A stretch of 64,000 bases of DNA. Origin: an uncultured Clostridia bacterium (GTDB taxonomy: Bacteria; Bacillota; Clostridia; Oscillospirales; Ruminococcaceae). Positions 1 to 64,000 of the stretch are shown piece by piece. The notes under the pieces are model-generated. The model was not told where the DNA came from and made no database searches. It saw nothing but the letters and a program-made list of their open reading frames with translations. The DNA is taken from the NCBI GenBank assembly GCA_947589185.1, contig CANQCK010000004.1, positions 49,584 to 113,583 of the forward strand, written 5' to 3'. The translations under genes and the position numbers were made by a program. Every line of letters begins with the position of its first letter. Positions within the stretch are counted from its first letter, which is position 1.

Positions 1-2
1 AG

Positions 3-710
3 CATAAACTGGCAAAGCGTGACGGAGACGCGTCATATCAGGATTTGATAAAGCAGGGCTATCTTACAGAGGCAATACTGAATTATATTGCACTTCTGGG
101 TTGGGCGCCAAAAGGCGAAAGAGAAATTTTCACTCTCCCTGAGTTGATTGAAGAGTTTGATATTTCCGGACTTTCAAAGTCGCCTGCTATTTTTGACCCT
201 ATGAAGCTAAAGGCAATAAACGGCGAGTATATAAGAAAGATGTCGATTGATGAATTTGAAAGTCACGCAATGCCTTATTTAAAGCAGGCTATAAAGCGTG
301 AGGATATTGATCTTAAACAGGTTGCAGAATTACTTCAGCCGAGAACGGAGCTTTTTACCGATATTCCTGAGCAGATCGATTTTATAGACGAAATGCCTGA
401 ATACGACAATGCTTTGTATTGTCATAAAAAGATGAAAACAAACGAGGAAAATTCTCTTGCGGCTTTAAAAGAGGTACTTCCTGTTTTGGAGAGCATAGAC
501 GGTAATAGCTGGAATCAGGATACTATTTACAATAAGGTAGTAGAGCTTGTCAAGAAAATGGAGGTAAAAAACGGTATGGTTTTCTGGCCGTTAAGAGTTG
601 CCGTTTCGGGAAAATCCTTCACGCCGGGCGGCGGAGTTGAGCTTTGCGTTATCTTGGGTAAAGAGGAATCAATAAAGAGGGTTAAGGCGGCAATAGAAAA
701 GCTGTCTTGA
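3..710 (+). CDS. gltX: Glutamyl-tRNA synthetase, C-terminal part (5' truncated by window edge)
   Basis: Frame open from nt 3 reads HKLAKRDGDASYQDLIKQGYLTEAILNYIALLGW: KMSKR-like KLAKRDG motif and GluRS C-terminal anticodon-binding region. Confidence 0.9.
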   Translation, partial: HKLAKRDGDASYQDLIKQGYLTEAILNYIALLGWAPKGEREIFTLPELIEEFDISGLSKSPAIFDPMKLKAINGEYIRKMSIDEFESHAMPYLKQAIKREDIDLKQVAELLQPRTELFTDIPEQIDFIDEMPEYDNALYCHKKMKTNEENSLAALKEVLPVLESIDGNSWNQDTIYNKVVELVKKMEVKNGMVFWPLRVAVSGKSFTPGGGVELCVILGKEESIKRVKAAIEKLS

Positions 711-796
711 TAACATTCTTGTCATATAACTATCACAATAAGCTGCTAGAATACAAATGGTTTAGTATAATACTATCTTGAGGAGGCAATCTCTAT

Positions 797-1765
797 ATGA
801 TTGAGGTTAAAAATCTTTCAAAGCATTTTGGAGATAAAAAGGCTGTTGACGGTATTTCATTCACTGCTGAAGACGGCGAGATACTCGGATTTTTAGGACC
901 GAACGGTGCCGGAAAATCCACAACGATGAATATTCTCACAGGGTATATTTCGTCAACAGACGGCGTTGCATTGATAGACGGCGTTGACATTCTGGAAAAC
1001 CCTATAAAGGCAAAGCAGAAGATAGGCTATCTTCCTGAACAGCCGCCGCTTTATATGGATATGACGGTTAAGGAATATCTTTCGTTCGTGTATGACTTAA
1101 AAAAATGCAAGCTGCCGAGAAATACACATCTTAAAGATATTTGTAATCTTGTAAAAATTGAGAATGTTTACAACAGAGTTATAAAGAATCTTTCAAAGGG
1201 ATATAAGCAGAGGGTAGGACTTGCACAGGCACTTGTGGGGAATCCTAACGTACTTATTTTAGACGAACCTACTGTGGGTTTAGACCCCAATCAGATTATT
1301 GAAATAAGAACGCTTATAAAAAGGCTGGGTAAAAATCATACGGTTATTTTATCTTCGCATATTTTGTCTGAGGTTCAGGCTGTGTGCGACAAGATCGTTG
1401 TAATAAATCAGGGCAAAATAGTTGCCGACGATACTGAAGAAAACCTTTCTAAAAATCTTGTCAGCAGCAATAAAATCATGGTCAAGATAGACGGACCTTT
1501 TGATGAGGTTCAAAAGGTCATCGGTTCGATCGCAGGCATTAAAACAGTTGATATGATTTCCAAAGAAACCGACGAATTCTGCGAATTTTCCATTGAGTCG
1601 GAAGATGGCGTTGATATTCGCCGGGAACTGTTTAAAAGAGTTTCTGAACGAAGCTGGTACATTATGGAGTTGAAGACTTCTGATATGTCGCTTGAAGATA
1701 TATTCTTAAGATTAACGGTCGGCGAGAGTATTCCGGCTGTAAAGAGAAACGGAGGTATTGAATAA
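797..1765 (+). CDS. ABC transporter ATP-binding protein (GldA-like)
   Basis: Walker A GPNGAGKST, signature LSKGYKQRVGLAQAL, Walker B LILDEP; followed by GldF/GldG-like genes; RBS aggagg upstream. Confidence 0.9.
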   Translation: MIEVKNLSKHFGDKKAVDGISFTAEDGEILGFLGPNGAGKSTTMNILTGYISSTDGVALIDGVDILENPIKAKQKIGYLPEQPPLYMDMTVKEYLSFVYDLKKCKLPRNTHLKDICNLVKIENVYNRVIKNLSKGYKQRVGLAQALVGNPNVLILDEPTVGLDPNQIIEIRTLIKRLGKNHTVILSSHILSEVQAVCDKIVVINQGKIVADDTEENLSKNLVSSNKIMVKIDGPFDEVQKVIGSIAGIKTVDMISKETDEFCEFSIESEDGVDIRRELFKRVSERSWYIMELKTSDMSLEDIFLRLTVGESIPAVKRNGGIE

Positions 1766-2505
1766 TGAAAGCAATTTTTAGAAGAGAATTTGTTTCTTAT
1801 TTTACTACTCCGATAGGATACATTTTTCTTGCTGTGTTTTTTGCATTGGCAGGCATTGATTATTCTGTAACGTCAATAGCCAAGGGTTCTACCGGTTCAT
1901 CAGGCGGTACTCAGGGATACGGAACAGCGGAATTAGCTCAGTTTTTTCTGTGGCTGCTTATTATATTAGTTATTTTGATCCCTATTCTCACTATGAGAAC
2001 GTTATCAGAAGACAAAAGACAAAAAACAGATCAGGTTCTTTTGACGTCTCCCGTCAGCTTATCTGGAATTGTCGGCGGGAAATTTCTTGCAGCGTTTTTG
2101 GTGTATATTATGGGCGTTGCAATTACACTGGTGTTTTCAGTAGTGGTTTCCGCATTTGCTAAGCCTGACTGGATCACAATATTCGGTAATATTGTCGGTC
2201 TGCTTCTTTTGGGAGCGGCTTGTATTTCAATTGGTATCTTTGCGTCAAGCCTTACTGAAAATCAGGTGGTTTCAGCAGTTATAAGTCTGGCTTCGATCGG
2301 GCTGATGAGTCTGCTGTCGGTAATATCCAGCTTTATACCGATTGAGTTTGTAAAGACTATTCTAAATAAATTATGCTTTTTAGAGAGATATATCGGATTT
2401 ACATACGGTCAATTCGATCTATCCAGTGCATTATACTTCATCAGCGTTGCCGTGGCATTTATGTTTTTTACGGTAAGAGTGTTAGAAAAGCGTCGTTGGG
2501 CTTAA
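1765..2505 (+). CDS. ABC transporter permease (GldF-like)
   Basis: Multi-TM, MKAIFRREFVSYFTTPIGYIFLAVFF typical of the GldF/ABC-2 family; overlaps upstream ATPase stop. Confidence 0.85.
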   Translation: MKAIFRREFVSYFTTPIGYIFLAVFFALAGIDYSVTSIAKGSTGSSGGTQGYGTAELAQFFLWLLIILVILIPILTMRTLSEDKRQKTDQVLLTSPVSLSGIVGGKFLAAFLVYIMGVAITLVFSVVVSAFAKPDWITIFGNIVGLLLLGAACISIGIFASSLTENQVVSAVISLASIGLMSLLSVISSFIPIEFVKTILNKLCFLERYIGFTYGQFDLSSALYFISVAVAFMFFTVRVLEKRRWA

Positions 2506-2519
2506 AGGAGGTAGCGAAG

Positions 2520-4235
2520 ATGAACAATATGGACGAAAAAGATTTTGAGCAGAAAGAGCAGGTTATTTCTGAGACATCAGAAAACAGTTTGGAAGAAAAC
2601 GCTTCTGTAAATTCTGCTGAGAACAAAACCGATACAGAAATAAGTGAAGAAATCCCTGAAAGCTTTGATATTCAGGAGAATCAGGCAGAGAGTACAACAG
2701 AGAAAAAGACCAAAAAACAAAAAAAGGCAAAGAAAAACCTTAAAAAGCTAAAGCACGGAACTATGGCGACTGTTTTAACAGTAGTTTTTATAGTTGTTCT
2801 GGTTCTTGTAAATATTGTTGCGACAAGCGTGTTTGAAAGATTTCCGCTTACTATTGATATGACATCAGATGACTCGTATACGATTTCTGATGAAACTGCC
2901 GATTATATAAAAAATGTTGATAAAGAAGTAAAAATCACGGTATTGTCAGAGGAAAAAGAATTTGCCTCTACATCGAAATACATTCGTCAGTCTAATGAGA
3001 TTTTGAAGAATATCGTTAAAAGCAACAAAAACTTTTCTATCAAGTATATAGATTTACTGTCAAATCCTGAGGTTAAATCTGAATATGAGGATTCGCTTTC
3101 TGAGTATGACATAATAGTTGAATCGGGTAAAAACCACGAAAGAACAACACTTGTACATCCGCAGGATTTAGTTAAGTTCTCATCTGATTTTGAAAAATCT
3201 TTTCAGCAGAATATGGGAGGAACTCTTGACTCGTTTATTGAGTATTACGGAGGAATGACTGCTATTCAGAATTATTCTGCGGGAGTTGAGAGCAACTGTG
3301 CAGAGCAGGCGTTCACGTCGGCAATTTTAAAGGTTACAGACGCAAACCCTGTGACGGTTACACTGCTTACGGGAAGAAAAGAGCTTGCTTCTCTGACATA
3401 TTTTAAGACTCTGCTCAATGCAAACGGATATACAGTGAACAGTATTAATATAACTACGCAGGATATTCCAAAAGAAACAAATCTTATTGTAATGGGGGCA
3501 CCCAGCGTTGACTATACTGAAAGTGAAGTTGAAAAGGTATCGTCATTTTTAGACAACGGAGGAAAGCTGGAAAAGAATCTTCTTTATATCGAAAGCGTTC
3601 AGCAGCCTAAAACTCCGAATATCGACGAGCTTTTAGAGGAATACGGAATAAAGTTCAGAGATGAATTTGTATACGATTCAGACGGCGAAAATGCAAGCAA
3701 CGGATATGTATTTATGGAGCGTGCAAGCAGTAATTTTATGGACGACATAAAAGACAATTCTCTGAGATTGTTTACAAGCGTTTATACAAAGCCTATTACT
3801 ATAGACTACAATAACAAAGAAATGCTTACCTGCGAGCCTTATATTCAGACGTCTGACACAGGATACACAATGGATTCCGAAAATAAAAAGCTGACAAGCG
3901 GAGTAACTGTAACAGGTGCAGTCGGTTCTAAGGCGGCGTTTATCGGCGAGGATACTTATTACAGCAATCTGATTGCTCTGGGCTCTGAATTTTTCCTGGA
4001 CGATACTGTACTTCAGATGTCGCAGTATCTGAACAGACAGTGGATACTGAGCATTGTAAACGGCGTTACCGGAAAATCGTCAGGCATTACTATTGAGCCA
4101 AAGACTGTTGAGGGCGGAATGTTTGATCTTACCAATACGCAGATAAAGGTTCTTGAGTGGGTATTTATAGTTATTATACCTGTAATCGTTCTTGCAGTAG
4201 GTATCATAATCTGGTTAAGGAGAAAGAACAGATAA
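2520..4235 (+). CDS. GldG-like ABC auxiliary protein
   Basis: Start set at ATG 2520 after aaaggaggtagcgaag; long hydrophilic N-terminus, TM, GldG-like periplasmic region, C-terminal TM. Confidence 0.8.
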   Translation: MNNMDEKDFEQKEQVISETSENSLEENASVNSAENKTDTEISEEIPESFDIQENQAESTTEKKTKKQKKAKKNLKKLKHGTMATVLTVVFIVVLVLVNIVATSVFERFPLTIDMTSDDSYTISDETADYIKNVDKEVKITVLSEEKEFASTSKYIRQSNEILKNIVKSNKNFSIKYIDLLSNPEVKSEYEDSLSEYDIIVESGKNHERTTLVHPQDLVKFSSDFEKSFQQNMGGTLDSFIEYYGGMTAIQNYSAGVESNCAEQAFTSAILKVTDANPVTVTLLTGRKELASLTYFKTLLNANGYTVNSINITTQDIPKETNLIVMGAPSVDYTESEVEKVSSFLDNGGKLEKNLLYIESVQQPKTPNIDELLEEYGIKFRDEFVYDSDGENASNGYVFMERASSNFMDDIKDNSLRLFTSVYTKPITIDYNNKEMLTCEPYIQTSDTGYTMDSENKKLTSGVTVTGAVGSKAAFIGEDTYYSNLIALGSEFFLDDTVLQMSQYLNRQWILSIVNGVTGKSSGITIEPKTVEGGMFDLTNTQIKVLEWVFIVIIPVIVLAVGIIIWLRRKNR

Positions 4236-4254
4236 GCGTTAAGGAGAAATCTAA

Positions 4255-5775
4255 ATGAATTCTAAAGTAAAGAGTATTATCATATGTGTTGTTGTTATTG
4301 CTTGTCTGGGTATTACGCTTCTTGTTCTTAATTTAACGGGCAAGAATGACGACAATTCAAGCAGTACTGTGTCGAGTATTGCCGACAGCGGGAAAACAAT
4401 ATCTCTGACAGATGATATTGCAGATGATCTTGATAATACTTATGTTAAATCTATAGAAATTAAAAACGAGAGAGACAGCTTTACGGTCAGTCAGGTCAGC
4501 GGTAAAACTGACGAGTGGGAGATAAAGGCTTTAGACGGAATTGAGCAGTCAAACACTGTTTATTCGGGTCTGGCTTCAATTGCGGCAGATCTTTCAGCAA
4601 CCGATATAGCAGAAGAAAATGCACAAGATCTATCTAAATACGGTCTTGAAAATGCAAAGACCAAATTTACCGTTACATTTTCTGATGATAATAACACAAA
4701 GAGGACTTACTTGATTGGAGATACAACTCCAAACGAGAAAGATTACTATTTGTGTGAGGAAGGAAAGAATACCGTTTATACAGCAGCAACAGGCTCGCTT
4801 TCATACTTTTTCTACACAAAAGAGGATTTTGTAGCCTTGACAATGCTGGAAAAGCCGGCAAGCGATGATGATTACCCGGATTTTATAAAGGAAACCATTA
4901 AATCTGAAGATCTCGACTACGATATGGTTATCGTGACTCCCGAGAATTCTCTCGATTATATGCCGTCTGCACAAGTTATGACAGAGCCGGTATTTGCGTA
5001 TCTTGACGCAACGAACTCGGCAGAGATAACTCACGGAATGTGGGGATTATCTGCGGTTTCAGCAGTTGCAGCAAAGCCGGATAAAAACGACTTCAAAAAG
5101 TACGGTCTTTTAAAGCCTTGCACTAAGGTCATTCTCGAGACAAGTGCCGGAACGTATACTCTGTCTGTAGGAGATCCTGTATATGCAAAGGATTCTAAGG
5201 GTAAGGAAACCACAACAGTTGAGTCATACTACACTTATTTAGACGGTGTAAGCGGTAAAGATGTTATATTTAAGGTTTCTGCTGAAAGTCTCCCTTGGGT
5301 GGGAGCAGAGCCGCCTGACTTTATTTCAAGTCTTATGACTTATAATGCAGCAACTGATTTAAAATCGGTTGTTGTTGACGACGGAAAAGGGAAAACCGTA
5401 TTTAATCTAAAGGCTGTTGTCGATCCTAAAGCACAGGCTGATGAAGATGAACAGCAGGAAATGAAGCTTAGTTCTGTAAAACTTAACGGCAAGGAGCTAA
5501 ACGTTGAGGCGTGGAAGAGCTGGTATCAAGTTCTTTTACAGTGTCCTACTTCGGAGATCTATTTCAAAGAACCCAAAACGAAGTGTTATCTTACGGTAAG
5601 CATTAACAGAAATGACGGCGGCAAAGATGTTTTGAAGTTCTTTAAGGATACAAGCAGAAGAACCATTGTCAAATTGAACGGTAAAACAAGCTATCGCATA
5701 GAGAGCTCATATGTAAATAAACTTATGTCTGATATGCAGCTTGCGATAGAGGGCAAAGAAGTTCAAACAGACTAA
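4255..5775 (+). CDS. DUF4340-type membrane-anchored protein
   Basis: N-terminal TM then repeated WEIKALDG-type domains; position after Gld-like ABC genes is typical for DUF4340. Confidence 0.75.
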   Translation: MNSKVKSIIICVVVIACLGITLLVLNLTGKNDDNSSSTVSSIADSGKTISLTDDIADDLDNTYVKSIEIKNERDSFTVSQVSGKTDEWEIKALDGIEQSNTVYSGLASIAADLSATDIAEENAQDLSKYGLENAKTKFTVTFSDDNNTKRTYLIGDTTPNEKDYYLCEEGKNTVYTAATGSLSYFFYTKEDFVALTMLEKPASDDDYPDFIKETIKSEDLDYDMVIVTPENSLDYMPSAQVMTEPVFAYLDATNSAEITHGMWGLSAVSAVAAKPDKNDFKKYGLLKPCTKVILETSAGTYTLSVGDPVYAKDSKGKETTTVESYYTYLDGVSGKDVIFKVSAESLPWVGAEPPDFISSLMTYNAATDLKSVVVDDGKGKTVFNLKAVVDPKAQADEDEQQEMKLSSVKLNGKELNVEAWKSWYQVLLQCPTSEIYFKEPKTKCYLTVSINRNDGGKDVLKFFKDTSRRTIVKLNGKTSYRIESSYVNKLMSDMQLAIEGKEVQTD

Positions 5776-5859
5776 AAAACAGTTCAGAACTAATAAAAGA
5801 CAATTTTCACCTTGAGAGTTTGTTATAATATTCTTAGATCACAGAAGGGAGTGAATAAT

Positions 5860-6150
5860 ATGGCAACAAAAAAATGCGACTTTTTCACATATAAAGGATT
5901 ACCGCTTGTAAGAAAAGGAAAAGAAATTTACTACGGCAATATGTCAGATGATTATGTTGTTATGATTCAGATACTTTCAACCGAGCAAATAAACGGTTTG
6001 GATGTTGCAAACAGAGTAAGAATTTTCAGAATGGCAACAGATGAGAGCGTTCCGCCGAATGAGAGAATCAATAAGACTGCTGAGAAAACAAGTCTGTATG
6101 ACGCTCTTGATATAGCAAGTGCATGGCTTTCTGACTATATCAAAAAGTAA
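5860..6150 (+). CDS. Conserved hypothetical protein (96 aa)
   Basis: ATG 5860 after RBS gaaggga; good coding composition; followed by terminator. Confidence 0.6.
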   Translation: MATKKCDFFTYKGLPLVRKGKEIYYGNMSDDYVVMIQILSTEQINGLDVANRVRIFRMATDESVPPNERINKTAEKTSLYDALDIASAWLSDYIKK

Positions 6151-6173
6151 GAAAAATTATTATTTAATAAATC

Positions 6174-6206
6174 AAGGTGCTCCGTATTTTAGCGGAGTAC
6201 CTTTTA
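6174..6206 (+). terminator. Intrinsic terminator
   Basis: AAGGTGCTCCG ... CGGAGTACCTT followed by TTTT. Confidence 0.75.
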
Positions 6207-6297
6207 TCTTTGTATTAAGAAAATACGCCTTGATAAAAGCTGTGAATTATGTTAAAATATAATGAAATAATAGGCTTTGTATAAAGGAGTATGCAGT

Positions 6298-7668
6298 TTG
6301 TTATATTCGGATCTTATATTTATATATGGTTTTCTTCCGATAACTATACTGATAACGTTTTTGGATAGAAGTACAGAGTATAAAAATCTTATACTCGTAT
6401 TGACGTCGGTTGTATTTTTCACCTTCGGAAGACCGATGATAATATGTCTTTTGTTTTTGACGGTTATTTTTGATTATTTATTCGGTCTTGCAGCGGGATA
6501 TGGCAGAAAAAAATGGCTAAGAGCACTGAGCTTTTTGTGTTCAATAGTTATGAACTCGTCTTTATATATAGTTTTCTGCTGGAATTCTTTATTTAAAAAC
6601 TTCGGTATTGAACAACTGACATTGACTAAAAAACTAATTCCAATGTGTATTGCTTTTTACACAATAAGAGGAATTTCATATGTCGGAGATGTATATAAGA
6701 AAAGAATTAAGCCTGAAAAAAATATATTTTGTCTGCTTGTTTATATGGTAAGCTATCACTTTATGGTCGTAGGCCCTATTGTAAGATACGGAGATATTTC
6801 AGATAAGATAAGACGGAGAACAATAACAGGTCAGAACCTCAACGACGGATTGAACAGATTTATAATCGGCTTTGCAAAGGTTATGATACTTGGTATTTCG
6901 TTTGAAAAAGTAAAAGAGGCAGGCTTAAATTTTGCCGAACTGACGCCATTCGGTGCATGGGTAGGTATGCTTGCATTTATAGGGAATATTTATTTTGTCT
7001 TTACAGGATATACAGATATGGCTCTGGGACTGGGTCTGCTTAACGGTTTTAAGTATAAAGAAAACTTTTTGCCGTATTCTGTTAGAGGGTATGTAAGCGG
7101 AATTGTAAAGGGATTTAATAAGTTGCTTGTAGATTTTTTTGAGGATTTTTTGGTAGTTCCGTTTAAAAAGAACAAGAGCAGATATATATCGGGAGTTTTA
7201 CTTTCAGGTGTATTGATCGGTTTGTGGTATGGCTTCAGCCAGAATTTTTTAATATTCGGTTTGTATTTTGCTCTTCTGGTAATTATCGAAAAGACGTTTT
7301 TAAAACGCATTTTAGATAAGCTGCCGAAGATAATAGGATTTATTTATACTTTTTTAGCCGTCTTTGTAGGAGCGGCAATTGCATATTTTTCAAGGCTGGA
7401 GGATTTTCTGCACTGGTTTAAAGCACTGTTCGGCGTAGGAACGGATTATATGTGGAGCGTTAATATGAGAAACAAGACTCTTTCATATCTGTTTTTACTG
7501 ATAATAGGCTTTTTGATTATTATACCGGGATTTAAGAATATTATAAAATCTCAGCTTAAAGACTTTTCACAAAAGAGTGAGAAGAATTATGCAGTTATTA
7601 GAATCTCACAAACAGTATGTATATGTTTGCTGTTAGTAATGGCGACAGCGTCGAGCGTCACGGTTTGA
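6298..7668 (+). CDS. MBOAT family O-acyltransferase (AlgI-like)
   Basis: TTG 6298 start gives MLYSDLIFIYGFLP typical of AlgI-like MBOAT; many TMs; FTGYTDMALGLGLLNGF and GLWYG motifs. Confidence 0.85.
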   Translation: MLYSDLIFIYGFLPITILITFLDRSTEYKNLILVLTSVVFFTFGRPMIICLLFLTVIFDYLFGLAAGYGRKKWLRALSFLCSIVMNSSLYIVFCWNSLFKNFGIEQLTLTKKLIPMCIAFYTIRGISYVGDVYKKRIKPEKNIFCLLVYMVSYHFMVVGPIVRYGDISDKIRRRTITGQNLNDGLNRFIIGFAKVMILGISFEKVKEAGLNFAELTPFGAWVGMLAFIGNIYFVFTGYTDMALGLGLLNGFKYKENFLPYSVRGYVSGIVKGFNKLLVDFFEDFLVVPFKKNKSRYISGVLLSGVLIGLWYGFSQNFLIFGLYFALLVIIEKTFLKRILDKLPKIIGFIYTFLAVFVGAAIAYFSRLEDFLHWFKALFGVGTDYMWSVNMRNKTLSYLFLLIIGFLIIIPGFKNIIKSQLKDFSQKSEKNYAVIRISQTVCICLLLVMATASSVTV

Positions 7669-7694
7669 AACTGATATAAAGGAACAGGTTATTA

Positions 7695-8573
7695 ATGAGT
7701 AAAAAAAGAAAAAGAAAACTTAATAGCTCACAGGCTAAAAACAACAGCAGGAACAGCAATTTCAAGGAAAATAATTATCAGAAAAAGGCTGATGATTATG
7801 ATTATGAAAATGCCGTATACCCTGATAATGCTTGTCTGACCGTTCCGCCTGAGAAAAATGAGGAAGATTCATCTAAGGGCGATATTGTTCTGCATAAAAT
7901 CGGCAGAGAGGCTGTAGTCGGTGAATATAATTTTATAAATGTTGCGGTTGTCTTTATACTTATTATGATAATGGGTATTTCCTTTGCACTTTTAAGGAAT
8001 ACTGATGAATATATAGAAAACAATAATAAAATATCTTCCGAAACCGTCTTGAACGGCAAGTTTACAAAAAAGCTTTCAAAAAACTATATGAAAAGACTTC
8101 CGGGCAAGCAATTACTATTTGATGCAAACAGAGTTTTCTCATATGCTTACGGTCTTGGCAGCTATAATGATGAAAAGGGTTTTGTTTCTGCTGATACTGG
8201 CAAGATAATAGGAATAAGAACATATAATGAGCCTATTATGGTTACTCTTACAACTACCGCTCCGCCGACGACAACGCAATACACAGGAAAAACGACAAAT
8301 ACCACAGTTAAACTAAGCGGTTCTGTATTTGTGGGGCCTCCCGGTCCTTTGACTACTACAAAGAAAACCAAGAAGACAACTACAAAGAAAACCACGGCAA
8401 AAACAACATCCGTCACGACTACTACTGCGTTCACGGGCACTACATGGTCTTTCAAGGGAACAACTACAAAAAGCGGCTTACCTGATTTCTCTATGACGAC
8501 TTCACACACAACACTTGTTGAGCCGCCGACATCGGCAAGCACAACTACCGGAGTGAGCAATGAAGAACAGTAA
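7695..8573 (+). CDS. TM protein with a DHHW-like N-terminal stub and Thr-rich tail
   Basis: Single TM; NGKFTKKLSKNYMKRLPGKQLLFDANRVFSYAYGLGSYNDEKGFVSADTGKIIG resembles the N-terminus of DHHW proteins that follow MBOAT genes; C-terminal half is Thr/Lys/Pro-rich. Confidence 0.6.
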   Translation: MSKKRKRKLNSSQAKNNSRNSNFKENNYQKKADDYDYENAVYPDNACLTVPPEKNEEDSSKGDIVLHKIGREAVVGEYNFINVAVVFILIMIMGISFALLRNTDEYIENNNKISSETVLNGKFTKKLSKNYMKRLPGKQLLFDANRVFSYAYGLGSYNDEKGFVSADTGKIIGIRTYNEPIMVTLTTTAPPTTTQYTGKTTNTTVKLSGSVFVGPPGPLTTTKKTKKTTTKKTTAKTTSVTTTTAFTGTTWSFKGTTTKSGLPDFSMTTSHTTLVEPPTSASTTTGVSNEEQ

Positions 8574-9507
8574 TTTTAAATTTTCCGACGACAATAAAAG
8601 ATACCATACTTATAACTACTATCTCAGGCATAAGTACGGAATAAAGGTGTTTAAGGTTCCGCTTAATGCAAATTTCGGTTGCCCTAACAGAGACGGAACG
8701 AAAGGCGTAGGCGGTTGCACATATTGTTCGGGCAAAATGAGCGGAGACTATGCTGGTGACCCTCTGTTGGATATTGAAAGGCAGTATGATGAGGTGAGGA
8801 AGGTCCTCTTGAAAAAGTGGGAAAATGCTAAGTGCATACCATATTTTCAGGCGGGAACAAACACATATGCTCCGATAGAAAAGCAAAAAGAGCTTTTTGA
8901 AAGGGCAATGACGCTTAAAGACGCTGTGGGTCTTAACATTTCAACAAGAGCGGATTGCATCGACGAGGAAATTGCAGATATGCTTTATGATTTGTCAACT
9001 AAAACCGATCTTGAGGTAGAACTGGGATTGCAGACAATTTACGATACAACGGCAGAAAGAATAAATCGGTGTCACGCCTATGAGGACTTTTTAAAGGGCT
9101 ACAATATGCTGTATGAACGAGGTATAGATATTTGTGTTCATATAATAAACGGGCTTCCCGATGAAACAAGAGAAATGATGATAAACACTGCTGAAACGGC
9201 AGGTGCTTTGAAGCCTCACGGCATAAAAATCCATCTTCTTTATATAATAAAGGGAACAAAAATGTACGAGCAGTTTTTAAACGGCGAGGTAAAGGCTCTT
9301 GAAAGGAACGAGTATGTTCAGATAGTGTGCGATCAGCTTGAGAGAATACCTGAGAACGTTGTTATAGAAAGAGTAACGGGAGACGGAGTAAAAGAAGATT
9401 TAGCAGCACCGCTTTGGAGCCTGAAAAAGTTTTGCGTTATGAATGAGATAGACAAGGAAATGGCAAGAAGAAATTCGTATCAAGGAATACTTGTCGGGGA
9501 AGATTAA
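8560..9507 (+). CDS. Radical SAM protein, TIGR01212/YhcC-like
   Basis: CPNRDGTKGVGGCTYCSGKMSGDY: CX(n)CX2C radical SAM cluster of the YhcC-type family. Confidence 0.9.
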   Translation: MKNSNFKFSDDNKRYHTYNYYLRHKYGIKVFKVPLNANFGCPNRDGTKGVGGCTYCSGKMSGDYAGDPLLDIERQYDEVRKVLLKKWENAKCIPYFQAGTNTYAPIEKQKELFERAMTLKDAVGLNISTRADCIDEEIADMLYDLSTKTDLEVELGLQTIYDTTAERINRCHAYEDFLKGYNMLYERGIDICVHIINGLPDETREMMINTAETAGALKPHGIKIHLLYIIKGTKMYEQFLNGEVKALERNEYVQIVCDQLERIPENVVIERVTGDGVKEDLAAPLWSLKKFCVMNEIDKEMARRNSYQGILVGED

Positions 9508-9531
9508 TATAGTTTAGTGAGGAACATTGCA

Positions 9532-10041
9532 ATGAAAAAATATCTTGAGATTGGGAAAATAGTGTCAGTTCACGGACTTAAAGGCGACGTCAAGGTAGAG
9601 CCGTGGTGCAATGAACCTGAGTTTATCTGTGAATTTGACAGGCTTTATTCAAAGGACGGTAAAAGGGAGTATGAAATAGAACATAGCAGGGTTCAGAAAA
9701 ATATGGTTATAATGAAGCTGAAAGGCGTAGATTCTGTCGAAGACGGACAGGCTATGCGGAATAAAATTCTATTTATGGACAGAGACGACGTTGAACTTGA
9801 GGAGGGGTATTATTTCTTTCAGGATTTGATAGGTCTGACAGTTCTTGACGCAGACAGCCTAGAAACCTATGGAAAAATAAAGGAAGTCTTTCAGACAGGA
9901 GCTAACGACGTGTATCATATAAAGTCTGATGAAGGAAAGTCGTATTATATTCCGGCTATTGCAGAAGTTATAGTAAAGACCGATATAGAAGACGGTAAAA
10001 TGTATATAAGACCGCTGGAGGGACTTTTCGATGAGGATTGA
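9532..10041 (+). CDS. rimM: Ribosome maturation factor RimM
   Basis: YLEIGKIVSVHGLKGDVKVEPW and PRC-barrel domain; upstream of trmD. Confidence 0.95.
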   Translation: MKKYLEIGKIVSVHGLKGDVKVEPWCNEPEFICEFDRLYSKDGKREYEIEHSRVQKNMVIMKLKGVDSVEDGQAMRNKILFMDRDDVELEEGYYFFQDLIGLTVLDADSLETYGKIKEVFQTGANDVYHIKSDEGKSYYIPAIAEVIVKTDIEDGKMYIRPLEGLFDED

Positions 10042-10768
10042 CATAGCAACGCTTTTTCCTGATATGTGCGAAGCGTACCTTTCAGAAAGCATTATCGGCA
10101 GGGCAAGAGCTAAAGGCATTTTTGAGGTTAATTGCCACAATATCAGAGATTATACGTTAGACAAGCACAGACGTGTTGACGATACGCCATACAGCGAGCA
10201 AAAGGGTATGCTTATGCAGGCTGAACCTATATACAGGTGCTTTAAGGCTGTAACCGAAGGCATAAAGCCGTATGTTATATATGTATCTCCTCAGGGGAAA
10301 CCGTTCGATCAGCAAAAGGCAAAGGAACTTTCTCAGCTTGACAGCATATTTGTATTATGTGGGCACTATGAGGGTGTTGATAACAGAATTATCGAAGAAA
10401 TCGTTGATGAAGAAATTTCGATCGGTGATTTTGTTCTCACGGGAGGAGAGCTTCCGGCTCTGTGTTTGGTAGACGCCGTTGTGAGAATGTTAGACGGAGT
10501 TTTGTCAAGCCCTGATAATTATAAAGACGAAAGCCATTTCAGCGGACTTCTTGAATATCCGCAGTACACTCGTCCAGAGGTTTGGCATAACAAGAGAGTT
10601 CCTGAAATTCTTTTGTCCGGACACCATGCCAATATTGACAAGTGGAGGCATGAACAGTCTCTTATTGCGACCTATGAAAAGCGACCTGACTTAATTGATT
10701 TTGAAAATCTTTCTGATATTGACCGCAAGTTTTTAAACGATTATATAAAAGCAAAATGTGAAATTTGA
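10031..10768 (+). CDS. trmD: tRNA (guanine37-N1)-methyltransferase
   Basis: MRIDIATLFPDMCEAYLSESIIGRA, VLCGHYEGVDNRIIE, LTGGELPAL motifs. Confidence 0.97.
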   Translation: MRIDIATLFPDMCEAYLSESIIGRARAKGIFEVNCHNIRDYTLDKHRRVDDTPYSEQKGMLMQAEPIYRCFKAVTEGIKPYVIYVSPQGKPFDQQKAKELSQLDSIFVLCGHYEGVDNRIIEEIVDEEISIGDFVLTGGELPALCLVDAVVRMLDGVLSSPDNYKDESHFSGLLEYPQYTRPEVWHNKRVPEILLSGHHANIDKWRHEQSLIATYEKRPDLIDFENLSDIDRKFLNDYIKAKCEI

Positions 10769-10968
10769 TGTTTTTTGGGAAAAATATACTCGACTTTAAG
10801 TGACATAAAGCATTTAGAATTTAAAATTTATTAAGATTTTTTGTACAAATTGCATTGTACATCAAGTTTTTTATGGTGAAAATACACAAATATTGCGAAC
10901 TGGATAACGCAGTCTGTAAACAAAAAGCAGAAATTTTGATTAATTCACTAATTTATACTAATTTTTCG

Positions 10969-10996
10969 TTGACTAACTAAATTATTAGGGTATAAT
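10969..10996 (+). promoter_or_regulatory. Sigma-A-type promoter upstream of HPr gene
   Basis: TTGACT-N16-TATAAT. Confidence 0.65.
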
Positions 10997-11056
10997 ATAT
11001 TTATACAAATGGCACAAGATTACTTTTGAGTAATTAATGAAATGGAGAGATATGTA

Positions 11057-11326
11057 ATGTTTGTTAAAGATGTTGTAGTTCAGAACAAGGTAGGTCTGCA
11101 TGCTCGTCCGGCTACCTTCTTCATTCAGAAGGCAAATGAATTTAAGTCTTCTATCTGGATCGAGAAAGAGGACAGAAGAGTAAATGCTAAAAGCCTTCTT
11201 GGAATTCTTTCTCTGGGCATTGTCGGCGGAACAGCTATAAGAATTATTGCAGACGGTGCTGACGAAAAGGATGCTGTAGACGGTTTGGTTGAGCTCGTTG
11301 AAAGCGGTTTCACAGAGGAAGTATAA
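11057..11326 (+). CDS. HPr family phosphocarrier protein
   Basis: NKVGLHARPATFF (His site) and AKSLLGILSLGI (Ser46-like). Confidence 0.9.
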   Translation: MFVKDVVVQNKVGLHARPATFFIQKANEFKSSIWIEKEDRRVNAKSLLGILSLGIVGGTAIRIIADGADEKDAVDGLVELVESGFTEEV

Positions 11327-11358
11327 TTACTTAATTTAATAAACAAATATTAAAATAC

Positions 11359-11389
11359 GGCGAAGCATTAATGCTTCGCCTGTTTTTTT
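11359..11389 (+). terminator. Intrinsic terminator
   Basis: GGCGAAGCATTAATGCTTCGCC + T-rich run. Confidence 0.85.
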
Positions 11390-11690
11390 GAAGATTATTG
11401 CTTTCATATAAAAGACTAAAACGTTTATAGTATTAGATTTAGAAATATTACTGTTTGTAATAGTTAACAGGCTATGTTCATAATTTATTAACATAAAATT
11501 GACGATAATGTGTTACAATTTGTAATATATACAAAGAAAACTGATTTTTTTGATAAATTTTTTATGTGTTATAGCTTTTCACCAAAAAAACACTAAAATA
11601 TTATTGCAAAATTATCGTTTTTTTGTTATTATATTTATGATAACTTGACCTATTTCAGGCATATAAAATTTATGCAGAGGAGAAAAAGAT

Positions 11691-12776
11691 ATGTCAAACA
11701 GATTGTTTCAAAATGTTATTCACCAGATGAAGGACACAGTGGATTGTGTTATCGGAGTTATAGATGAAACAGCTGCAATAATTGCTTGTTCGGAGCTTTC
11801 TAAGATAGGAACAACAAACGAGTTTGTATCTTTTGATATGAATGACTCGCATGAGTTATTCGTCCGTGACGGATATACATATAAGCCGTTCGGAAATCGT
11901 ATAAAGCCCGATTTTGCAGTTTTTGTTGAGGGCGTTGACGAAATGGCTGCTAAGTTTGCAAATATTTTGGCAATATCTCTTTCAAGTCTAAAGCAATATT
12001 ATGACGAGAAGTATGATAGAAATAACTTTATTAAAAACGTAGTGCTTGACAATGTTCTTCCTGCTGATATTTTGGTAAAGGCAAGAGAGCTTCATTTCAG
12101 TGCCGAAGTTTCAAGAGTAGTTCTGCTTATAAGAATTCTCTCAACTAACGACGTTTCTGCTTATGATGTTATACAGAATCTTTTCCCTGATAAGAATAAA
12201 GATTTTGTGTTCAATATTTCAGAATCTGATATTGTGCTTGTAAAAGAGGTTCATGAGAATATTGAAACTTCTGATTTGGAAAAGCTGGCTAAATCAATTT
12301 CAGATACATTGAGTTCTGAATTTTACACAAGAGTCAATGTGGGTATCGGTACGGTGATAGAGGGCGTAAGCGATCTTGCAAGCTCTTTCAAAGAGGCTCA
12401 GATCGCACTTGAAGTCGGAAAGGTTTTTGATACTGAAAAGACAATTGTTTCATATGAAAATCTCGGAATAGCAAGACTTATATATCATCTTCCCACAACA
12501 CTGTGCGAGACGTTTTTAAGAGAGGTCTTTAAAAAGGGTTCTATTGACTCGCTTGACCACGAGACGCTGTTTACTATTCAGAAATTTTTTGAAAACAACC
12601 TGAATGTTTCAGAGACATCGAGAAAGCTGTTTGTTCATAGAAACACCTTAGTATACAGACTTGAAAAAATAAAGAAGCTGACAGGTCTTGATCTAAGGGA
12701 ATTTGATCACGCAATCATATTTAAGATAGCATTAATGGTTAAGAAGTACTTGTCGGCAAATCCGGTTAAATTTTAG
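11691..12776 (+). CDS. PucR/CdaR-type transcriptional regulator
   Basis: C-terminal helix-turn-helix FFENNLNVSETSRKLFVHRNTLVYRLEKIKKLTGLDLREF. Confidence 0.85.
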   Translation: MSNRLFQNVIHQMKDTVDCVIGVIDETAAIIACSELSKIGTTNEFVSFDMNDSHELFVRDGYTYKPFGNRIKPDFAVFVEGVDEMAAKFANILAISLSSLKQYYDEKYDRNNFIKNVVLDNVLPADILVKARELHFSAEVSRVVLLIRILSTNDVSAYDVIQNLFPDKNKDFVFNISESDIVLVKEVHENIETSDLEKLAKSISDTLSSEFYTRVNVGIGTVIEGVSDLASSFKEAQIALEVGKVFDTEKTIVSYENLGIARLIYHLPTTLCETFLREVFKKGSIDSLDHETLFTIQKFFENNLNVSETSRKLFVHRNTLVYRLEKIKKLTGLDLREFDHAIIFKIALMVKKYLSANPVKF

Positions 12777-12835
12777 TATTTAGGAGTCTTTGCGGGTAAC
12801 GGCAGACAAAGACTGAATTTGAGGGCGGTGTAGTT

Positions 12836-13522
12836 TTGGTAGAATTTAATGATGTATCGGTAACATACTCATCAGGAGTCGATGCTTTAAATCATGTTAC
12901 ACTCAAAATTAACGACGGAGATTTTGCATTTGTAGTTGGTTCGTCAGGTGCAGGAAAATCAACGCTTATCAAGTTGATTTTAAAGGAAATTGACGCTACT
13001 GAGGGAACAGTTACCGTAAATGGTTTTAATCTAAAAAAACTCAAGAGAAGAAAAATACCTAATCTGAGAAGAACTTTGGGAATAGTCTTTCAGGATTTCA
13101 GACTTATCCCTACAATGACAGTATATGAGAATGTTGCGTTTGTACTAAGAGTTATTGACGCGCCGAAAAAATATATAAAAAGCAGAGTCCCGTATGTTAT
13201 CTCATTAGTGGGGCTTGCTCATAAAGCAAAAGCGTATCCTGAAGAGCTTTCGGGCGGAGAACAGCAGAGGGTTGCTCTGGCAAGAGCATTGGTAAACGAC
13301 CCTCAGCTTATTATTGCGGACGAGCCTACAGGAAATATCGACCCTGCACTTTCATATGAAATTGTAGAGCTGCTCAAGGGAATCAACGAATGCGGCACAA
13401 CTATTCTTATGGTTACGCATGAGCATGATATTGTAAGGCATTTCGGAGGAAGAATTATAAACATAAACGCCGGAAGTATTGCCTTTGACGAGACAATAGG
13501 AGGTGCAAATGAAGCTCAGTAG
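12836..13522 (+). CDS. ftsE: Cell division ATP-binding protein FtsE
   Basis: GSSGAGKSTLIKLI, LSGGEQQRVALARAL; followed by ftsX; TTG start. Confidence 0.93.
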   Translation: MVEFNDVSVTYSSGVDALNHVTLKINDGDFAFVVGSSGAGKSTLIKLILKEIDATEGTVTVNGFNLKKLKRRKIPNLRRTLGIVFQDFRLIPTMTVYENVAFVLRVIDAPKKYIKSRVPYVISLVGLAHKAKAYPEELSGGEQQRVALARALVNDPQLIIADEPTGNIDPALSYEIVELLKGINECGTTILMVTHEHDIVRHFGGRIININAGSIAFDETIGGANEAQ

Positions 13523-14417
13523 TATAAATTACCTTGTTGGCAAGGGAATATCAAGTGTATGGAAAAATAAAATGATGTCGTTTGCATCATTCTGTATAAT
13601 GCTTGTATCGCTGTTGATGGTAGGGCTTTCAGTGTTAGCCTCGATCAATATTAACAAAATCATCAGCGGAATTGAAGGCAAAAACGAGGTTATAGTTATT
13701 GTAAAAGACGGTACCTCTGATGAAGCAATTACCGCTTTGGAGTCAAGCATTAAAGAAATAAAAAATGTTGATACAGTTTCATTCTATTCAAGAGAAGAAG
13801 CATGGAAATCAATGATTGACGATATGTCAAAGGAAGAGAAAGAGCTCTTCCAGTATGCAGAGGGAGATAATCCGCTTCCTGACACATATAAGGTTTCTGT
13901 TAAGAATATTGAAAAAATGGCTGACACCACTAATCGTATGTCTACGCTTGAGGGTGTTGAATCTGTTAAGGCGTCAAATGAGTTTGCTGATGTGCTTATA
14001 AGCGTAAGAAATATCTTTTCGGTTATCGCTTTGGCAGTTATTGCAGCTCTTATTATAGTTTGTCTGGTTATAATTTCAAATACAACCAGAACAAGCGTTT
14101 TTGCAAGAAGAAAAGAAATCAACATTATGAAATATGTCGGAGCTACAAATAAGTTCATTAAGATACCCTTCCAGATAGAGGGAACGATTGTAGGTTTAAT
14201 TGCCGCTGTTGCTGCATTTGTTCTGACAATGTTTGTTTACAGAGGAGCAGCTAATTTGATTCAGGACAATTATCAGATTTTAACGATCTTGGGAGTCGAT
14301 TCTCTATATTCATTCAGAGATATAATTATACCTGTCGGTATTGCTTATCTGATTGCAGGTGCAGTTATCGGTGCTATCGGAACAACCATAAGCACAAGCA
14401 AATATGTTAAGGTATAG
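13509..14417 (+). CDS. ftsX: Permease-like cell division protein FtsX
   Basis: FtsX topology, KEINIMKYVGATNKFIKIPFQIEG motif. Confidence 0.93.
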   Translation: MKLSSINYLVGKGISSVWKNKMMSFASFCIMLVSLLMVGLSVLASININKIISGIEGKNEVIVIVKDGTSDEAITALESSIKEIKNVDTVSFYSREEAWKSMIDDMSKEEKELFQYAEGDNPLPDTYKVSVKNIEKMADTTNRMSTLEGVESVKASNEFADVLISVRNIFSVIALAVIAALIIVCLVIISNTTRTSVFARRKEINIMKYVGATNKFIKIPFQIEGTIVGLIAAVAAFVLTMFVYRGAANLIQDNYQILTILGVDSLYSFRDIIIPVGIAYLIAGAVIGAIGTTISTSKYVKV

Positions 14418-14497
14418 GTTAGATAAAACATAAAAACAGAACATTATAAAAAGTGTAGAGCATAAAGCATATTGCTTTAAGATTAAGAGGGAATAAA

Positions 14498-15823
14498 ATG
14501 AAGATGCAAAGTCTTACTAAAAGGGTTTTTACGTGTATTATCGCTGCGGCGTTAGCTTTTGGAGTTTTTTCCGGAGTGTCCTCGTCTGACGTCATTAAAA
14601 CCTCAGCATCAAAAGTCTCGGAGGCAAAGGAAAAGGTCGAGGAATATAAAGCTCAGCAGAAAGAATTTGATGAGCAAATCAAAGAAACTGAAGACGACAT
14701 CGCCAGAGAAGAGGAAAATCAGAAGGCAATTAAAAAGCAGATGGATACCGTCCAGAAAACTATTCAGAGTCTGGACGAATACATATCAGAACTTCAGGCA
14801 AATATTGATGATTTGAACAATCAGATCGAAAAAACTCAAGAGCTGGTAGATACAAAAAAAGCTGAGATTGATACAGGAATAAGTAACTTCAAGAAAAGAC
14901 TTCGTGCAATGTATATTGCGGGAAATGATTCTTATACATCGATTATTCTTGGTGCAGATGATTTTTACGATATACTTATGAAGGTCGAGCTTGTTAAGAG
15001 AGTTGCCGACCACGATAATAAAGTTATTGACAGTCTTGTAGCACTCAAAAACGAGTATGAGGCAGCAGAGAAAAAGCTCGAGGAGCAGAAGGCTCAAGTT
15101 GAGAGTGAAAAAGCTACATATGACAAGCAGAAGGAAGAAAAGAAACAGCAGAGAGCTAAGCTGAAACAACTTTATTCACAGAGTGCTGAGGCGGAAAAAG
15201 CATTAAAAGAAGATAAGGCTGTCTTTGAAAAGAAAAAGAGCGAGATAGCTAAGGAACAGAAAAATGCTGAAGCACAGTGGGCAAAACTTGTTGAAGAAGC
15301 AAGACAGCGTGCTGCAGCACGAGAGGCTGCAAGGAGAGCTGCATGGCAGAACGATACTCCGAGCGGAAATACTGCAAGAACTGCCGGAGGTTCGTCAAAA
15401 GTAACAGGCGACTTTATATGGCCGGTTCCGGGATTTTATAATATCACCTACGGAGTAGGCTGGCGTTGGGGAGCTTATCATGCAGGTATTGATATAGCTT
15501 CAAGTGGAATAAGAGGTGCTCAGATTGTGGCTTCTGACGCGGGAACTGTAGTTCAGGCGGAAAATTATTGCCCCCACGATTACGGCAAAAGCGGAAGCTG
15601 CGGCTGCGGCGGAGGTTACGGCAGACATTGTATTGTCGATCACGGAAACGGATATATGACTTTATACGGTCATATGGAAAATTGTATAGTAAATGTAGGC
15701 GACAAGGTAAATCAGGGACAAACTTTAGGTTATGTCGGCTCTACAGGATTTTCTACAGGTGCTCACTGTCATTTTGAAGTAAGACTTAACGGAGCAGCTC
15801 AGGACCCTGAAAACTATGTATAA
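14498..15823 (+). CDS. Murein hydrolase activator EnvC-like, coiled coil + M23 peptidase
   Basis: Signal peptide, long coiled coil, HAGIDIA...YGHM...HCHFEVR M23 motifs; directly after ftsEX. Confidence 0.92.
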   Translation: MKMQSLTKRVFTCIIAAALAFGVFSGVSSSDVIKTSASKVSEAKEKVEEYKAQQKEFDEQIKETEDDIAREEENQKAIKKQMDTVQKTIQSLDEYISELQANIDDLNNQIEKTQELVDTKKAEIDTGISNFKKRLRAMYIAGNDSYTSIILGADDFYDILMKVELVKRVADHDNKVIDSLVALKNEYEAAEKKLEEQKAQVESEKATYDKQKEEKKQQRAKLKQLYSQSAEAEKALKEDKAVFEKKKSEIAKEQKNAEAQWAKLVEEARQRAAAREAARRAAWQNDTPSGNTARTAGGSSKVTGDFIWPVPGFYNITYGVGWRWGAYHAGIDIASSGIRGAQIVASDAGTVVQAENYCPHDYGKSGSCGCGGGYGRHCIVDHGNGYMTLYGHMENCIVNVGDKVNQGQTLGYVGSTGFSTGAHCHFEVRLNGAAQDPENYV

Positions 15824-15844
15824 ATTAAAATTGAGATAAAGATA

Positions 15845-15876
15845 GTCAGAATCGTTATATCAGCGGTTCTGACTGT
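15845..15876 (+). terminator. Hairpin after EnvC-like gene
   Basis: AGTCAGAA ... TTCTGACT followed by GTTTAT. Confidence 0.5.
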
Positions 15877-15949
15877 TTATGTATTACAATATTTATAAAT
15901 AAAGATATTTGAAGAGGGCGGTATAAGTTTATTTTCATCACCAAAGTTA

Positions 15950-15972
15950 TTTTAGCGGATTTTCCGCTAAAA
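15950..15972. promoter_or_regulatory. Palindrome, candidate operator of downstream XRE gene
   Basis: TTTTAGCGGA-TTT-TCCGCTAAAA, perfect 10-bp arms. Confidence 0.55.
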
Positions 15973-16020
15973 TATAAAAAAGTATAATCAAATGATGTAT
16001 AATAATATTGGTGATGATAT

Positions 16021-16221
16021 ATGTATAGAAAAATTCGTGATTTAAGAGAAGATAAGGATATGACACAGAAACAGATAGCAGAAATAATCAATATATCACA
16101 AAGTAATCTATCAAAATATGAAAGAGGAGAATTGGATATACCCTCAGATATTTTAATACGATTAGCTGATTTTCATAATGTTTCAGTCGATTATTTACTT
16201 GGACGTGTTGATGAAAAATAA
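16021..16221 (+). CDS. Small XRE-family HTH regulator
   Basis: IRDLREDKDMTQKQIAEIINISQSNLSKYERGE classic HTH_3. Confidence 0.9.
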   Translation: MYRKIRDLREDKDMTQKQIAEIINISQSNLSKYERGELDIPSDILIRLADFHNVSVDYLLGRVDEK

Positions 16222-16243
16222 ATTTAAAGAAAGGTGATTTATT

Positions 16244-16645
16244 ATGAATAAGGAAAATTTAAGCGTGTTCCCTGTTGGGGAAAAGAACGAAGCATTTGCA
16301 AAGTATTTTGTAGGTCAGAGTTATTTGAATATGCTGACTACTGAAGGCGTTTCCATAGGCAATGTTACGTTTGAGCCGGGCTGCCGAAACAACTGGCATA
16401 TTCATCACAAGGGCGGTCAAATTTTACTTGTTACCGCAGGACGAGGTTATTATCAGGAGTGGGGAAAGCCTGCGCAGGAGCTCAAGCCCGGAGATGTGGT
16501 GAACATTCCGCCTGAGGTTAAGCACTGGCACGGAGCGGCGCCTGACAGCTGGTTTGCACATCTTGCTGTAGAAGTGCCGGCGGAGGGAGCTTCTAATGAG
16601 TGGCTTGAGCCTGTTGACAGCGAAGAGTATAATAAATTAAAATAA
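16244..16645 (+). CDS. Cupin domain protein
   Basis: WHIHHKGGQILLVTAGRGYYQEWGKPAQELKPGDVVNIPPEVKHWHGA cupin motifs. Confidence 0.9.
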   Translation: MNKENLSVFPVGEKNEAFAKYFVGQSYLNMLTTEGVSIGNVTFEPGCRNNWHIHHKGGQILLVTAGRGYYQEWGKPAQELKPGDVVNIPPEVKHWHGAAPDSWFAHLAVEVPAEGASNEWLEPVDSEEYNKLK

Positions 16646-16649
16646 ATAA

Positions 16650-16678
16650 AACCGGAGGGTAAGCACCTTCCGGTTTTT
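16650..16678 (+). terminator. Intrinsic terminator
   Basis: AACCGGAGGGT-AAGC-ACCTTCCGGTT + TTTT. Confidence 0.8.
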
Positions 16679-16697
16679 AGTATAATGTGTTTTTTTA

Positions 16698-17411
16698 TTA
16701 GATTTCCAATATGTAATCGGGACAAGAATTCGCAGAAACAGAAATAACTACAGATTTTGAGTAATCAGAGATACCAGCTCCGATATTCGGATTAAATTTT
16801 GAATAAATCAAATCAAAGCAGAATAGAAGTATTAAAAAAATACAAATCAATAAAACGATTTTATGCGGAATTTTTTTAATCAATTCATCCAGCAGAGGAG
16901 CTAAATAATAAACGCATAAGCATCCGCCCAAACCAAACAATACAGTACCTATCAGACAGACCCTGCCGTTTATGTTTAGTGCGTATTGACTGTAATCCCA
17001 CCAGCGAGTGCCTTTTGTGTATTCAAAGAACCAACTGGTTGCGTATTCTATAACAGAGGAAGAAACGGCAATAACAATAAAAGTGTTAACAGGGTTTTTT
17101 AAAATTCTCTTTGGAATATACAGCGATAAAATACCGCCAAACCCATATATAGGAAGCCAAGGACCGAAAAGCATTCCTCTGTTTACTATTGTGCCTTCAA
17201 CAATGAAGCTAAGTAAAACTTCCCAGAACCAGCCTAGAAATGATAATGCAAAAAAAATAAGGACTAATGAAATTAAATTATATTTTCTTACATATGTACG
17301 TTTGAGCTTTAAATGTCCGGCGTTGTATCTGTCTGAAAAAGGAAGCTCCAGAGTTGAATTCTGACAGTTCAAAGATAAATACTCTGTTTTGTCATCTTTA
17401 TTGTTTATCAT
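16698..17411 (-). CDS. CmpB-type putative ABC transporter permease family membrane protein
   Basis: FFALSFLGWFWEVLLSFIVEGTIVNRGMLFGPWLPIYGFGG matches the PF06541-type signature. Confidence 0.75.
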   Translation of the reverse strand: MINNKDDKTEYLSLNCQNSTLELPFSDRYNAGHLKLKRTYVRKYNLISLVLIFFALSFLGWFWEVLLSFIVEGTIVNRGMLFGPWLPIYGFGGILSLYIPKRILKNPVNTFIVIAVSSSVIEYATSWFFEYTKGTRWWDYSQYALNINGRVCLIGTVLFGLGGCLCVYYLAPLLDELIKKIPHKIVLLICIFLILLFCFDLIYSKFNPNIGAGISDYSKSVVISVSANSCPDYILEI

Positions 17412-17584
17412 ATGAAGCCTCCTTTCATTTTTTTATTAATATAATTATTATAACACATTAAATTTTAATTTGCAACAAAATGTCGAACATTATTCAATAT
17501 ACAAAATTTCATTAGAATAAATATTAGTTGTTTTTATATTATATTCTTAAATTTATCGTATGTTCACTAAAGTTTGTTAAAATA

Positions 17585-17611
17585 AAAAAGCGTACCAAAT
17601 TTGGTACGCAC
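17585..17611 (-). terminator. Terminator downstream of tRNA-Arg
   Basis: GCGTACCAAATTTGGTACGC perfect palindrome followed on the minus strand by TTTTTTATTTT. Confidence 0.75.
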
Positions 17612-17702
17612 AATGGGTATTGTATCTGTGGTTTTTATAAAAATTATAGCGTGACGTTGCAGAAAAAACCTTTAACAAACTTTGCCTGCGGCGGCTCGCC
17701 GC

Positions 17703-17777
17703 TGGTCTGCCCAGCGAGAATCGAACTCACATCAAAGGAGTCGGAGTCCTTTATTTTATCCATTAAACTATGGGCAG
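17703..17777 (-). tRNA. tRNA-Arg, anticodon CCG, CCA encoded
   Basis: CTGCCCA/TGGGCAG acceptor stem, AAGGA-CTCCGAC-TCCTT anticodon arm, GTGAG-TTCGATT-CTCGC T arm, 3' ACCA. Confidence 0.9.
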
Positions 17778-17823
17778 TAATTAATATCCACCGAATTTCT
17801 ACCGTTTTTCGGTGGATATATTT

Positions 17824-19752
17824 TTATCTTATTTTGCTTCCGACAGGAATACTCTGGTCAGGGAAAATGACGCCTGCAGAGCCGTCAGGCATATCAGCGG
17901 CACAAATCATTCCGTTAGACATTTCACCGCAGAGTTTTACAGGTTTAAGGTTTGCAACAACAATGACCTTTTTGCCTATCAAATCTTCAGGAGCATACCA
18001 GTCTGAAATGCCCGAAACTACCTGTCTTCCGCCCCTGCCGTCGTCAAGCTGCAGCTTTAACAGCTTTTTGGAACGCTTTACCTTTTCACATTCTAAAACC
18101 TTTGCAACAATAAGTTCTACCTTTGAAAAATCATCAATAGTGATTTCAGGAAGAGTCTCAGCTTTCGGTTTTTCATCAGCAGGAGCGTTGTTTTTAATAA
18201 TATTGTTAAGCTCGTCAATTTCCTTTTCAACATCAATTCTAGGGAAGAGCACCTCGCCCGGATTTACTTCAACATCAAGAGGTAATACTCCGAACTTATT
18301 TGCGTTTTCATAAGTTGCATAGTCTGACGCACCGATTTGTTCTAAAGCCTTTGGCATTGTTGCAGGCATAAAGCAGGACAAAAGCGTAGATGTAATTCTG
18401 ATGGTCTCTAAAAGGTTGTATAAAACCGTTGCAAGTCTTGCTTTTTTTGATTCGTCTTTAGCGAGGATCCAAGGAGTTGTTTCATCAATGTATTTGTTTG
18501 CCCTTGAAACGACATTGAAAATCTCTGCAAGCACATTGTTAAGCTCAGTCTTGTCCATTAGAGCGTCAGTCTTTTCACACAAGCTCTCGCACATTGAAAT
18601 GAGCTCATCGTCGAATTCTCCGCTTTCACGGTCTGTTATCAGCTTTTTGTCAAAGTATTTGTTTACCATTGCAACTGTTCTTGAAACTAAATTTCCGTAA
18701 TCGTTTGCAAGGTCTGAATTGATGCGGTTTATCATAATCTCATTTGAGAAAGAGCTGTCAGCACCGAGAGCCATTTCTCTTAAAATGTGGTAGCGTATAG
18801 CGTCTGCACCGTAGCGTTCGCCGAGAATAAACGGGTCAACCACATTGCCGAGCGATTTGCTCATCTTCTGCCCGTTAAAGGTTATCCAGCCGTGAACCGC
18901 CAGATGCTTTGGCAGAGGCTGTTCAAGAGCCATAAGCATAGCAGGCCATATAATTGCGTGAAATCTCATAATATCTTTAGCAACCATATGAACGTCTGCC
19001 GGCCAGAATTTATCGTAATCGTTATATTCATCATTGTAAAAGCCAAGTGCTGAAATATAGTTAGAAAGTGCGTCTATCCATACATAAACGACGTGTCCCT
19101 CGTCAAAGGTTACAGGTATTCCCCATTTAAAGGTCGTTCTTGAAACGCAGAGGTCTTCAAGCCCGGGCTTTATGAAATTGTTTACAAGCTCAACCGCTCT
19201 TGACTTCGGCTGAAGATAGTCTGTTTCAGTAAGTAGCTTTTCAATTCTGTCAGCAAAAGGCGACATCTTGAAAAAGTAAGCCTCTTCTTTAGCCTCGGTC
19301 ACCTCACGACCGCACTCGGGACATTTACCGTCAACAAGCTGTGATTCTGTCCAAAAGCTCTCGCACGGAGTGCAGTATTTTCCGCTGTATTCTCCTTTGT
19401 AGATATAGCCTCTATCATAAAGCTCTTTAAAAATCTTCTGAACAGTTTTAACGTGATAATCATCTGTAGTTCTGATATATCTGTCATACTCAATGTTCAT
19501 ATACTTCCAGAGCCTTTTGAATATTTCAACTATCCCATCAACATATTCTTTCGGAGTAACGCCTTTTTCCGCTGCTTTTTGCTCAATTTTAAGTCCATGT
19601 TCGTCTGTTCCTGTCAGAAACATTACGTCTCTGCCCTGCATTCGCCTGTAACGTGCAATAGAATCGCACGCAACTGTTGTATAGCAATGACCGATATGCG
19701 GATTGCCGGACGGATAATAAATAGGTGTTGTGATATAATATGGCTTTGACAT
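17824..19752 (-). CDS. metG: Methionyl-tRNA synthetase with C-terminal tRNA-binding domain
   Basis: YYITTPIYYPSGNPHIGHCYT, KMSKSLGN, zinc site CESFW...CPECG, C-terminal EMAP-like domain; start at MSKPYY. Confidence 0.96.
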   Translation of the reverse strand: MSKPYYITTPIYYPSGNPHIGHCYTTVACDSIARYRRMQGRDVMFLTGTDEHGLKIEQKAAEKGVTPKEYVDGIVEIFKRLWKYMNIEYDRYIRTTDDYHVKTVQKIFKELYDRGYIYKGEYSGKYCTPCESFWTESQLVDGKCPECGREVTEAKEEAYFFKMSPFADRIEKLLTETDYLQPKSRAVELVNNFIKPGLEDLCVSRTTFKWGIPVTFDEGHVVYVWIDALSNYISALGFYNDEYNDYDKFWPADVHMVAKDIMRFHAIIWPAMLMALEQPLPKHLAVHGWITFNGQKMSKSLGNVVDPFILGERYGADAIRYHILREMALGADSSFSNEIMINRINSDLANDYGNLVSRTVAMVNKYFDKKLITDRESGEFDDELISMCESLCEKTDALMDKTELNNVLAEIFNVVSRANKYIDETTPWILAKDESKKARLATVLYNLLETIRITSTLLSCFMPATMPKALEQIGASDYATYENANKFGVLPLDVEVNPGEVLFPRIDVEKEIDELNNIIKNNAPADEKPKAETLPEITIDDFSKVELIVAKVLECEKVKRSKKLLKLQLDDGRGGRQVVSGISDWYAPEDLIGKKVIVVANLKPVKLCGEMSNGMICAADMPDGSAGVIFPDQSIPVGSKIR

Positions 19753-19863
19753 TTTATCTTCCTCCTTTTCCTTTAATATCATTTGATATACAAGTTATTA
19801 TATAACATTTATTCGGTAAAATCAAGTAAAAAAGCCTATATAAACAATCATTTGTAAATGTGC

Positions 19864-19966
19864 AAAAAAAATGCAGCACCTATTGGCACTGCAACAAAAT
19901 AAAAAAACTATGTGTAGAACAAAAGAAAGGAGACAACAAAACGGATGTTAATATAAATTAACATCA
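19864..19966 (-). ncRNA. Candidate small RNA with own promoter, 5' hairpin, anti-SD tract and terminator
   Basis: Minus-strand TTGACT-N17-TATAAT (20000..19972), hairpin GATGTTAAT/ATTAACATC, GTCTCCTTTC, terminator GCAGTGCC-AATA-GGTGCTGC-T8. Confidence 0.55.
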
Positions 19967-20202
19967 ACTACATTATAGTACAATTTGTAAAACAAGTCAA
20001 GTAAAAATCCGTTTTTTAACCAAATTGTATTTTATTTTGTAACCTTTAGCCATATAAATGTAATTATTTTAGATAATGTTACAAAATTATTGACAATAAA
20101 AAAAGAGAGTTTGAATTTTTGTTAATCGCAATTTGCAAACTCTCTAAATTGCCAGAAACATTTCCAAACTCTCTTTTTTTATTTTCAAAAGTAAAGTATT
20201 CC

Positions 20203-20421
20203 TTAGCGGCTTCCGTGAGCTTCGGCAAGAGGACTCTCTCTTTTGAAAAATAATGATATGCACCATAATGCTGAAATTGCAACAAGTGCATATACAATTC
20301 TGCTGATGATTGCGGCAGAACCTCCAAAAAGGAATGCTACAAGGTCAAACTGGAAAACAGCTATAAGACCCCAGTTTATACCGCCTATAATCAACAGAAG
20401 CATAGCGATTTTATCTAACAT
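20203..20421 (-). CDS. DUF378 small membrane protein
   Basis: MLDKIAMLLLIIGGINWGLIAVFQFDLVAFLFGG is the DUF378 signature. Confidence 0.9.
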   Translation of the reverse strand: MLDKIAMLLLIIGGINWGLIAVFQFDLVAFLFGGSAAIISRIVYALVAISALWCISLFFKRESPLAEAHGSR

Positions 20422-20628
20422 AATAAAACACCTCCAACACAAAACTGTTTGATGTTTTGTGTGTAATCTTATTATGTCTTTTGTTATTCTAAATATTCAT
20501 TCATAATAATAAAAAATTAAAAACATATATTAAATACAATAGACAAAAATATATATATGTGATATAATTGAATAAATTTTGCAGTAATTTTTGATATTTA
20601 AAAACTTTTTACCAAAGGAGAGAAAGTA

Positions 20629-21651
20629 TTGTCAACAGCAGAAAAAATACTTTTTAAAAATCAGGAATGTGTAATGCTCAGAGCCGGTAAATACACAGCG
20701 GTAATTGCCGATAAAATGGGTTCAAGCGTTTTAAGGCTGCGTGATGAAGAGTTAAAGGTCGAGGTTTTCAGATATAAAGACGAAGTAACTATTGAGACTA
20801 TAGACCAAGCCAGAGAAATTTGGGGACTTCCCACACTTTATCTGCCCAACCGTTTTGACGGCGGAGTTTTAAAGACTTCAGACGCAGTATATGATCTTCC
20901 GGTGAACGAGAAAGAATTCAACAATCATCTGCACGGATTTGTACAAAACCGTGTTCATAAAATAAAAGAGCTTTATGCTGATAAGGAAAATGATACGGCG
21001 GTCTTAGTGACATGTTATGATTATGATGAAAACGACGAGTTCTTTAAATATTTTCCGATTAAATTTAAAATTTCATACACGTTTACCCTTTCAGGTAATG
21101 GGCTCAAACAGGAAATAGAGTTGACAAACCTTGATAAAAAGATGCTTCCTGTGTCTATTTGTACTCATACCTGCATCAATGCTCCCTTCTGCGACGGAGG
21201 AAATGAGGCGGATATAGTTTTATCTGTGCCTATTGAAAAAAAGTGCGAACTAAATGAGAGAAATCTTCCTACAGAAAAACTGACAGAGCTTTCAGCGTGG
21301 GATAAAGAATACAAAAACGGGGTTAAAATGCCGACCTTGCAGGATATTTCAAACGATATGTATACAGCGAGTATGAACAAGCTTGACGGTGAGGACTTTT
21401 ACGGCTGTTATGCAACAGACAAGAAAAAGGGTATTCGGCTTTGCAATGAGGTTTCAAGAGAGTTTAAGTTCTGGAACATTTGGAATGACGAGGGCAATAA
21501 GGGTTACTTTTGTCCTGAGCCGATGACAGCTATGATAAACGCTCCTAATCTTTCGCTTGAACGTGAGATAAGCGGTTATACAGAGTTGTCTTTAGGACAA
21601 ACCTTTTCATGCTGGCAGAGATTTTTCACAAAAAAGTGTGAAAAATCATAA
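20629..21651 (+). CDS. Aldose 1-epimerase family protein
   Basis: LPNRFDGGVLK...NNHLHGFVQNRVHKI, galactose mutarotase-like fold motifs; TTG start. Confidence 0.8.
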   Translation: MSTAEKILFKNQECVMLRAGKYTAVIADKMGSSVLRLRDEELKVEVFRYKDEVTIETIDQAREIWGLPTLYLPNRFDGGVLKTSDAVYDLPVNEKEFNNHLHGFVQNRVHKIKELYADKENDTAVLVTCYDYDENDEFFKYFPIKFKISYTFTLSGNGLKQEIELTNLDKKMLPVSICTHTCINAPFCDGGNEADIVLSVPIEKKCELNERNLPTEKLTELSAWDKEYKNGVKMPTLQDISNDMYTASMNKLDGEDFYGCYATDKKKGIRLCNEVSREFKFWNIWNDEGNKGYFCPEPMTAMINAPNLSLEREISGYTELSLGQTFSCWQRFFTKKCEKS

Positions 21652-21753
21652 ATGTTAATAAAAGGGCAAAGGCAATCTGCTATGCCGATTAAAATATATA
21701 GAATTATAAAAAATTAGCGTGAACAAAATCCACACGCAGGAATGGTGATTTTT

Positions 21754-24192
21754 ATGAAATATGGTTATTTTGATGATGAAAAAAAAGAGTATGTGATTAC
21801 AAATCCGAAGACGCCGTATCCTTGGATAAATTATTTAGGTTCTCAGGAGTTCTTTTCGCTTATTTCAAATACAGCGGGCGGATACAGCTTTTTCAAGGAC
21901 GCACGTTTGAGAAGAATAACAAGGTACCGCTATAATAATGCTCCAATAGATATGGGAGGAAAGTATTTTTATATCAATGACGGCGAGTGCGTATGGTCGC
22001 CGGGATGGTCGCCTGTTAAAGCAGAGCTTGACAGCTACACCTGCCGGCACGGTATGGGGTATACTATAATAAAGGGAGAGAAGAACGGAATTAGTGCAGA
22101 GGTGACGTTTTTTGTTCCTCTGAATTTCAGAGGAGAGGTTCAAAAGGTTACTTTGGAGAACACCTCAGACAAGCCTAAGACCTTTAAGCTGTTTTCCTTT
22201 GTAGAGTGGTGCTTATGGAACGCTCAGGACGACGGCGAGAATTTTCAGAGGAATTTCAACACAGGCGAGGTTGACATAGAGGGTTCGACAATTTATCATA
22301 TCACAGAATACAAAGAGCGCAGAGATCATTTTGCGTTCTATACTGTAAATTGTGACATTGACGGATTTGATACAGACAGAGAGAGCTTTATGGGGCTTTA
22401 TAACGGCTTTGGTGATCCTCAGACTGTTATGGAGGGAAAGCCTAAAAATTCTGTAGCCGACGGTTGGTCGCCGATTGCTTCGCACTGTATTTCAATTACT
22501 TTAGATCCGAATGAGAAAAGGGATCTGGTATTTACACTCGGATATGTTGAAAATACCGATAATGACAAGTGGAATGAGGACGGCTCTATCAACAAAAGCA
22601 AGGCTTATGAAATGATAAAGTCTATGGATAGTGCCGAAAAGGCTGATAAGGCATTATCAGAGCTTAAAGAATATTGGGATAAGCTGCTTTCCAAATATAC
22701 CGTTAAAACTGATGATAAAAAGCTCAACAGAATGGTAAACATCTGGAATCAGTATCAGTGTATGGTTACATTCAATTTAAGCCGTTCGGCGTCTTATTTT
22801 GAAAGCGGTATCGGCAGAGGTATGGGCTTTAGAGATTCCAATCAAGATTTACTGGGATTTGTTCATCAGATCCCCGAAAGGGCAAGGGAGAGAATTTTAG
22901 ACCTTGCTGCCACTCAGCTTCCTGACGGCGGATGCTATCATCAGTATCAGCCGCTCACCAAAAAGGGTAATAATGAGATCGGCGGTAACTTTTCAGATGA
23001 TCCGCTGTGGATGATTCTTTCTACTGCACAGTATATTAAAGAAACAGGAGATTATTCAATTCTTGACGAGATGGTTCCATATGATAATGACGAAACCAAA
23101 TCTGAAAGAATGATGCATCATCTTCATCAGTCGTTTTACCGCGTTGTGAATAATCTCGGACCTCACGGACTGCCTCTTATCGGCAGAGCCGACTGGAACG
23201 ACTGTCTGAACCTTAACTGTTTTTCAACTACACCTGGTGAGAGCTTCCAGACATCTACCTCAAAGGACGGAAAGGTAGCAGAGTCAGTTATGGTAGCAGG
23301 AATGTTCACGTTTATAGGTCCTGAGTATGTAAAGCTCTGCAAATATAAGGGACTTGACAGCGAGGCTGAAAAGGCACAAAAGGCTATTGACGAGATGAAA
23401 GAGAATATCATAAAACACGGCTTTGACGGCGAGTGGTTTTTGAGGGCTTATGACGATTGCGGAAATAAGGTAGGTTCTAAAGAATGCGAAGAGGGTAAAA
23501 TCTTTATTGAGCCTCAGGGCTTCTGCGTTATGAGCGGAATAGGCAAGGAAAAAGGCCTTGACATAAAGACACTTGACAGCGTAAAGAAATATCTTGATAC
23601 GAAGTACGGTCTTGTTTTGAACAATCCTGCATTCACAAAATACTATATCGAGTACGGCGAGATCTCCACATATCCTGCCGGATACAAGGAAAATGCAGGC
23701 ATATTCTGTCACAACAATGCGTGGATAATCTGTGCTGAGGCGTTTTTAGGACGCGGAAATCAGGCTTTTGAATACTATTCAAAGATTGCGCCTGCTTATC
23801 TTGAGGATATTTCTGAAATTCACAGAACTGAGCCTTATGTTTATGCTCAGATGATTGCAGGAAAGGACGCAAAACGTCACGGCGAGGCTAAAAACAGCTG
23901 GCTGACGGGTACTGCGGCGTGGAACTTTGTTGCGGTTTCTCAGTATATTCTGGGTATTATCCCTGACTATTCCGGACTTAAGCTTGATCCGTCAATTCCG
24001 TGTGAATGGGACGGCTTTGAGTTGTCGAGGGAGTTTAGGGGCATAAGATATAATATAACATTCAAAAATCCTGATAATATCTCTAAGGGAATAAGAAGTA
24101 TAACCGTTGACGGAAAGCATATCGACGGGAATATTCTTCCTCTGTTTGAGAGCGGAACCGAACACACAGTTGAGGTTGTTATGGGAAAATAG
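21754..24192 (+). CDS. GH94 glycoside phosphorylase (cellobiose/cellodextrin phosphorylase-like)
   Basis: [59 protein letters not shown]94 motifs. Confidence 0.93.
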
Positions 24193-24250
24193 TTTTGTTA
24201 AATAAAATCAAAGAGGAAATGTACAAATAAAATATCAACAATAAAATTAA

Positions 24251-24285
24251 CAGGTGTCAGTCAAAGTTTTGCGGCACCTGTTTTT
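24251..24285 (+). terminator. Intrinsic terminator after GH94 gene
   Basis: CAGGTG...CACCTGTTTTT. Confidence 0.6.
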
Positions 24286-24288
24286 AAC

Positions 24289-24317
24289 AAAAAAGGCATA
24301 CGGTTTTCCGTATGCCT
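24289..24317 (-). terminator. Intrinsic terminator of the hydrogenase operon
   Basis: GGCATACGG-AAAA-CCGTATGCC followed by TTTTTT on minus strand. Confidence 0.8.
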
Positions 24318-24340
24318 GAATTTGTATAATAACTTAATTA

Positions 24341-26107
24341 TTATTTATAAAGCTCTCTTTTAACATATGTTGTGTGGAGAACGTGATGAGCCTTTTCACT
24401 TCCCGGCTTGCCGAAGAATTCTTTGTAAACTTGCTTGATAGCCGGATTTTCGTGAGATTTTCTTATTGTCTTGGCAGCGTCGCTGTTGTAAAGAACGCTT
24501 GCTCTTAATGCTTGAATGTCAACAGTATTTCTCACAGAGCCTGGCTGCTGAGGCTGACCGCCTCCGTTTACGCATCCGCCAGGACAGCCCATTATCTCGA
24601 TGAAGTGATAATCTGCTTCTCCGCTTTCAACCTTTTTAAGAAGTTCTTTTGCATTTGCAAGACCTGAAGCTACTGCAATTTTTACGTTCATACCTGCAAC
24701 GTCATAGCTTGCTTCCTTGATGCCTTTAGTTCCGCGGACTTCTTTGAAGTCAACGCTTTCGAGTTCCTCGCCTGTTAATGTTTCAACAGCGGTACGAAGT
24801 GCAGCCTCCATAACTCCGCCGGTTGCACCGAAGATAACTCCTGCACCGGTTGATATGCCTAAAGGATCATCAAATTCTTCGTCTTCAAGCTCTAAGAACT
24901 TGATGCCGGCTCTTTCGATCATTCTTGCAAGCTCTCTTGTTGTGATTGAAATGTCAACATCAGGAACGCCTGCTGCGTCTTCGTCATCTCTGCCTATCTC
25001 AAACTTCTTAGCCGTACACGGCATAACAGCCACAACAACAATATCCTTAGGGTCAAGACCCATTTTTTCAGCATAGTAGGTTTTAGCCGTTGCGCCGAAC
25101 ATCTGCATAGGCGATTTACAGCTTGAAAGATTTTCCGTCAGCTCAGGGAAATAGTGTTCGCAGTATTTTACCCAGCCAGGTGAGCATGATGTGATAAGCG
25201 GAAGCTTTCCGCCGTTTTGAACTCTGTCTACAAACTCGTGAGCCTCTTCCATAATTGTAAGGTCAGCGCCGAAGTCTGTGTCGAATACCTTGTCAAATCC
25301 CAGTCTGCGAAGTGCGGCAGCCATTTTGCCCTCTACATCTGTTCCGATAGGAAGTCCGAATGCCTCTCCCAGAGCGGCTCTTACAGCAGGAGCTGTCTGA
25401 ACAAGAACTGTTTTTGTTTCATCAGCGATAGCTTCAAAAACCTCAGAGGTATTGTCTTTTTCGTATAATGCACCTGTCGGACAAACAGCAATACACTGTC
25501 CGCAGGATACGCAGGAAGTATTGCCTAGATCGTCCTCGAATGCACAGCTTATGTTTGTTTTAAATCCTCTTTCGTTAGCACCTATAACTCCGATACCTTG
25601 TGTTTTAGCACAAGCGGCTACACAGCGTCTGCAAAGAATACATTTGCTGTTGTCTCTGACCATATGAGCAGATGAACAGTCAAGAATCGATTCTGTTTTA
25701 GCGCCGTCATAAATTCCTTCGTCTTCTATCTTGTAATCCTTAGCCAGCTTCTGAAGTTCGCAGTTTCCGCTTCTTACGCATGAAAGACACGATCTGTTGT
25801 GGTTTGAAAGAATAAGCTCAAGTGTTTTCTTTCTTGAGTCGATAACCTTTGGTGTGCTTGTGAATATGTTCATACCCTCTGAGATAGGGTATACACAGGA
25901 AGCAACAATTTTCTTAGGTCCAAGACTGTCGCCTCTTTTTTCCTGTGCCTCAACAACGCAGATACGGCAAGCTCCTATTTCGTTGATTTCTTTTAAGAAA
26001 CAAAGTGTAGGAATCTCGACATTTGCAAGGCGAGCCGCTTCCAGAATAGTTGAACCTTTAGGAGCCTGATAATCTGCTCCGTTGATCTTAATATTTATCA
26101 TATCCAT
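24341..26107 (-). CDS. hydA: [FeFe]-hydrogenase catalytic subunit (NADH-linked, multi-FeS)
   Basis: H-cluster motifs TSCSPGWV, MPCTAKKFE, EIMGCPGGCVNGGGQP; N-terminal 2Fe-2S and 4Fe-4S domains. Confidence 0.96.
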   Translation of the reverse strand: MDMINIKINGADYQAPKGSTILEAARLANVEIPTLCFLKEINEIGACRICVVEAQEKRGDSLGPKKIVASCVYPISEGMNIFTSTPKVIDSRKKTLELILSNHNRSCLSCVRSGNCELQKLAKDYKIEDEGIYDGAKTESILDCSSAHMVRDNSKCILCRRCVAACAKTQGIGVIGANERGFKTNISCAFEDDLGNTSCVSCGQCIAVCPTGALYEKDNTSEVFEAIADETKTVLVQTAPAVRAALGEAFGLPIGTDVEGKMAAALRRLGFDKVFDTDFGADLTIMEEAHEFVDRVQNGGKLPLITSCSPGWVKYCEHYFPELTENLSSCKSPMQMFGATAKTYYAEKMGLDPKDIVVVAVMPCTAKKFEIGRDDEDAAGVPDVDISITTRELARMIERAGIKFLELEDEEFDDPLGISTGAGVIFGATGGVMEAALRTAVETLTGEELESVDFKEVRGTKGIKEASYDVAGMNVKIAVASGLANAKELLKKVESGEADYHFIEIMGCPGGCVNGGGQPQQPGSVRNTVDIQALRASVLYNSDAAKTIRKSHENPAIKQVYKEFFGKPGSEKAHHVLHTTYVKRELYK

Positions 26108-26120
26108 CTAAAACGCCTCC

Positions 26121-27914
26121 CTACTTCTTTGATATTGCACCGAACTTGCATTTTTCCATACAAGCTCCGCACTTAATACATTTACTTTGATCAATAGTGT
26201 GTGGATTTTTAACGCTTCCCTCAATAGCTCCTGCAGGACACTGTCTTGCACAAAGAGTACAGCCCTTGCACTTGTCCTTGTCGATAACGTATTTGAGAAG
26301 GTCTTTACAAACTCCTGCAGGACAGGTTTTGTCAACAACGTGTGCGATATACTCGTCCTTGAAGTAACGAAGAGTCGAGAGAACAGGGTTCGGAGCTGTC
26401 TGTCCGAGTCCGCAGAGGGAGTTGTTCTTTATGTAGTAGCATAACTCTTCGATTTTGTCTAAGTCCTCAAGCGTTCCCTGACCTTTTGTGACCTTGTCAA
26501 GAAGCTCATACAAGCGTTTTGTACCGATACGGCAAGGCGTACACTTTCCGCAGGATTCGTCAACCGTGAATGCTAAGAAGAACTTAGCAATATCAACCAT
26601 ACAGTTGTCCTCATCCATAACGATAAGTCCGCCCGAACCCATCATAGAACCGATAGCGATAAGATTATCGTAGTCGATTTCAATATCATAATGCTCAGCA
26701 GGAATACATCCGCCCGAAGGTCCTCCTGTCTGGGCAGCCTTGAATTTCTTTCCGTTAGGTATTCCGCCGCCTATTTCTTCGATAATAGTTCTCAGCTTTG
26801 TACCCATTGGGATCTCAACAAGACCTGTATTTTTGATCTTACCGCCGAGTGCAAATACCTTTGTACCTTTCGATTTTTCTGTACCCATAGACGCAAACCA
26901 GTCAGCACCGTTTACGATGATCTGAGGAATGTTTGCGTAAGTTTCAACATTGTTTAGAATTGTCGGCTTGCCGAACAAGCCCTTTTCAGCAGGGAACGGA
27001 GGACGAGGACGAGGCTCACCTCTGTTGCCTTCAATAGACGTCATAAGAGCGGTTTCCTCACCGCAAACGAAAGCTCCCGCACCAAGACGCAGACCGATGT
27101 CGAAATCAAAGCCTGTGCCAAAGATGTCTTTTCCCAGAAGTCCGTATTCTCTTGCCTGATTGATAGCGATTTCCAGACGCTTAACAGCGATAGGATACTC
27201 AGCACGAACATAAATATAACCCTGCGATGCTCCGATTGCATATCCTGCGATAGCCATTGCCTCTAAAACAACGTGCGGGTCGCCCTCTAATACAGAACGA
27301 TCCATAAATGCTCCCGGGTCGCCCTCGTCGGCGTTACAGCAAACGTATTTTTGGTCAGCGTCAGGAACGATATTACGGGCAAGCTTCCACTTCATACCTG
27401 TCGGGAAGCCGCCGCCGCCTCTTCCTCTGAGACCCGAGTCGAGAATAGTCTGGATAACTTCCTCAGGCGTCATTTCGGTAAGTACCTTACCCAAAGCCTC
27501 ATATCCGCCTGTTCCTATATATTCTTCAATATTTTCAGGATTGATAACACCGCAGTTTCTCAGTGCAACACGGTGCTGCTTTTTGTAAAACGCTGTGTCA
27601 TTAAGCGATTTAACGCCGTTGTCTGTAACAGTCTCATCGTATACAAGACGTGAAACGATTCTTCCCTTTAACAGGTGTTCCGAAACGATTTCAGGAATGT
27701 CATCTACCTTAACCATTGAGTAGAACGTACCCTCAGGATAGATAATCATAATCGGTCCTAAAGCACAAAGTCCGAAGCATCCTGTCTTTACTACCTGAAC
27801 CTCGTCAGATAATCCATTTTTGGCAATTTCGCTTTCCAGCTTTTCAACGATTTGTGCACTTCCGGAAGAAGTACAACCTGTTCCGCCGCAGACTAAAACG
27901 TGTGAACGATACAT
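26121..27914 (-). CDS. hydB: NuoF-like NADH-binding hydrogenase subunit (HydB/HndC)
   Basis: GLRGRGGGGFPTGMKW, NADEGDPGAFMDR, SCGKCTPCRIGT and C-terminal 2x4Fe-4S. Confidence 0.95.
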   Translation of the reverse strand: MYRSHVLVCGGTGCTSSGSAQIVEKLESEIAKNGLSDEVQVVKTGCFGLCALGPIMIIYPEGTFYSMVKVDDIPEIVSEHLLKGRIVSRLVYDETVTDNGVKSLNDTAFYKKQHRVALRNCGVINPENIEEYIGTGGYEALGKVLTEMTPEEVIQTILDSGLRGRGGGGFPTGMKWKLARNIVPDADQKYVCCNADEGDPGAFMDRSVLEGDPHVVLEAMAIAGYAIGASQGYIYVRAEYPIAVKRLEIAINQAREYGLLGKDIFGTGFDFDIGLRLGAGAFVCGEETALMTSIEGNRGEPRPRPPFPAEKGLFGKPTILNNVETYANIPQIIVNGADWFASMGTEKSKGTKVFALGGKIKNTGLVEIPMGTKLRTIIEEIGGGIPNGKKFKAAQTGGPSGGCIPAEHYDIEIDYDNLIAIGSMMGSGGLIVMDEDNCMVDIAKFFLAFTVDESCGKCTPCRIGTKRLYELLDKVTKGQGTLEDLDKIEELCYYIKNNSLCGLGQTAPNPVLSTLRYFKDEYIAHVVDKTCPAGVCKDLLKYVIDKDKCKGCTLCARQCPAGAIEGSVKNPHTIDQSKCIKCGACMEKCKFGAISKK

Positions 27915-27928
27915 ATATGTACTCCTCC

Positions 27929-28291
27929 TTAACTAATTGTATAATCAGAAACTACCTGACCTCTTATCAAATGACGGTCGATAACTTCTTTTGCTTTTTC
28001 AGCAGTCATTTTTACATATGTTACTTTGCCTTTGCCCGGTTCCATAACTTCAACTATCGGCTCATATTTGCACATACCGATACAGCCGGTTTGTGTAACC
28101 ATAACCTTGTCTCCGATGCCCTTTTCCGCAACGCCTTCAACAAAAGCGTTAAGAACAGGTCTTGCACCGGCTGCTATTCCGCAGGTTGCCATTCCGACAA
28201 CTACACGGGTAACATTATCGTCTTCTTCACGAAGTCCGACTTGTCCCTGCATTTTTTCACGGATAGCTCTTAACTCTTCAAGTGATTTCAT
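27929..28291 (-). CDS. Thioredoxin-like [2Fe-2S] ferredoxin domain protein (HndB-like)
   Basis: VVVGMATCGIAAGARPV...TQTGCIGMCKYEPIVEV four-Cys pattern. Confidence 0.88.
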   Translation of the reverse strand: MKSLEELRAIREKMQGQVGLREEDDNVTRVVVGMATCGIAAGARPVLNAFVEGVAEKGIGDKVMVTQTGCIGMCKYEPIVEVMEPGKGKVTYVKMTAEKAKEVIDRHLIRGQVVSDYTIS

Positions 28292-28343
28292 TTATTATTT
28301 CCTCCTATTATAGTGTTTAGCGTGAAAAATTGTCTTCACATTT

Positions 28344-28901
28344 TTAAAAAATAAGGTCTTGATCAACCTCAGCCTTGTTGGATTTAAGAAAATCCATTAT
28401 GTAGGCTGAAACCTCAGGAACATCAAAGGGAACATCGCCTAAAATTTCACGAAGCTCTCTGGTGTCCAGCGTGAAAGATTTGTCATTCACCGTATAAGTG
28501 TAAACAAAATCAATATTTTTGTTCAATGTAATCAGACTGTGCATTGTGCTCGACATATCGCCAAGCGGCATTCTGTCAATGTGGTCGAGAGTGAATATTG
28601 CGGTAACCTGCGTTCCCTCGCCGACTTTTGACTTTATCTCAAACGAGCCGTCTGTATTTTCTGCGGCTTCCTTGAAAAACGGCACCCCAAGTCCTACCTT
28701 CCTGGTAGTTCTTGTTGTGAAGAAAGGGTCGCACACTTGCGAAACCTGTTCTTCAGTCATTCCGCAGCCGTTGTCATTGATTTTTATAGTCAGTCTGTTG
28801 GCGTTTGAGTCAGCCAGAACCGATATTTCAACCAGCGACGCATTCGCCTTGACAGAATTCTGTGCGACGTCTAATACATTGAGTGATATTTCGGTCATCA
28901 T
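28344..28901 (-). CDS. Solo HATPase_c ATP-binding protein
   Basis: KINDNGCGMTEEQVSQVCDPFFTTRTTRKVGLGVPFFKEAAE N/G1 boxes; no kinase dimerization domain. Confidence 0.85.
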   Translation of the reverse strand: MMTEISLNVLDVAQNSVKANASLVEISVLADSNANRLTIKINDNGCGMTEEQVSQVCDPFFTTRTTRKVGLGVPFFKEAAENTDGSFEIKSKVGEGTQVTAIFTLDHIDRMPLGDMSSTMHSLITLNKNIDFVYTYTVNDKSFTLDTRELREILGDVPFDVPEVSAYIMDFLKSNKAEVDQDLIF

Positions 28902-29398
28902 CAGTCTGAATATTTTGAGATAATGCCGTCAACATCGTCAACTGTCAGACGTCCGTAAACGTCATCGTTGACAGTCAGTACAGGAGCAAGTCCGCAAGCA
29001 CCGATACATCTGCAGTCAACAAGCGTAAACTTGCCGTCGGATGTTGTTTCTCCGCCCTTGATACCCAGTTTTTTGGATAGCTCGTCGAAAATATCTCCTG
29101 AGCCCTTTACATAACAAGCCGTACCAAGACAAACGGAAATAGTGTATTTTCCCTTTGGGTTCAGCGTGAATTGTGAGTAGAAGGTAGCTACTCCGTAAAT
29201 TTTCTCAAGCGGGATATCCATTTCAGCTGCAATTATTTTTTGAACTTCGATTGGAAGATATCCGTAAATTTCCTGTGCTTCCTGAAGAACAGGCATCAAT
29301 GCTCCCTTATCACTTTTGTGAGAAGCAATAACTTCTCTGAGCTTTTCTTCCTGTTCTTTAGTGCCTGAGAAAGGGATAGAACATTCTTTTGCTGCCAT
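28901..29398 (-). CDS. hydC: NuoE-like [2Fe-2S] hydrogenase subunit
   Basis: VCLGTACYVKGSGDIFDEL...VDCRCIGACGLAPVLTVNDDVYG. Confidence 0.94.
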   Translation of the reverse strand: MAAKECSIPFSGTKEQEEKLREVIASHKSDKGALMPVLQEAQEIYGYLPIEVQKIIAAEMDIPLEKIYGVATFYSQFTLNPKGKYTISVCLGTACYVKGSGDIFDELSKKLGIKGGETTSDGKFTLVDCRCIGACGLAPVLTVNDDVYGRLTVDDVDGIISKYSD

Positions 29399-29522
29399 TT
29401 GTGAACCTCCTTAATATTTAGTGTAAAATTAGACATAGTTAAATTGCTGAATTCAAATTACATACTGTTATAGCTATTCAGCGTAATTATAGAAGAAATG
29501 TAATTTCCCCCTATAAAACATC

Positions 29523-29549
29523 AATAAGTGCATAATAATCACTTATTGA
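29523..29549. promoter_or_regulatory. Perfect inverted repeat in divergent promoter region
   Basis: CAATAAGTG-N9-CACTTATTG, next to minus-strand TATAAT (29558..29553). Confidence 0.5.
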
Positions 29550-29887
29550 ACATTATAACATATTATTAATTAAACTGCTATGAACATTATGAACATAGAC
29601 AAGCCGTATTTTTTGTTTAAACTGTACAATTTGTACGTTAATAGGTAAAAAAATATCGGTTCATAATTTTCCAAGCAGTAAAACGGGCAAAATGGTCTTG
29701 AAAACAAGCTGAAAAAATGTTATTATATAAATGTATATGTATAAATATTAAAATTCAGAAATATTTTTTAACAAAGATTTTTTTTAATGCTTAAAATAAA
29801 CTTCAGAATATTAAGTAATTTTTTAAACGGCGGATAAATTGCAAGACGTATAAAACTTATGCGTCTAATCAATTAAGGAGGATTATT

Positions 29888-30238
29888 ATGACAATTTCAG
29901 AGGTAAAGGATTTTCTTGAAGCAAAAATACTTTGCGGAGAAGAGCATATCGGAAAAGACGTTCACACAGCCTGCGGTTCTGATATGATGAGCGATGTACT
30001 TGCATTTGTCAAGGATCAGTCTGTGCTGATAACAGGGCTTAACAATCCGCAGGTCATCAGAACTGCCGAGATGATGGACATTATCTGCATATGCTTTGTA
30101 AGAGGCAAGGTTCCTGATGAAACTATTATTGAAATGGCGGCAGACAGAGGACTTGTTTTAATGGCAACAGATATGAGAATGTTTGAAGCCTGCGGAATCT
30201 TATACGAAAATGGACTTCGTGGAGGTGCAAAGCATTGA
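29888..30238 (+). CDS. DRTGG domain protein
   Basis: KILCGEEHIGKDVHTACGSDMMSDVLAF...VLITGLNNPQVIRTAEMMDI. Confidence 0.82.
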   Translation: MTISEVKDFLEAKILCGEEHIGKDVHTACGSDMMSDVLAFVKDQSVLITGLNNPQVIRTAEMMDIICICFVRGKVPDETIIEMAADRGLVLMATDMRMFEACGILYENGLRGGAKH

Positions 30239-30660
30239 GTACGTCTGTAACATTCAAGTATACCGTTGACGGGGAGGATTTTACCCGTGCAGGGGAGGCT
30301 TCAAGCAATGTTAAGGGCAAGCTCAAGCAAATGGGAGTAAGTCCTGATGTTGTAAGAAAAGTTGCTATTGCTATGTATGAGGGCGAAATTAATATGGTCG
30401 TTCACGCAAAGGGCGGAGATATTACCGTTGAAGTTACCCCTGAAGAAATAATAATGACGCTGAAGGATGTAGGTCCGGGAATACCCGATGTGGAAAAGGC
30501 TATGCAGGCAGGGTATTCTACAGCGAATGAAAATATAAGGTCTCTTGGTTTCGGAGCAGGTATGGGACTGCCGAATATGAAAAAGTATTCTGATGAGCTG
30601 ACAATAGATACAAAACTCGGTGTGGGAACTACTGTAGTTATGAAGGTTAAAATTAATTGA
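30235..30660 (+). CDS. Anti-sigma-factor-like HATPase (RsbW/RsbT type)
   Basis: AIAMYEGEINMVVHAKGG, DVGPGIPDVEKAM, GFGAGMGLPNMKKYSDE. Confidence 0.85.
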   Translation: MSTSVTFKYTVDGEDFTRAGEASSNVKGKLKQMGVSPDVVRKVAIAMYEGEINMVVHAKGGDITVEVTPEEIIMTLKDVGPGIPDVEKAMQAGYSTANENIRSLGFGAGMGLPNMKKYSDELTIDTKLGVGTTVVMKVKIN

Positions 30661-30699
30661 TATTTTGGAACGATATACATAGTTTATAAGAAATGAGGT

Positions 30700-31980
30700 G
30701 TGAAAATGGAGAATTTTACAAATTCGGTAAGGCTTGATAAGGATCTGTGCAAGGGCTGTATACACTGCATAAAGCGATGTCCGACTCAGGCTATTAGAGT
30801 AAGAAACGGAAAGGCTCATATTATTCCTGAATTTTGTATAGACTGCGGCGAATGTATTAGGGTTTGCCCTCACCATGCAAAGAAAACCCATTATGATCCG
30901 CTGGATATTTTAGATAAATATGAATACAAGGTGGCACTTCCTGCACCGTCTTTTTACGCTCAATTCAACAATTTAGAGGATATTAATATAGTATTGCGTG
31001 CGTTAAAGCATATGGGCTTTGACGATGTGTTCGAGGTTTCTGCGGCGGCGGAGCTTGTTTCGCAGCTTTCGAGGGAATATATTGAAAAGCACAAGGATAA
31101 GGCTCCGTTTATAAGCTCTGCCTGTCCGTCGGTAGTGCGGCTGATAAGGGTGAGATTCCCCAATCTTATCGAGCATATTCTGCCAATAAACGCACCTGTT
31201 GAAATAGCTGCTGAGGAGGCTGCTAAGAAAGCGGTCAAAGATACGGGACTTCCGAGAGAGAAAATAGGAATAATCTTTTTATCTCCGTGCCCTGCAAAGG
31301 TCTCGGCGGCAAAACACCCGATAGTTAATGAAAAATCGGAAATAGACGCAGTTGTCGCAATTAAGCACGTTTACAAAGAAATCCTGCCGTATATGGTCGA
31401 AGCCCAGAACGAGAGCGACGATCTTTTGCAGGCAGGAAAAATAGGCATAAGCTGGGGAGCGTCAGGCGGAGAAGCAGGAGGACTTTTAACTGACAGTTAT
31501 CTTGCCGCCGACGGCATAGAAAATGTTATAAAGGTGTTAGAGGAGCTTGAAGATCAAAAGATCTCAAACCTTGATTTTATAGAGCTTAACGCTTGCTCCG
31601 GCGGCTGTGTAGGCGGAGTTTTGCAGGTGGAAAATCCGTATGTTGCAAAATCAAAGCTGAAACACCTCAGAAAATATATGCCTGTTGCAAAAAATCATAT
31701 TGAGGAAACAAACGGAGTTAATAAGGCTTACTGGGATAAGGATCTGGAATATCAGCCTGTATTTAACTTAGGACGTGATTTTGCGGACGGTCTGGCTAAA
31801 ATGGAGCAGGTCGAACAGCTTTGCGAAAAGCTGCCGGGTCTTGACTGCGGTTCGTGCGGAGCCCCAACCTGTAAGGCGTTAGCTGAGGATATTGTCAGGG
31901 GAATCGCCAATGAGAAGGATTGTATTTATCTTCTTCGTGAGTATATACATAAATTATCCAGTGATTTGAAAAAGATTTAA
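30700..31980 (+). CDS. Putative sensory [FeFe]-hydrogenase-like protein (HydS-like)
   Basis: 2x[4Fe-4S] N-terminus; degenerate H-cluster motifs SSACPSVV, SPCPAKVSA, ELNACSGGCVGG; C-terminal CGSCGAPTCKALAEDI 4Fe-4S domain. Confidence 0.85.
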   Translation: MKMENFTNSVRLDKDLCKGCIHCIKRCPTQAIRVRNGKAHIIPEFCIDCGECIRVCPHHAKKTHYDPLDILDKYEYKVALPAPSFYAQFNNLEDINIVLRALKHMGFDDVFEVSAAAELVSQLSREYIEKHKDKAPFISSACPSVVRLIRVRFPNLIEHILPINAPVEIAAEEAAKKAVKDTGLPREKIGIIFLSPCPAKVSAAKHPIVNEKSEIDAVVAIKHVYKEILPYMVEAQNESDDLLQAGKIGISWGASGGEAGGLLTDSYLAADGIENVIKVLEELEDQKISNLDFIELNACSGGCVGGVLQVENPYVAKSKLKHLRKYMPVAKNHIEETNGVNKAYWDKDLEYQPVFNLGRDFADGLAKMEQVEQLCEKLPGLDCGSCGAPTCKALAEDIVRGIANEKDCIYLLREYIHKLSSDLKKI

Positions 31981-32011
31981 TTACGTCTAAAACGAAAGGT
32001 AAGGTGATAGT

Positions 32012-32356
32012 ATGACGGCTTCTCAGCTTATTGAAAAAGCAGGATTTAAGGTATTAAATTTTCCCGATGAGAATAAAGAGAGAAATATCAGCGGTGTGTA
32101 CTGCTGCGACTTATTAAGCGTTGTAATGTCAAAGGGTTTTGAGGACTGTGTTTGGATAACCATTATGGGTAATATAAATGCGGTAGCAGTTGCGGCACTT
32201 ACCGAAATGAGCGTTATTGTTCTTGCCGAGGGAACGGCAATAGATGAAAATATGCTCCCAAAGGCTGAGATGCAGGGTATAACGGTTGTGCAGTCAGACA
32301 AGCCTATTTATGAAACGGCAGTTATGATCTACAGCCTGCTTAAAGAAAATGCTTAG
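32012..32356 (+). CDS. Second DRTGG-type domain protein
   Basis: YCCDLLSVVMSKGFEDCVWITIMGNINAVAVAALTEMSVIVLAEG; same fold pattern as 29888..30238. Confidence 0.72.
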   Translation: MTASQLIEKAGFKVLNFPDENKERNISGVYCCDLLSVVMSKGFEDCVWITIMGNINAVAVAALTEMSVIVLAEGTAIDENMLPKAEMQGITVVQSDKPIYETAVMIYSLLKENA

Positions 32357-33074
32357 CCTGTCATACGATTTACATATACATTCCTGTCTGTCGCCCTGCG
32401 GTGATAATGAATCTACCCCTGCAAATATAGTCGGAATGGCTTATGTTAAAGAGCTTGACGTTATCGCTCTTTGCGACCACAACACCTCAAAAAACTGTGT
32501 TGCCGCAAGCGAGGTCGCTAAGGCTTACGGCAAGACCCTTATCTGCGGAATGGAGCTTACCACTGAGGAGGAAGTCCATGTTGTTTGTCTTATGCCCTGT
32601 CTCGACAAAGCACTTGAGCTTGATGAGTATGTAAATCAAAGAATTATGCCTGTGGAGAATAATCCAGATATATTCGGCGAACAACTAATAATGAACAGCG
32701 ATGACGAGATAATCGGACACGAGAACAAGCTGCTTATCAATGCGACTACCATTTCCTTTTCAAAGGTGTTTCCTTTAGTTGAAAGTCTGGGCGGAGTTGC
32801 TATACCTGCTCACATAGACAAGCAGGCAAATTCGCTTTTGGCAAACTTAGGATTTATTCCGCCGGATTCTACATTTAAAACTGTCGAGCTTAAAAACCTC
32901 AATAACCTTTCCGAGCTTAAAGCTCAGCACGATTATTTAAACAGCTGTAAGGTGATAACAAGCTCAGACGCACACTATCTTCGGGATATAAACGAGCCTG
33001 TTAATTTTCTGCACGCTGAGGAAAATTCAGCTGAGGCTGTTATTGAGGCGTTAAAGAATCCAAAGATCTTGTAG
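32349..33074 (+). CDS. PHP domain phosphoesterase
   Basis: YDLHIHSCLSPCG, ALCDHNTSKN, GMELTTEEEVHVVCL, PAHIDK, SSDAHYLRDI. Confidence 0.9.
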   Translation: MLSLSYDLHIHSCLSPCGDNESTPANIVGMAYVKELDVIALCDHNTSKNCVAASEVAKAYGKTLICGMELTTEEEVHVVCLMPCLDKALELDEYVNQRIMPVENNPDIFGEQLIMNSDDEIIGHENKLLINATTISFSKVFPLVESLGGVAIPAHIDKQANSLLANLGFIPPDSTFKTVELKNLNNLSELKAQHDYLNSCKVITSSDAHYLRDINEPVNFLHAEENSAEAVIEALKNPKIL

Positions 33075-33127
33075 ATGTTTTATAAATCAGGGTATGAAAA
33101 AATTTGCGTATGAATGGAGGATTTAAA

Positions 33128-33499
33128 ATGAAACAATGCTGTCTTCACGAATCGGGAGAGGATTATTTAGAAACCATTTTAATACTTCACAATAAAACAG
33201 GATATGTGCGTTCTATTGACATTGCAACAGAGCTGGGGTATTCAAAGCCGAGCGTGAGCCGAGCTATGGGTATTTTGAAAGCAAACGGATATATAACCGT
33301 CGAGCCGTCGGGGCAGATAGTTCTTACAGACGAGGGCAGAAAGAAAGCGGAGTCGGTATATCACAGGCATTTAGTCATAACCGATTTTCTGGAGGGTTTA
33401 GGCGTATCAAGGGAAAACGCCGAGCTTGACGCCTGCAAGATAGAGCATATTATCTCGGAGGAGACCTTTGAGAGGATTAAGGAAAATTGCGATAGATAA
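33128..33499 (+). CDS. DtxR/MntR-family metal-dependent regulator
   Basis: GEDYLETILILHNKTGYVRSIDIATELGYSKPSVSRAMGILKANGYI...HRHLVITDFLEGLGV. Confidence 0.9.
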   Translation: MKQCCLHESGEDYLETILILHNKTGYVRSIDIATELGYSKPSVSRAMGILKANGYITVEPSGQIVLTDEGRKKAESVYHRHLVITDFLEGLGVSRENAELDACKIEHIISEETFERIKENCDR

Positions 33500-33543
33500 T
33501 TGATAATTGACAATGGAAAATGGATAATTATTGCTGTAATAAA

Positions 33544-33612
33544 TCATTCTTCTGCCTCTTTCATTACATCTTCAAAATACACTAAATGGATTGCTTCGAT
33601 TTTTTCTTTCAT
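33544..33612 (-). CDS. 22-aa micro-ORF, copy 1: MKEKIEAIHLVYFEDVMKEAEE
   Basis: ATG after AAAGGAAG; conserved with copies 2-3 including start, length and C-terminus. Confidence 0.5.
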   Translation of the reverse strand: MKEKIEAIHLVYFEDVMKEAEE

Positions 33613-33626
33613 CGATGTTACTTCCT

Positions 33627-33863
33627 TTAATTGTGGGTCTTAGAATTATTATGCGAACTTATGTTATTATACAATGCTCTGCATTCGTCACGAAGTTTGA
33701 ATACTTCATCTGAAAGGCATTCAAGCGTCCTTTTGAAAATATCATTTTCAAAGTAATTGGTGAAGAATATAACACAGAAATCTGAAAGCCCTGCTATCAT
33801 TTCAGTTTTTCTATGTATTTCTTCAATGTCCTGTATGCTTATGTTTCTGTTTTTATTATCCAT
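33627..33863 (-). CDS. Hypothetical small protein (78 aa)
   Basis: ATG after aaaaaaggaagtgacatca; bicistronic with micro-ORF 1 (14-nt gap). Confidence 0.55.
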   Translation of the reverse strand: MDNKNRNISIQDIEEIHRKTEMIAGLSDFCVIFFTNYFENDIFKRTLECLSDEVFKLRDECRALYNNISSHNNSKTHN

Positions 33864-34029
33864 TGATGTCACTTCCTTTTTTGGTATGTATAAAAATATT
33901 ATACAATGGTACCGTTGTATAAACAATCGGTAAAATCCACAAATATTTACTTAATATTGTTGTTTAATTTGATAAATTCATACAACTAAAGTAAATATAG
34001 AATTAAATTATAAGTAAGGTGAAATAAAT

Positions 34030-34224
34030 ATGCCAGCAAGTAAGGCTAAAATAAAAGCAAATAATAAATATGACAAAAATCATTATGATGGTATTCATAT
34101 GCGAGTTTTAAAGGGTAAAAAGGAAATAATTACAAAACACGCAAAAAAGCACGATGGTTCTCTGAACAAGTTTCTTAATCGGGCGGTTGATGAAGCTATG
34201 GAGAGAGATGAAAATAATGGATAA
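34030..34224 (+). CDS. Small ribbon-helix-helix (Arc-like) protein, paralog 1
   Basis: HYDGIHMRVLKGKKEIITKHAKKHDGSLNKFLNRAVDEAMERDENNG, RHH pattern. Confidence 0.8.
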   Translation: MPASKAKIKANNKYDKNHYDGIHMRVLKGKKEIITKHAKKHDGSLNKFLNRAVDEAMERDENNG

Positions 34225-34260
34225 TTGATAATGGAAAATGGATAATTATTGCTTAATAAA

Positions 34261-34329
34261 TCATTCTTCTGCCTCTTTAATTACATCTTCAAAGTCCAAT
34301 AAATGAATAGCCCTAAATTTTCTTTTCAT
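34261..34329 (-). CDS. 22-aa micro-ORF, copy 2: MKRKFRAIHLLDFEDVIKEAEE
   Basis: ATG after AAAGGACG; conserved with copies 1 and 3. Confidence 0.5.
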   Translation of the reverse strand: MKRKFRAIHLLDFEDVIKEAEE

Positions 34330-34367
34330 TGATGTCACGTCCTTTAATTTGATTTATTTATATTTTA

Positions 34368-34382
34368 CACTATAATCTAGTG
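34368..34382. promoter_or_regulatory. Operator-like palindrome 1 of HTH gene
   Basis: CACTA-TAATC-TAGTG. Confidence 0.45.
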
Positions 34383-34437
34383 AAAATTAACGTGTAATAT
34401 TAAACAAATTTTCGAATAGATTATTGTTTATTTTACA

Positions 34438-34450
34438 CACTAATCTAGTG
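34438..34450. promoter_or_regulatory. Operator-like palindrome 2 of HTH gene
   Basis: CACTA-ATC-TAGTG in the repeated context ttttacac..aatctagtgaaa. Confidence 0.45.
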
Positions 34451-34477
34451 AAATTGTTAAGGCTGGTGTTTGACTGT

Positions 34478-34684
34478 ATGTCTATTAATTATAAAATTAA
34501 TGTTTTAGCAGAATTAAAAGCAAAAGGCTATAATACATCACGTTTAAGAAAAGAAAAAATATTAGGAGAAGCTACATTGCAACGATTAAGGCACAACAAA
34601 AGTGTATCTTATGCTGTCCTATCAAAGCTTTGCAGTTTGCTTGAATGTGATATAGGTGATATTTTAGAGTATAGGGAAGATTAA
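34478..34684 (+). CDS. Small Cro/C1-type HTH regulator
   Basis: NVLAELKAKGYNTSRLRKEKILGEATLQRLRHNKSVSYAVLSKLCSLLECDIGDILEY. Confidence 0.85.
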   Translation: MSINYKINVLAELKAKGYNTSRLRKEKILGEATLQRLRHNKSVSYAVLSKLCSLLECDIGDILEYRED

Positions 34685-34707
34685 ACGGATATAAGGTGGT
34701 ATGATAT

Positions 34708-34902
34708 ATGCCAATTAGTAAAGCCCAGAAAAAAGCTACAAAGAAGTATGTTAAAAATCACTATGATAGGATTGATATGCGAGTTCCAAAAGGTAAAAGA
34801 GAAATAATTTCAAAACACGCAAAGGATTATGATGGCTCTCTAAACAAGTTTCTTAATCGGGCGGTTGATGAAGCTATGGAGAGAGATGAAAATAATGGAT
34901 AA
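34708..34902 (+). CDS. Small ribbon-helix-helix protein, paralog 2
   Basis: Near-identical to paralogs 1 and 3. Confidence 0.8.
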   Translation: MPISKAQKKATKKYVKNHYDRIDMRVPKGKREIISKHAKDYDGSLNKFLNRAVDEAMERDENNG

Positions 34903-34938
34903 TTGATAATGGAAAATGGATAATTATTGCTTAATAAA

Positions 34939-35007
34939 TCATTCTTCTGCCTCTTTAATTACATCTTCAAAATACAATAAATGAATAGCCCTAAATTTTC
35001 TTTTCAT
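34939..35007 (-). CDS. 22-aa micro-ORF, copy 3: MKRKFRAIHLLYFEDVIKEAEE
   Basis: One residue different from copy 2. Confidence 0.48.
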   Translation of the reverse strand: MKRKFRAIHLLYFEDVIKEAEE

Positions 35008-35170
35008 TGATGTCACGTTCTTTTTTGGTATATTTATATTATATATTGGTACCCGTAGAAAAACAATAGACAAAATAGACAAATATCTGGTATTTATATA
35101 TGTATATATTGATAATTATATATAAATATGATATATTAAAAAACAATTTAACTTTTGAAAGGTGAGGTAT

Positions 35171-35365
35171 ATGCCAATTAGTAAAGCACAGCAAAGAGCA
35201 ACAAAAAAATATGATAAAAACCACTATGATGGTATTCATATGCGAGTTCCAAAAGGTAAAAGAGAAATAATTTCAAAACACGCAAAGGATTATGACGGCT
35301 CTCTAAACAAGTTCCTTAATCGGGCGGTTGATGAAGCTATGGAGAGAGATAAAAATAATGGATAA
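35171..35365 (+). CDS. Small ribbon-helix-helix protein, paralog 3
   Basis: Near-identical to paralog 2; RBS aaaggtgagg. Confidence 0.8.
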   Translation: MPISKAQQRATKKYDKNHYDGIHMRVPKGKREIISKHAKDYDGSLNKFLNRAVDEAMERDKNNG

Positions 35366-35402
35366 TTGATAATGGAAAATGGATAATTAATGTTATAATA
35401 AA

Positions 35403-35447
35403 TCATTCTTCTGCCTCTTTCGTTACATCTTCAAAATACACTAAATA
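35403..35447 (-). pseudogene. Truncated micro-ORF copy 4 (LVYFEDVTKEAEE-stop, no start codon)
   Basis: Same 3' sequence as copies 1-3, 5' end missing. Confidence 0.45.
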
Positions 35448-35479
35448 ATAAAATATAATTGTATTGAAAGGTTGTACAT

Positions 35480-35665
35480 ATGGGAAAGACATCAACAGCA
35501 AGTAAGCAAAAGTATAATAAAAAGGCTTATGAAAGGGTCGTTTTAACTGTAAAAAAGGGAGATAAAGAAAAAATCTTTAAAAAAGCATCAGAGCTTGGAA
35601 AGAGTGTAAACGCATATATTAAAGACTTGATCAACGCAGATACTAATGGAATGTTAAAGGATTAG
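35480..35665 (+). CDS. Arc/RHH-like small protein
   Basis: YERVVLTVKKGDKEKIFKKASELGKSVNAYIKDLIN, RHH pattern. Confidence 0.75.
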   Translation: MGKTSTASKQKYNKKAYERVVLTVKKGDKEKIFKKASELGKSVNAYIKDLINADTNGMLKD

Positions 35666-35767
35666 CGGAGGCGGAAATTTTCGCAAAGTTTTCTTGACAT
35701 CTTAGGATTAATAGGTTAATATGTATTTGAAAAATTAAAACTAACTCGAAAGGAAATGATTGATTAA

Positions 35768-36598
35768 ATGGACGACTCAGCGGGGCAAACAGGAGGATTA
35801 TTTGCACGGATATTCGGCAAAAGGAAAAACGGTTCATTGACCGAAGATGAAATTATGGAGATATTAAACGGCGAGGACGCCGACGATATTGATGAGAGTC
35901 AAAAGGAAATGATAAGCAATATTTTTGAGTTTGACGATCTAGAAGTGAGAGACGTTATGACTCACAGAACAGATATATCGGCTGTCGAGGTAAAGAGCGA
36001 TCTGAAGGACGCAGTATCTCTTATAATTGAAAGGGGAGTTTCCCGAATTCCTGTTTATGATGAGACGATAGATAATATTTGCGGAGTAATTTACGCAAAG
36101 GATCTGCTTGCACTGATATTTGATGAAGACCCGGGAAGTCACAAAATATCTGAATTTGTCAGGGAGATAAAGTTCATTCCGGAAACTAATCATTGCTTTG
36201 AGCTATTTGATATATTTACATCACAGAAGATACAGATCGCAGTAGCGGTCGATGAATACGGCGGAACAGCAGGTCTTGTCACAATGGAGGATCTGCTTGA
36301 GGCAATTGTAGGAAACATTCAGGACGAGTATGACAATGAGCTTGAAGAAATTCAGGAGGTCACTCAAAATGTTTACGAGATTCTGGGCACAGCCGATACA
36401 GAGGACGTTGCCGATAAGTTAGGAATAGAGTTTTCAGATGATAATGACTGCGATACAATTGGCGGATTTGTAATAAATCTTTTAGGTCGTATACCCGATG
36501 AGAATGAAAGACCTACAGTAGAGTACGGAGGATTCAGATTCACCGTAATTTCAGTAGACGACAAACGTATAGAGAAATTAAAAGCTGAAAAGCTATAA
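35768..36598 (+). CDS. CBS-domain hemolysin/CorC-type protein without the DUF21 membrane domain
   Basis: VRDVMTHRTDISAV, SRIPVYDETIDNICGVIYAKDLL, VDEYGGTAGLVTMEDLLEAIVGNIQDEYD, C-terminal CorC domain. Confidence 0.9.
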   Translation: MDDSAGQTGGLFARIFGKRKNGSLTEDEIMEILNGEDADDIDESQKEMISNIFEFDDLEVRDVMTHRTDISAVEVKSDLKDAVSLIIERGVSRIPVYDETIDNICGVIYAKDLLALIFDEDPGSHKISEFVREIKFIPETNHCFELFDIFTSQKIQIAVAVDEYGGTAGLVTMEDLLEAIVGNIQDEYDNELEEIQEVTQNVYEILGTADTEDVADKLGIEFSDDNDCDTIGGFVINLLGRIPDENERPTVEYGGFRFTVISVDDKRIEKLKAEKL

Positions 36599-36627
36599 AA
36601 ATAAAGTTCGGAACAGGTGTGAATAAA

Positions 36628-38079
36628 ATGTCAAATCCTATACGTTCGAAGAAAAAGACATATGTTGAATTTGTCGTTTCAGTATGCGTGATAGCTTTTT
36701 TAGTGATTGTGCTTTGCTTGTTTCCGAAGGGCGATGATAATAAGAACCTGCCAACGCAAACGGATACTGTTTCATCAAAAGCTATCTCAAAGACAGAAGT
36801 TAAAACAAGCGTAACTGTTACAGATGATAAATCGAAGGCTTCCGAGTCAGAAACCGTTAAGAGCAAAGTAACGGAAAAAAGTTCTGAGGCAGTTTCAAAA
36901 GAAAATGAAACGAACTCCAAAACCGAACCAAAAACAGCGGAGACAAAGCCTGTAATAAGTTCTGAAAAGACCAGTACAGAGCAGCCTGAAATTACTGTGA
37001 GCAAGTCAGAGCCTATTGACAATTTCAAAAAGCATATGATAAGCGGTTTGACGGCTGAACAGAGAATAGTATTAAATCAGATATTAGACGGAATAGAGAA
37101 TTTTAAAACGTATATTAATATAAAAAACAACGTCATAAAAAGAGACGACACCGAAACATTGATCAGCTTGTTTGTGCTGGTAAAGATCGCCTGCATAGAG
37201 AACAGCTCGGTGGCTTCGACCTATAGTTATATTGGAAATGACGAATACATTTCTGCGTTTAAATTCACCTATACAAAATCGAGAGAAAAGGCTTTGAACG
37301 AAAAAAAGAAGTTAGAAAAAAAGGCAGATTCTATAATAAATGGAATTACGTTCGATATGAACGAGTTTGAAAAAGTTAAATACATTCATGATAAAATAAC
37401 TAAAAACTGCGTTTACGGAGAGTTAAAGTCAGGAAGTCACGATTCGGCATACGGCTGTTTAGTTAAGGGAAAGGCGAATTGCGAGGGGTATTCAAAGGCA
37501 TTTTTACTGCTCTGCAACAAAGCGGGTATAGATTGTATGATAGTGACGGGTACTGCTGTAGGCGATGACGGTGAAAGTGCATCGCATATGTGGAATATGG
37601 TTATGGCAGACGGCAAATGGTATCATATTGATTTGACCTGGGACGATCCTACGCTTACGCCCTTCGACAGGAACTATGTAAGATACGATTTTTTCAATCT
37701 GACTGACAGCGAAATATTAACGACCCACACAAGCGAAAAAAACAAGTTTTATAAATATCCGAAGGCAAATTCGGTCAAGTACAATTATTTTATTTATAAC
37801 GATTATTGCGGTTATGATTTCAAATCGGCTTGCGAGGCAATGGAGAGGTCGGTCACCGACGCCGTGAAAAGCGGAAATAAATACGCTTCAATAAAGCTCA
37901 ATAACAATAAGACTTACGCTTCTGTGAAGAAAAAGCTGTTTAAATCCTCAAACGGCGAGACGCCCATATTCAAGATATTAAAAAGTGTTAAGAAAAAAAC
38001 CAAGTCTGAATTTTCAGCCAAGAAAATAAGCAAAATATTTATGGATCAGACTAATGTAATAACTGTATGTTTGAAATAG
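36628..38079 (+). CDS. Membrane-anchored transglutaminase-like domain protein
   Basis: TM, Ser/Thr/Lys linker, then YGCLVKGKANCEGYSKAFLLLCNKAGID...SHMWNMVMADGKWYHIDLTWDD Cys-His-Asp triad. Confidence 0.9.
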   Translation: MSNPIRSKKKTYVEFVVSVCVIAFLVIVLCLFPKGDDNKNLPTQTDTVSSKAISKTEVKTSVTVTDDKSKASESETVKSKVTEKSSEAVSKENETNSKTEPKTAETKPVISSEKTSTEQPEITVSKSEPIDNFKKHMISGLTAEQRIVLNQILDGIENFKTYINIKNNVIKRDDTETLISLFVLVKIACIENSSVASTYSYIGNDEYISAFKFTYTKSREKALNEKKKLEKKADSIINGITFDMNEFEKVKYIHDKITKNCVYGELKSGSHDSAYGCLVKGKANCEGYSKAFLLLCNKAGIDCMIVTGTAVGDDGESASHMWNMVMADGKWYHIDLTWDDPTLTPFDRNYVRYDFFNLTDSEILTTHTSEKNKFYKYPKANSVKYNYFIYNDYCGYDFKSACEAMERSVTDAVKSGNKYASIKLNNNKTYASVKKKLFKSSNGETPIFKILKSVKKKTKSEFSAKKISKIFMDQTNVITVCLK

Positions 38080-38088
38080 TGAAAAAAA

Positions 38089-38119
38089 GACGCTCGGCTT
38101 AAAAAAGTCAAGCGTCTTA
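38089..38119. terminator. Bidirectional terminator
   Basis: AAGACGCT...AGCGTCTT between convergent genes; minus strand continues TTTTTTT. Confidence 0.7.
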
Positions 38120-38128
38120 TATATTGAA

Positions 38129-39139
38129 TTAAATTTCAGTTATCGGCAATGTTGCAACAGCGTTCAGGCTTTCGTCGGCACGCTTTCCTGCCAGAAAATC
38201 AAAGTATCCCTGACTTGCTATCATTGCACCGTTGTCGCCGCAGTATTTAAGCTCCGGACAGAAGAATTCAAACTCGTGTTTTTCACATTCGCTTGATAGC
38301 AGACGCCTTACGCCTGAGTTTGCTGAAACTCCTCCCGAGACGGCAATGGTCTTATACCCCAAATCTGACGCCGCCTTTATCGTTTTGGAAACTAAGATTT
38401 CCGAAATGGTTTTTTGAAATGACGCACAAAGGTCGTCGCAGTTTATCGTTTCGCCTTTTTGCGATGCGTTGTGAACAAGATTTATCACAGCGGTTTTCAG
38501 CCCCGAAAATGAAAAGTCATACTCGCTTCCTGTAACGTGAGGATGCGGGAGCGTATATGCTTTCGGGTCGCCTATTTTAGACGCTTCATCTACGCTTTTT
38601 CCTCCGGGATACGGGTAACCTATCGTTCTTGCAACCTTGTCAAAACATTCACCTGCAGCGTCGTCTCTCGTTCTGCCTACAATGCGGTATTTTGTGTAGT
38701 CGAGAACTTCTACAATATGGCTGTGACCGCCGCTGACGACTAAAGCCAGATAGGGAGGCTTTAGATTTGGATTTGATATATAGTTAGCGGCTATGTGCCC
38801 TGCAATATGATGAACAGGAACAAGCGGCAGACCTGTATCCATAGCAACTCCCTTTGCAAATGAGACCCCTACCAGTAAAGCTCCTATCAGACCGGGTGCG
38901 TAGGTTACTGCTAAAGCGTCAATGTCATCAAGAGTGCAGTCAGCGTCGCTCAATGCGTTTTCAACAACTACGTGAATATTCTCGCAGTGGCGGCGTGACG
39001 CTATTTCAGGAACAACTCCGCCGTATAGCTTATGCTCGTCGATCTGCGATGCGACAATATTTGAAAGAACTTTTTTTCCGTCTTCAACAACAGCGGCGGC
39101 TGTTTCATCACAGGAGCTTTCAATTCCTAGAATTTTCAT
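38129..39139 (-). CDS. tsaD: tRNA N6-threonylcarbamoyladenosine transferase
   Basis: MKILGIESSCDETAAAVVEDG, HHIAGHIAAN. Confidence 0.96.
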   Translation of the reverse strand: MKILGIESSCDETAAAVVEDGKKVLSNIVASQIDEHKLYGGVVPEIASRRHCENIHVVVENALSDADCTLDDIDALAVTYAPGLIGALLVGVSFAKGVAMDTGLPLVPVHHIAGHIAANYISNPNLKPPYLALVVSGGHSHIVEVLDYTKYRIVGRTRDDAAGECFDKVARTIGYPYPGGKSVDEASKIGDPKAYTLPHPHVTGSEYDFSFSGLKTAVINLVHNASQKGETINCDDLCASFQKTISEILVSKTIKAASDLGYKTIAVSGGVSANSGVRRLLSSECEKHEFEFFCPELKYCGDNGAMIASQGYFDFLAGKRADESLNAVATLPITEI

Positions 39140-39205
39140 ATTTATCTCCGTATACCTTGTTCTGACAAGGCTTTTTTTAATTAAGAGTATTTTGACAATA
39201 TACCG

Positions 39206-39664
39206 CTAGATGAGATTTTTAGTCATCAGCAAAGCGTCCTCAATTGGGTCTCGGTAGAAATTTTTCCGCTTCCCTGCTGTTAAGTAACCCAGAGATGCGT
39301 ATAGAGAGACCGCAGGTGAATTTGACTCTCTTACTTCAAGAGTAATGAACGCTGCATTTTTGCTTTCGGCAATTTCCTCAAGCGACGTCAAAAGACCCCT
39401 GCCTATACCTTTACGTCTGAAATTCTCCGATACGGCAATGTTGTTTATGTAAACCTCATTGCCTATTATTCTTACGTTTACAAAGCCTGCTACGGTCTGC
39501 TCTTTACCGCTGTCGGTATATATTGCAACAACGGTAAGCGACAAAGGGTTTTCAAGCTCGTCATAAAAAGCGGTTTCGCTCCACGGGCGGCTGAAACACT
39601 CCTTTTCAATTTGCGAGACAGCCTTTAAATGCTCTTTTTGCATTTGTTTATATATTAATGACAT
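39206..39664 (-). CDS. rimI: Ribosomal protein S18-alanine N-acetyltransferase
   Basis: GNAT motif VSENFRRKGIGRGLLTSLEE; next to tsaD. Confidence 0.88.
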   Translation of the reverse strand: MSLIYKQMQKEHLKAVSQIEKECFSRPWSETAFYDELENPLSLTVVAIYTDSGKEQTVAGFVNVRIIGNEVYINNIAVSENFRRKGIGRGLLTSLEEIAESKNAAFITLEVRESNSPAVSLYASLGYLTAGKRKNFYRDPIEDALLMTKNLI

Positions 39665-39677
39665 AAAATCAGGCTGA

Positions 39678-41987
39678 TTATTTTACCTTGACCTTTTTGA
39701 TTGTCGAATAAGCTCCGTATGCGACCTTGCCCGAACCGTAATTTTTATAAGCCTTGATGCGGAAGAAATATCTCTTTTTTGATTTCAGCTTTTTGATAGT
39801 ACATTTCTTAGCGTTTTTCTTTATCTTCTTTGTTTTTACGTTCTTAAAGGTTCTCTTTAAAGAATATTCTACTATATAACCGTTTACGCCGCTTAGTTTT
39901 TTCCAGCTTACGTTTACTGTCTTTTTCTTTTTGGATTTAACTTTTAGTGATTTAACCTTTTTAACAGTCGGTTTTTTTGCTTTTGTAGTTTTCGGCGTTG
40001 ACTTCTTAACTGTACTTGCCGCGTCGTTTTGTGCGACCTGAGAATCCTTTGACACCTTGCAGTTAGCAGTGTTGTTTGAGAAAGTATTTCCTGAGATCTT
40101 ATTGACCTTTGATTTGGTACCGACTGAAATGCCGTTGCCTTTAGAACCGCTTATATTGTTGCTTGATATTTCTGAAACGATGGAGTTTGTGCTGACAGAA
40201 ATACCGTGCGAAGTTGAATTGCTGACTTTATTGCTCTTGACTGACGCTGCAGACGAACTGCCGTAGACGAAAATTCCGTTTTTGCCCGAATTTGAAACTG
40301 TATTGCTTTCGATATTGCCAGTAATTTTACAGTTGGTTGAAAGAGCTATACCGTTCTGCTTTGAGCCTGATATTGTGTTCTGAGAGATAGATGCAGCAGA
40401 CGATTTACTCCACATATTTATACCGTCCTCACCCGAGCCGGAAATATTGTTTTTCTCTATTGAGCCTGTATTACTTCCGTCAGCAACACGCAGACCATAC
40501 ATAGTTGAATCCTTTACAGTATTATTTGAGATTTTACCTGTTACAGTTGAACTATTATTAATTATTATTCCGTTATTTTTAGCACCGCTTATGCTGTTAT
40601 CGGTTATTGAATTAACGCTTGTGTTTTCATAAATTTGAATGCCGTTCAGCGTAGAGTTGTTTATATTGTTTTTGCTGATGCTTGCAGTTACTTTTGAGCT
40701 TCCGCTTGCCGAAATGCCGTGACCTTTTGCATCGGTAACGGTGTTGCCGTCTATGTTGGCAACTGACGATTCATCCTGAATAGCAATTCCGTGATAGCCG
40801 GCTCTGGTTACAGTGTTGTTGCTGATAGAGTCAAGCTGTGTAACGTTTCTGTTTGGATTATTTGCAGGAAGTGTACTTTTTTCAAACAACAATATGCCCA
40901 TATCGCCTATATCGGTGAGAACGTTATCTGTAACCGTACCGCCGAGACTTCTTTTAACTATAATACCCTTTTCTCCGCAGTTGGTTATTGAGTTTTTCTT
41001 TATTGTTACGTTTTTATGACCTCTTGAAGCAATAGCAACAGAAGAACAATTATTTATTGTATTATAAGAAATATTTATATTCTCGTGATAAACAGGAGCT
41101 CCCGGATTACTGAGAGGTCCGGCACCGTCTGTTAAGGTCTTGTCGCTTCCGCAGGCTGAATCAAAGTTACCGAAGCCGGTGTTTTTAGTATTAAATGAAT
41201 TTGACAGAACCCTTACATCTTTGCAGGCTGTATCATCGGGGTAGTATCCGTCAGGAATAGATTCGTGGGTGGGACATTCTATATGCTCGCCGTCGCTTCT
41301 GTTACACGTGCTGTGAGAATGGGCTATGTCAATTTGCAGAGCCATATAAGATACGGCACTGTTCGATTTTTTCAAGCCGTCGAACGAGCAGTTCTGAATA
41401 AGACAGTTTTTAACTGCATTGATTTCAACAAGATGTCCGTTGTAGTTGTTTTGAAATGCAGCGTTTAAAAGATATATATTCTCTGCGTGACAGAATATAA
41501 TGTTTGTACTTGTTGGTGTATCAACCGCACTCATATCTCCGCCGCTCCATGTGCCGCCGTTTATGTACACATTTTTTGTCAGATCATATTTTCCTGTTTT
41601 ACTTTCCAAACCGAAAGAACCGTCTTTTGCAACATTACGAATTATACCGGTTCCCTTATCGTTGGGGTTGTTGTATGTTCTTTCAATTGTTGCACCTTCG
41701 GCTTGTATGATAGTATTTGAATAAACCCTAAGCGGCAAGTCGATTTGATATGTTCCGCTGTTTAATACAACTTCCGTATATTCACTGTCAGAATTATCAC
41801 TGGCATTGTTCAGAGCTTCCTGAATGGAATCGCCGGGTGAAACGGTAATTGTTTCGGTCGCCTCAGGAAAAACAACGCTTTCCGTTTCGCCTTCTGCCAT
41901 AACAGCCGGGAATGACGCTGACGTTATCATTAAAGATAACGCAGATACTAATGAAAAAGTTCTTTTGGTTAATTTTGATATGCTCAT
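39678..41987 (-). CDS. Secreted right-handed beta-helix protein with C-terminal FnIII-like domain
   Basis: Signal peptide; many ~21-25 aa repeats (ISGSKQNGIALSTNCKITGNIESNTVSNSG...); Lys-rich linker then VSWKKLSGVNGYIVEYSLKRTFK. Confidence 0.85.
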   Translation of the reverse strand: MSISKLTKRTFSLVSALSLMITSASFPAVMAEGETESVVFPEATETITVSPGDSIQEALNNASDNSDSEYTEVVLNSGTYQIDLPLRVYSNTIIQAEGATIERTYNNPNDKGTGIIRNVAKDGSFGLESKTGKYDLTKNVYINGGTWSGGDMSAVDTPTSTNIIFCHAENIYLLNAAFQNNYNGHLVEINAVKNCLIQNCSFDGLKKSNSAVSYMALQIDIAHSHSTCNRSDGEHIECPTHESIPDGYYPDDTACKDVRVLSNSFNTKNTGFGNFDSACGSDKTLTDGAGPLSNPGAPVYHENINISYNTINNCSSVAIASRGHKNVTIKKNSITNCGEKGIIVKRSLGGTVTDNVLTDIGDMGILLFEKSTLPANNPNRNVTQLDSISNNTVTRAGYHGIAIQDESSVANIDGNTVTDAKGHGISASGSSKVTASISKNNINNSTLNGIQIYENTSVNSITDNSISGAKNNGIIINNSSTVTGKISNNTVKDSTMYGLRVADGSNTGSIEKNNISGSGEDGINMWSKSSAASISQNTISGSKQNGIALSTNCKITGNIESNTVSNSGKNGIFVYGSSSAASVKSNKVSNSTSHGISVSTNSIVSEISSNNISGSKGNGISVGTKSKVNKISGNTFSNNTANCKVSKDSQVAQNDAASTVKKSTPKTTKAKKPTVKKVKSLKVKSKKKKTVNVSWKKLSGVNGYIVEYSLKRTFKNVKTKKIKKNAKKCTIKKLKSKKRYFFRIKAYKNYGSGKVAYGAYSTIKKVKVK

Positions 41988-42062
41988 TTTTTTACTTTTG
42001 CTCTTAATTAAAAAGAGCATTCTCCTTTCAAATATTATTTAAAGTAAAAAATACTTTGATAA

Positions 42063-42896
42063 CTAAAGTTGCTTTTTAATATACTCTGAATACAATTCGC
42101 TCTTTGAAAAGCTAGTGATTTTTGCGATTTGCTTGCAGGCGTCCGCTACTCTGATACCCTTTTCTATAAGCTCGTTGACTTGCTTTATTGCGTCCTCAAT
42201 TGTATCAGAGACGTCATTGTCCTTTTGTTTCCCCTCTATGATAAGCACAAACTCGCCCTTAGGTGAGACCGCTTCATATTTTTCAATCGCACCTGAAAGG
42301 GTAGTTCTTATTACTTCCTCGTGAATTTTTGTAAGCTCTCTGCAAAGAGATATTTTTCGGTCTCCGAAAAATTCAAACATATCTCTCAGTGTGTATATCA
42401 GCTTGTGAGGAGCTTCATAGAAGATCATTGTTCTTGTTTCATTGACAAGACTGGATAAATGTTCAAGACGCTGTTTTTTAGTTGTCGACAAAAAGCCCTC
42501 GAAAGTAAATCTCGATGTCGAAAGCCCGCTTATCGCCAACGCAGACACTGCCGCCGATGCAAGAGGTACAACTGCGGTTTTAATTCCGTTCTCGGCACAA
42601 AGTTTTACCAAACCCTCGCCCGGGTCTGAAATACACGGCATTCCCGCGTCGGTGACAACAGCACAGCTCTCGCCCGACTGTAATTTTTCGACGATGTTTT
42701 TTCCGCTTTGGAAAGCATTGTGCTCATGATAGCTGATAAGCGGTTTTTTTATTTCAAAATGATTTAATAATTTAGCCGTGACCCGTGTGTCCTCAGCACA
42801 GATGAAATCAACACTTTTTAAAGTTTCAACAGCCCTTATTGACATATCTGAAAGATTGCCGATAGGAGTTCCGACAACATAAAGCGTACCCGCCAT
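42063..42896 (-). CDS. rsmI: 16S rRNA 2'-O-ribose C1402 methyltransferase
   Basis: GTLYVVGTPIGNLSDMSIRAVETLKSVDFICAEDTR. Confidence 0.95.
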   Translation of the reverse strand: MAGTLYVVGTPIGNLSDMSIRAVETLKSVDFICAEDTRVTAKLLNHFEIKKPLISYHEHNAFQSGKNIVEKLQSGESCAVVTDAGMPCISDPGEGLVKLCAENGIKTAVVPLASAAVSALAISGLSTSRFTFEGFLSTTKKQRLEHLSSLVNETRTMIFYEAPHKLIYTLRDMFEFFGDRKISLCRELTKIHEEVIRTTLSGAIEKYEAVSPKGEFVLIIEGKQKDNDVSDTIEDAIKQVNELIEKGIRVADACKQIAKITSFSKSELYSEYIKKQL

Positions 42897-43076
42897 TTTA
42901 GTTCACCTGAAATTGTTCAAAAATGTATTAAGCATATAAAAATGCAATTTGAAGTAAGTATAACACATTTTTTAAAAAAAGTCTATTATTTTTCTTGAAA
43001 ATATGTTAAAATGAAATAAATGTTAAGTTTTATAATTCCAACAGTGAGGAGGAAGTCTCCCGACGGAGAAGATGCA

Positions 43077-45110
43077 ATGATAAGTAAGCTTGACAGCGAT
43101 ATAAAATATCTCAAGGGAGTAGGTCCTAAAAGAGCGGAGTGTTATCAAAAGCTCGGCATATCGACGGTTGCCGACTTATTAAGCCATTACCCACGCTCTT
43201 ATTTGGATTTTTCAAGTCCTGTTTCAATTAATGACGCTGTGCTTGATGAAAATAACATAATAAAGGGACGTATCGTAAAAAGGCTTGCCGCCGCCAGAAT
43301 AAGAAAGGGAATGACCATCTACAAAGCGGTTATGACCGATGGCGATAGCGATATTACCATTGTAATTTACAACAGCGAGTTTGCATTCAACAAGCTTATC
43401 GAGGAAAAAGAATTTCTTCTTTACGGAAAGGTCACAGGCAACCTTGTAAGAAAGGAAATTTCGTCTCCGATTATTTTAGAAGCCGGTGTTGACGATAGGA
43501 TACAGCCGGTTTATCCGCTTACAGAGGGTCTTACACAGCCGCTTTTGAGAACGACTGTACAGAACGCTTTGAAATATCTCGACGGCGAGATATATGAAAC
43601 TATACCCAAAGAGATAGCCGCAAGACGTGGACTGTGTTCTTTGAACTTCGCACTTGAGAATATACATTTTCCCAAAGATTTTCTAAGTCTTTCGATTGCG
43701 AAAAACAGGCTTGTGTTTGATGAATTTCTCACTCTTGGTCTTGGTATGCTGAAGCTCAGGGGCAGAAGCCGGGAAAAGACAGGCTGTGAAATGAAAGATA
43801 CCCCAATAGACGAGTTCTATAACGGTCTGCCGTTTACGCTTACCCAAGCTCAGATGAGTGCAATAAACGACTGCATTTGCGATATGAAAAAGGGCTTTCC
43901 TATGAACAGGCTTGTTCAGGGAGACGTAGGCTCGGGTAAGACTGCCGTTGCGGCGGCTTGTGCATTTTTCGCTTATAAAAACGGCTGCCAGACGGCTCTT
44001 ATGGCACCAACCGAGATACTTGCAAATCAGCATTACAAGACACTTTCCGACTTCCTTGTACCGCTTGGCGTAAAGATATGTCTGCTTACCGGTTCGCTTA
44101 CCGCTAAAAACAAGCGTGAGATAAAGGAGAGAATAAAGTCGGGCGGAGTTTCGGTAATCGTCGGCACTCACGCTCTTGTTCAGGGATCGACCGAGTTTAA
44201 CAATCTCGGTCTGGTAATTACCGACGAGCAGCACAGGTTCGGCGTTAAACATCGTGCTGATCTTTCAGGCAAGGGGAATAACCCCCACTGTATGGTTATG
44301 TCGGCAACGCCTATACCCCGAACGCTTGCACTGATGATTTACGGCGATTTGGATATATCTATAATCAACGAGTTCCCGAAAGGCAGAAAGCCTATCGAAA
44401 CGTTCGCCATAACTGGTAAGGGCAGAGAAAGGGCGTTCGGCTTTGTAACACAAAGACTGAAAGAAGGACGTCAGGCATATATAGTCTGCCCTATGATCGA
44501 AGAAAACGATTTGGAGCTTCAGTCGGTAAAGGAATATGCTGATAAGATTTCAAAGTCGTATTTTAAAGAATACAGAGTAGGTCTTTTGCACGGCAGGCTG
44601 AAGCCAAAGGATAAGGACGCTGTTATGAAAGAGTTCAAAGAAGGCAATATTGACATTTTGGTCTCGACAACAGTGGTCGAGGTCGGGGTGGACGTTCCAA
44701 ACGCCGCAGTAATGGTCGTAGAAAATTCCGAGCGGTTCGGGCTTTCGCAGCTTCACCAGCTAAGAGGACGTGTCGGACGGGGCAGTGAGAAGTCATATTG
44801 TATTCTGATAACCGACAACCCGACAGAGGAATGTGTAAAAAGACTTAAAATAATGTCGAAAATATCAGACGGCTTTAAGATTTCAGAGGAGGATCTAAAA
44901 CTCAGAGGTCCGGGTGACTTTTTCGGAAGCCGTCAGCACGGACTTCCTGCTTTGAAAATTGCCGATATGGCGGAGGATACGGAAATTCTCAAGCAGGCAC
45001 AGGCGGAGGCAAGGGAGATCATAAAGGACGACCCAACTCTTTCAAAGCCTGAAAACAGACGCTTAAATGAGCTGGTCGATAAGCTGTTCAGTAGAACAAT
45101 TGACAATTGA
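43077..45110 (+). CDS. recG: ATP-dependent DNA helicase RecG
   Basis: LKGVGPKRAECYQKLGI, QGDVGSGKTAVA, DEQHRFGV, QLHQLRGRVGRG. Confidence 0.95.
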   Translation: MISKLDSDIKYLKGVGPKRAECYQKLGISTVADLLSHYPRSYLDFSSPVSINDAVLDENNIIKGRIVKRLAAARIRKGMTIYKAVMTDGDSDITIVIYNSEFAFNKLIEEKEFLLYGKVTGNLVRKEISSPIILEAGVDDRIQPVYPLTEGLTQPLLRTTVQNALKYLDGEIYETIPKEIAARRGLCSLNFALENIHFPKDFLSLSIAKNRLVFDEFLTLGLGMLKLRGRSREKTGCEMKDTPIDEFYNGLPFTLTQAQMSAINDCICDMKKGFPMNRLVQGDVGSGKTAVAAACAFFAYKNGCQTALMAPTEILANQHYKTLSDFLVPLGVKICLLTGSLTAKNKREIKERIKSGGVSVIVGTHALVQGSTEFNNLGLVITDEQHRFGVKHRADLSGKGNNPHCMVMSATPIPRTLALMIYGDLDISIINEFPKGRKPIETFAITGKGRERAFGFVTQRLKEGRQAYIVCPMIEENDLELQSVKEYADKISKSYFKEYRVGLLHGRLKPKDKDAVMKEFKEGNIDILVSTTVVEVGVDVPNAAVMVVENSERFGLSQLHQLRGRVGRGSEKSYCILITDNPTEECVKRLKIMSKISDGFKISEEDLKLRGPGDFFGSRQHGLPALKIADMAEDTEILKQAQAEAREIIKDDPTLSKPENRRLNELVDKLFSRTIDN

Positions 45111-45254
45111 CCGGCGAGCCGCCGGAGGCTTTACCGCCTCTGGGAAGTCGGATAATTGTTATAGTTTGTACAACGGCGGGCTTATTAATTGATAATTGAT
45201 AATTGATAATTGACAATTGACAATGGATAATTGATAATGGATAATGGAAAATTA
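45103..45254. repeat. Composite repeat: hairpin-ended repeat fragment followed by degenerate TTGATAAT-type array
   Basis: ccggcgagccgccgg...accgcctctggg...acaacggcgggctt then attgataattgataattgataattgacaattgacaatggataa. Confidence 0.6.
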
Positions 45255-45343
45255 AGATGCGAGATATAATACTTTGATATTTATACAATTATTAAACGCG
45301 AAGTGCCAGCGGCGGCTCGCCGCTATTGCATTTGGTCTCTTGC

Positions 45344-45371
45344 ATCTAATATCTAATATCTAACATCTAAC
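45344..45371. repeat. Heptanucleotide tandem repeat ATCTAAY x4
   Basis: ATCTAAT ATCTAAT ATCTAAC ATCTAAC directly before AGGAGG RBS. Confidence 0.85.
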
Positions 45372-45383
45372 AGGAGGATCATT

Positions 45384-46046
45384 ATGGAACAAGCATTAAA
45401 AGCGAAGCTGGAAAGCGTAGCGGAAAATTTGAGAAAAAACAGTATGGAGGCATACATTGCTGAGGACAAGGCGGAGGCAAAGGTTATAGTTCAGTCGCTT
45501 TTGAAGGAGGGAACGAGCGTAGCAACAGGCGGTTCGGTAACTTTAAGCGAATGCGGGATCAATGAGCTTTTGACAAGCGGAAAGTACAATTTTATCGACC
45601 GTTCAAAGGGCAGAACTCCTAAGGAAGTCAGCAGGCTATATGGGGAGCAATACTTATGCGATACATATTTATGCTCGAGCAACGCTATAACAGAGGACGG
45701 CGTTTTGTATAATGTTGACGGAAATTCAAACAGAGTTTCTATGATAGCTCACGGACCGTCGAGCGTTATAATGGTTGCAGGGTATAACAAGATAGTAAAA
45801 AATCTGGAAGAAGCAGTTTTGAGGGTCAAGACTATTGCTGCACCTAAAAATACAGTCAGACTGGGAATAGATACATATTGCAGTAAATGCGGAGAATGCG
45901 TATCTGTTTCTCAGGGCAAGGGGAATGAGATGACGGCAGGCTGTGAAAGCGATGTCAGAATTTGCTGCAGTTATCTTATTTCTGCAAAGCAGCGTCACAA
46001 GAGAAGAATAAAAGTCATTTTAGTGGGTGAGGAACTTGGCTATTAA
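45384..46046 (+). CDS. LUD domain protein (LutC/YkgG-like)
   Basis: EDKAEAKVIVQSLLKEGTSVATGGSVTLSECGI. Confidence 0.82.
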   Translation: MEQALKAKLESVAENLRKNSMEAYIAEDKAEAKVIVQSLLKEGTSVATGGSVTLSECGINELLTSGKYNFIDRSKGRTPKEVSRLYGEQYLCDTYLCSSNAITEDGVLYNVDGNSNRVSMIAHGPSSVIMVAGYNKIVKNLEEAVLRVKTIAAPKNTVRLGIDTYCSKCGECVSVSQGKGNEMTAGCESDVRICCSYLISAKQRHKRRIKVILVGEELGY

Positions 46047-46077
46047 GCTGAAATCATAAAAATACGGGAGAATACTT

Positions 46078-47058
46078 TTGATAGAAGATTTAAAGTTAGG
46101 TAATGTCAGAATAAAAAAGACCGCCGCCTTAGCACCAATGGCGTCGGTTGCCGACAGGGCGTACAGGCTTATGTGCAAAGAGTACGGAGCGTCGTATCTG
46201 GTAAGCGAAATGATCTCTTCAAAGGGGCTGTGCTTTTCTGATAAGAAGACAAATGCTCTTTGTGAAATTGATAACAGAGAGCGACCGTTTGCACTTCAGC
46301 TTTTCGGCGAAGACCCTATTTATATGGCAAGGGCAGCTGAAATTCTGAACTCTTTCAAGCCGGATATAATTGATATAAATATGGGGTGTCCCGTTCCTAA
46401 AATTGCGGGTAACGGAAGCGGTTCGGCTTTGATGAAGTCGCCTAAAACAGCCGAGAAGATTGCAAGTGCAGTAGTAAAAGCGGCGAACTGCCCCGTTACG
46501 GTTAAAATACGCTCAGGCTGGGATAATGAAAACATAAACGCTCCCGAACTTGCAAAACGGCTGGAAGAAACCGGAGTGTCTGCTGTGGCTGTTCACGCAA
46601 GAACAAAAACGCAGATGTATTCGGGAAAAGCCGACTGGGAAATTATCAGAAAGGTAAAAGAAGCGGTATCTATTCCCGTTTTGGGCAACGGAGATGTAAA
46701 ATGCGGTGCCGACGCTGAGGCTATGTATAACGAAACAGGCTGCGACCTTGTAATGGTCGGCAGGGGTTCATATGGCAGAGCTTGGGTGTTTAAGGAGATA
46801 GAGCGTTATCTTGAGACGGGCGAAAGCCTGCCCGAACCGACGCTCAGAGAACGCATTGAGGTTATGAAGAGGCACATTTCAATGATAGTAGACTTCATGG
46901 GCGAGCGTCAGGGAATGAAAGAGGCAAGAAAGAATGTCGCTTGGTATATAAAGGGCATAAAAAATGCGGCTGGTTTCAGAAACGCCTGCGGAAAGCTTTC
47001 GTCTTATGATGAGTTTTTGAGCTTTTGCGACACGGTTTTAAAAACCGCAGAGGAATAA
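46078..47058 (+). CDS. dusB: tRNA-dihydrouridine synthase
   Basis: [54 protein letters not shown]. Confidence 0.94.
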
Positions 47059-47103
47059 AATGAAGACTGTGAAAAATGAGTAAAAGACTAAAAGTTTTCG
47101 GTC

Positions 47104-47264
47104 AAGCCTTTTTCAAAAGGCTTGCGGGTCAAGGGCGGAGCCTTGTCGCCGACCGCAGTCGGCGAAATACTTATTATCCGTAGGGCGTTCCGAAAAGGGT
47201 GAATTTAAAATCAATCCGGTGGATTGATTTTAAAGAGGGGAAGCCCTGCAAGAGAGGGCTTCCC
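47104..47264. repeat. Array of four perfect stem-loops
   Basis: AAGCCTTTT/AAAAGGCTT, CGCCGAC/GTCGGCG, AAAATCAATCC/GGATTGATTTT, GGGAAGCCCT/AGGGCTTCCC. Confidence 0.7.
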
Positions 47265-47352
47265 ATAGAAAAATAGATGTAATATATGTTACAAAACTAT
47301 AAATGCTTTACTTAAGAAAGTAACCCTTTGCAAGCAAAGGTTGGTGATAAAT

Positions 47353-48108
47353 ATGCAGTATAACGACTTATCCTATGAAAAATTATCTGAAAAGATTTAT
47401 GTTTGTATATCTACAGAGCACAGGTTCGGAACAGACGCATTTTTGCTTGCTGATTTTGCAAAGGCAAGGCATAAGGATAAAGCCGCAGATTTCTGTTCGG
47501 GAAACGGAATAGCCGCACTTTTGCTTGAGCGTGACTATTCTCCGAAAAAGGTATATGCTCTTGAAATTCAAAAGAAGGCTTACGACCAGTTATGCCTGTC
47601 GATTGAGAAATCTGAAACGGCTGGAGAGATAATACCCGTGCTTGGCGACATAAAGGATTTCAAATCAAAAGAGGAGCTTGATTTGATTATCTGCAATCCG
47701 CCGTACAAGGCAGACGGAGCAGGTATAAAAAACGATACCGAGTCAAGCTCGATAGCACGGCACGAAATGCTTTGTAATATTGACGATGTTTGCTTATCAG
47801 CGTCACGGAATTTAAAGTTCGGCGGAAGACTGTGCGTTTGCAACCGGCCTGAAAGGCTTTGCGATATAATGGTCGCTATGAGGAAGAATAATCTTGAGCC
47901 TAAAAGAGCGAGGTTCGTTTCTAAAAATAAAGACACTTCGCCTTGGCTGGTTCTGGTTGAGGGGAAGAAAGGTTCAAAGCCGTTTATGAGGGTAGAACCG
48001 CAGTTTTATACACAGTCTGAGGACGGAACAGGTTTCTCGGACGAGCTCAAGGCACTATATAGTTTATACGAAAATACGGGGGATAGAAATGAAAATATTG
48101 GCTATTGA
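47353..48108 (+). CDS. tRNA1(Val) adenine-N6 methyltransferase-like
   Basis: FGTDAFLLADFA, ADFCSGNGIAALLL, DLIICNPPY. Confidence 0.88.
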   Translation: MQYNDLSYEKLSEKIYVCISTEHRFGTDAFLLADFAKARHKDKAADFCSGNGIAALLLERDYSPKKVYALEIQKKAYDQLCLSIEKSETAGEIIPVLGDIKDFKSKEELDLIICNPPYKADGAGIKNDTESSSIARHEMLCNIDDVCLSASRNLKFGGRLCVCNRPERLCDIMVAMRKNNLEPKRARFVSKNKDTSPWLVLVEGKKGSKPFMRVEPQFYTQSEDGTGFSDELKALYSLYENTGDRNENIGY

Positions 48109-50656
48109 CGGAAACAGCATAATGAACAGGGCGTTTTACGGAATACGTTTGCTTTCCAACAATAAAGGCTTTTTTACAAATGCCATAACAGGCTTTATGA
48201 ACATTTATCTGAAAGAGCTTGAAACGGTAAGACCCGACTGTACGGCTGTTGCATTTGACCTTAAAGCACCGACATTCAGGCACAAAGCGGTATCGAGCTA
48301 CAAGGCAAACAGAAAGGGAATGCCTGACGAGCTTGCAATGCAGATGCCGAAGATCAAGGAGATATTAAAAGAGCTTGGGGTTAAGATAATTGAAGTCGAG
48401 GGCTATGAGGCAGACGATATTCTCGGCACTGTATCAGACATATTTTCAAAGAGCGGGAACGAATGTTTTATTCTGACAGGCGACAGAGACAGTTTTCAGC
48501 TTGTGCGGGACAATGTGACTGTCAGGCTGGCAGGAACAAAGGAAACAAAGGTATACACACCCGAGAGGATAATGGAGGAATACGGCGTTGAACCTGAGCA
48601 GATGATAGATGTTAAGGCTCTGATGGGAGACGCAAGCGATAATATTTCAGGAGTTAAGGGAATAGGCGAAAAGACGGCATACAGTCTTATACAGAGGTTT
48701 GGAAATATCAACAGACTTTATGAGGAGTTCAGAGAATCCGACCTGCCTAACGGAGTTAAGGCTAAGCTGGAGGTCGGAAAGGATATGGCATTTGAGAGCA
48801 GATTTTTAGGCAAAATCGTCTTAAATGTGCCGATAGATACCGATGTAAATTCTTATAAGACGGGTACTGTTGACAAAACAGCGTTGGCAGAAACTCTTTC
48901 TGAGCTTGAGATGTATAAACTGCTCGAAAGACTTGATTTGAAGAATGTTTCGTCAGAGGACGGAAGTCAGTCGTCAATATTTGATATGAAAAAAAGCGAT
49001 CTGCCTGAAATAGAGGTCAGCGTTCTGTCTGATGATACGGTGAACAGTGTAATTCAGAGCAAAAAAGAGGTATATTTTATTTTTAGAAGTAAAAATGATA
49101 ATGCTTATCTTGAAATCCTGTTTGATGATAAGGCATACCATACCGATGATAATGAAATTATCAAAAAGGTATTTGAATCTGACATTGATAAACTGTGCTT
49201 TGAATGTAAAGAGGCGTATAAGTTTGCTTTTTCAAACGGTTTTGACTTGAAAAACGTAAGTTTTATCTGCGACTTGGCAGGTTACTTGCTGAAATCTCAG
49301 GCAAGCGATTACTCGGTTGAGAATTTATGTGCAACATATAAGGTGACCTACCGGCGTGATATGGAGGAGTACGCAGATATTTCGTCGCTTAAAAATCTAT
49401 GTATAAGGCTTAAAGCTGAAATTGAAGCAACAGAAATGCAATCGCTTTTATACGATGTTGAACAGCCTCTCTGCGAGGTTTTGGCGTCTATGGAGTGCGA
49501 AGGGGTCAAGACAGACATAAAGGGCATAGAGGAGTTCGGGAAAGGGCTTAAAGAACAGATAGAAGAGCTTCAGAAGGGCATTTATGAGCTGGCTGGAAAG
49601 GAGTTCAACATATCGTCGCCGAAGCAGTTAGGGGCAGTTTTGTTTGAGGATCTTTCACTGCCTTGCAAAAAGAAAACGAAAAGCGGTTATTCTACCAATG
49701 CAGAGGTGCTTGAATCGCTTAAAGACACTCACCCGATTATCCCGATGATTTTGGATTACCGAACGCTGACAAAGCTCAACTCAACTTATGTAGACGGTCT
49801 GTTAAAGCTTATCGGCGAAGACGGCAGAGTTCACTCTGTGTTCAAGCAGACGGAGACGCGAACGGGCAGAATATCGTCGACCGAGCCTAATATGCAGAAC
49901 ATTCCCGTTAGAAAAGAAATAGGCAGAAATATGAGAAAGTTCTTTGTAGCCGAAGACGGCAATATGCTGCTTGACGCCGACTACAGTCAGATAGAGCTGA
50001 GGGTTTTGGCTTCTGTATGCGGAGACGAAAATATGCAGAACGCTTTTATCAGCGGCGAGGATATACACGCTTCAACTGCGGCAAAGGTTTTCGATATGCC
50101 GGAGGATTTTGTCACGCCTGAGATGAGAAGAACAGCAAAAGCCGTAAACTTCGGAATAATCTACGGAATAGGTGCGTATTCGCTTTCGCAGGATATAGGC
50201 GTATCTGTTGCAGAGGCGAAAAAGTATATCAACGACTATTTGAATCACTATCCTAAGGTAAAGGAATTTATGGATAAAACCGTCGAGGACGGAATAAAGA
50301 ACGGCTATGTGGAAACAATTTTCGGCAGAAGAAGATATATTCCCGAGCTTTCAGCGTCAAACAGAATGCTTCAGGCTTTTGGAAAAAGAGCCGCTATGAA
50401 CGCTCCTATTCAGGGAGCGGCTGCGGATATAATAAAGATAGCTATGGTTAAGGTCTATAAGAGGCTTAAAGCCGAAGGGCTTAATGCGAAGCTTATCTTG
50501 CAGGTCCACGACGAGCTTATTATCGAGTCGTCAATTGATGATAAGGAAAAGGCAAAAGCTATTCTCGGAGAGGAAATGGTAAACGCAGTTAAGCTTAAGG
50601 TGCCTATGAAAGCGGACGTCAACGAGGGTAAAAGCTGGTATGAAGCAAAGGGCTGA
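48089..50656 (+). CDS. polA: DNA polymerase I
   Basis: ILAIDGNSIMNRAFYGIR (5' nuclease), DADYSQIELRVLA, RRTAKAVNFGIIYG, QVHDELIIE. Confidence 0.97.
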   Translation: MKILAIDGNSIMNRAFYGIRLLSNNKGFFTNAITGFMNIYLKELETVRPDCTAVAFDLKAPTFRHKAVSSYKANRKGMPDELAMQMPKIKEILKELGVKIIEVEGYEADDILGTVSDIFSKSGNECFILTGDRDSFQLVRDNVTVRLAGTKETKVYTPERIMEEYGVEPEQMIDVKALMGDASDNISGVKGIGEKTAYSLIQRFGNINRLYEEFRESDLPNGVKAKLEVGKDMAFESRFLGKIVLNVPIDTDVNSYKTGTVDKTALAETLSELEMYKLLERLDLKNVSSEDGSQSSIFDMKKSDLPEIEVSVLSDDTVNSVIQSKKEVYFIFRSKNDNAYLEILFDDKAYHTDDNEIIKKVFESDIDKLCFECKEAYKFAFSNGFDLKNVSFICDLAGYLLKSQASDYSVENLCATYKVTYRRDMEEYADISSLKNLCIRLKAEIEATEMQSLLYDVEQPLCEVLASMECEGVKTDIKGIEEFGKGLKEQIEELQKGIYELAGKEFNISSPKQLGAVLFEDLSLPCKKKTKSGYSTNAEVLESLKDTHPIIPMILDYRTLTKLNSTYVDGLLKLIGEDGRVHSVFKQTETRTGRISSTEPNMQNIPVRKEIGRNMRKFFVAEDGNMLLDADYSQIELRVLASVCGDENMQNAFISGEDIHASTAAKVFDMPEDFVTPEMRRTAKAVNFGIIYGIGAYSLSQDIGVSVAEAKKYINDYLNHYPKVKEFMDKTVEDGIKNGYVETIFGRRRYIPELSASNRMLQAFGKRAAMNAPIQGAAADIIKIAMVKVYKRLKAEGLNAKLILQVHDELIIESSIDDKEKAKAILGEEMVNAVKLKVPMKADVNEGKSWYEAKG

Positions 50657-50708
50657 TTTTGTATTTTGGAAAAGCAGAATAACTATCTAAAATAAAGGAA
50701 GTGCTTAA

Positions 50709-52466
50709 ATGGCTCTTGACGGAGTATTTTTAAATTTAATAAAAAAAGAGCTTGAAAGCGTTTTGATTGGCGGCAGGGCGGAAAAGATACATCAGCCGTC
50801 AAAGGAAGAGATACTTTTCACCATTCGCACTCGTGAGGGCGCATATAAGCTGATTTTTAACACAAGTGCAGGAACGGCAAGAGTTCACATTACAAACACG
50901 CAGATAGAAAACCCAAAAACTCCGCCTATGTTCTGTATGCTTATGAGAAAGCATTTATCGGGCGGTAAGCTTATAAAGATCAGGCAGGACGGTTACGAAA
51001 GAATACTATATTTCGACTTTGATTCTGCAAACGAAATGGGAGATATATGCCGTTTCACGCTAGCGGTCGAGATAATGGGCAGACATTCCAATCTCATTTT
51101 GATTGATTCAGAGGGCAAAATAATAGACAGCATAAAGCGTGTCGGTCAGGATATGTCAAGCGTTAGAATGGTTCTTCCGGGAATGGCATATCAGGTTCCT
51201 CCGAAGTACAAAAGGCTGTCAATATTTGATTTTACCGCTGATGAATTCAAAAACGGTCTTTTTGAAAATTCAAAGCAGATTTTTTCAAAGGCACTTATGA
51301 AGATTTTCGAGGGAATATCCCCTGTTTTTGCCCGTGAGGCTGAATTTTTCGCTTTGCGGGGCGGTGAGAAGATCTGTGCCGAACTGAACGATGATGAAAT
51401 CGACAGAGCGTTGTTTTTCATAAATAAAACGGCAGAAGAGATAACTTCTCACAAAAACAGATTTACGGTACTGAGAACTAAGGACGGTCATTTAAAGGAT
51501 TTTTGCTTTTGCAGTATCAATCAGTACGGAAGTCTGATGGTCACAAAGGATTTTGATACAGCCTGCGGGCTTTTAGACTTTTTCTATTCCGCAAGAGACA
51601 GAATTGCAAGAACAAAGCAAAGAGCGTCTGATTTATTCAAGTTTCTGGTAAACACGTCTGACAGAACAGCAAGACGTATAGCCAATCAGCGGGAGGAGCT
51701 TAAAGAATGTGCGGAGCGTGACGCACTGAAGCTAAAGGGCGATCTGATAATGTCAAACATCTACAGGCTTGAAAAGGGAATGGGTCATGCCGAAGTTGAG
51801 GATTACACAAAAGAGGGTATGCCGACAGTTAAGATAAAGCTTGACAAGAGGCTTACGCCGTCGCAGAATGCACAGAAGTATTATGCCGAATACCGAAAAG
51901 CAGACACTGCCGAAAAAAAGCTTGTCTCGCTTATCAAAGAAGGCGAGGAAGAATTAAGGTATATAGACAGCGTATTTGACGCACTTACTCGTGCTGAAAC
52001 GGAGAGCGACGTTATTGAGCTTAGAGCAGAGCTTGCAGAGCAGGGGTATATAAGGAGCTCACGCATAAAGGGCAAGCCGCCGAAGTCTTTGCCGCCCATA
52101 AAATTTCTGTCATCTGACGGCTATGAAATTCTTGTAGGGAGAAACAACAGGCAAAACGACAAGCTGACTCTAAAGGACAGCGATAAAACAGACATATGGC
52201 TTCACACTCAGAAGATCACAGGCTCGCATACTGTTATAAAATGCAGAGGGGAGGTTCCTCCCGACAGAACGATAGAGGAGGCTTGCGTAATTGCGGCATA
52301 TCACTCAAGAGCAAAGAAGTCGTCAAACGTGCCAGTTGATTATACAGAGATAAGGTATGTAAAAAAGCCTAACGGAGCTAAGCCGGGAATGGTTATCTTC
52401 ACAAATTATCACACGGTTTATGTAACTCCCGATGAAGAGCTTGCCGAAAGGCTGAGAGTAAAATAA
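50709..52466 (+). CDS. rqcH: Rqc2/NFACT family ribosome quality control protein
   Basis: MALDGVFLNLIKKELESVLIGGRAEKIHQPSKEEILFTIR, NDKLTLKDSDKTDIWLHTQKITGSHTVI. Confidence 0.92.
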   Translation: MALDGVFLNLIKKELESVLIGGRAEKIHQPSKEEILFTIRTREGAYKLIFNTSAGTARVHITNTQIENPKTPPMFCMLMRKHLSGGKLIKIRQDGYERILYFDFDSANEMGDICRFTLAVEIMGRHSNLILIDSEGKIIDSIKRVGQDMSSVRMVLPGMAYQVPPKYKRLSIFDFTADEFKNGLFENSKQIFSKALMKIFEGISPVFAREAEFFALRGGEKICAELNDDEIDRALFFINKTAEEITSHKNRFTVLRTKDGHLKDFCFCSINQYGSLMVTKDFDTACGLLDFFYSARDRIARTKQRASDLFKFLVNTSDRTARRIANQREELKECAERDALKLKGDLIMSNIYRLEKGMGHAEVEDYTKEGMPTVKIKLDKRLTPSQNAQKYYAEYRKADTAEKKLVSLIKEGEEELRYIDSVFDALTRAETESDVIELRAELAEQGYIRSSRIKGKPPKSLPPIKFLSSDGYEILVGRNNRQNDKLTLKDSDKTDIWLHTQKITGSHTVIKCRGEVPPDRTIEEACVIAAYHSRAKKSSNVPVDYTEIRYVKKPNGAKPGMVIFTNYHTVYVTPDEELAERLRVK

Positions 52467-52487
52467 AATGCAGTGAAAGGCAGAACA

Positions 52488-53045
52488 ATGAAACTTGGAT
52501 ATGATTTTTTTAACAGAGACGTATTAAAGGTTGCACCTGAACTTTTGGGCAAGACGCTTGTTCATATTGTTGACGGTGAGGAAAGACGTTTAATGATAAC
52601 CGAAACGGAAGCGTATAAAGGAACAGACGACACTGCCTGTCACGCTCACAGAGGCAAGACCGAAAGAACGAAAATTCTCTGGGGGAGTGCAGGTACGGTA
52701 TATGTATATCTGTGCTACGGAATACACTGTCTAATAAATATTGTAACGGGAGATGAGGGTGATCCTCAGGCGGTATTGATCCGTGCCTGCGAAGGGAAAT
52801 TCAACGGTCCGGGAAAGCTGACAAAGCAGTTAGGCATTGATATGAGTGCAAATTGGCAGTCGATATATGACAACGATACGCTGTGGATAGAGGATACGGG
52901 CATAAAGGCGAGAATAAGGCGTGATAAGCGAGTGGGAATAGGCTATGCAAGACCCAGAGACTTAGAACGTCCGTGGCGGTACATAATGAAGATAAAGCCT
53001 GAAAAGTCAAGCGGAAAGACAAAGCCGAAGCGAAAAGCCAAATAA
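52488..53045 (+). CDS. DNA-3-methyladenine glycosylase (AAG/MPG family)
   Basis: ITETEAYKGTDDTACHAHRGKTERT, GTVYVYLCYGIHCLINIVTG. Confidence 0.93.
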   Translation: MKLGYDFFNRDVLKVAPELLGKTLVHIVDGEERRLMITETEAYKGTDDTACHAHRGKTERTKILWGSAGTVYVYLCYGIHCLINIVTGDEGDPQAVLIRACEGKFNGPGKLTKQLGIDMSANWQSIYDNDTLWIEDTGIKARIRRDKRVGIGYARPRDLERPWRYIMKIKPEKSSGKTKPKRKAK

Positions 53046-53063
53046 TAATATTAGGAGAAAGTA

Positions 53064-54407
53064 ATGAGATTATACAACTTTTTGACATTGCAGTTTGGAA
53101 AACTGATAGTAAAGGTATTACAGCTTTTACATAAGGGAGCGGGAAATCTTCCGGGACTTATTCTGCTGGGGATAAACAGAGGGATACTGGGTTATTTCAA
53201 GGTAGACTGTCCTATTATTGCTGTAACAGGCACAAACGGAAAGACTTCTGTTACCAATTTTGTAAATCATCTTTTCGAGCAAAGCGGAAAGAACGTAATT
53301 ACAAACAAGCTGGGCAACAACCTTGATACGGGAATAGTTTCGCTGTTTTTGAAGCTGTGTTCTCCTACGGGGAAGATACACGCAGACTATCTTGTTCTTG
53401 AAATTGACGAATCGCACGTACCTGTTATATTCAAAAAGCTGAAGCTGGAGACTCTTATTGTTCTTAACTTTTTCAGAGACCAGCTTGACAGAAACGGCGA
53501 AGTTGAGACTCTTATTCTGAAGGTAAAGGGCTTTTTGGAGACCTTTCAGGGAAATGTCATTTTAAATGCCGACGACCCGAACGTTGCACGTCTCGGACAA
53601 GCCAACCCGGAGAATAAAAACGTAAAGTATTTCAGCGTTGAGAAGTATAAATACGCAACCGATAAAATACACGAGGTCGGAGAGGGAAAGTTCTGTCCTG
53701 TTTGCGGTGAACCGCTTGAGTATGAGTATTACCAGTATTCTCATATAGGACGGTTTAAATGTCCCGAGTGCGGATTTGGGAATAATGAAATATACTTAAG
53801 GGTCGGGAATGTCGATCTTGAAAACCGTCATTTTACCGTTGACGGAAGGGAGTACAATATAAACAATCAGAGCATCTATTATGTTTATAATATGGCGGCT
53901 GTATGTGCGGCTGCGAAGCTGTATAACATAGACGGCGATATTCTCAGAGATACCCTTGACACATTTGAAGTCAACAACGGCAGAATGGAGAAATTCAGCA
54001 TCGGTAAAAGTAATGCTGTTATAAACCTGGCAAAGAATCCTGTCGGAGCGAATATGACTATTCGCGTTATGAACGAGACCGGCTGTGAAAAAGAACTTAT
54101 GTTCGTTTTAAATGATAATCTAGCCGACGGCTATGATGTTTCGTGGATATGGGATATAAACTTTGAGGTATTCAAAGACGTAACGAGGGTAATTACAAGC
54201 GGAAGGCGGGCTTACGACATTGCTATAAGAATAAAAACGAGCGGATATGACGCTTCAAAAATAGAGGTCTGCCCTGATTTGGACGAGGCAGTTGAAAATC
54301 TATTTTCAACCGATGGAGAGAAGTTTATAATTGCTAATTACACTTCGGTTCAGCCGACGAGGACTGCTGTAATAAACTATATAGAAAAAAACCAAAGGGA
54401 AGAATGA
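53064..54407 (+). CDS. murT: Lipid II isoglutaminyl synthase, MurT subunit
   Basis: Mur ligase VTGTNGKTSVTNFVNHL, zinc CPVCGEPLEYEYYQYSHIGRFKCPECGF. Confidence 0.94.
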   Translation: MRLYNFLTLQFGKLIVKVLQLLHKGAGNLPGLILLGINRGILGYFKVDCPIIAVTGTNGKTSVTNFVNHLFEQSGKNVITNKLGNNLDTGIVSLFLKLCSPTGKIHADYLVLEIDESHVPVIFKKLKLETLIVLNFFRDQLDRNGEVETLILKVKGFLETFQGNVILNADDPNVARLGQANPENKNVKYFSVEKYKYATDKIHEVGEGKFCPVCGEPLEYEYYQYSHIGRFKCPECGFGNNEIYLRVGNVDLENRHFTVDGREYNINNQSIYYVYNMAAVCAAAKLYNIDGDILRDTLDTFEVNNGRMEKFSIGKSNAVINLAKNPVGANMTIRVMNETGCEKELMFVLNDNLADGYDVSWIWDINFEVFKDVTRVITSGRRAYDIAIRIKTSGYDASKIEVCPDLDEAVENLFSTDGEKFIIANYTSVQPTRTAVINYIEKNQREE

Positions 54408-55147
54408 TTATGAGAGAGATAAGAATATTGCATATGTATTCCGATATGCTTGATCTTTACGGAGATAACGGAAACATAGAGATATTGAGTTACCGTGCAA
54501 AGGCGAGAGGCATTGAAACGGTTGTCGAGCATCACAGCGTAGGAACGAAGGACACTGACTTTTCAAGCTACGATCTGATATATCTGGGCGGAGGGGCAGA
54601 CTTTGAGCAGCAGCTTTTAGCGGAGGATCTTCAAAGCTGCCGTGATGAAATAATGAAGGCGTTCGATAACGGTACTTTTTTTCTGCTTATCTGCGGAGGG
54701 TATCAGCTTATGGGGGAATACTACAAAGATTCCAACGGTGAAGTCATAAACGGTCTTGGGATGTTCCCATATCACACGGCGGCGTCGCTTAATAAGAACA
54801 AGCGGTGCATTGGGAATATAGTCATCGAGGCGGAGCTTAACGGAGAGAAGTATAAGGTAATAGGCTTTGAAAATCACGGCGGTCAGACTTCGCAAACTGA
54901 TAAGCCATTCGGGAATGTTATATACGGGAACGGAAACCGATTTGAAAGTAAAGACGAGGGTTATTTTGATAAAAACGTTATAGCGACTTACCTGCACGGA
55001 CCGCTTCTTTCAAAGAACCCGAAGCTAGCCGATTATATAATTAAATACTGTGCAGAGCGTAATAAGGAACCTGTTAAGATGACTCCTCTTGACGATACGC
55101 TTGAAGAAAAGGCGAGGGAAGTATTGTTTAGCAGGTTAGATAAATAA
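54404..55147 (+). CDS. gatD: Lipid II isoglutaminyl synthase, GatD subunit
   Basis: YLGGGADFEQQLLAEDL, LLICGGYQLMG, NHGGQT, YLHGPLLSKNP. Confidence 0.94.
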   Translation: MIMREIRILHMYSDMLDLYGDNGNIEILSYRAKARGIETVVEHHSVGTKDTDFSSYDLIYLGGGADFEQQLLAEDLQSCRDEIMKAFDNGTFFLLICGGYQLMGEYYKDSNGEVINGLGMFPYHTAASLNKNKRCIGNIVIEAELNGEKYKVIGFENHGGQTSQTDKPFGNVIYGNGNRFESKDEGYFDKNVIATYLHGPLLSKNPKLADYIIKYCAERNKEPVKMTPLDDTLEEKAREVLFSRLDK

Positions 55148-55198
55148 TAAAATAATTATTTTACTTGACAAATAATTATTATATGTTATAATATAAAT

Positions 55199-55304
55199 AT
55201 AAAAAGAGAGTACTGCACACGGCAAATTAATGCCTAGGCGGTATCTCCCATTGATGTTTTTGAAACACCGTTACTGGGAAAAGTAAGGCGGTGTTTCTTT
55301 TTTA
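55199..55304 (+). ncRNA. Candidate antitoxin RNA of type I TA locus 1
   Basis: TTGACA-N16-TATAAT (55165-55192) and terminator GAAACACCG...CGGTGTTTCTTTTTT; convergent with toxin ORF. Confidence 0.6.
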
Positions 55305-55323
55305 TGTAAAAATAAAAAAGCTT

Positions 55324-55413
55324 CTAATTTTTCTTATTAAATATAAGAAAAGCTAGAGTGATAATTTCGGTTATCATGCTAATGAATGAAAACAATTCAT
55401 AATATGATACCAT
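55324..55413 (-). CDS. Small hydrophobic toxin-like peptide 1: MVSYYELFSFISMITEIITLAFLIFNKKN
   Basis: RBS aaaggggg; minus-strand promoter TTGACA-N17-TATAAT (55503..55475); near-identical second copy at 59604. Confidence 0.72.
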   Translation of the reverse strand: MVSYYELFSFISMITEIITLAFLIFNKKN

Positions 55414-55535
55414 AATTATCACCCCCTTTCGGGGAGAAACCGCGTGCCTTTTTATGTACAGTACTCTAATGTATATTATAAAACAAAATAATTACGATGT
55501 CAAGTAATGACGAACGGTAATGGAACGTCACCATT

Positions 55536-55574
55536 ACTAAAAGCCCCCACAGAAATTCTGTGAGGGTCTTTTAG
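55536..55574 (-). terminator. Hairpin, likely feo operon terminator
   Basis: CTAAAAG-CCC-CACAGAA/TTCTGTG-GGG-CTTTTAG. Confidence 0.5.
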
Positions 55575-55703
55575 CACACTAAATATTGAGGAAGTATAAG
55601 CTATAAAATAAATACAGTTTCAAGTTTTGTGATTTTTGGATATTGCCTAAATTTTGCTTTGCAAAACCCGCACAAAACATCGTTCTAACGAAGCATACTT
55701 TTA

Positions 55704-55895
55704 TTAGCCTTTTTTGTGGCAGGAGCCTGCCTGCGGACAGCCTGAACAGCCGCAGGAGCAGGATTTTCCTGCTTTTTTGCTTTTTCTCATTCTAAATATG
55801 ATGAATGCAACTATAAAAAGCAATATAATACTGATTATTATTGTTGAAATATTAGCTTTTAAAAAATCTATCATAGAAATCACCGTTTCGTTCAA
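55704..55895 (-). CDS. FeoB-associated Cys-rich membrane protein
   Basis: Single TM then CSCGCSGCPQAGSCHKKG; directly downstream of feoB. Confidence 0.88.
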   Translation of the reverse strand: MNETVISMIDFLKANISTIIISIILLFIVAFIIFRMRKSKKAGKSCSCGCSGCPQAGSCHKKG

Positions 55896-55906
55896 GCTGA
55901 TAAGTA

Positions 55907-58345
55907 TTAAGCCTTAGCTTTGGTTTTTAAAGTGAGTTTATCAGCAGTCTTATATGGCTTAACAAGCATATAAACTATGAACACTGCAATAAGAATTGCC
56001 GCAATAAGACCGATAATGTTCGGACTGCCTGTTAATGCACTTCCGATTTGGTAGATCATAAGGGCAACCGCATAAGCGAATACGCATTGGTAAGCTATAG
56101 CAAAAGCTGTCCACTTAGGACTGTTCATTTCCCGTCTGATAGCACCCATTGCCGCAAAGCAGGGGGCACAGAGAAGATTGAAAGCTAAGAACGCATAGCC
56201 TGCAAGCGGCGTCATACCCTCAAAGTCGAGAACTCCGAACACTCCGACAACCTCTTCTTTAGCAACCAGACCCATAATAGTAGCGATAGCAGCCTTAATG
56301 TTACCGAAGCCGAGCGGTGAGAATATTCTGCAAATTGCGTTTCCAACTATTCCGAGAATGCTGTTTTCAAGCTCCATATCGGCACTGAACGTGAATATTC
56401 CGTCAACAAAGCCGAAGCAAGAGCCTGCCCAGATGACGATAGATGAAAGAAGAATAATAGTTCCTGCTTTTTTGATGAAAGATGAAGCACGTTCCCACAT
56501 TGAACGCAGAATGTTGCTGACTGTCGGCAGATGGTATGCGGGAAGCTCCATAACAAACGGTGCAGGGTCGCCTGCGAACATCTTTGTTTTCTTGAGCATA
56601 ATGCCCGAGACGATTATTGCAGCAATACCTAAGAAGTATGCGCTCGGTGCGACCCACCATGTTCCGTTAAAGAGGGCGGCTGAGATAAGTGCAATGATAG
56701 GCAGCTTAGCTCCGCAGGGAATAAATGTTGTAGTCATAATTGTCATACGGCGGTCACGTTCGTTCTCAATCGTTCGTGACGCCATAACTCCCGGAACTCC
56801 GCAGCCTGAACCTATAAGCATTGGTATAAACGACTTTCCCGATAAGCCGAACTTGCGGAATATCCTGTCCATAATAAATGCAATTCTCGCCATATATCCG
56901 CACGATTCCAAGAACGCAAGGAAGATAAACAGTACCAGCATCTGAGGTACAAATCCAAGTACCGCTCCGACTCCGCCTACAATACCGTCTAAAATCAAGC
57001 CCTGAAGCCAGTCTGCACAGTTTACGGCAACAAGTCCGTTTTCGACCAGAACAGGTATTCCGGGTACCCATACGCCGTATTCAGCAGGGTCGGGAGTGTT
57101 TGTAAACTCGCCGTCTCCATTGAGAGGAAGCATAGGAGTTATGTCAAACTTACCGTTCTCTTTGACGGCAAGCTCTTCGCCGTATGAACCGTAAGCCTCT
57201 TCAAAAGCACTGAAGTCTTTTTCCTCAACGGCTGTTAAAAGCTCGTCTGCACCGGTTATACCCGCTTTGCTTGCACCCTCAAGAGCCGTCTTGACCTCAG
57301 GCAGGAATATTTCCTTTTGGGCATACTCGCTTGCAGCGTCGTCGTATTCGCTTGAACCTATGCCGAACAAGTGCCAGCCGTCGCCGAAAACGCCGTCGTT
57401 AGCCCAGTCTGTAGCCCATGTTCCTACAGTAGAGACCGAAACATAGTAAACAATGACCATTACTATCGCAAATATGGGAAGTGCAAGCCATCGGTTTGTT
57501 ACTACCTTATCAATTTTATCGGTTACAGTCAGTTTTCCTCTGCTTTTCTTTGTGTAACAGCCGCCTATGATAGAAGCGATGTATGTATATCTTTCACTGG
57601 TTATGATGCTTTCTGAATCGTCGTCCAGCTCGTCTTCGCAGTTTTTGATGTCAGTTTCTATATGTGAAATTATCTTACTGTCTAAATTCAGTCTCTCGAT
57701 AACCTTATCGTCTCTCTCGAACAGCTTGATAGCAAGAAATCTTTGTTCGCTTTCGGGCATATCGTGCAAAACTGCCTCTTCAATGTGTGCGAGTGCGTGT
57801 TCAACGCTTCCGTCAAAGCTGTGCTGAGCAACCATTCTTTTTCCGCTTTTTGCAACGCTTATCGCCTTTTCGATAAGATCGTTTACGCCCTCGCTTTTAA
57901 GAGCCGAGATTTCCGTGACCTCACAGCCAAGCTCTTTTGAAAGCTTCTGCGTATCCAGCTTGTCGCCGTTTTTCCTTACTATATCCATCATATTGACCGC
58001 TACTATAACAGGAATTCCAAGCTCGACAAGCTGAGTTGTAAGATACAGATTTCTCTCAAGATTTGAGCCGTCAATGATGTTGATGATAGCGTTTGGCTTT
58101 TCGTCTAAAAGAAAGTTTCTCGAAACGACCTCCTCAAGCGTATAAGGCGAGAGCGAATAAATTCCCGGCAGGTCAACCAAAATGACCTCGTCATCTTTAG
58201 AACTGTGACCTTTGATTTTTCCTTCCTTTTTTTCTACTGTTACTCCCGGCCAGTTGCCGACAAACTGATTTGATCCTGTCAAAGCGTTGAACAGGGTAGT
58301 TTTACCGCTGTTTGGATTTCCCGCAAGTGCTATTTTGATACTCAT
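55907..58345 (-). CDS. feoB: Ferrous iron transport protein B
   Basis: ALAGNPNSGKTTLFNALTGSNQFVGNWPGVTVEKKEG, DLPGIYSLSPYTLEE, gate domains. Confidence 0.96.
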   Translation of the reverse strand: MSIKIALAGNPNSGKTTLFNALTGSNQFVGNWPGVTVEKKEGKIKGHSSKDDEVILVDLPGIYSLSPYTLEEVVSRNFLLDEKPNAIINIIDGSNLERNLYLTTQLVELGIPVIVAVNMMDIVRKNGDKLDTQKLSKELGCEVTEISALKSEGVNDLIEKAISVAKSGKRMVAQHSFDGSVEHALAHIEEAVLHDMPESEQRFLAIKLFERDDKVIERLNLDSKIISHIETDIKNCEDELDDDSESIITSERYTYIASIIGGCYTKKSRGKLTVTDKIDKVVTNRWLALPIFAIVMVIVYYVSVSTVGTWATDWANDGVFGDGWHLFGIGSSEYDDAASEYAQKEIFLPEVKTALEGASKAGITGADELLTAVEEKDFSAFEEAYGSYGEELAVKENGKFDITPMLPLNGDGEFTNTPDPAEYGVWVPGIPVLVENGLVAVNCADWLQGLILDGIVGGVGAVLGFVPQMLVLFIFLAFLESCGYMARIAFIMDRIFRKFGLSGKSFIPMLIGSGCGVPGVMASRTIENERDRRMTIMTTTFIPCGAKLPIIALISAALFNGTWWVAPSAYFLGIAAIIVSGIMLKKTKMFAGDPAPFVMELPAYHLPTVSNILRSMWERASSFIKKAGTIILLSSIVIWAGSCFGFVDGIFTFSADMELENSILGIVGNAICRIFSPLGFGNIKAAIATIMGLVAKEEVVGVFGVLDFEGMTPLAGYAFLAFNLLCAPCFAAMGAIRREMNSPKWTAFAIAYQCVFAYAVALMIYQIGSALTGSPNIIGLIAAILIAVFIVYMLVKPYKTADKLTLKTKAKA

Positions 58346-58399
58346 ATTTAATGACCGTTCCTTTCCTGCGTGAGTTTGATTTTCACGCTGTATATTTGC

Positions 58400-58415
58400 G
58401 TTAGGTATAGCTAAC
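58400..58415. promoter_or_regulatory. Palindrome GTTAG-GTATAG-CTAAC between feoA and feoB
   Basis: Same motif as sites upstream of feoA. Confidence 0.55.
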
Positions 58416-58431
58416 TTGTATGCAGAATGAT

Positions 58432-58653
58432 TTATTCTATCTCTATCATTTCTGCGTCAGCCTTTCTCAGAGACAGCTCATAGCCTCTTACCGTAACCTC
58501 TATTGGGTCTCCGAGAGGTGCTACCTTTCTTATATGTATATCTACGCCTTTTGTAATTCCCATATCCATAATTCTGCGTTTTACCGCTCCTTCCCCGTGC
58601 AGACGCTTGACCTTCACAGTCTGACCTATCACGGCTTCCTTTAATGTTTGCAT
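58432..58653 (-). CDS. feoA: FeoA domain protein
   Basis: VKRLHGEGAVKRRIMDMGITKGVDIHIRKVAPLGDPIEVTVRGYELSLRKADA. Confidence 0.92.
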   Translation of the reverse strand: MQTLKEAVIGQTVKVKRLHGEGAVKRRIMDMGITKGVDIHIRKVAPLGDPIEVTVRGYELSLRKADAEMIEIE

Positions 58654-58697
58654 AAGATCTCTCCTTTTTCTTCTTTTATTTATTTATATGTTTTAAA

Positions 58698-58913
58698 TTA
58701 AGCAACTATAATTTTATTTGCCATTTCACGGCTGATAGCCACTCTTGTGTTTTTTACGTTTACTATTAGATTTCCGCCGTTGTCCGATACGATAAGTATT
58801 TCTCCGCCCTCGACAAACCCTAAGTTCCCTAAAAATCGTTTCGTTTCGTCTTTGCCCTTGATTTTCTTTATTTTTATCTTTTCGCCGACTTCTGCAAAGG
58901 TCAATGGTATCAT
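58698..58913 (-). CDS. Second FeoA domain protein
   Basis: FAEVGEKIKIKKIKGKDETKRFLGNLGFVEGGEILIVSDNGGNLIVNVKNTRVAISREMANKI. Confidence 0.9.
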   Translation of the reverse strand: MIPLTFAEVGEKIKIKKIKGKDETKRFLGNLGFVEGGEILIVSDNGGNLIVNVKNTRVAISREMANKIIVA

Positions 58914-58945
58914 TATTTCATCTCTTTCTCTTTCTATAGGTGAAA

Positions 58946-58961
58946 GTTAGAATCGGCTAAC
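58946..58961. promoter_or_regulatory. Palindrome GTTAG-AATCGG-CTAAC
   Basis: Upstream of feoA-feoA-feoB. Confidence 0.6.
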
Positions 58962-58978
58962 TCGTTTTTATCAAAAAA

Positions 58979-58994
58979 GTTAGCGAAAACTAAC
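58979..58994. promoter_or_regulatory. Palindrome GTTAG-CGAAAA-CTAAC
   Basis: Upstream of feoA-feoA-feoB. Confidence 0.6.
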
Positions 58995-59067
58995 CTTATA
59001 CAGAATACCACTTTCCGCAGTTTTTGTCAATGTGTTTTTCAAAGTTTGTAGCTTTTCACAAAAACAA

Positions 59068-59083
59068 GTTAGCGAATGGTAAC
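59068..59083. promoter_or_regulatory. Imperfect palindrome GTTAG-CGAATG-GTAAC
   Basis: One mismatch to the other sites, upstream of feoA. Confidence 0.4.
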
Positions 59084-59094
59084 TGAAATTGTTA

Positions 59095-59300
59095 AAACCG
59101 CCAGCGTGACGCTGGATGCTCTGCTGCCTTTGGAAAGTTAGCATAATGTGTTTGCTTTGTACAACGGCAGGCTAGTACTTTGTTTAAATAACTAACTAGA
59201 ACTTATAAAAATATTGCCAACTTTAGCGTGCCGACAGACTATTTTAATCTTTTTTGCTTTAAAAACGGAGGCACAAGAGCCACCGGAGGTTCTCCGGTCT
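59095..59300 (+). repeat. Dispersed hairpin-ended repeat, copy A (diverged)
   Basis: Shares gcgtgccgacagac, ttttttgcttt, aaaacggaggcacaagagccaccggaggttctccgg with copies B and C. Confidence 0.8.
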
Positions 59301-59477
59301 TGCCTCAGCTTTTAGATGCTAGAAATTTAGAGGCAAGAAGCAAGATTCTATCTATTTTACAAAGTATAAGTCTGCCGTTTTGATTCGTCAAACATTAAAT
59401 TAAACTTTTAATAGGCAGCAGAGCCACCGCCGGCTCGGCGGGCTTGACAAATAAAAATTATATGTTATAATATAAAT

Positions 59478-59583
59478 GTAAAAAGAGAGTACTGCACACG
59501 GCAAACTAATGCCTAGGCGGTTACTCCCATGAATAGTGTTTAGAAACACCGCAACATTGGAAGCGTGGCGGTGTTTCTTTTTT
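59478..59583 (+). ncRNA. Candidate antitoxin RNA of type I TA locus 2
   Basis: TTGACA-N16-TATAAT (59444-59471); terminator with GAAACACCG/CGGTGTTTC and T-run; near-identical to locus 1. Confidence 0.6.
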
Positions 59584-59603
59584 ATGTAAAAATAAAAAAG
59601 CTT

Positions 59604-59693
59604 CTAATTTTTCTTATTAAATATAAGAAAAGCTAGAGTGATAATCTCGGCTATCATGCTGATGAATGAAAACAATTCATAATATGATACCAT
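59604..59693 (-). CDS. Small hydrophobic toxin-like peptide 2: MVSYYELFSFISMIAEIITLAFLIFNKKN
   Basis: Minus-strand promoter TTGACA-N17-TATAAT upstream; RBS aaaggggg. Confidence 0.72.
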   Translation of the reverse strand: MVSYYELFSFISMIAEIITLAFLIFNKKN

Positions 59694-59795
59694 ATTACCA
59701 CCCCCTTTCGGGGAGAAACCGCTTGCCTTTTTATGTACAGTACTCTCATATTTATTATAATTTAAAATATATACTTTGTCAAATAATATCAACCG

Positions 59796-59997
59796 CCGCC
59801 GGCGTGACGCCGGTTGCTCTGCCGCCTTTGGGTAGTTTGATTAATGTTTAACTTTGAGAAACGGCGGGCTTGTACTTTGTTTAAACGGTGGGCAAGTTTA
59901 GTTTTATATTGCTAACTAATAGCGTGCCGACAGACAAAATTAATCTTTTTTGCTTTGAAAACGGAGGCACAAGAGCCACCGGAGGTTCTCCGGGTTG
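59796..59997 (+). repeat. Dispersed hairpin-ended repeat, copy B
   Basis: Closely matches the reverse complement of 63628-63815. Confidence 0.85.
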
Positions 59998-60085
59998 ATT
60001 AATTTTGATTTTTATGGTAGAATTAGTGCGAAAGAAAAAATCTGAAATCAGATGTTCAGAAGAACTGAAAAAAGGAGTATGCTGT

Positions 60086-61510
60086 ATGGGAAATAACGTT
60101 TTTCTGAATAATAACTATACGGTCAAGGAGAATAGAGACAGCGAAGAATTTGTCGAGCTTATAAAAAGGTCAGACATGCTCAAAAAGATCGTCGGGAATA
60201 CTTACGAGGCGGCATTTGAAATAGATGTAAATAAGAATCAGGCGTATGAAATATTCATTAAAGACGGAACGCCGCTGAGCAGTGAATTTTTGAATGATAA
60301 GCTGTCGTATTCAAGACTATGCAGGCTTATTTTGAAAGAAATAGCAGACAGTACGGAAGTTGAAAGGCTGACAGAATTTTTAAATCCTGCGAGGATAAAA
60401 AAGATAAGGCAGAGCGACAGCGTCAAAAAGGAAGAAAGATTGCACTTCAGGGCAAAAGATACAGGCTTAGTTGAATGGAAAGAGTGCAGGATAGTGTACT
60501 GTCAGGAAAAGTCAGCGGAGACAGATATATGCACTATAAGAGACATTACGAATGAAAAGAATTACGAGATAAAATACAATGCACAGTCAGAACTGATTTA
60601 CGCAACACAGAATTCAGAACGGGAAATTATAAAAGATTTCATACGATCGGTAAAGAACGTATATAATGCAGTTATCGAGTTAAACTACACCGCTCTCGAG
60701 TGCTTTGAATACGAGTTTTCCGATGACGGCGTCAGAAAGAAAAAAATAAGCGGCGGCTTAAAGGAGTTTGTAAAGCGTGTTGCTCAAAATTATGTATATT
60801 CTGACGACGCTGATAAATTTTTGTCTTTTTTCAGCTTAGGGAATGTATTTGAAACATCTCAAAAAAGGAACGGCAATGTTGAATTAACTTTAAGACTGCG
60901 TAACAGTGAAAATACAAGATCAGGTTATGAATGGTATTCATTAACGGTAAGGTTTGAGAAAAATAAAAACGGTGAGATAATTCTCACAGTATTTTTCAAG
61001 AATATAAATAAAAGTGAAACGGAAAGAATAAAAGACAGAAAAAGTCTGGAAAGCACTATTGTCCAGGCACAGAACAAGCTGAAATTTAAAGAGCAGTATA
61101 AAAACGCATTGGCAGAAGGCTCTTATTTCTGCATTAACGCAAATGTCGGCAGAGATTTGATCGAGACCGACTGCGTTGACGCCGACGGAAACAGTCTTAT
61201 GAAGGCGGTTGGGTTAGCTGCACCGTGCAGATTATCAGATTTTGCAGGAAGATGGATAGAAAGGTATGTTGTAAAGGCAGAAAATTCGGCAGTTGATGTA
61301 AGCAGATTTGATTTAGATGTTTTAAAGGAAAATTATGAAAACGGCAAGCGGTTTTATAAGGGCGAGTATAAGATAATAGCTACTACGGGAAAAATCCGCT
61401 GGCTTGAGTGTTATACTCTGCTTGTAAAAACAGATTGCGAAAATGAACTTATGATGCTTCATTATGCTTTGGATATTACTGATGAGAAAAGAAAAAAGAC
61501 GATTATTTAA
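60086..61510 (+). CDS. PAS-like sensory protein without an output domain
   Basis: GLVEWKECRIVYCQEKSAETDICTIRDITNEK and GKIRWLECYTLLVKTDCENELMMLHYALDITDEKRKK PAC-like ends; ORF stops there. Confidence 0.65.
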   Translation: MGNNVFLNNNYTVKENRDSEEFVELIKRSDMLKKIVGNTYEAAFEIDVNKNQAYEIFIKDGTPLSSEFLNDKLSYSRLCRLILKEIADSTEVERLTEFLNPARIKKIRQSDSVKKEERLHFRAKDTGLVEWKECRIVYCQEKSAETDICTIRDITNEKNYEIKYNAQSELIYATQNSEREIIKDFIRSVKNVYNAVIELNYTALECFEYEFSDDGVRKKKISGGLKEFVKRVAQNYVYSDDADKFLSFFSLGNVFETSQKRNGNVELTLRLRNSENTRSGYEWYSLTVRFEKNKNGEIILTVFFKNINKSETERIKDRKSLESTIVQAQNKLKFKEQYKNALAEGSYFCINANVGRDLIETDCVDADGNSLMKAVGLAAPCRLSDFAGRWIERYVVKAENSAVDVSRFDLDVLKENYENGKRFYKGEYKIIATTGKIRWLECYTLLVKTDCENELMMLHYALDITDEKRKKTII

Positions 61511-61557
61511 TAATTAAAAGGCAGCTTGGATATTCTTATTTTAAGGAAGGTTTAAGT

Positions 61558-62145
61558 ATGATTATACAAACAGATAAGAAGGTAATATTAGCGTCCGCAT
61601 CGCCGAGAAGGAAAACGCTGATAAAATATTTGTTCGGAGATTATGAGGTTGAGCCGTCGAGCATTAATGAGGACGACTATAAAATGCTGTCGCCTTACGA
61701 GATGCCTGAATTTCTCGCAACACAGAAAGCAAAGGATATTGCAAAGTATCACACTGATGAAATCGTTATAGGGTGCGACACGTCGGTAGTTCTGGGAGAG
61801 AGAGTTCTGGGAAAACCTAAGGACGAAGTTCAGGCAAGGAATATGCTTTCGCTTTTGTCGAATAAAACGCATAAGGTAATAACGGGCGTGTGCATTATCT
61901 GCGGGGATAACGCTATGTCGTTTTCTGTTTCTACAGACGTCACCTTTTATGAGCTCGATGATGACGAAATAGACGAGTACGTTCAGTCGGGAGAGCCTTA
62001 TGACAAAGCAGGCGGATACGGTATTCAGGGTCTCGGCTCGGTGTTTGTAAAGGAAATCTCAGGCGATTTTTACAATGTAGTGGGTCTTCCTGTATCAAGG
62101 CTCTACAGAGAAATGATCGAATTTCTGAACCTTATTGACGGATAA
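61558..62145 (+). CDS. maf: Maf-like nucleoside triphosphate pyrophosphatase
   Basis: VILASASPRRKTLIKYLFGDYEV, VIGCDTSVVLGERVLGKPKD, DKAGGYGIQGLG. Confidence 0.94.
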   Translation: MIIQTDKKVILASASPRRKTLIKYLFGDYEVEPSSINEDDYKMLSPYEMPEFLATQKAKDIAKYHTDEIVIGCDTSVVLGERVLGKPKDEVQARNMLSLLSNKTHKVITGVCIICGDNAMSFSVSTDVTFYELDDDEIDEYVQSGEPYDKAGGYGIQGLGSVFVKEISGDFYNVVGLPVSRLYREMIEFLNLIDG

Positions 62146-62157
62146 TAAAATTAAAAC

Positions 62158-62871
62158 TTAGTCAAAGATGTTCTTAAGATTTTTCTCGTTCTGGAAATCG
62201 TAAATATGCAGTGTGTTGTTTTGGTCTAACGTGGCAAGGAAAATATCCTTGACCTTTTTGCCTCTTGCGGAAAGCTCTCTGTTTAGCCATGTTTCGTCCA
62301 CTCCGCAGTATTTGAGGTTCTGGCTCATAATTTTGCCGTCAATTATAATATTCAGATTGAGGTATTCGGGCTTTGGCATTGGGTTGAGCTTTAAATCGCT
62401 TGCGGTAACAGGACGGTACTCAGAACATGGAAAAAAACTGATTTCTCCGTTGTTTTCCATAATGGCGTAGTTGATTTGCGAAATGTCGAAATATCCGTTT
62501 GTTCTTGCTTTCGTCAAGAGGTCGTTGATGTCGAGCTTTGATTTTTTAAGATTCTCACTGTAAATTTTACCGTTTTCTATCAACAGCAATGTTCTGCCCG
62601 AGAATAAACGGCGGCATTTTATAGATTTTATAGTAAGAACCGAAAACAAAAATACCACAAGACCGTATACTATCATTGCAATAACTGCTGTTATGATTTC
62701 GTCTGCCTGACGGGAAATTGACAGCTCTGCTGCAATAGAACCTATAGTTATACCGTTTATATAGTCGAACATATTAAGCTCGGAGATCTGCTTATTACCG
62801 AGCAGCTTTGAGATCAAAAACATTATTACAATAGACAGCAGCGACGCACCTATTACTTTTACTACTAACAT
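62158..62871 (-). CDS. DUF421 (YetF-like) membrane protein
   Basis: LISKLLGNKQISELNMFDYINGITIGSIAAELS. Confidence 0.92.
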   Translation of the reverse strand: MLVVKVIGASLLSIVIMFLISKLLGNKQISELNMFDYINGITIGSIAAELSISRQADEIITAVIAMIVYGLVVFLFSVLTIKSIKCRRLFSGRTLLLIENGKIYSENLKKSKLDINDLLTKARTNGYFDISQINYAIMENNGEISFFPCSEYRPVTASDLKLNPMPKPEYLNLNIIIDGKIMSQNLKYCGVDETWLNRELSARGKKVKDIFLATLDQNNTLHIYDFQNEKNLKNIFD

Positions 62872-63008
62872 ATTCTATCACCCTTTAATAAAATTGTGGA
62901 AAATTCTGATTTATCAATCATAATTCAGGTATATATGTTAGTATTTTCAGCACGCTGAAAAATATACAATTTTGAAAAAAATCAGTCAATTACAAGTCGG
63001 TGAATATT

Positions 63009-63314
63009 ATGAAATTATTTAAAAAAAGCAAACAGGGTACGCCGATAAAGGAACTTTTGTCATTTAACGGCAAGGGTATTTCATATGCAGTCGAACGCAT
63101 AAACGGAGAGGAAGTAACTCTTGGAAAATCGGGTGCAATAACAGTGACCGAGGAAGAGATCATAATGGTATGCAACGGCAAAGAGGTTTTCAGGTGCTTG
63201 ACTAAGGGAGCAACGATAGCGACTCTTATGAGCGGAAACGGCTGTGATATAAAGGGCAGTGACAAAAGCGGTCAAAAACGGCATATTGTGGCGAATTATG
63301 TAATGTTTAGATAA
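63009..63314 (+). CDS. Conserved hypothetical protein (~101 aa)
   Basis: MKLFKKSKQGTPIKELLSFNGKGISYAVERINGEEVTLGKSGAITV; good coding composition. Confidence 0.6.
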   Translation: MKLFKKSKQGTPIKELLSFNGKGISYAVERINGEEVTLGKSGAITVTEEEIIMVCNGKEVFRCLTKGATIATLMSGNGCDIKGSDKSGQKRHIVANYVMFR

Positions 63315-63468
63315 ATTTGACTATAGTATAATAATGCAGAAAGAAAATCCACAGGACTATAAAAACTCTGTAATTACTTTTTTAAAGGTTGAGGAAAAAA
63401 GATACAAACGATATTTAAGAACCAAGAAAATACTTTACAAATCCGAATATATATGATATAATATGAAT

Positions 63469-63623
63469 AAGCTAAGAAAGGTTGTTTGAGGTGGACAATT
63501 TCGTGGCATCCACACGCCGAAGGTAATGACAGGGAGAAATCCCGAGAGATGCAGGAGAAAGCCACGCCTGCCAAATAACCATATGCTTTAATACCACTCT
63601 GAGAAATCAGAGTGGTATTTTTT
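63469..63623 (+). ncRNA. Candidate structured RNA with own promoter, kissing-loop fold and intrinsic terminator
   Basis: TTTACA-N17-TATAAT (63434-63462); helices GGTTGTTTG/CAAATAACC, GTGGA/TCCAC, GGGA-GAAA-TCCC, GCAGG/CCTGC; loop complement CGTGGC/GCCACG; terminator TACCACTCTGA-GAAA-TCAGAGTGGTA-T6. Confidence 0.75.
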
Positions 63624-63627
63624 CTAA

Positions 63628-63815
63628 CATAACCGCCGGAGAACCTCCGGTGGCTTTTGTGCCTCCGTTTTCAGAGCAAAAAAGATTAATATAGACTGTC
63701 GGCACGTTAGTAGTCAGCAATATAAAACTAAACTTGCCCACCGTTTAAACAAAGTATAAGCTTGCCGTTTCTCAAAGTTAAACATTAATCAAACTACCCA
63801 AAGGCGGACTGGATG
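63628..63815 (-). repeat. Dispersed hairpin-ended repeat, copy C (inverted)
   Basis: Reverse complement closely matches copy B. Confidence 0.85.
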
Positions 63816-63903
63816 CAACGGCACCGTTGCGTTGCATTGAAACGTGCAACTTTTTTGCTTTTTAGAGGTATAAGTGAAAAGCTATCTCTAGGAGGAATAT
63901 ATT

Positions 63904-64000
63904 ATGGCACGTCCGATAAAAAGCGGGCTTGATTACTTTCCTCTTGATTGTCAGCTAGATGATAAGTTTGAATTGATTGAGGCAGAGTTTGGTCTGACAG
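63904..64000 (+). CDS. DUF4373/Lin1244-like protein, N-terminus only (3' truncated by window edge)
   Basis: MARPIKSGLDYFPLDCQLDDKFELIEAEFGLT; RBS ctaggagg. Confidence 0.7.
   Translation, partial: MARPIKSGLDYFPLDCQLDDKFELIEAEFGLT

Follow-up and report, generated by a model that had tools for sequence, protein, structure and literature searches.

Many conserved RNA motifs of bacteria have no assigned role, among them the skipping-rope RNA, whose original description is reportedly that of Weinberg et al. in 2017. In Rfam the family (RF02924) is typed as Gene; sRNA only. The Rfam 14 paper (PMC7779021) takes the pseudoknot of this family as its worked example, and skipping-rope motifs have been noted among phage RNAs (PMC8501573). 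No function is assigned to the RNA in the literature searched, and a PBECR toxin partner is absent from that literature, whose scope leaves out the 2017 paper. Another orphan motif, the abiF RNA (RF03085), was later identified as an antitoxin RNA that binds protein and belongs to a phage-borne toxin (PMC12373285). PBECR domains have been described separately, and their authors predicted both RNase activity and injection (PMC5512222); the searched parts of that paper and of the one on MuF polymorphic toxins (PMC5576092) make no mention of an RNA partner.

The present analysis concerns a skipping-rope RNA in the genome of an uncultured Clostridia bacterium, within a stretch of 64,000 nucleotides that was analysed as a whole and is referred to here as the window. 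The RNA family and its pseudoknot were already known, and what is new is the toxin partner: a well-supported association with PBECR2/PBECR3 nucleases, which offers a testable function for the motif.

The RNA and its transcription unit

The features of the locus are as follows.

63334-63456, + strand: truncated PBECR2-type nuclease (toxin) gene, 3' remnant only, from our own PBECR2 profile and the sister locus
63347-63348, no strand: deletion junction, 292 bp missing compared with sister genome G975, from exact comparison with its locus L225
63434-63439, + strand: -35 box TTTACA, from sequence, inside the codons for the toxin C-terminal ..LYK..
63457-63462, + strand: -10 box TATAAT, from sequence, starting right after the toxin stop codon
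63480-63580, + strand: skipping-rope RNA (RF02924), P1 included, from the cmscan match at 63481-63579 and covariation
63480-63488/63572-63580, + strand: helix P1, 9 bp
63491-63495/63509-63513, + strand: helix P2
63532-63535/63540-63543, + strand: helix P3
63551-63555/63567-63571, + strand: helix P4
63502-63507, + strand: first half of the kissing loop, CGTGGC, in the P2 loop, covarying with 63561-63566
63561-63566, + strand: second half of the kissing loop, GCCACG, in the P4 loop, covarying with 63502-63507
63590-63623, + strand: rho-independent terminator, from sequence, a single hairpin on folding, with a GAAA loop and a T run to 63623

A cmscan search against Rfam places the RNA in RF02924 with 50.6 bits against a gathering cutoff of 36.7 (E=4.1e-10), the model being matched at full length (1-80/80). 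The initial annotation had named no family and had raised the prospect of a new RNA class, while stating that an Rfam match would speak against it; given this match, and a pseudoknot already on record, the RNA is a member of a known family and hence no new class. The window copy belongs to a longer subtype, in which the kissing loop has 6 bp and additional sequence precedes P3. Weak Rfam matches at 59540-59752 (RefB11, SurA, rli43, GOLLD) fell far under their cutoffs and were taken as chance.

Read directly from the sequence, the promoter, helices and kissing loop lie where the initial annotation had placed them. The two promoter boxes, separated by an N17 spacer, carry one mismatch over their 12 positions, and a promoter with at most two mismatches in 12 is found within the 75 nt 5' of the RNA in 81 of 128 relatives, compared with 27 of 640 shuffles. 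The terminator, previously given as 11 bp followed by T6, is the same object as a perfect stem of 13 bp when the A-T pairs beside the T run are counted (63590-63602/63607-63619). After the RNA, a reading frame begins at 63904 and is cut at 64000 by the end of the contig, which is also the end of the window (MARPIKSGLDYFPLDCQLDDKFELIEAEFGLT..); its 32 residues have no Pfam match, and its product resembles a phage or mobile-element replication protein. Sister genomes G975 and G968 both contain a stretch that matches this frame. Elsewhere in the window, a ferrous iron transport cluster on the - strand (55907-58913), recognised by eye, comprises a FeoB-like and two small FeoA-like proteins.

Single-sequence folding of the window RNA is 4.7 sd better than dinucleotide shuffles, none of 200 shuffles being as good, and the minimum-energy fold does not exactly reproduce the three hairpins, which may be expected where a kissing loop holds the structure. 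For this reason, the structure in the initial annotation was tested directly on 37 distinct relatives of the same subtype. It is paired in 95.2% of cells, as against 79.9% in shuffles, and its covariation score of 0.404 (0.136 shuffled) was reached by none of 500 shuffles; when the registers are slid by 1-3 columns, pairing falls to 29-43%. All helices covary, including P1 and the kissing loop, for which the initial annotation had proposed such a check. In the kissing loop 93.7% of cells are paired and variation is among the richest in the structure, with double-sided changes numbering 21 at alignment column 28, 15 at column 29 and 6 at column 30, and one pair that takes AU, GC, CG and UG among relatives. 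Fold and covariation agree with the proposed structured RNA, with its closed junction and kissing loop.

Linkage to PBECR2/PBECR3 toxin genes

Since a BLASTN search of the RNA against phages and plasmids yielded one partial match only, profile and covariance searches were needed. The bacterial set consists of 128 skipping-rope RNAs from 93 genomes of the window's phylum, with 1.5 kb either side scanned on both strands using profiles grown from the first cases. Around these RNAs, the upstream PBECR2/PBECR3 matches number 72, all of them on the strand of the RNA, and three more lie downstream, these being the toxin of a neighbouring RNA and two convergent toxins; a convergent arrangement is seen in G842. 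For 67 of the 128 RNAs, a same-strand toxin frame ends no more than 300 nt before the RNA, mostly at -24 to -92, and Pfam confirms the partners as PF18810/PF18812 (PBECR2/PBECR3). About half of the RNAs have no adjoining toxin, and no conserved gene was found downstream of the RNA in the neighbourhoods first examined.

Among 391 genomes of the class, the toxin is present in 40 and an Rfam-detected RNA in 36 of these (Fisher p=2.3e-33 for the association). Beyond the 36, a focused scan finds an RNA of 40.5 bits in toxin-positive G063, and G427 holds a candidate in the expected position that stays under the threshold. Two full-length toxin genes have no detectable adjoining RNA (L174 in G104:C6 and L206 in G262:C98); G104 carries an RNA on another contig, and none was detected in G262. 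Conversely, RNA without toxin occurs in 17 of the 53 RNA-positive genomes of the class. The relationship is asymmetric, the toxin rarely occurring without the RNA and the RNA often without the toxin. Some Pfam PBECR3 matches in large polyvalent proteins (G022, G105) have no RNA and appear to belong to other PBECR branches. Divergence of toxin and RNA is correlated (Spearman 0.63, p<=0.001), as would also be expected from simple linkage.

The RNA is usually single-copy and contains no variable guide-like segment. Arrays of two to three skipping-rope RNAs beside one toxin occur in three genomes (L041 7214-7428, L042 5627-5838 and L147 in G455:C70); the copies are 22-26 nt apart and differ in sequence within an array, an arrangement reminiscent of ToxI repeats.

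Because the profiles had been grown on the 128-RNA set, the linkage test was repeated on an independent set of 61 viral contigs picked solely by short RNA patterns, the viral scans as a whole using single-protein and RNA-pattern queries. A toxin frame lies upstream on the same strand in 37 of the 61 contigs and elsewhere in none. For annotated plasmids, one toxin query returned ten records, and in all eight homologues examined the RNA adjoins the toxin, seven times above the Rfam cutoff; the hosts are Brevibacillus, Priestia, Sporosarcina, Macrococcus, Fusobacterium, Treponema and Azospirillum. On plasmid p7 of Azospirillum argentinense (L221 1462-2020), a PBECR3 protein stands convergent to a skipping-rope-like RNA with a sub-cutoff score of 30.9 bits, and the family may extend into Alphaproteobacteria past the reach of the Rfam model. 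In Streptococcus phages, the toxin is annotated as 'spbA protein' and is encoded between lysin gene and attachment site; at both loci examined, the RNA follows about 20 bases after the spbA stop. Partnership with such a toxin explains the scatter of the RNA over phages, plasmids and chromosomes.

The toxin protein

Most of the toxin partners, at about 120-160 residues, are stand-alone proteins; in the others, the domain lies at the C terminus of a phage Mu F (MuF) or minor capsid protein, in agreement with how PBECR domains have been described (PMC5512222). Four residues hardly vary, namely two histidines, a proline and a lysine, and the conserved histidines belong to the predicted active centre. 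The AlphaFold model of the toxin is confident, with a pLDDT of 91.4; a fold search with it against the PDB gave nothing at E<=0.001 (best E 0.11), and a PDB sequence search with the toxin profile returned weak ribosomal-protein matches only, at E 0.04 or worse. With no confident PDB relative, the structural claim is limited to the Pfam assignment, and nuclease activity is predicted from this PBECR assignment together with the conserved histidines. In two phage MuF regions (L046, L049), the MuF C-terminal domain is not PBECR and a skipping-rope RNA is located farther downstream, in L049 after a CPCC-type small protein; by analogy, these RNAs might be likened to the orphan immunity genes of polymorphic-toxin cassettes.

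Loss of the toxin in the window

The toxin copy in the window is a pseudogene. The sister genome G975 carries at L225 an intact toxin frame of 127 codons followed by an RNA identical to that of the window in 99 of 99 bases, and the remnant codons at 63349-63453 correspond to residues 93-127 of the intact protein, with the stop codon TGA at 63454-63456. Identity with L225 runs from the left as far as 63348 and resumes on the right at 63347; the sequence missing between the two runs takes with it the toxin start and residues 1-92, both conserved histidines included. Our PBECR2 profile matches the remnant at positions 84-112 of 112 (E=1.7e-6), and a search of the window's genome with toxin alignment A3 returned G000:C4:112923-113015 (positions 82-111, E=8.7e-5). 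Pfam has no match to the 40-residue remnant, the intact sister protein matching PF18810 with 52.0 bits, and no intact PBECR2 gene was found in the window's genome. The initial annotation was correct that no gene directly follows the terminator; the gene that matters lies upstream, as this truncated toxin tail.

Since the -35 box lies within the toxin tail and the -10 box after its stop codon, transcription of the RNA from this promoter requires that the tail be retained. Similar tail-only remnants adjoin other orphan RNAs in G440, G489 and G451 and in the viral locus L288. Within the window's genus, the RNA is present in all four genomes that have a full-length toxin, and two of six RNA genomes lack one. 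At this locus, sister genome G968 has the same flanks with neither module nor RNA. The window and the sister genome make up a natural before-and-after pair, in which the toxin is deleted and the RNA unchanged.

Proposed function and alternative explanations

The main reading, to which we assign a probability of about 0.76, is that the skipping-rope RNA is the RNA antitoxin of a type III-like PBECR2/PBECR3 module, orphaned in the window by loss of the toxin. This toxin-antitoxin or immunity module would pair the RNA with a PBECR2/PBECR3-type nuclease that either stands alone or is joined to a phage head protein (MuF or minor capsid) at its C terminus. The RNA would be transcribed from its own promoter overlapping the 3' end of the toxin gene, end at its own terminator, and fold into a P1-closed junction locked by the kissing loop. 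In this form the RNA most probably inhibits the nuclease by binding to it, in the manner of type III RNA antitoxins; direct binding is suggested by analogy with ToxIN and AbiF/RCd22, and both the toxicity of this PBECR clade and its neutralisation by the RNA are presumed. In the window, the 292-bp deletion removed the toxin start and the conserved histidines while RNA and promoter survived, and the orphan antitoxin may benefit the cell by shielding it from incoming elements that carry the toxin. An antitoxin is predicted to show a toxin rarely found without RNA, an RNA often found without toxin, a strong promoter of its own and placement on plasmids and at prophage ends, which is the pattern seen, and an antitoxin role is likely.

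Control of toxin expression rather than activity, either by a type I-like antisense RNA or by an element in the 3' part of the toxin mRNA that affects stability or termination, would fit the fixed position of the RNA just 3' of the toxin stop codon. However, the complementarity of the RNA to the toxin frame is at chance, no better than that of shuffled RNA (mean z -0.02, sd 0.93, 58 pairs), and a type I antisense RNA was rejected on this ground. The strong separate promoter, the convergent arrangement in G842 and on the Azospirillum plasmid, and the persistence of the RNA as an orphan after the toxin is gone, as in the window, make a cis element of the mRNA improbable too, and expression control as a whole is regarded as unlikely. 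A somewhat slimmer chance is given to an RNA-programmed effector in place of a toxin and antitoxin, in which the RNA would serve the nuclease as cofactor, guide or preferred substrate. The close partnership of a nuclease with a conserved structured RNA, and their correlated divergence, would agree with this; yet a cofactor would give the opposite asymmetry or none, whereas here the RNA is kept without the nuclease in the window and in 17 of 53 RNA-positive class genomes and the nuclease is seldom kept without the RNA, and a guide is disfavoured by the absence of a variable guide-like segment.

The least probable of the explanations weighed is that mobile elements merely carry a trans-acting regulatory sRNA, or an orphan riboswitch, whose cellular target has nothing to do with the toxin. 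The many orphan copies of the RNA and its bare Rfam typing as an sRNA gene are compatible with such a role, but the toxin linkage holds across independent genomes, viral contigs and plasmids, and the neighbourhoods first examined hold no conserved downstream gene. The riboswitch option, one of two offered by the initial annotation, was discarded: the RNA has its own promoter and terminator and precedes no conserved gene; its conserved neighbour is upstream, a nuclease-toxin gene that comes before the RNA in about half of the relatives. The other option, a trans-acting RNA, is the better of the two.

Extended beyond this locus, the antitoxin reading would give skipping-rope RNAs in general the role of antitoxin or immunity factor to PBECR2/3 (SpbA) nucleases. 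Together they would form a type III-like family, so far unrecognised, across Bacillota, Fusobacteria, Spirochaetes and Proteobacteria, with RNA rather than protein as the immunity partner of a toxin fused to phage head proteins and with orphans as immunity genes kept after the toxin was lost; we hold this broader proposal to be reasonably probable. If true, it would suggest RNA immunity against phage-delivered MuF toxins and would enlarge the small set of RNA-protein toxin-antitoxin systems by a new toxin and a new RNA family.

Comparison with known systems

The window RNA shares with the skipping-rope family RF02924 the three hairpins in a P1-closed junction and the pseudoknot between the P2 and P4 loops. 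For the toxin half, the closest relatives are the MuF polymorphic toxins of temperate phages (PMC5576092) and PBECR domains (PMC5512222), the toxin half likewise occurring at the C terminus of MuF or minor capsid proteins; unlike there, immunity here is predicted to be provided by RNA. The spbA locus is reported to ensure the segregational stability of plasmid pHT1030, according to the title of Lereclus and Arantes 1992 as cited in PMC9430311, and the Streptococcus phage toxins annotated as 'spbA protein' beside the RNA recall it through an inherited name only.

The AbiF/RCd22 system differs in its protein family (AbiD/F), in its RNA, and in the position of RCd22, which lies upstream of the toxin. 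In the classical type III systems (ToxIN, CptIN, TenpIN), the RNA is also upstream, as tandem repeats in one operon with the toxin, whereas the skipping-rope RNA is downstream, has its own promoter and is mostly single-copy; the toxin here is PBECR2/PBECR3, with no Pfam match of the ToxN, CptN or TenpN type. Like those systems, the skipping-rope module is found on phages and plasmids and would counter a predicted nuclease toxin with a small pseudoknotted RNA, and it shares with type III the genetic pairing of a structured non-coding RNA and a nuclease toxin, here a predicted one.
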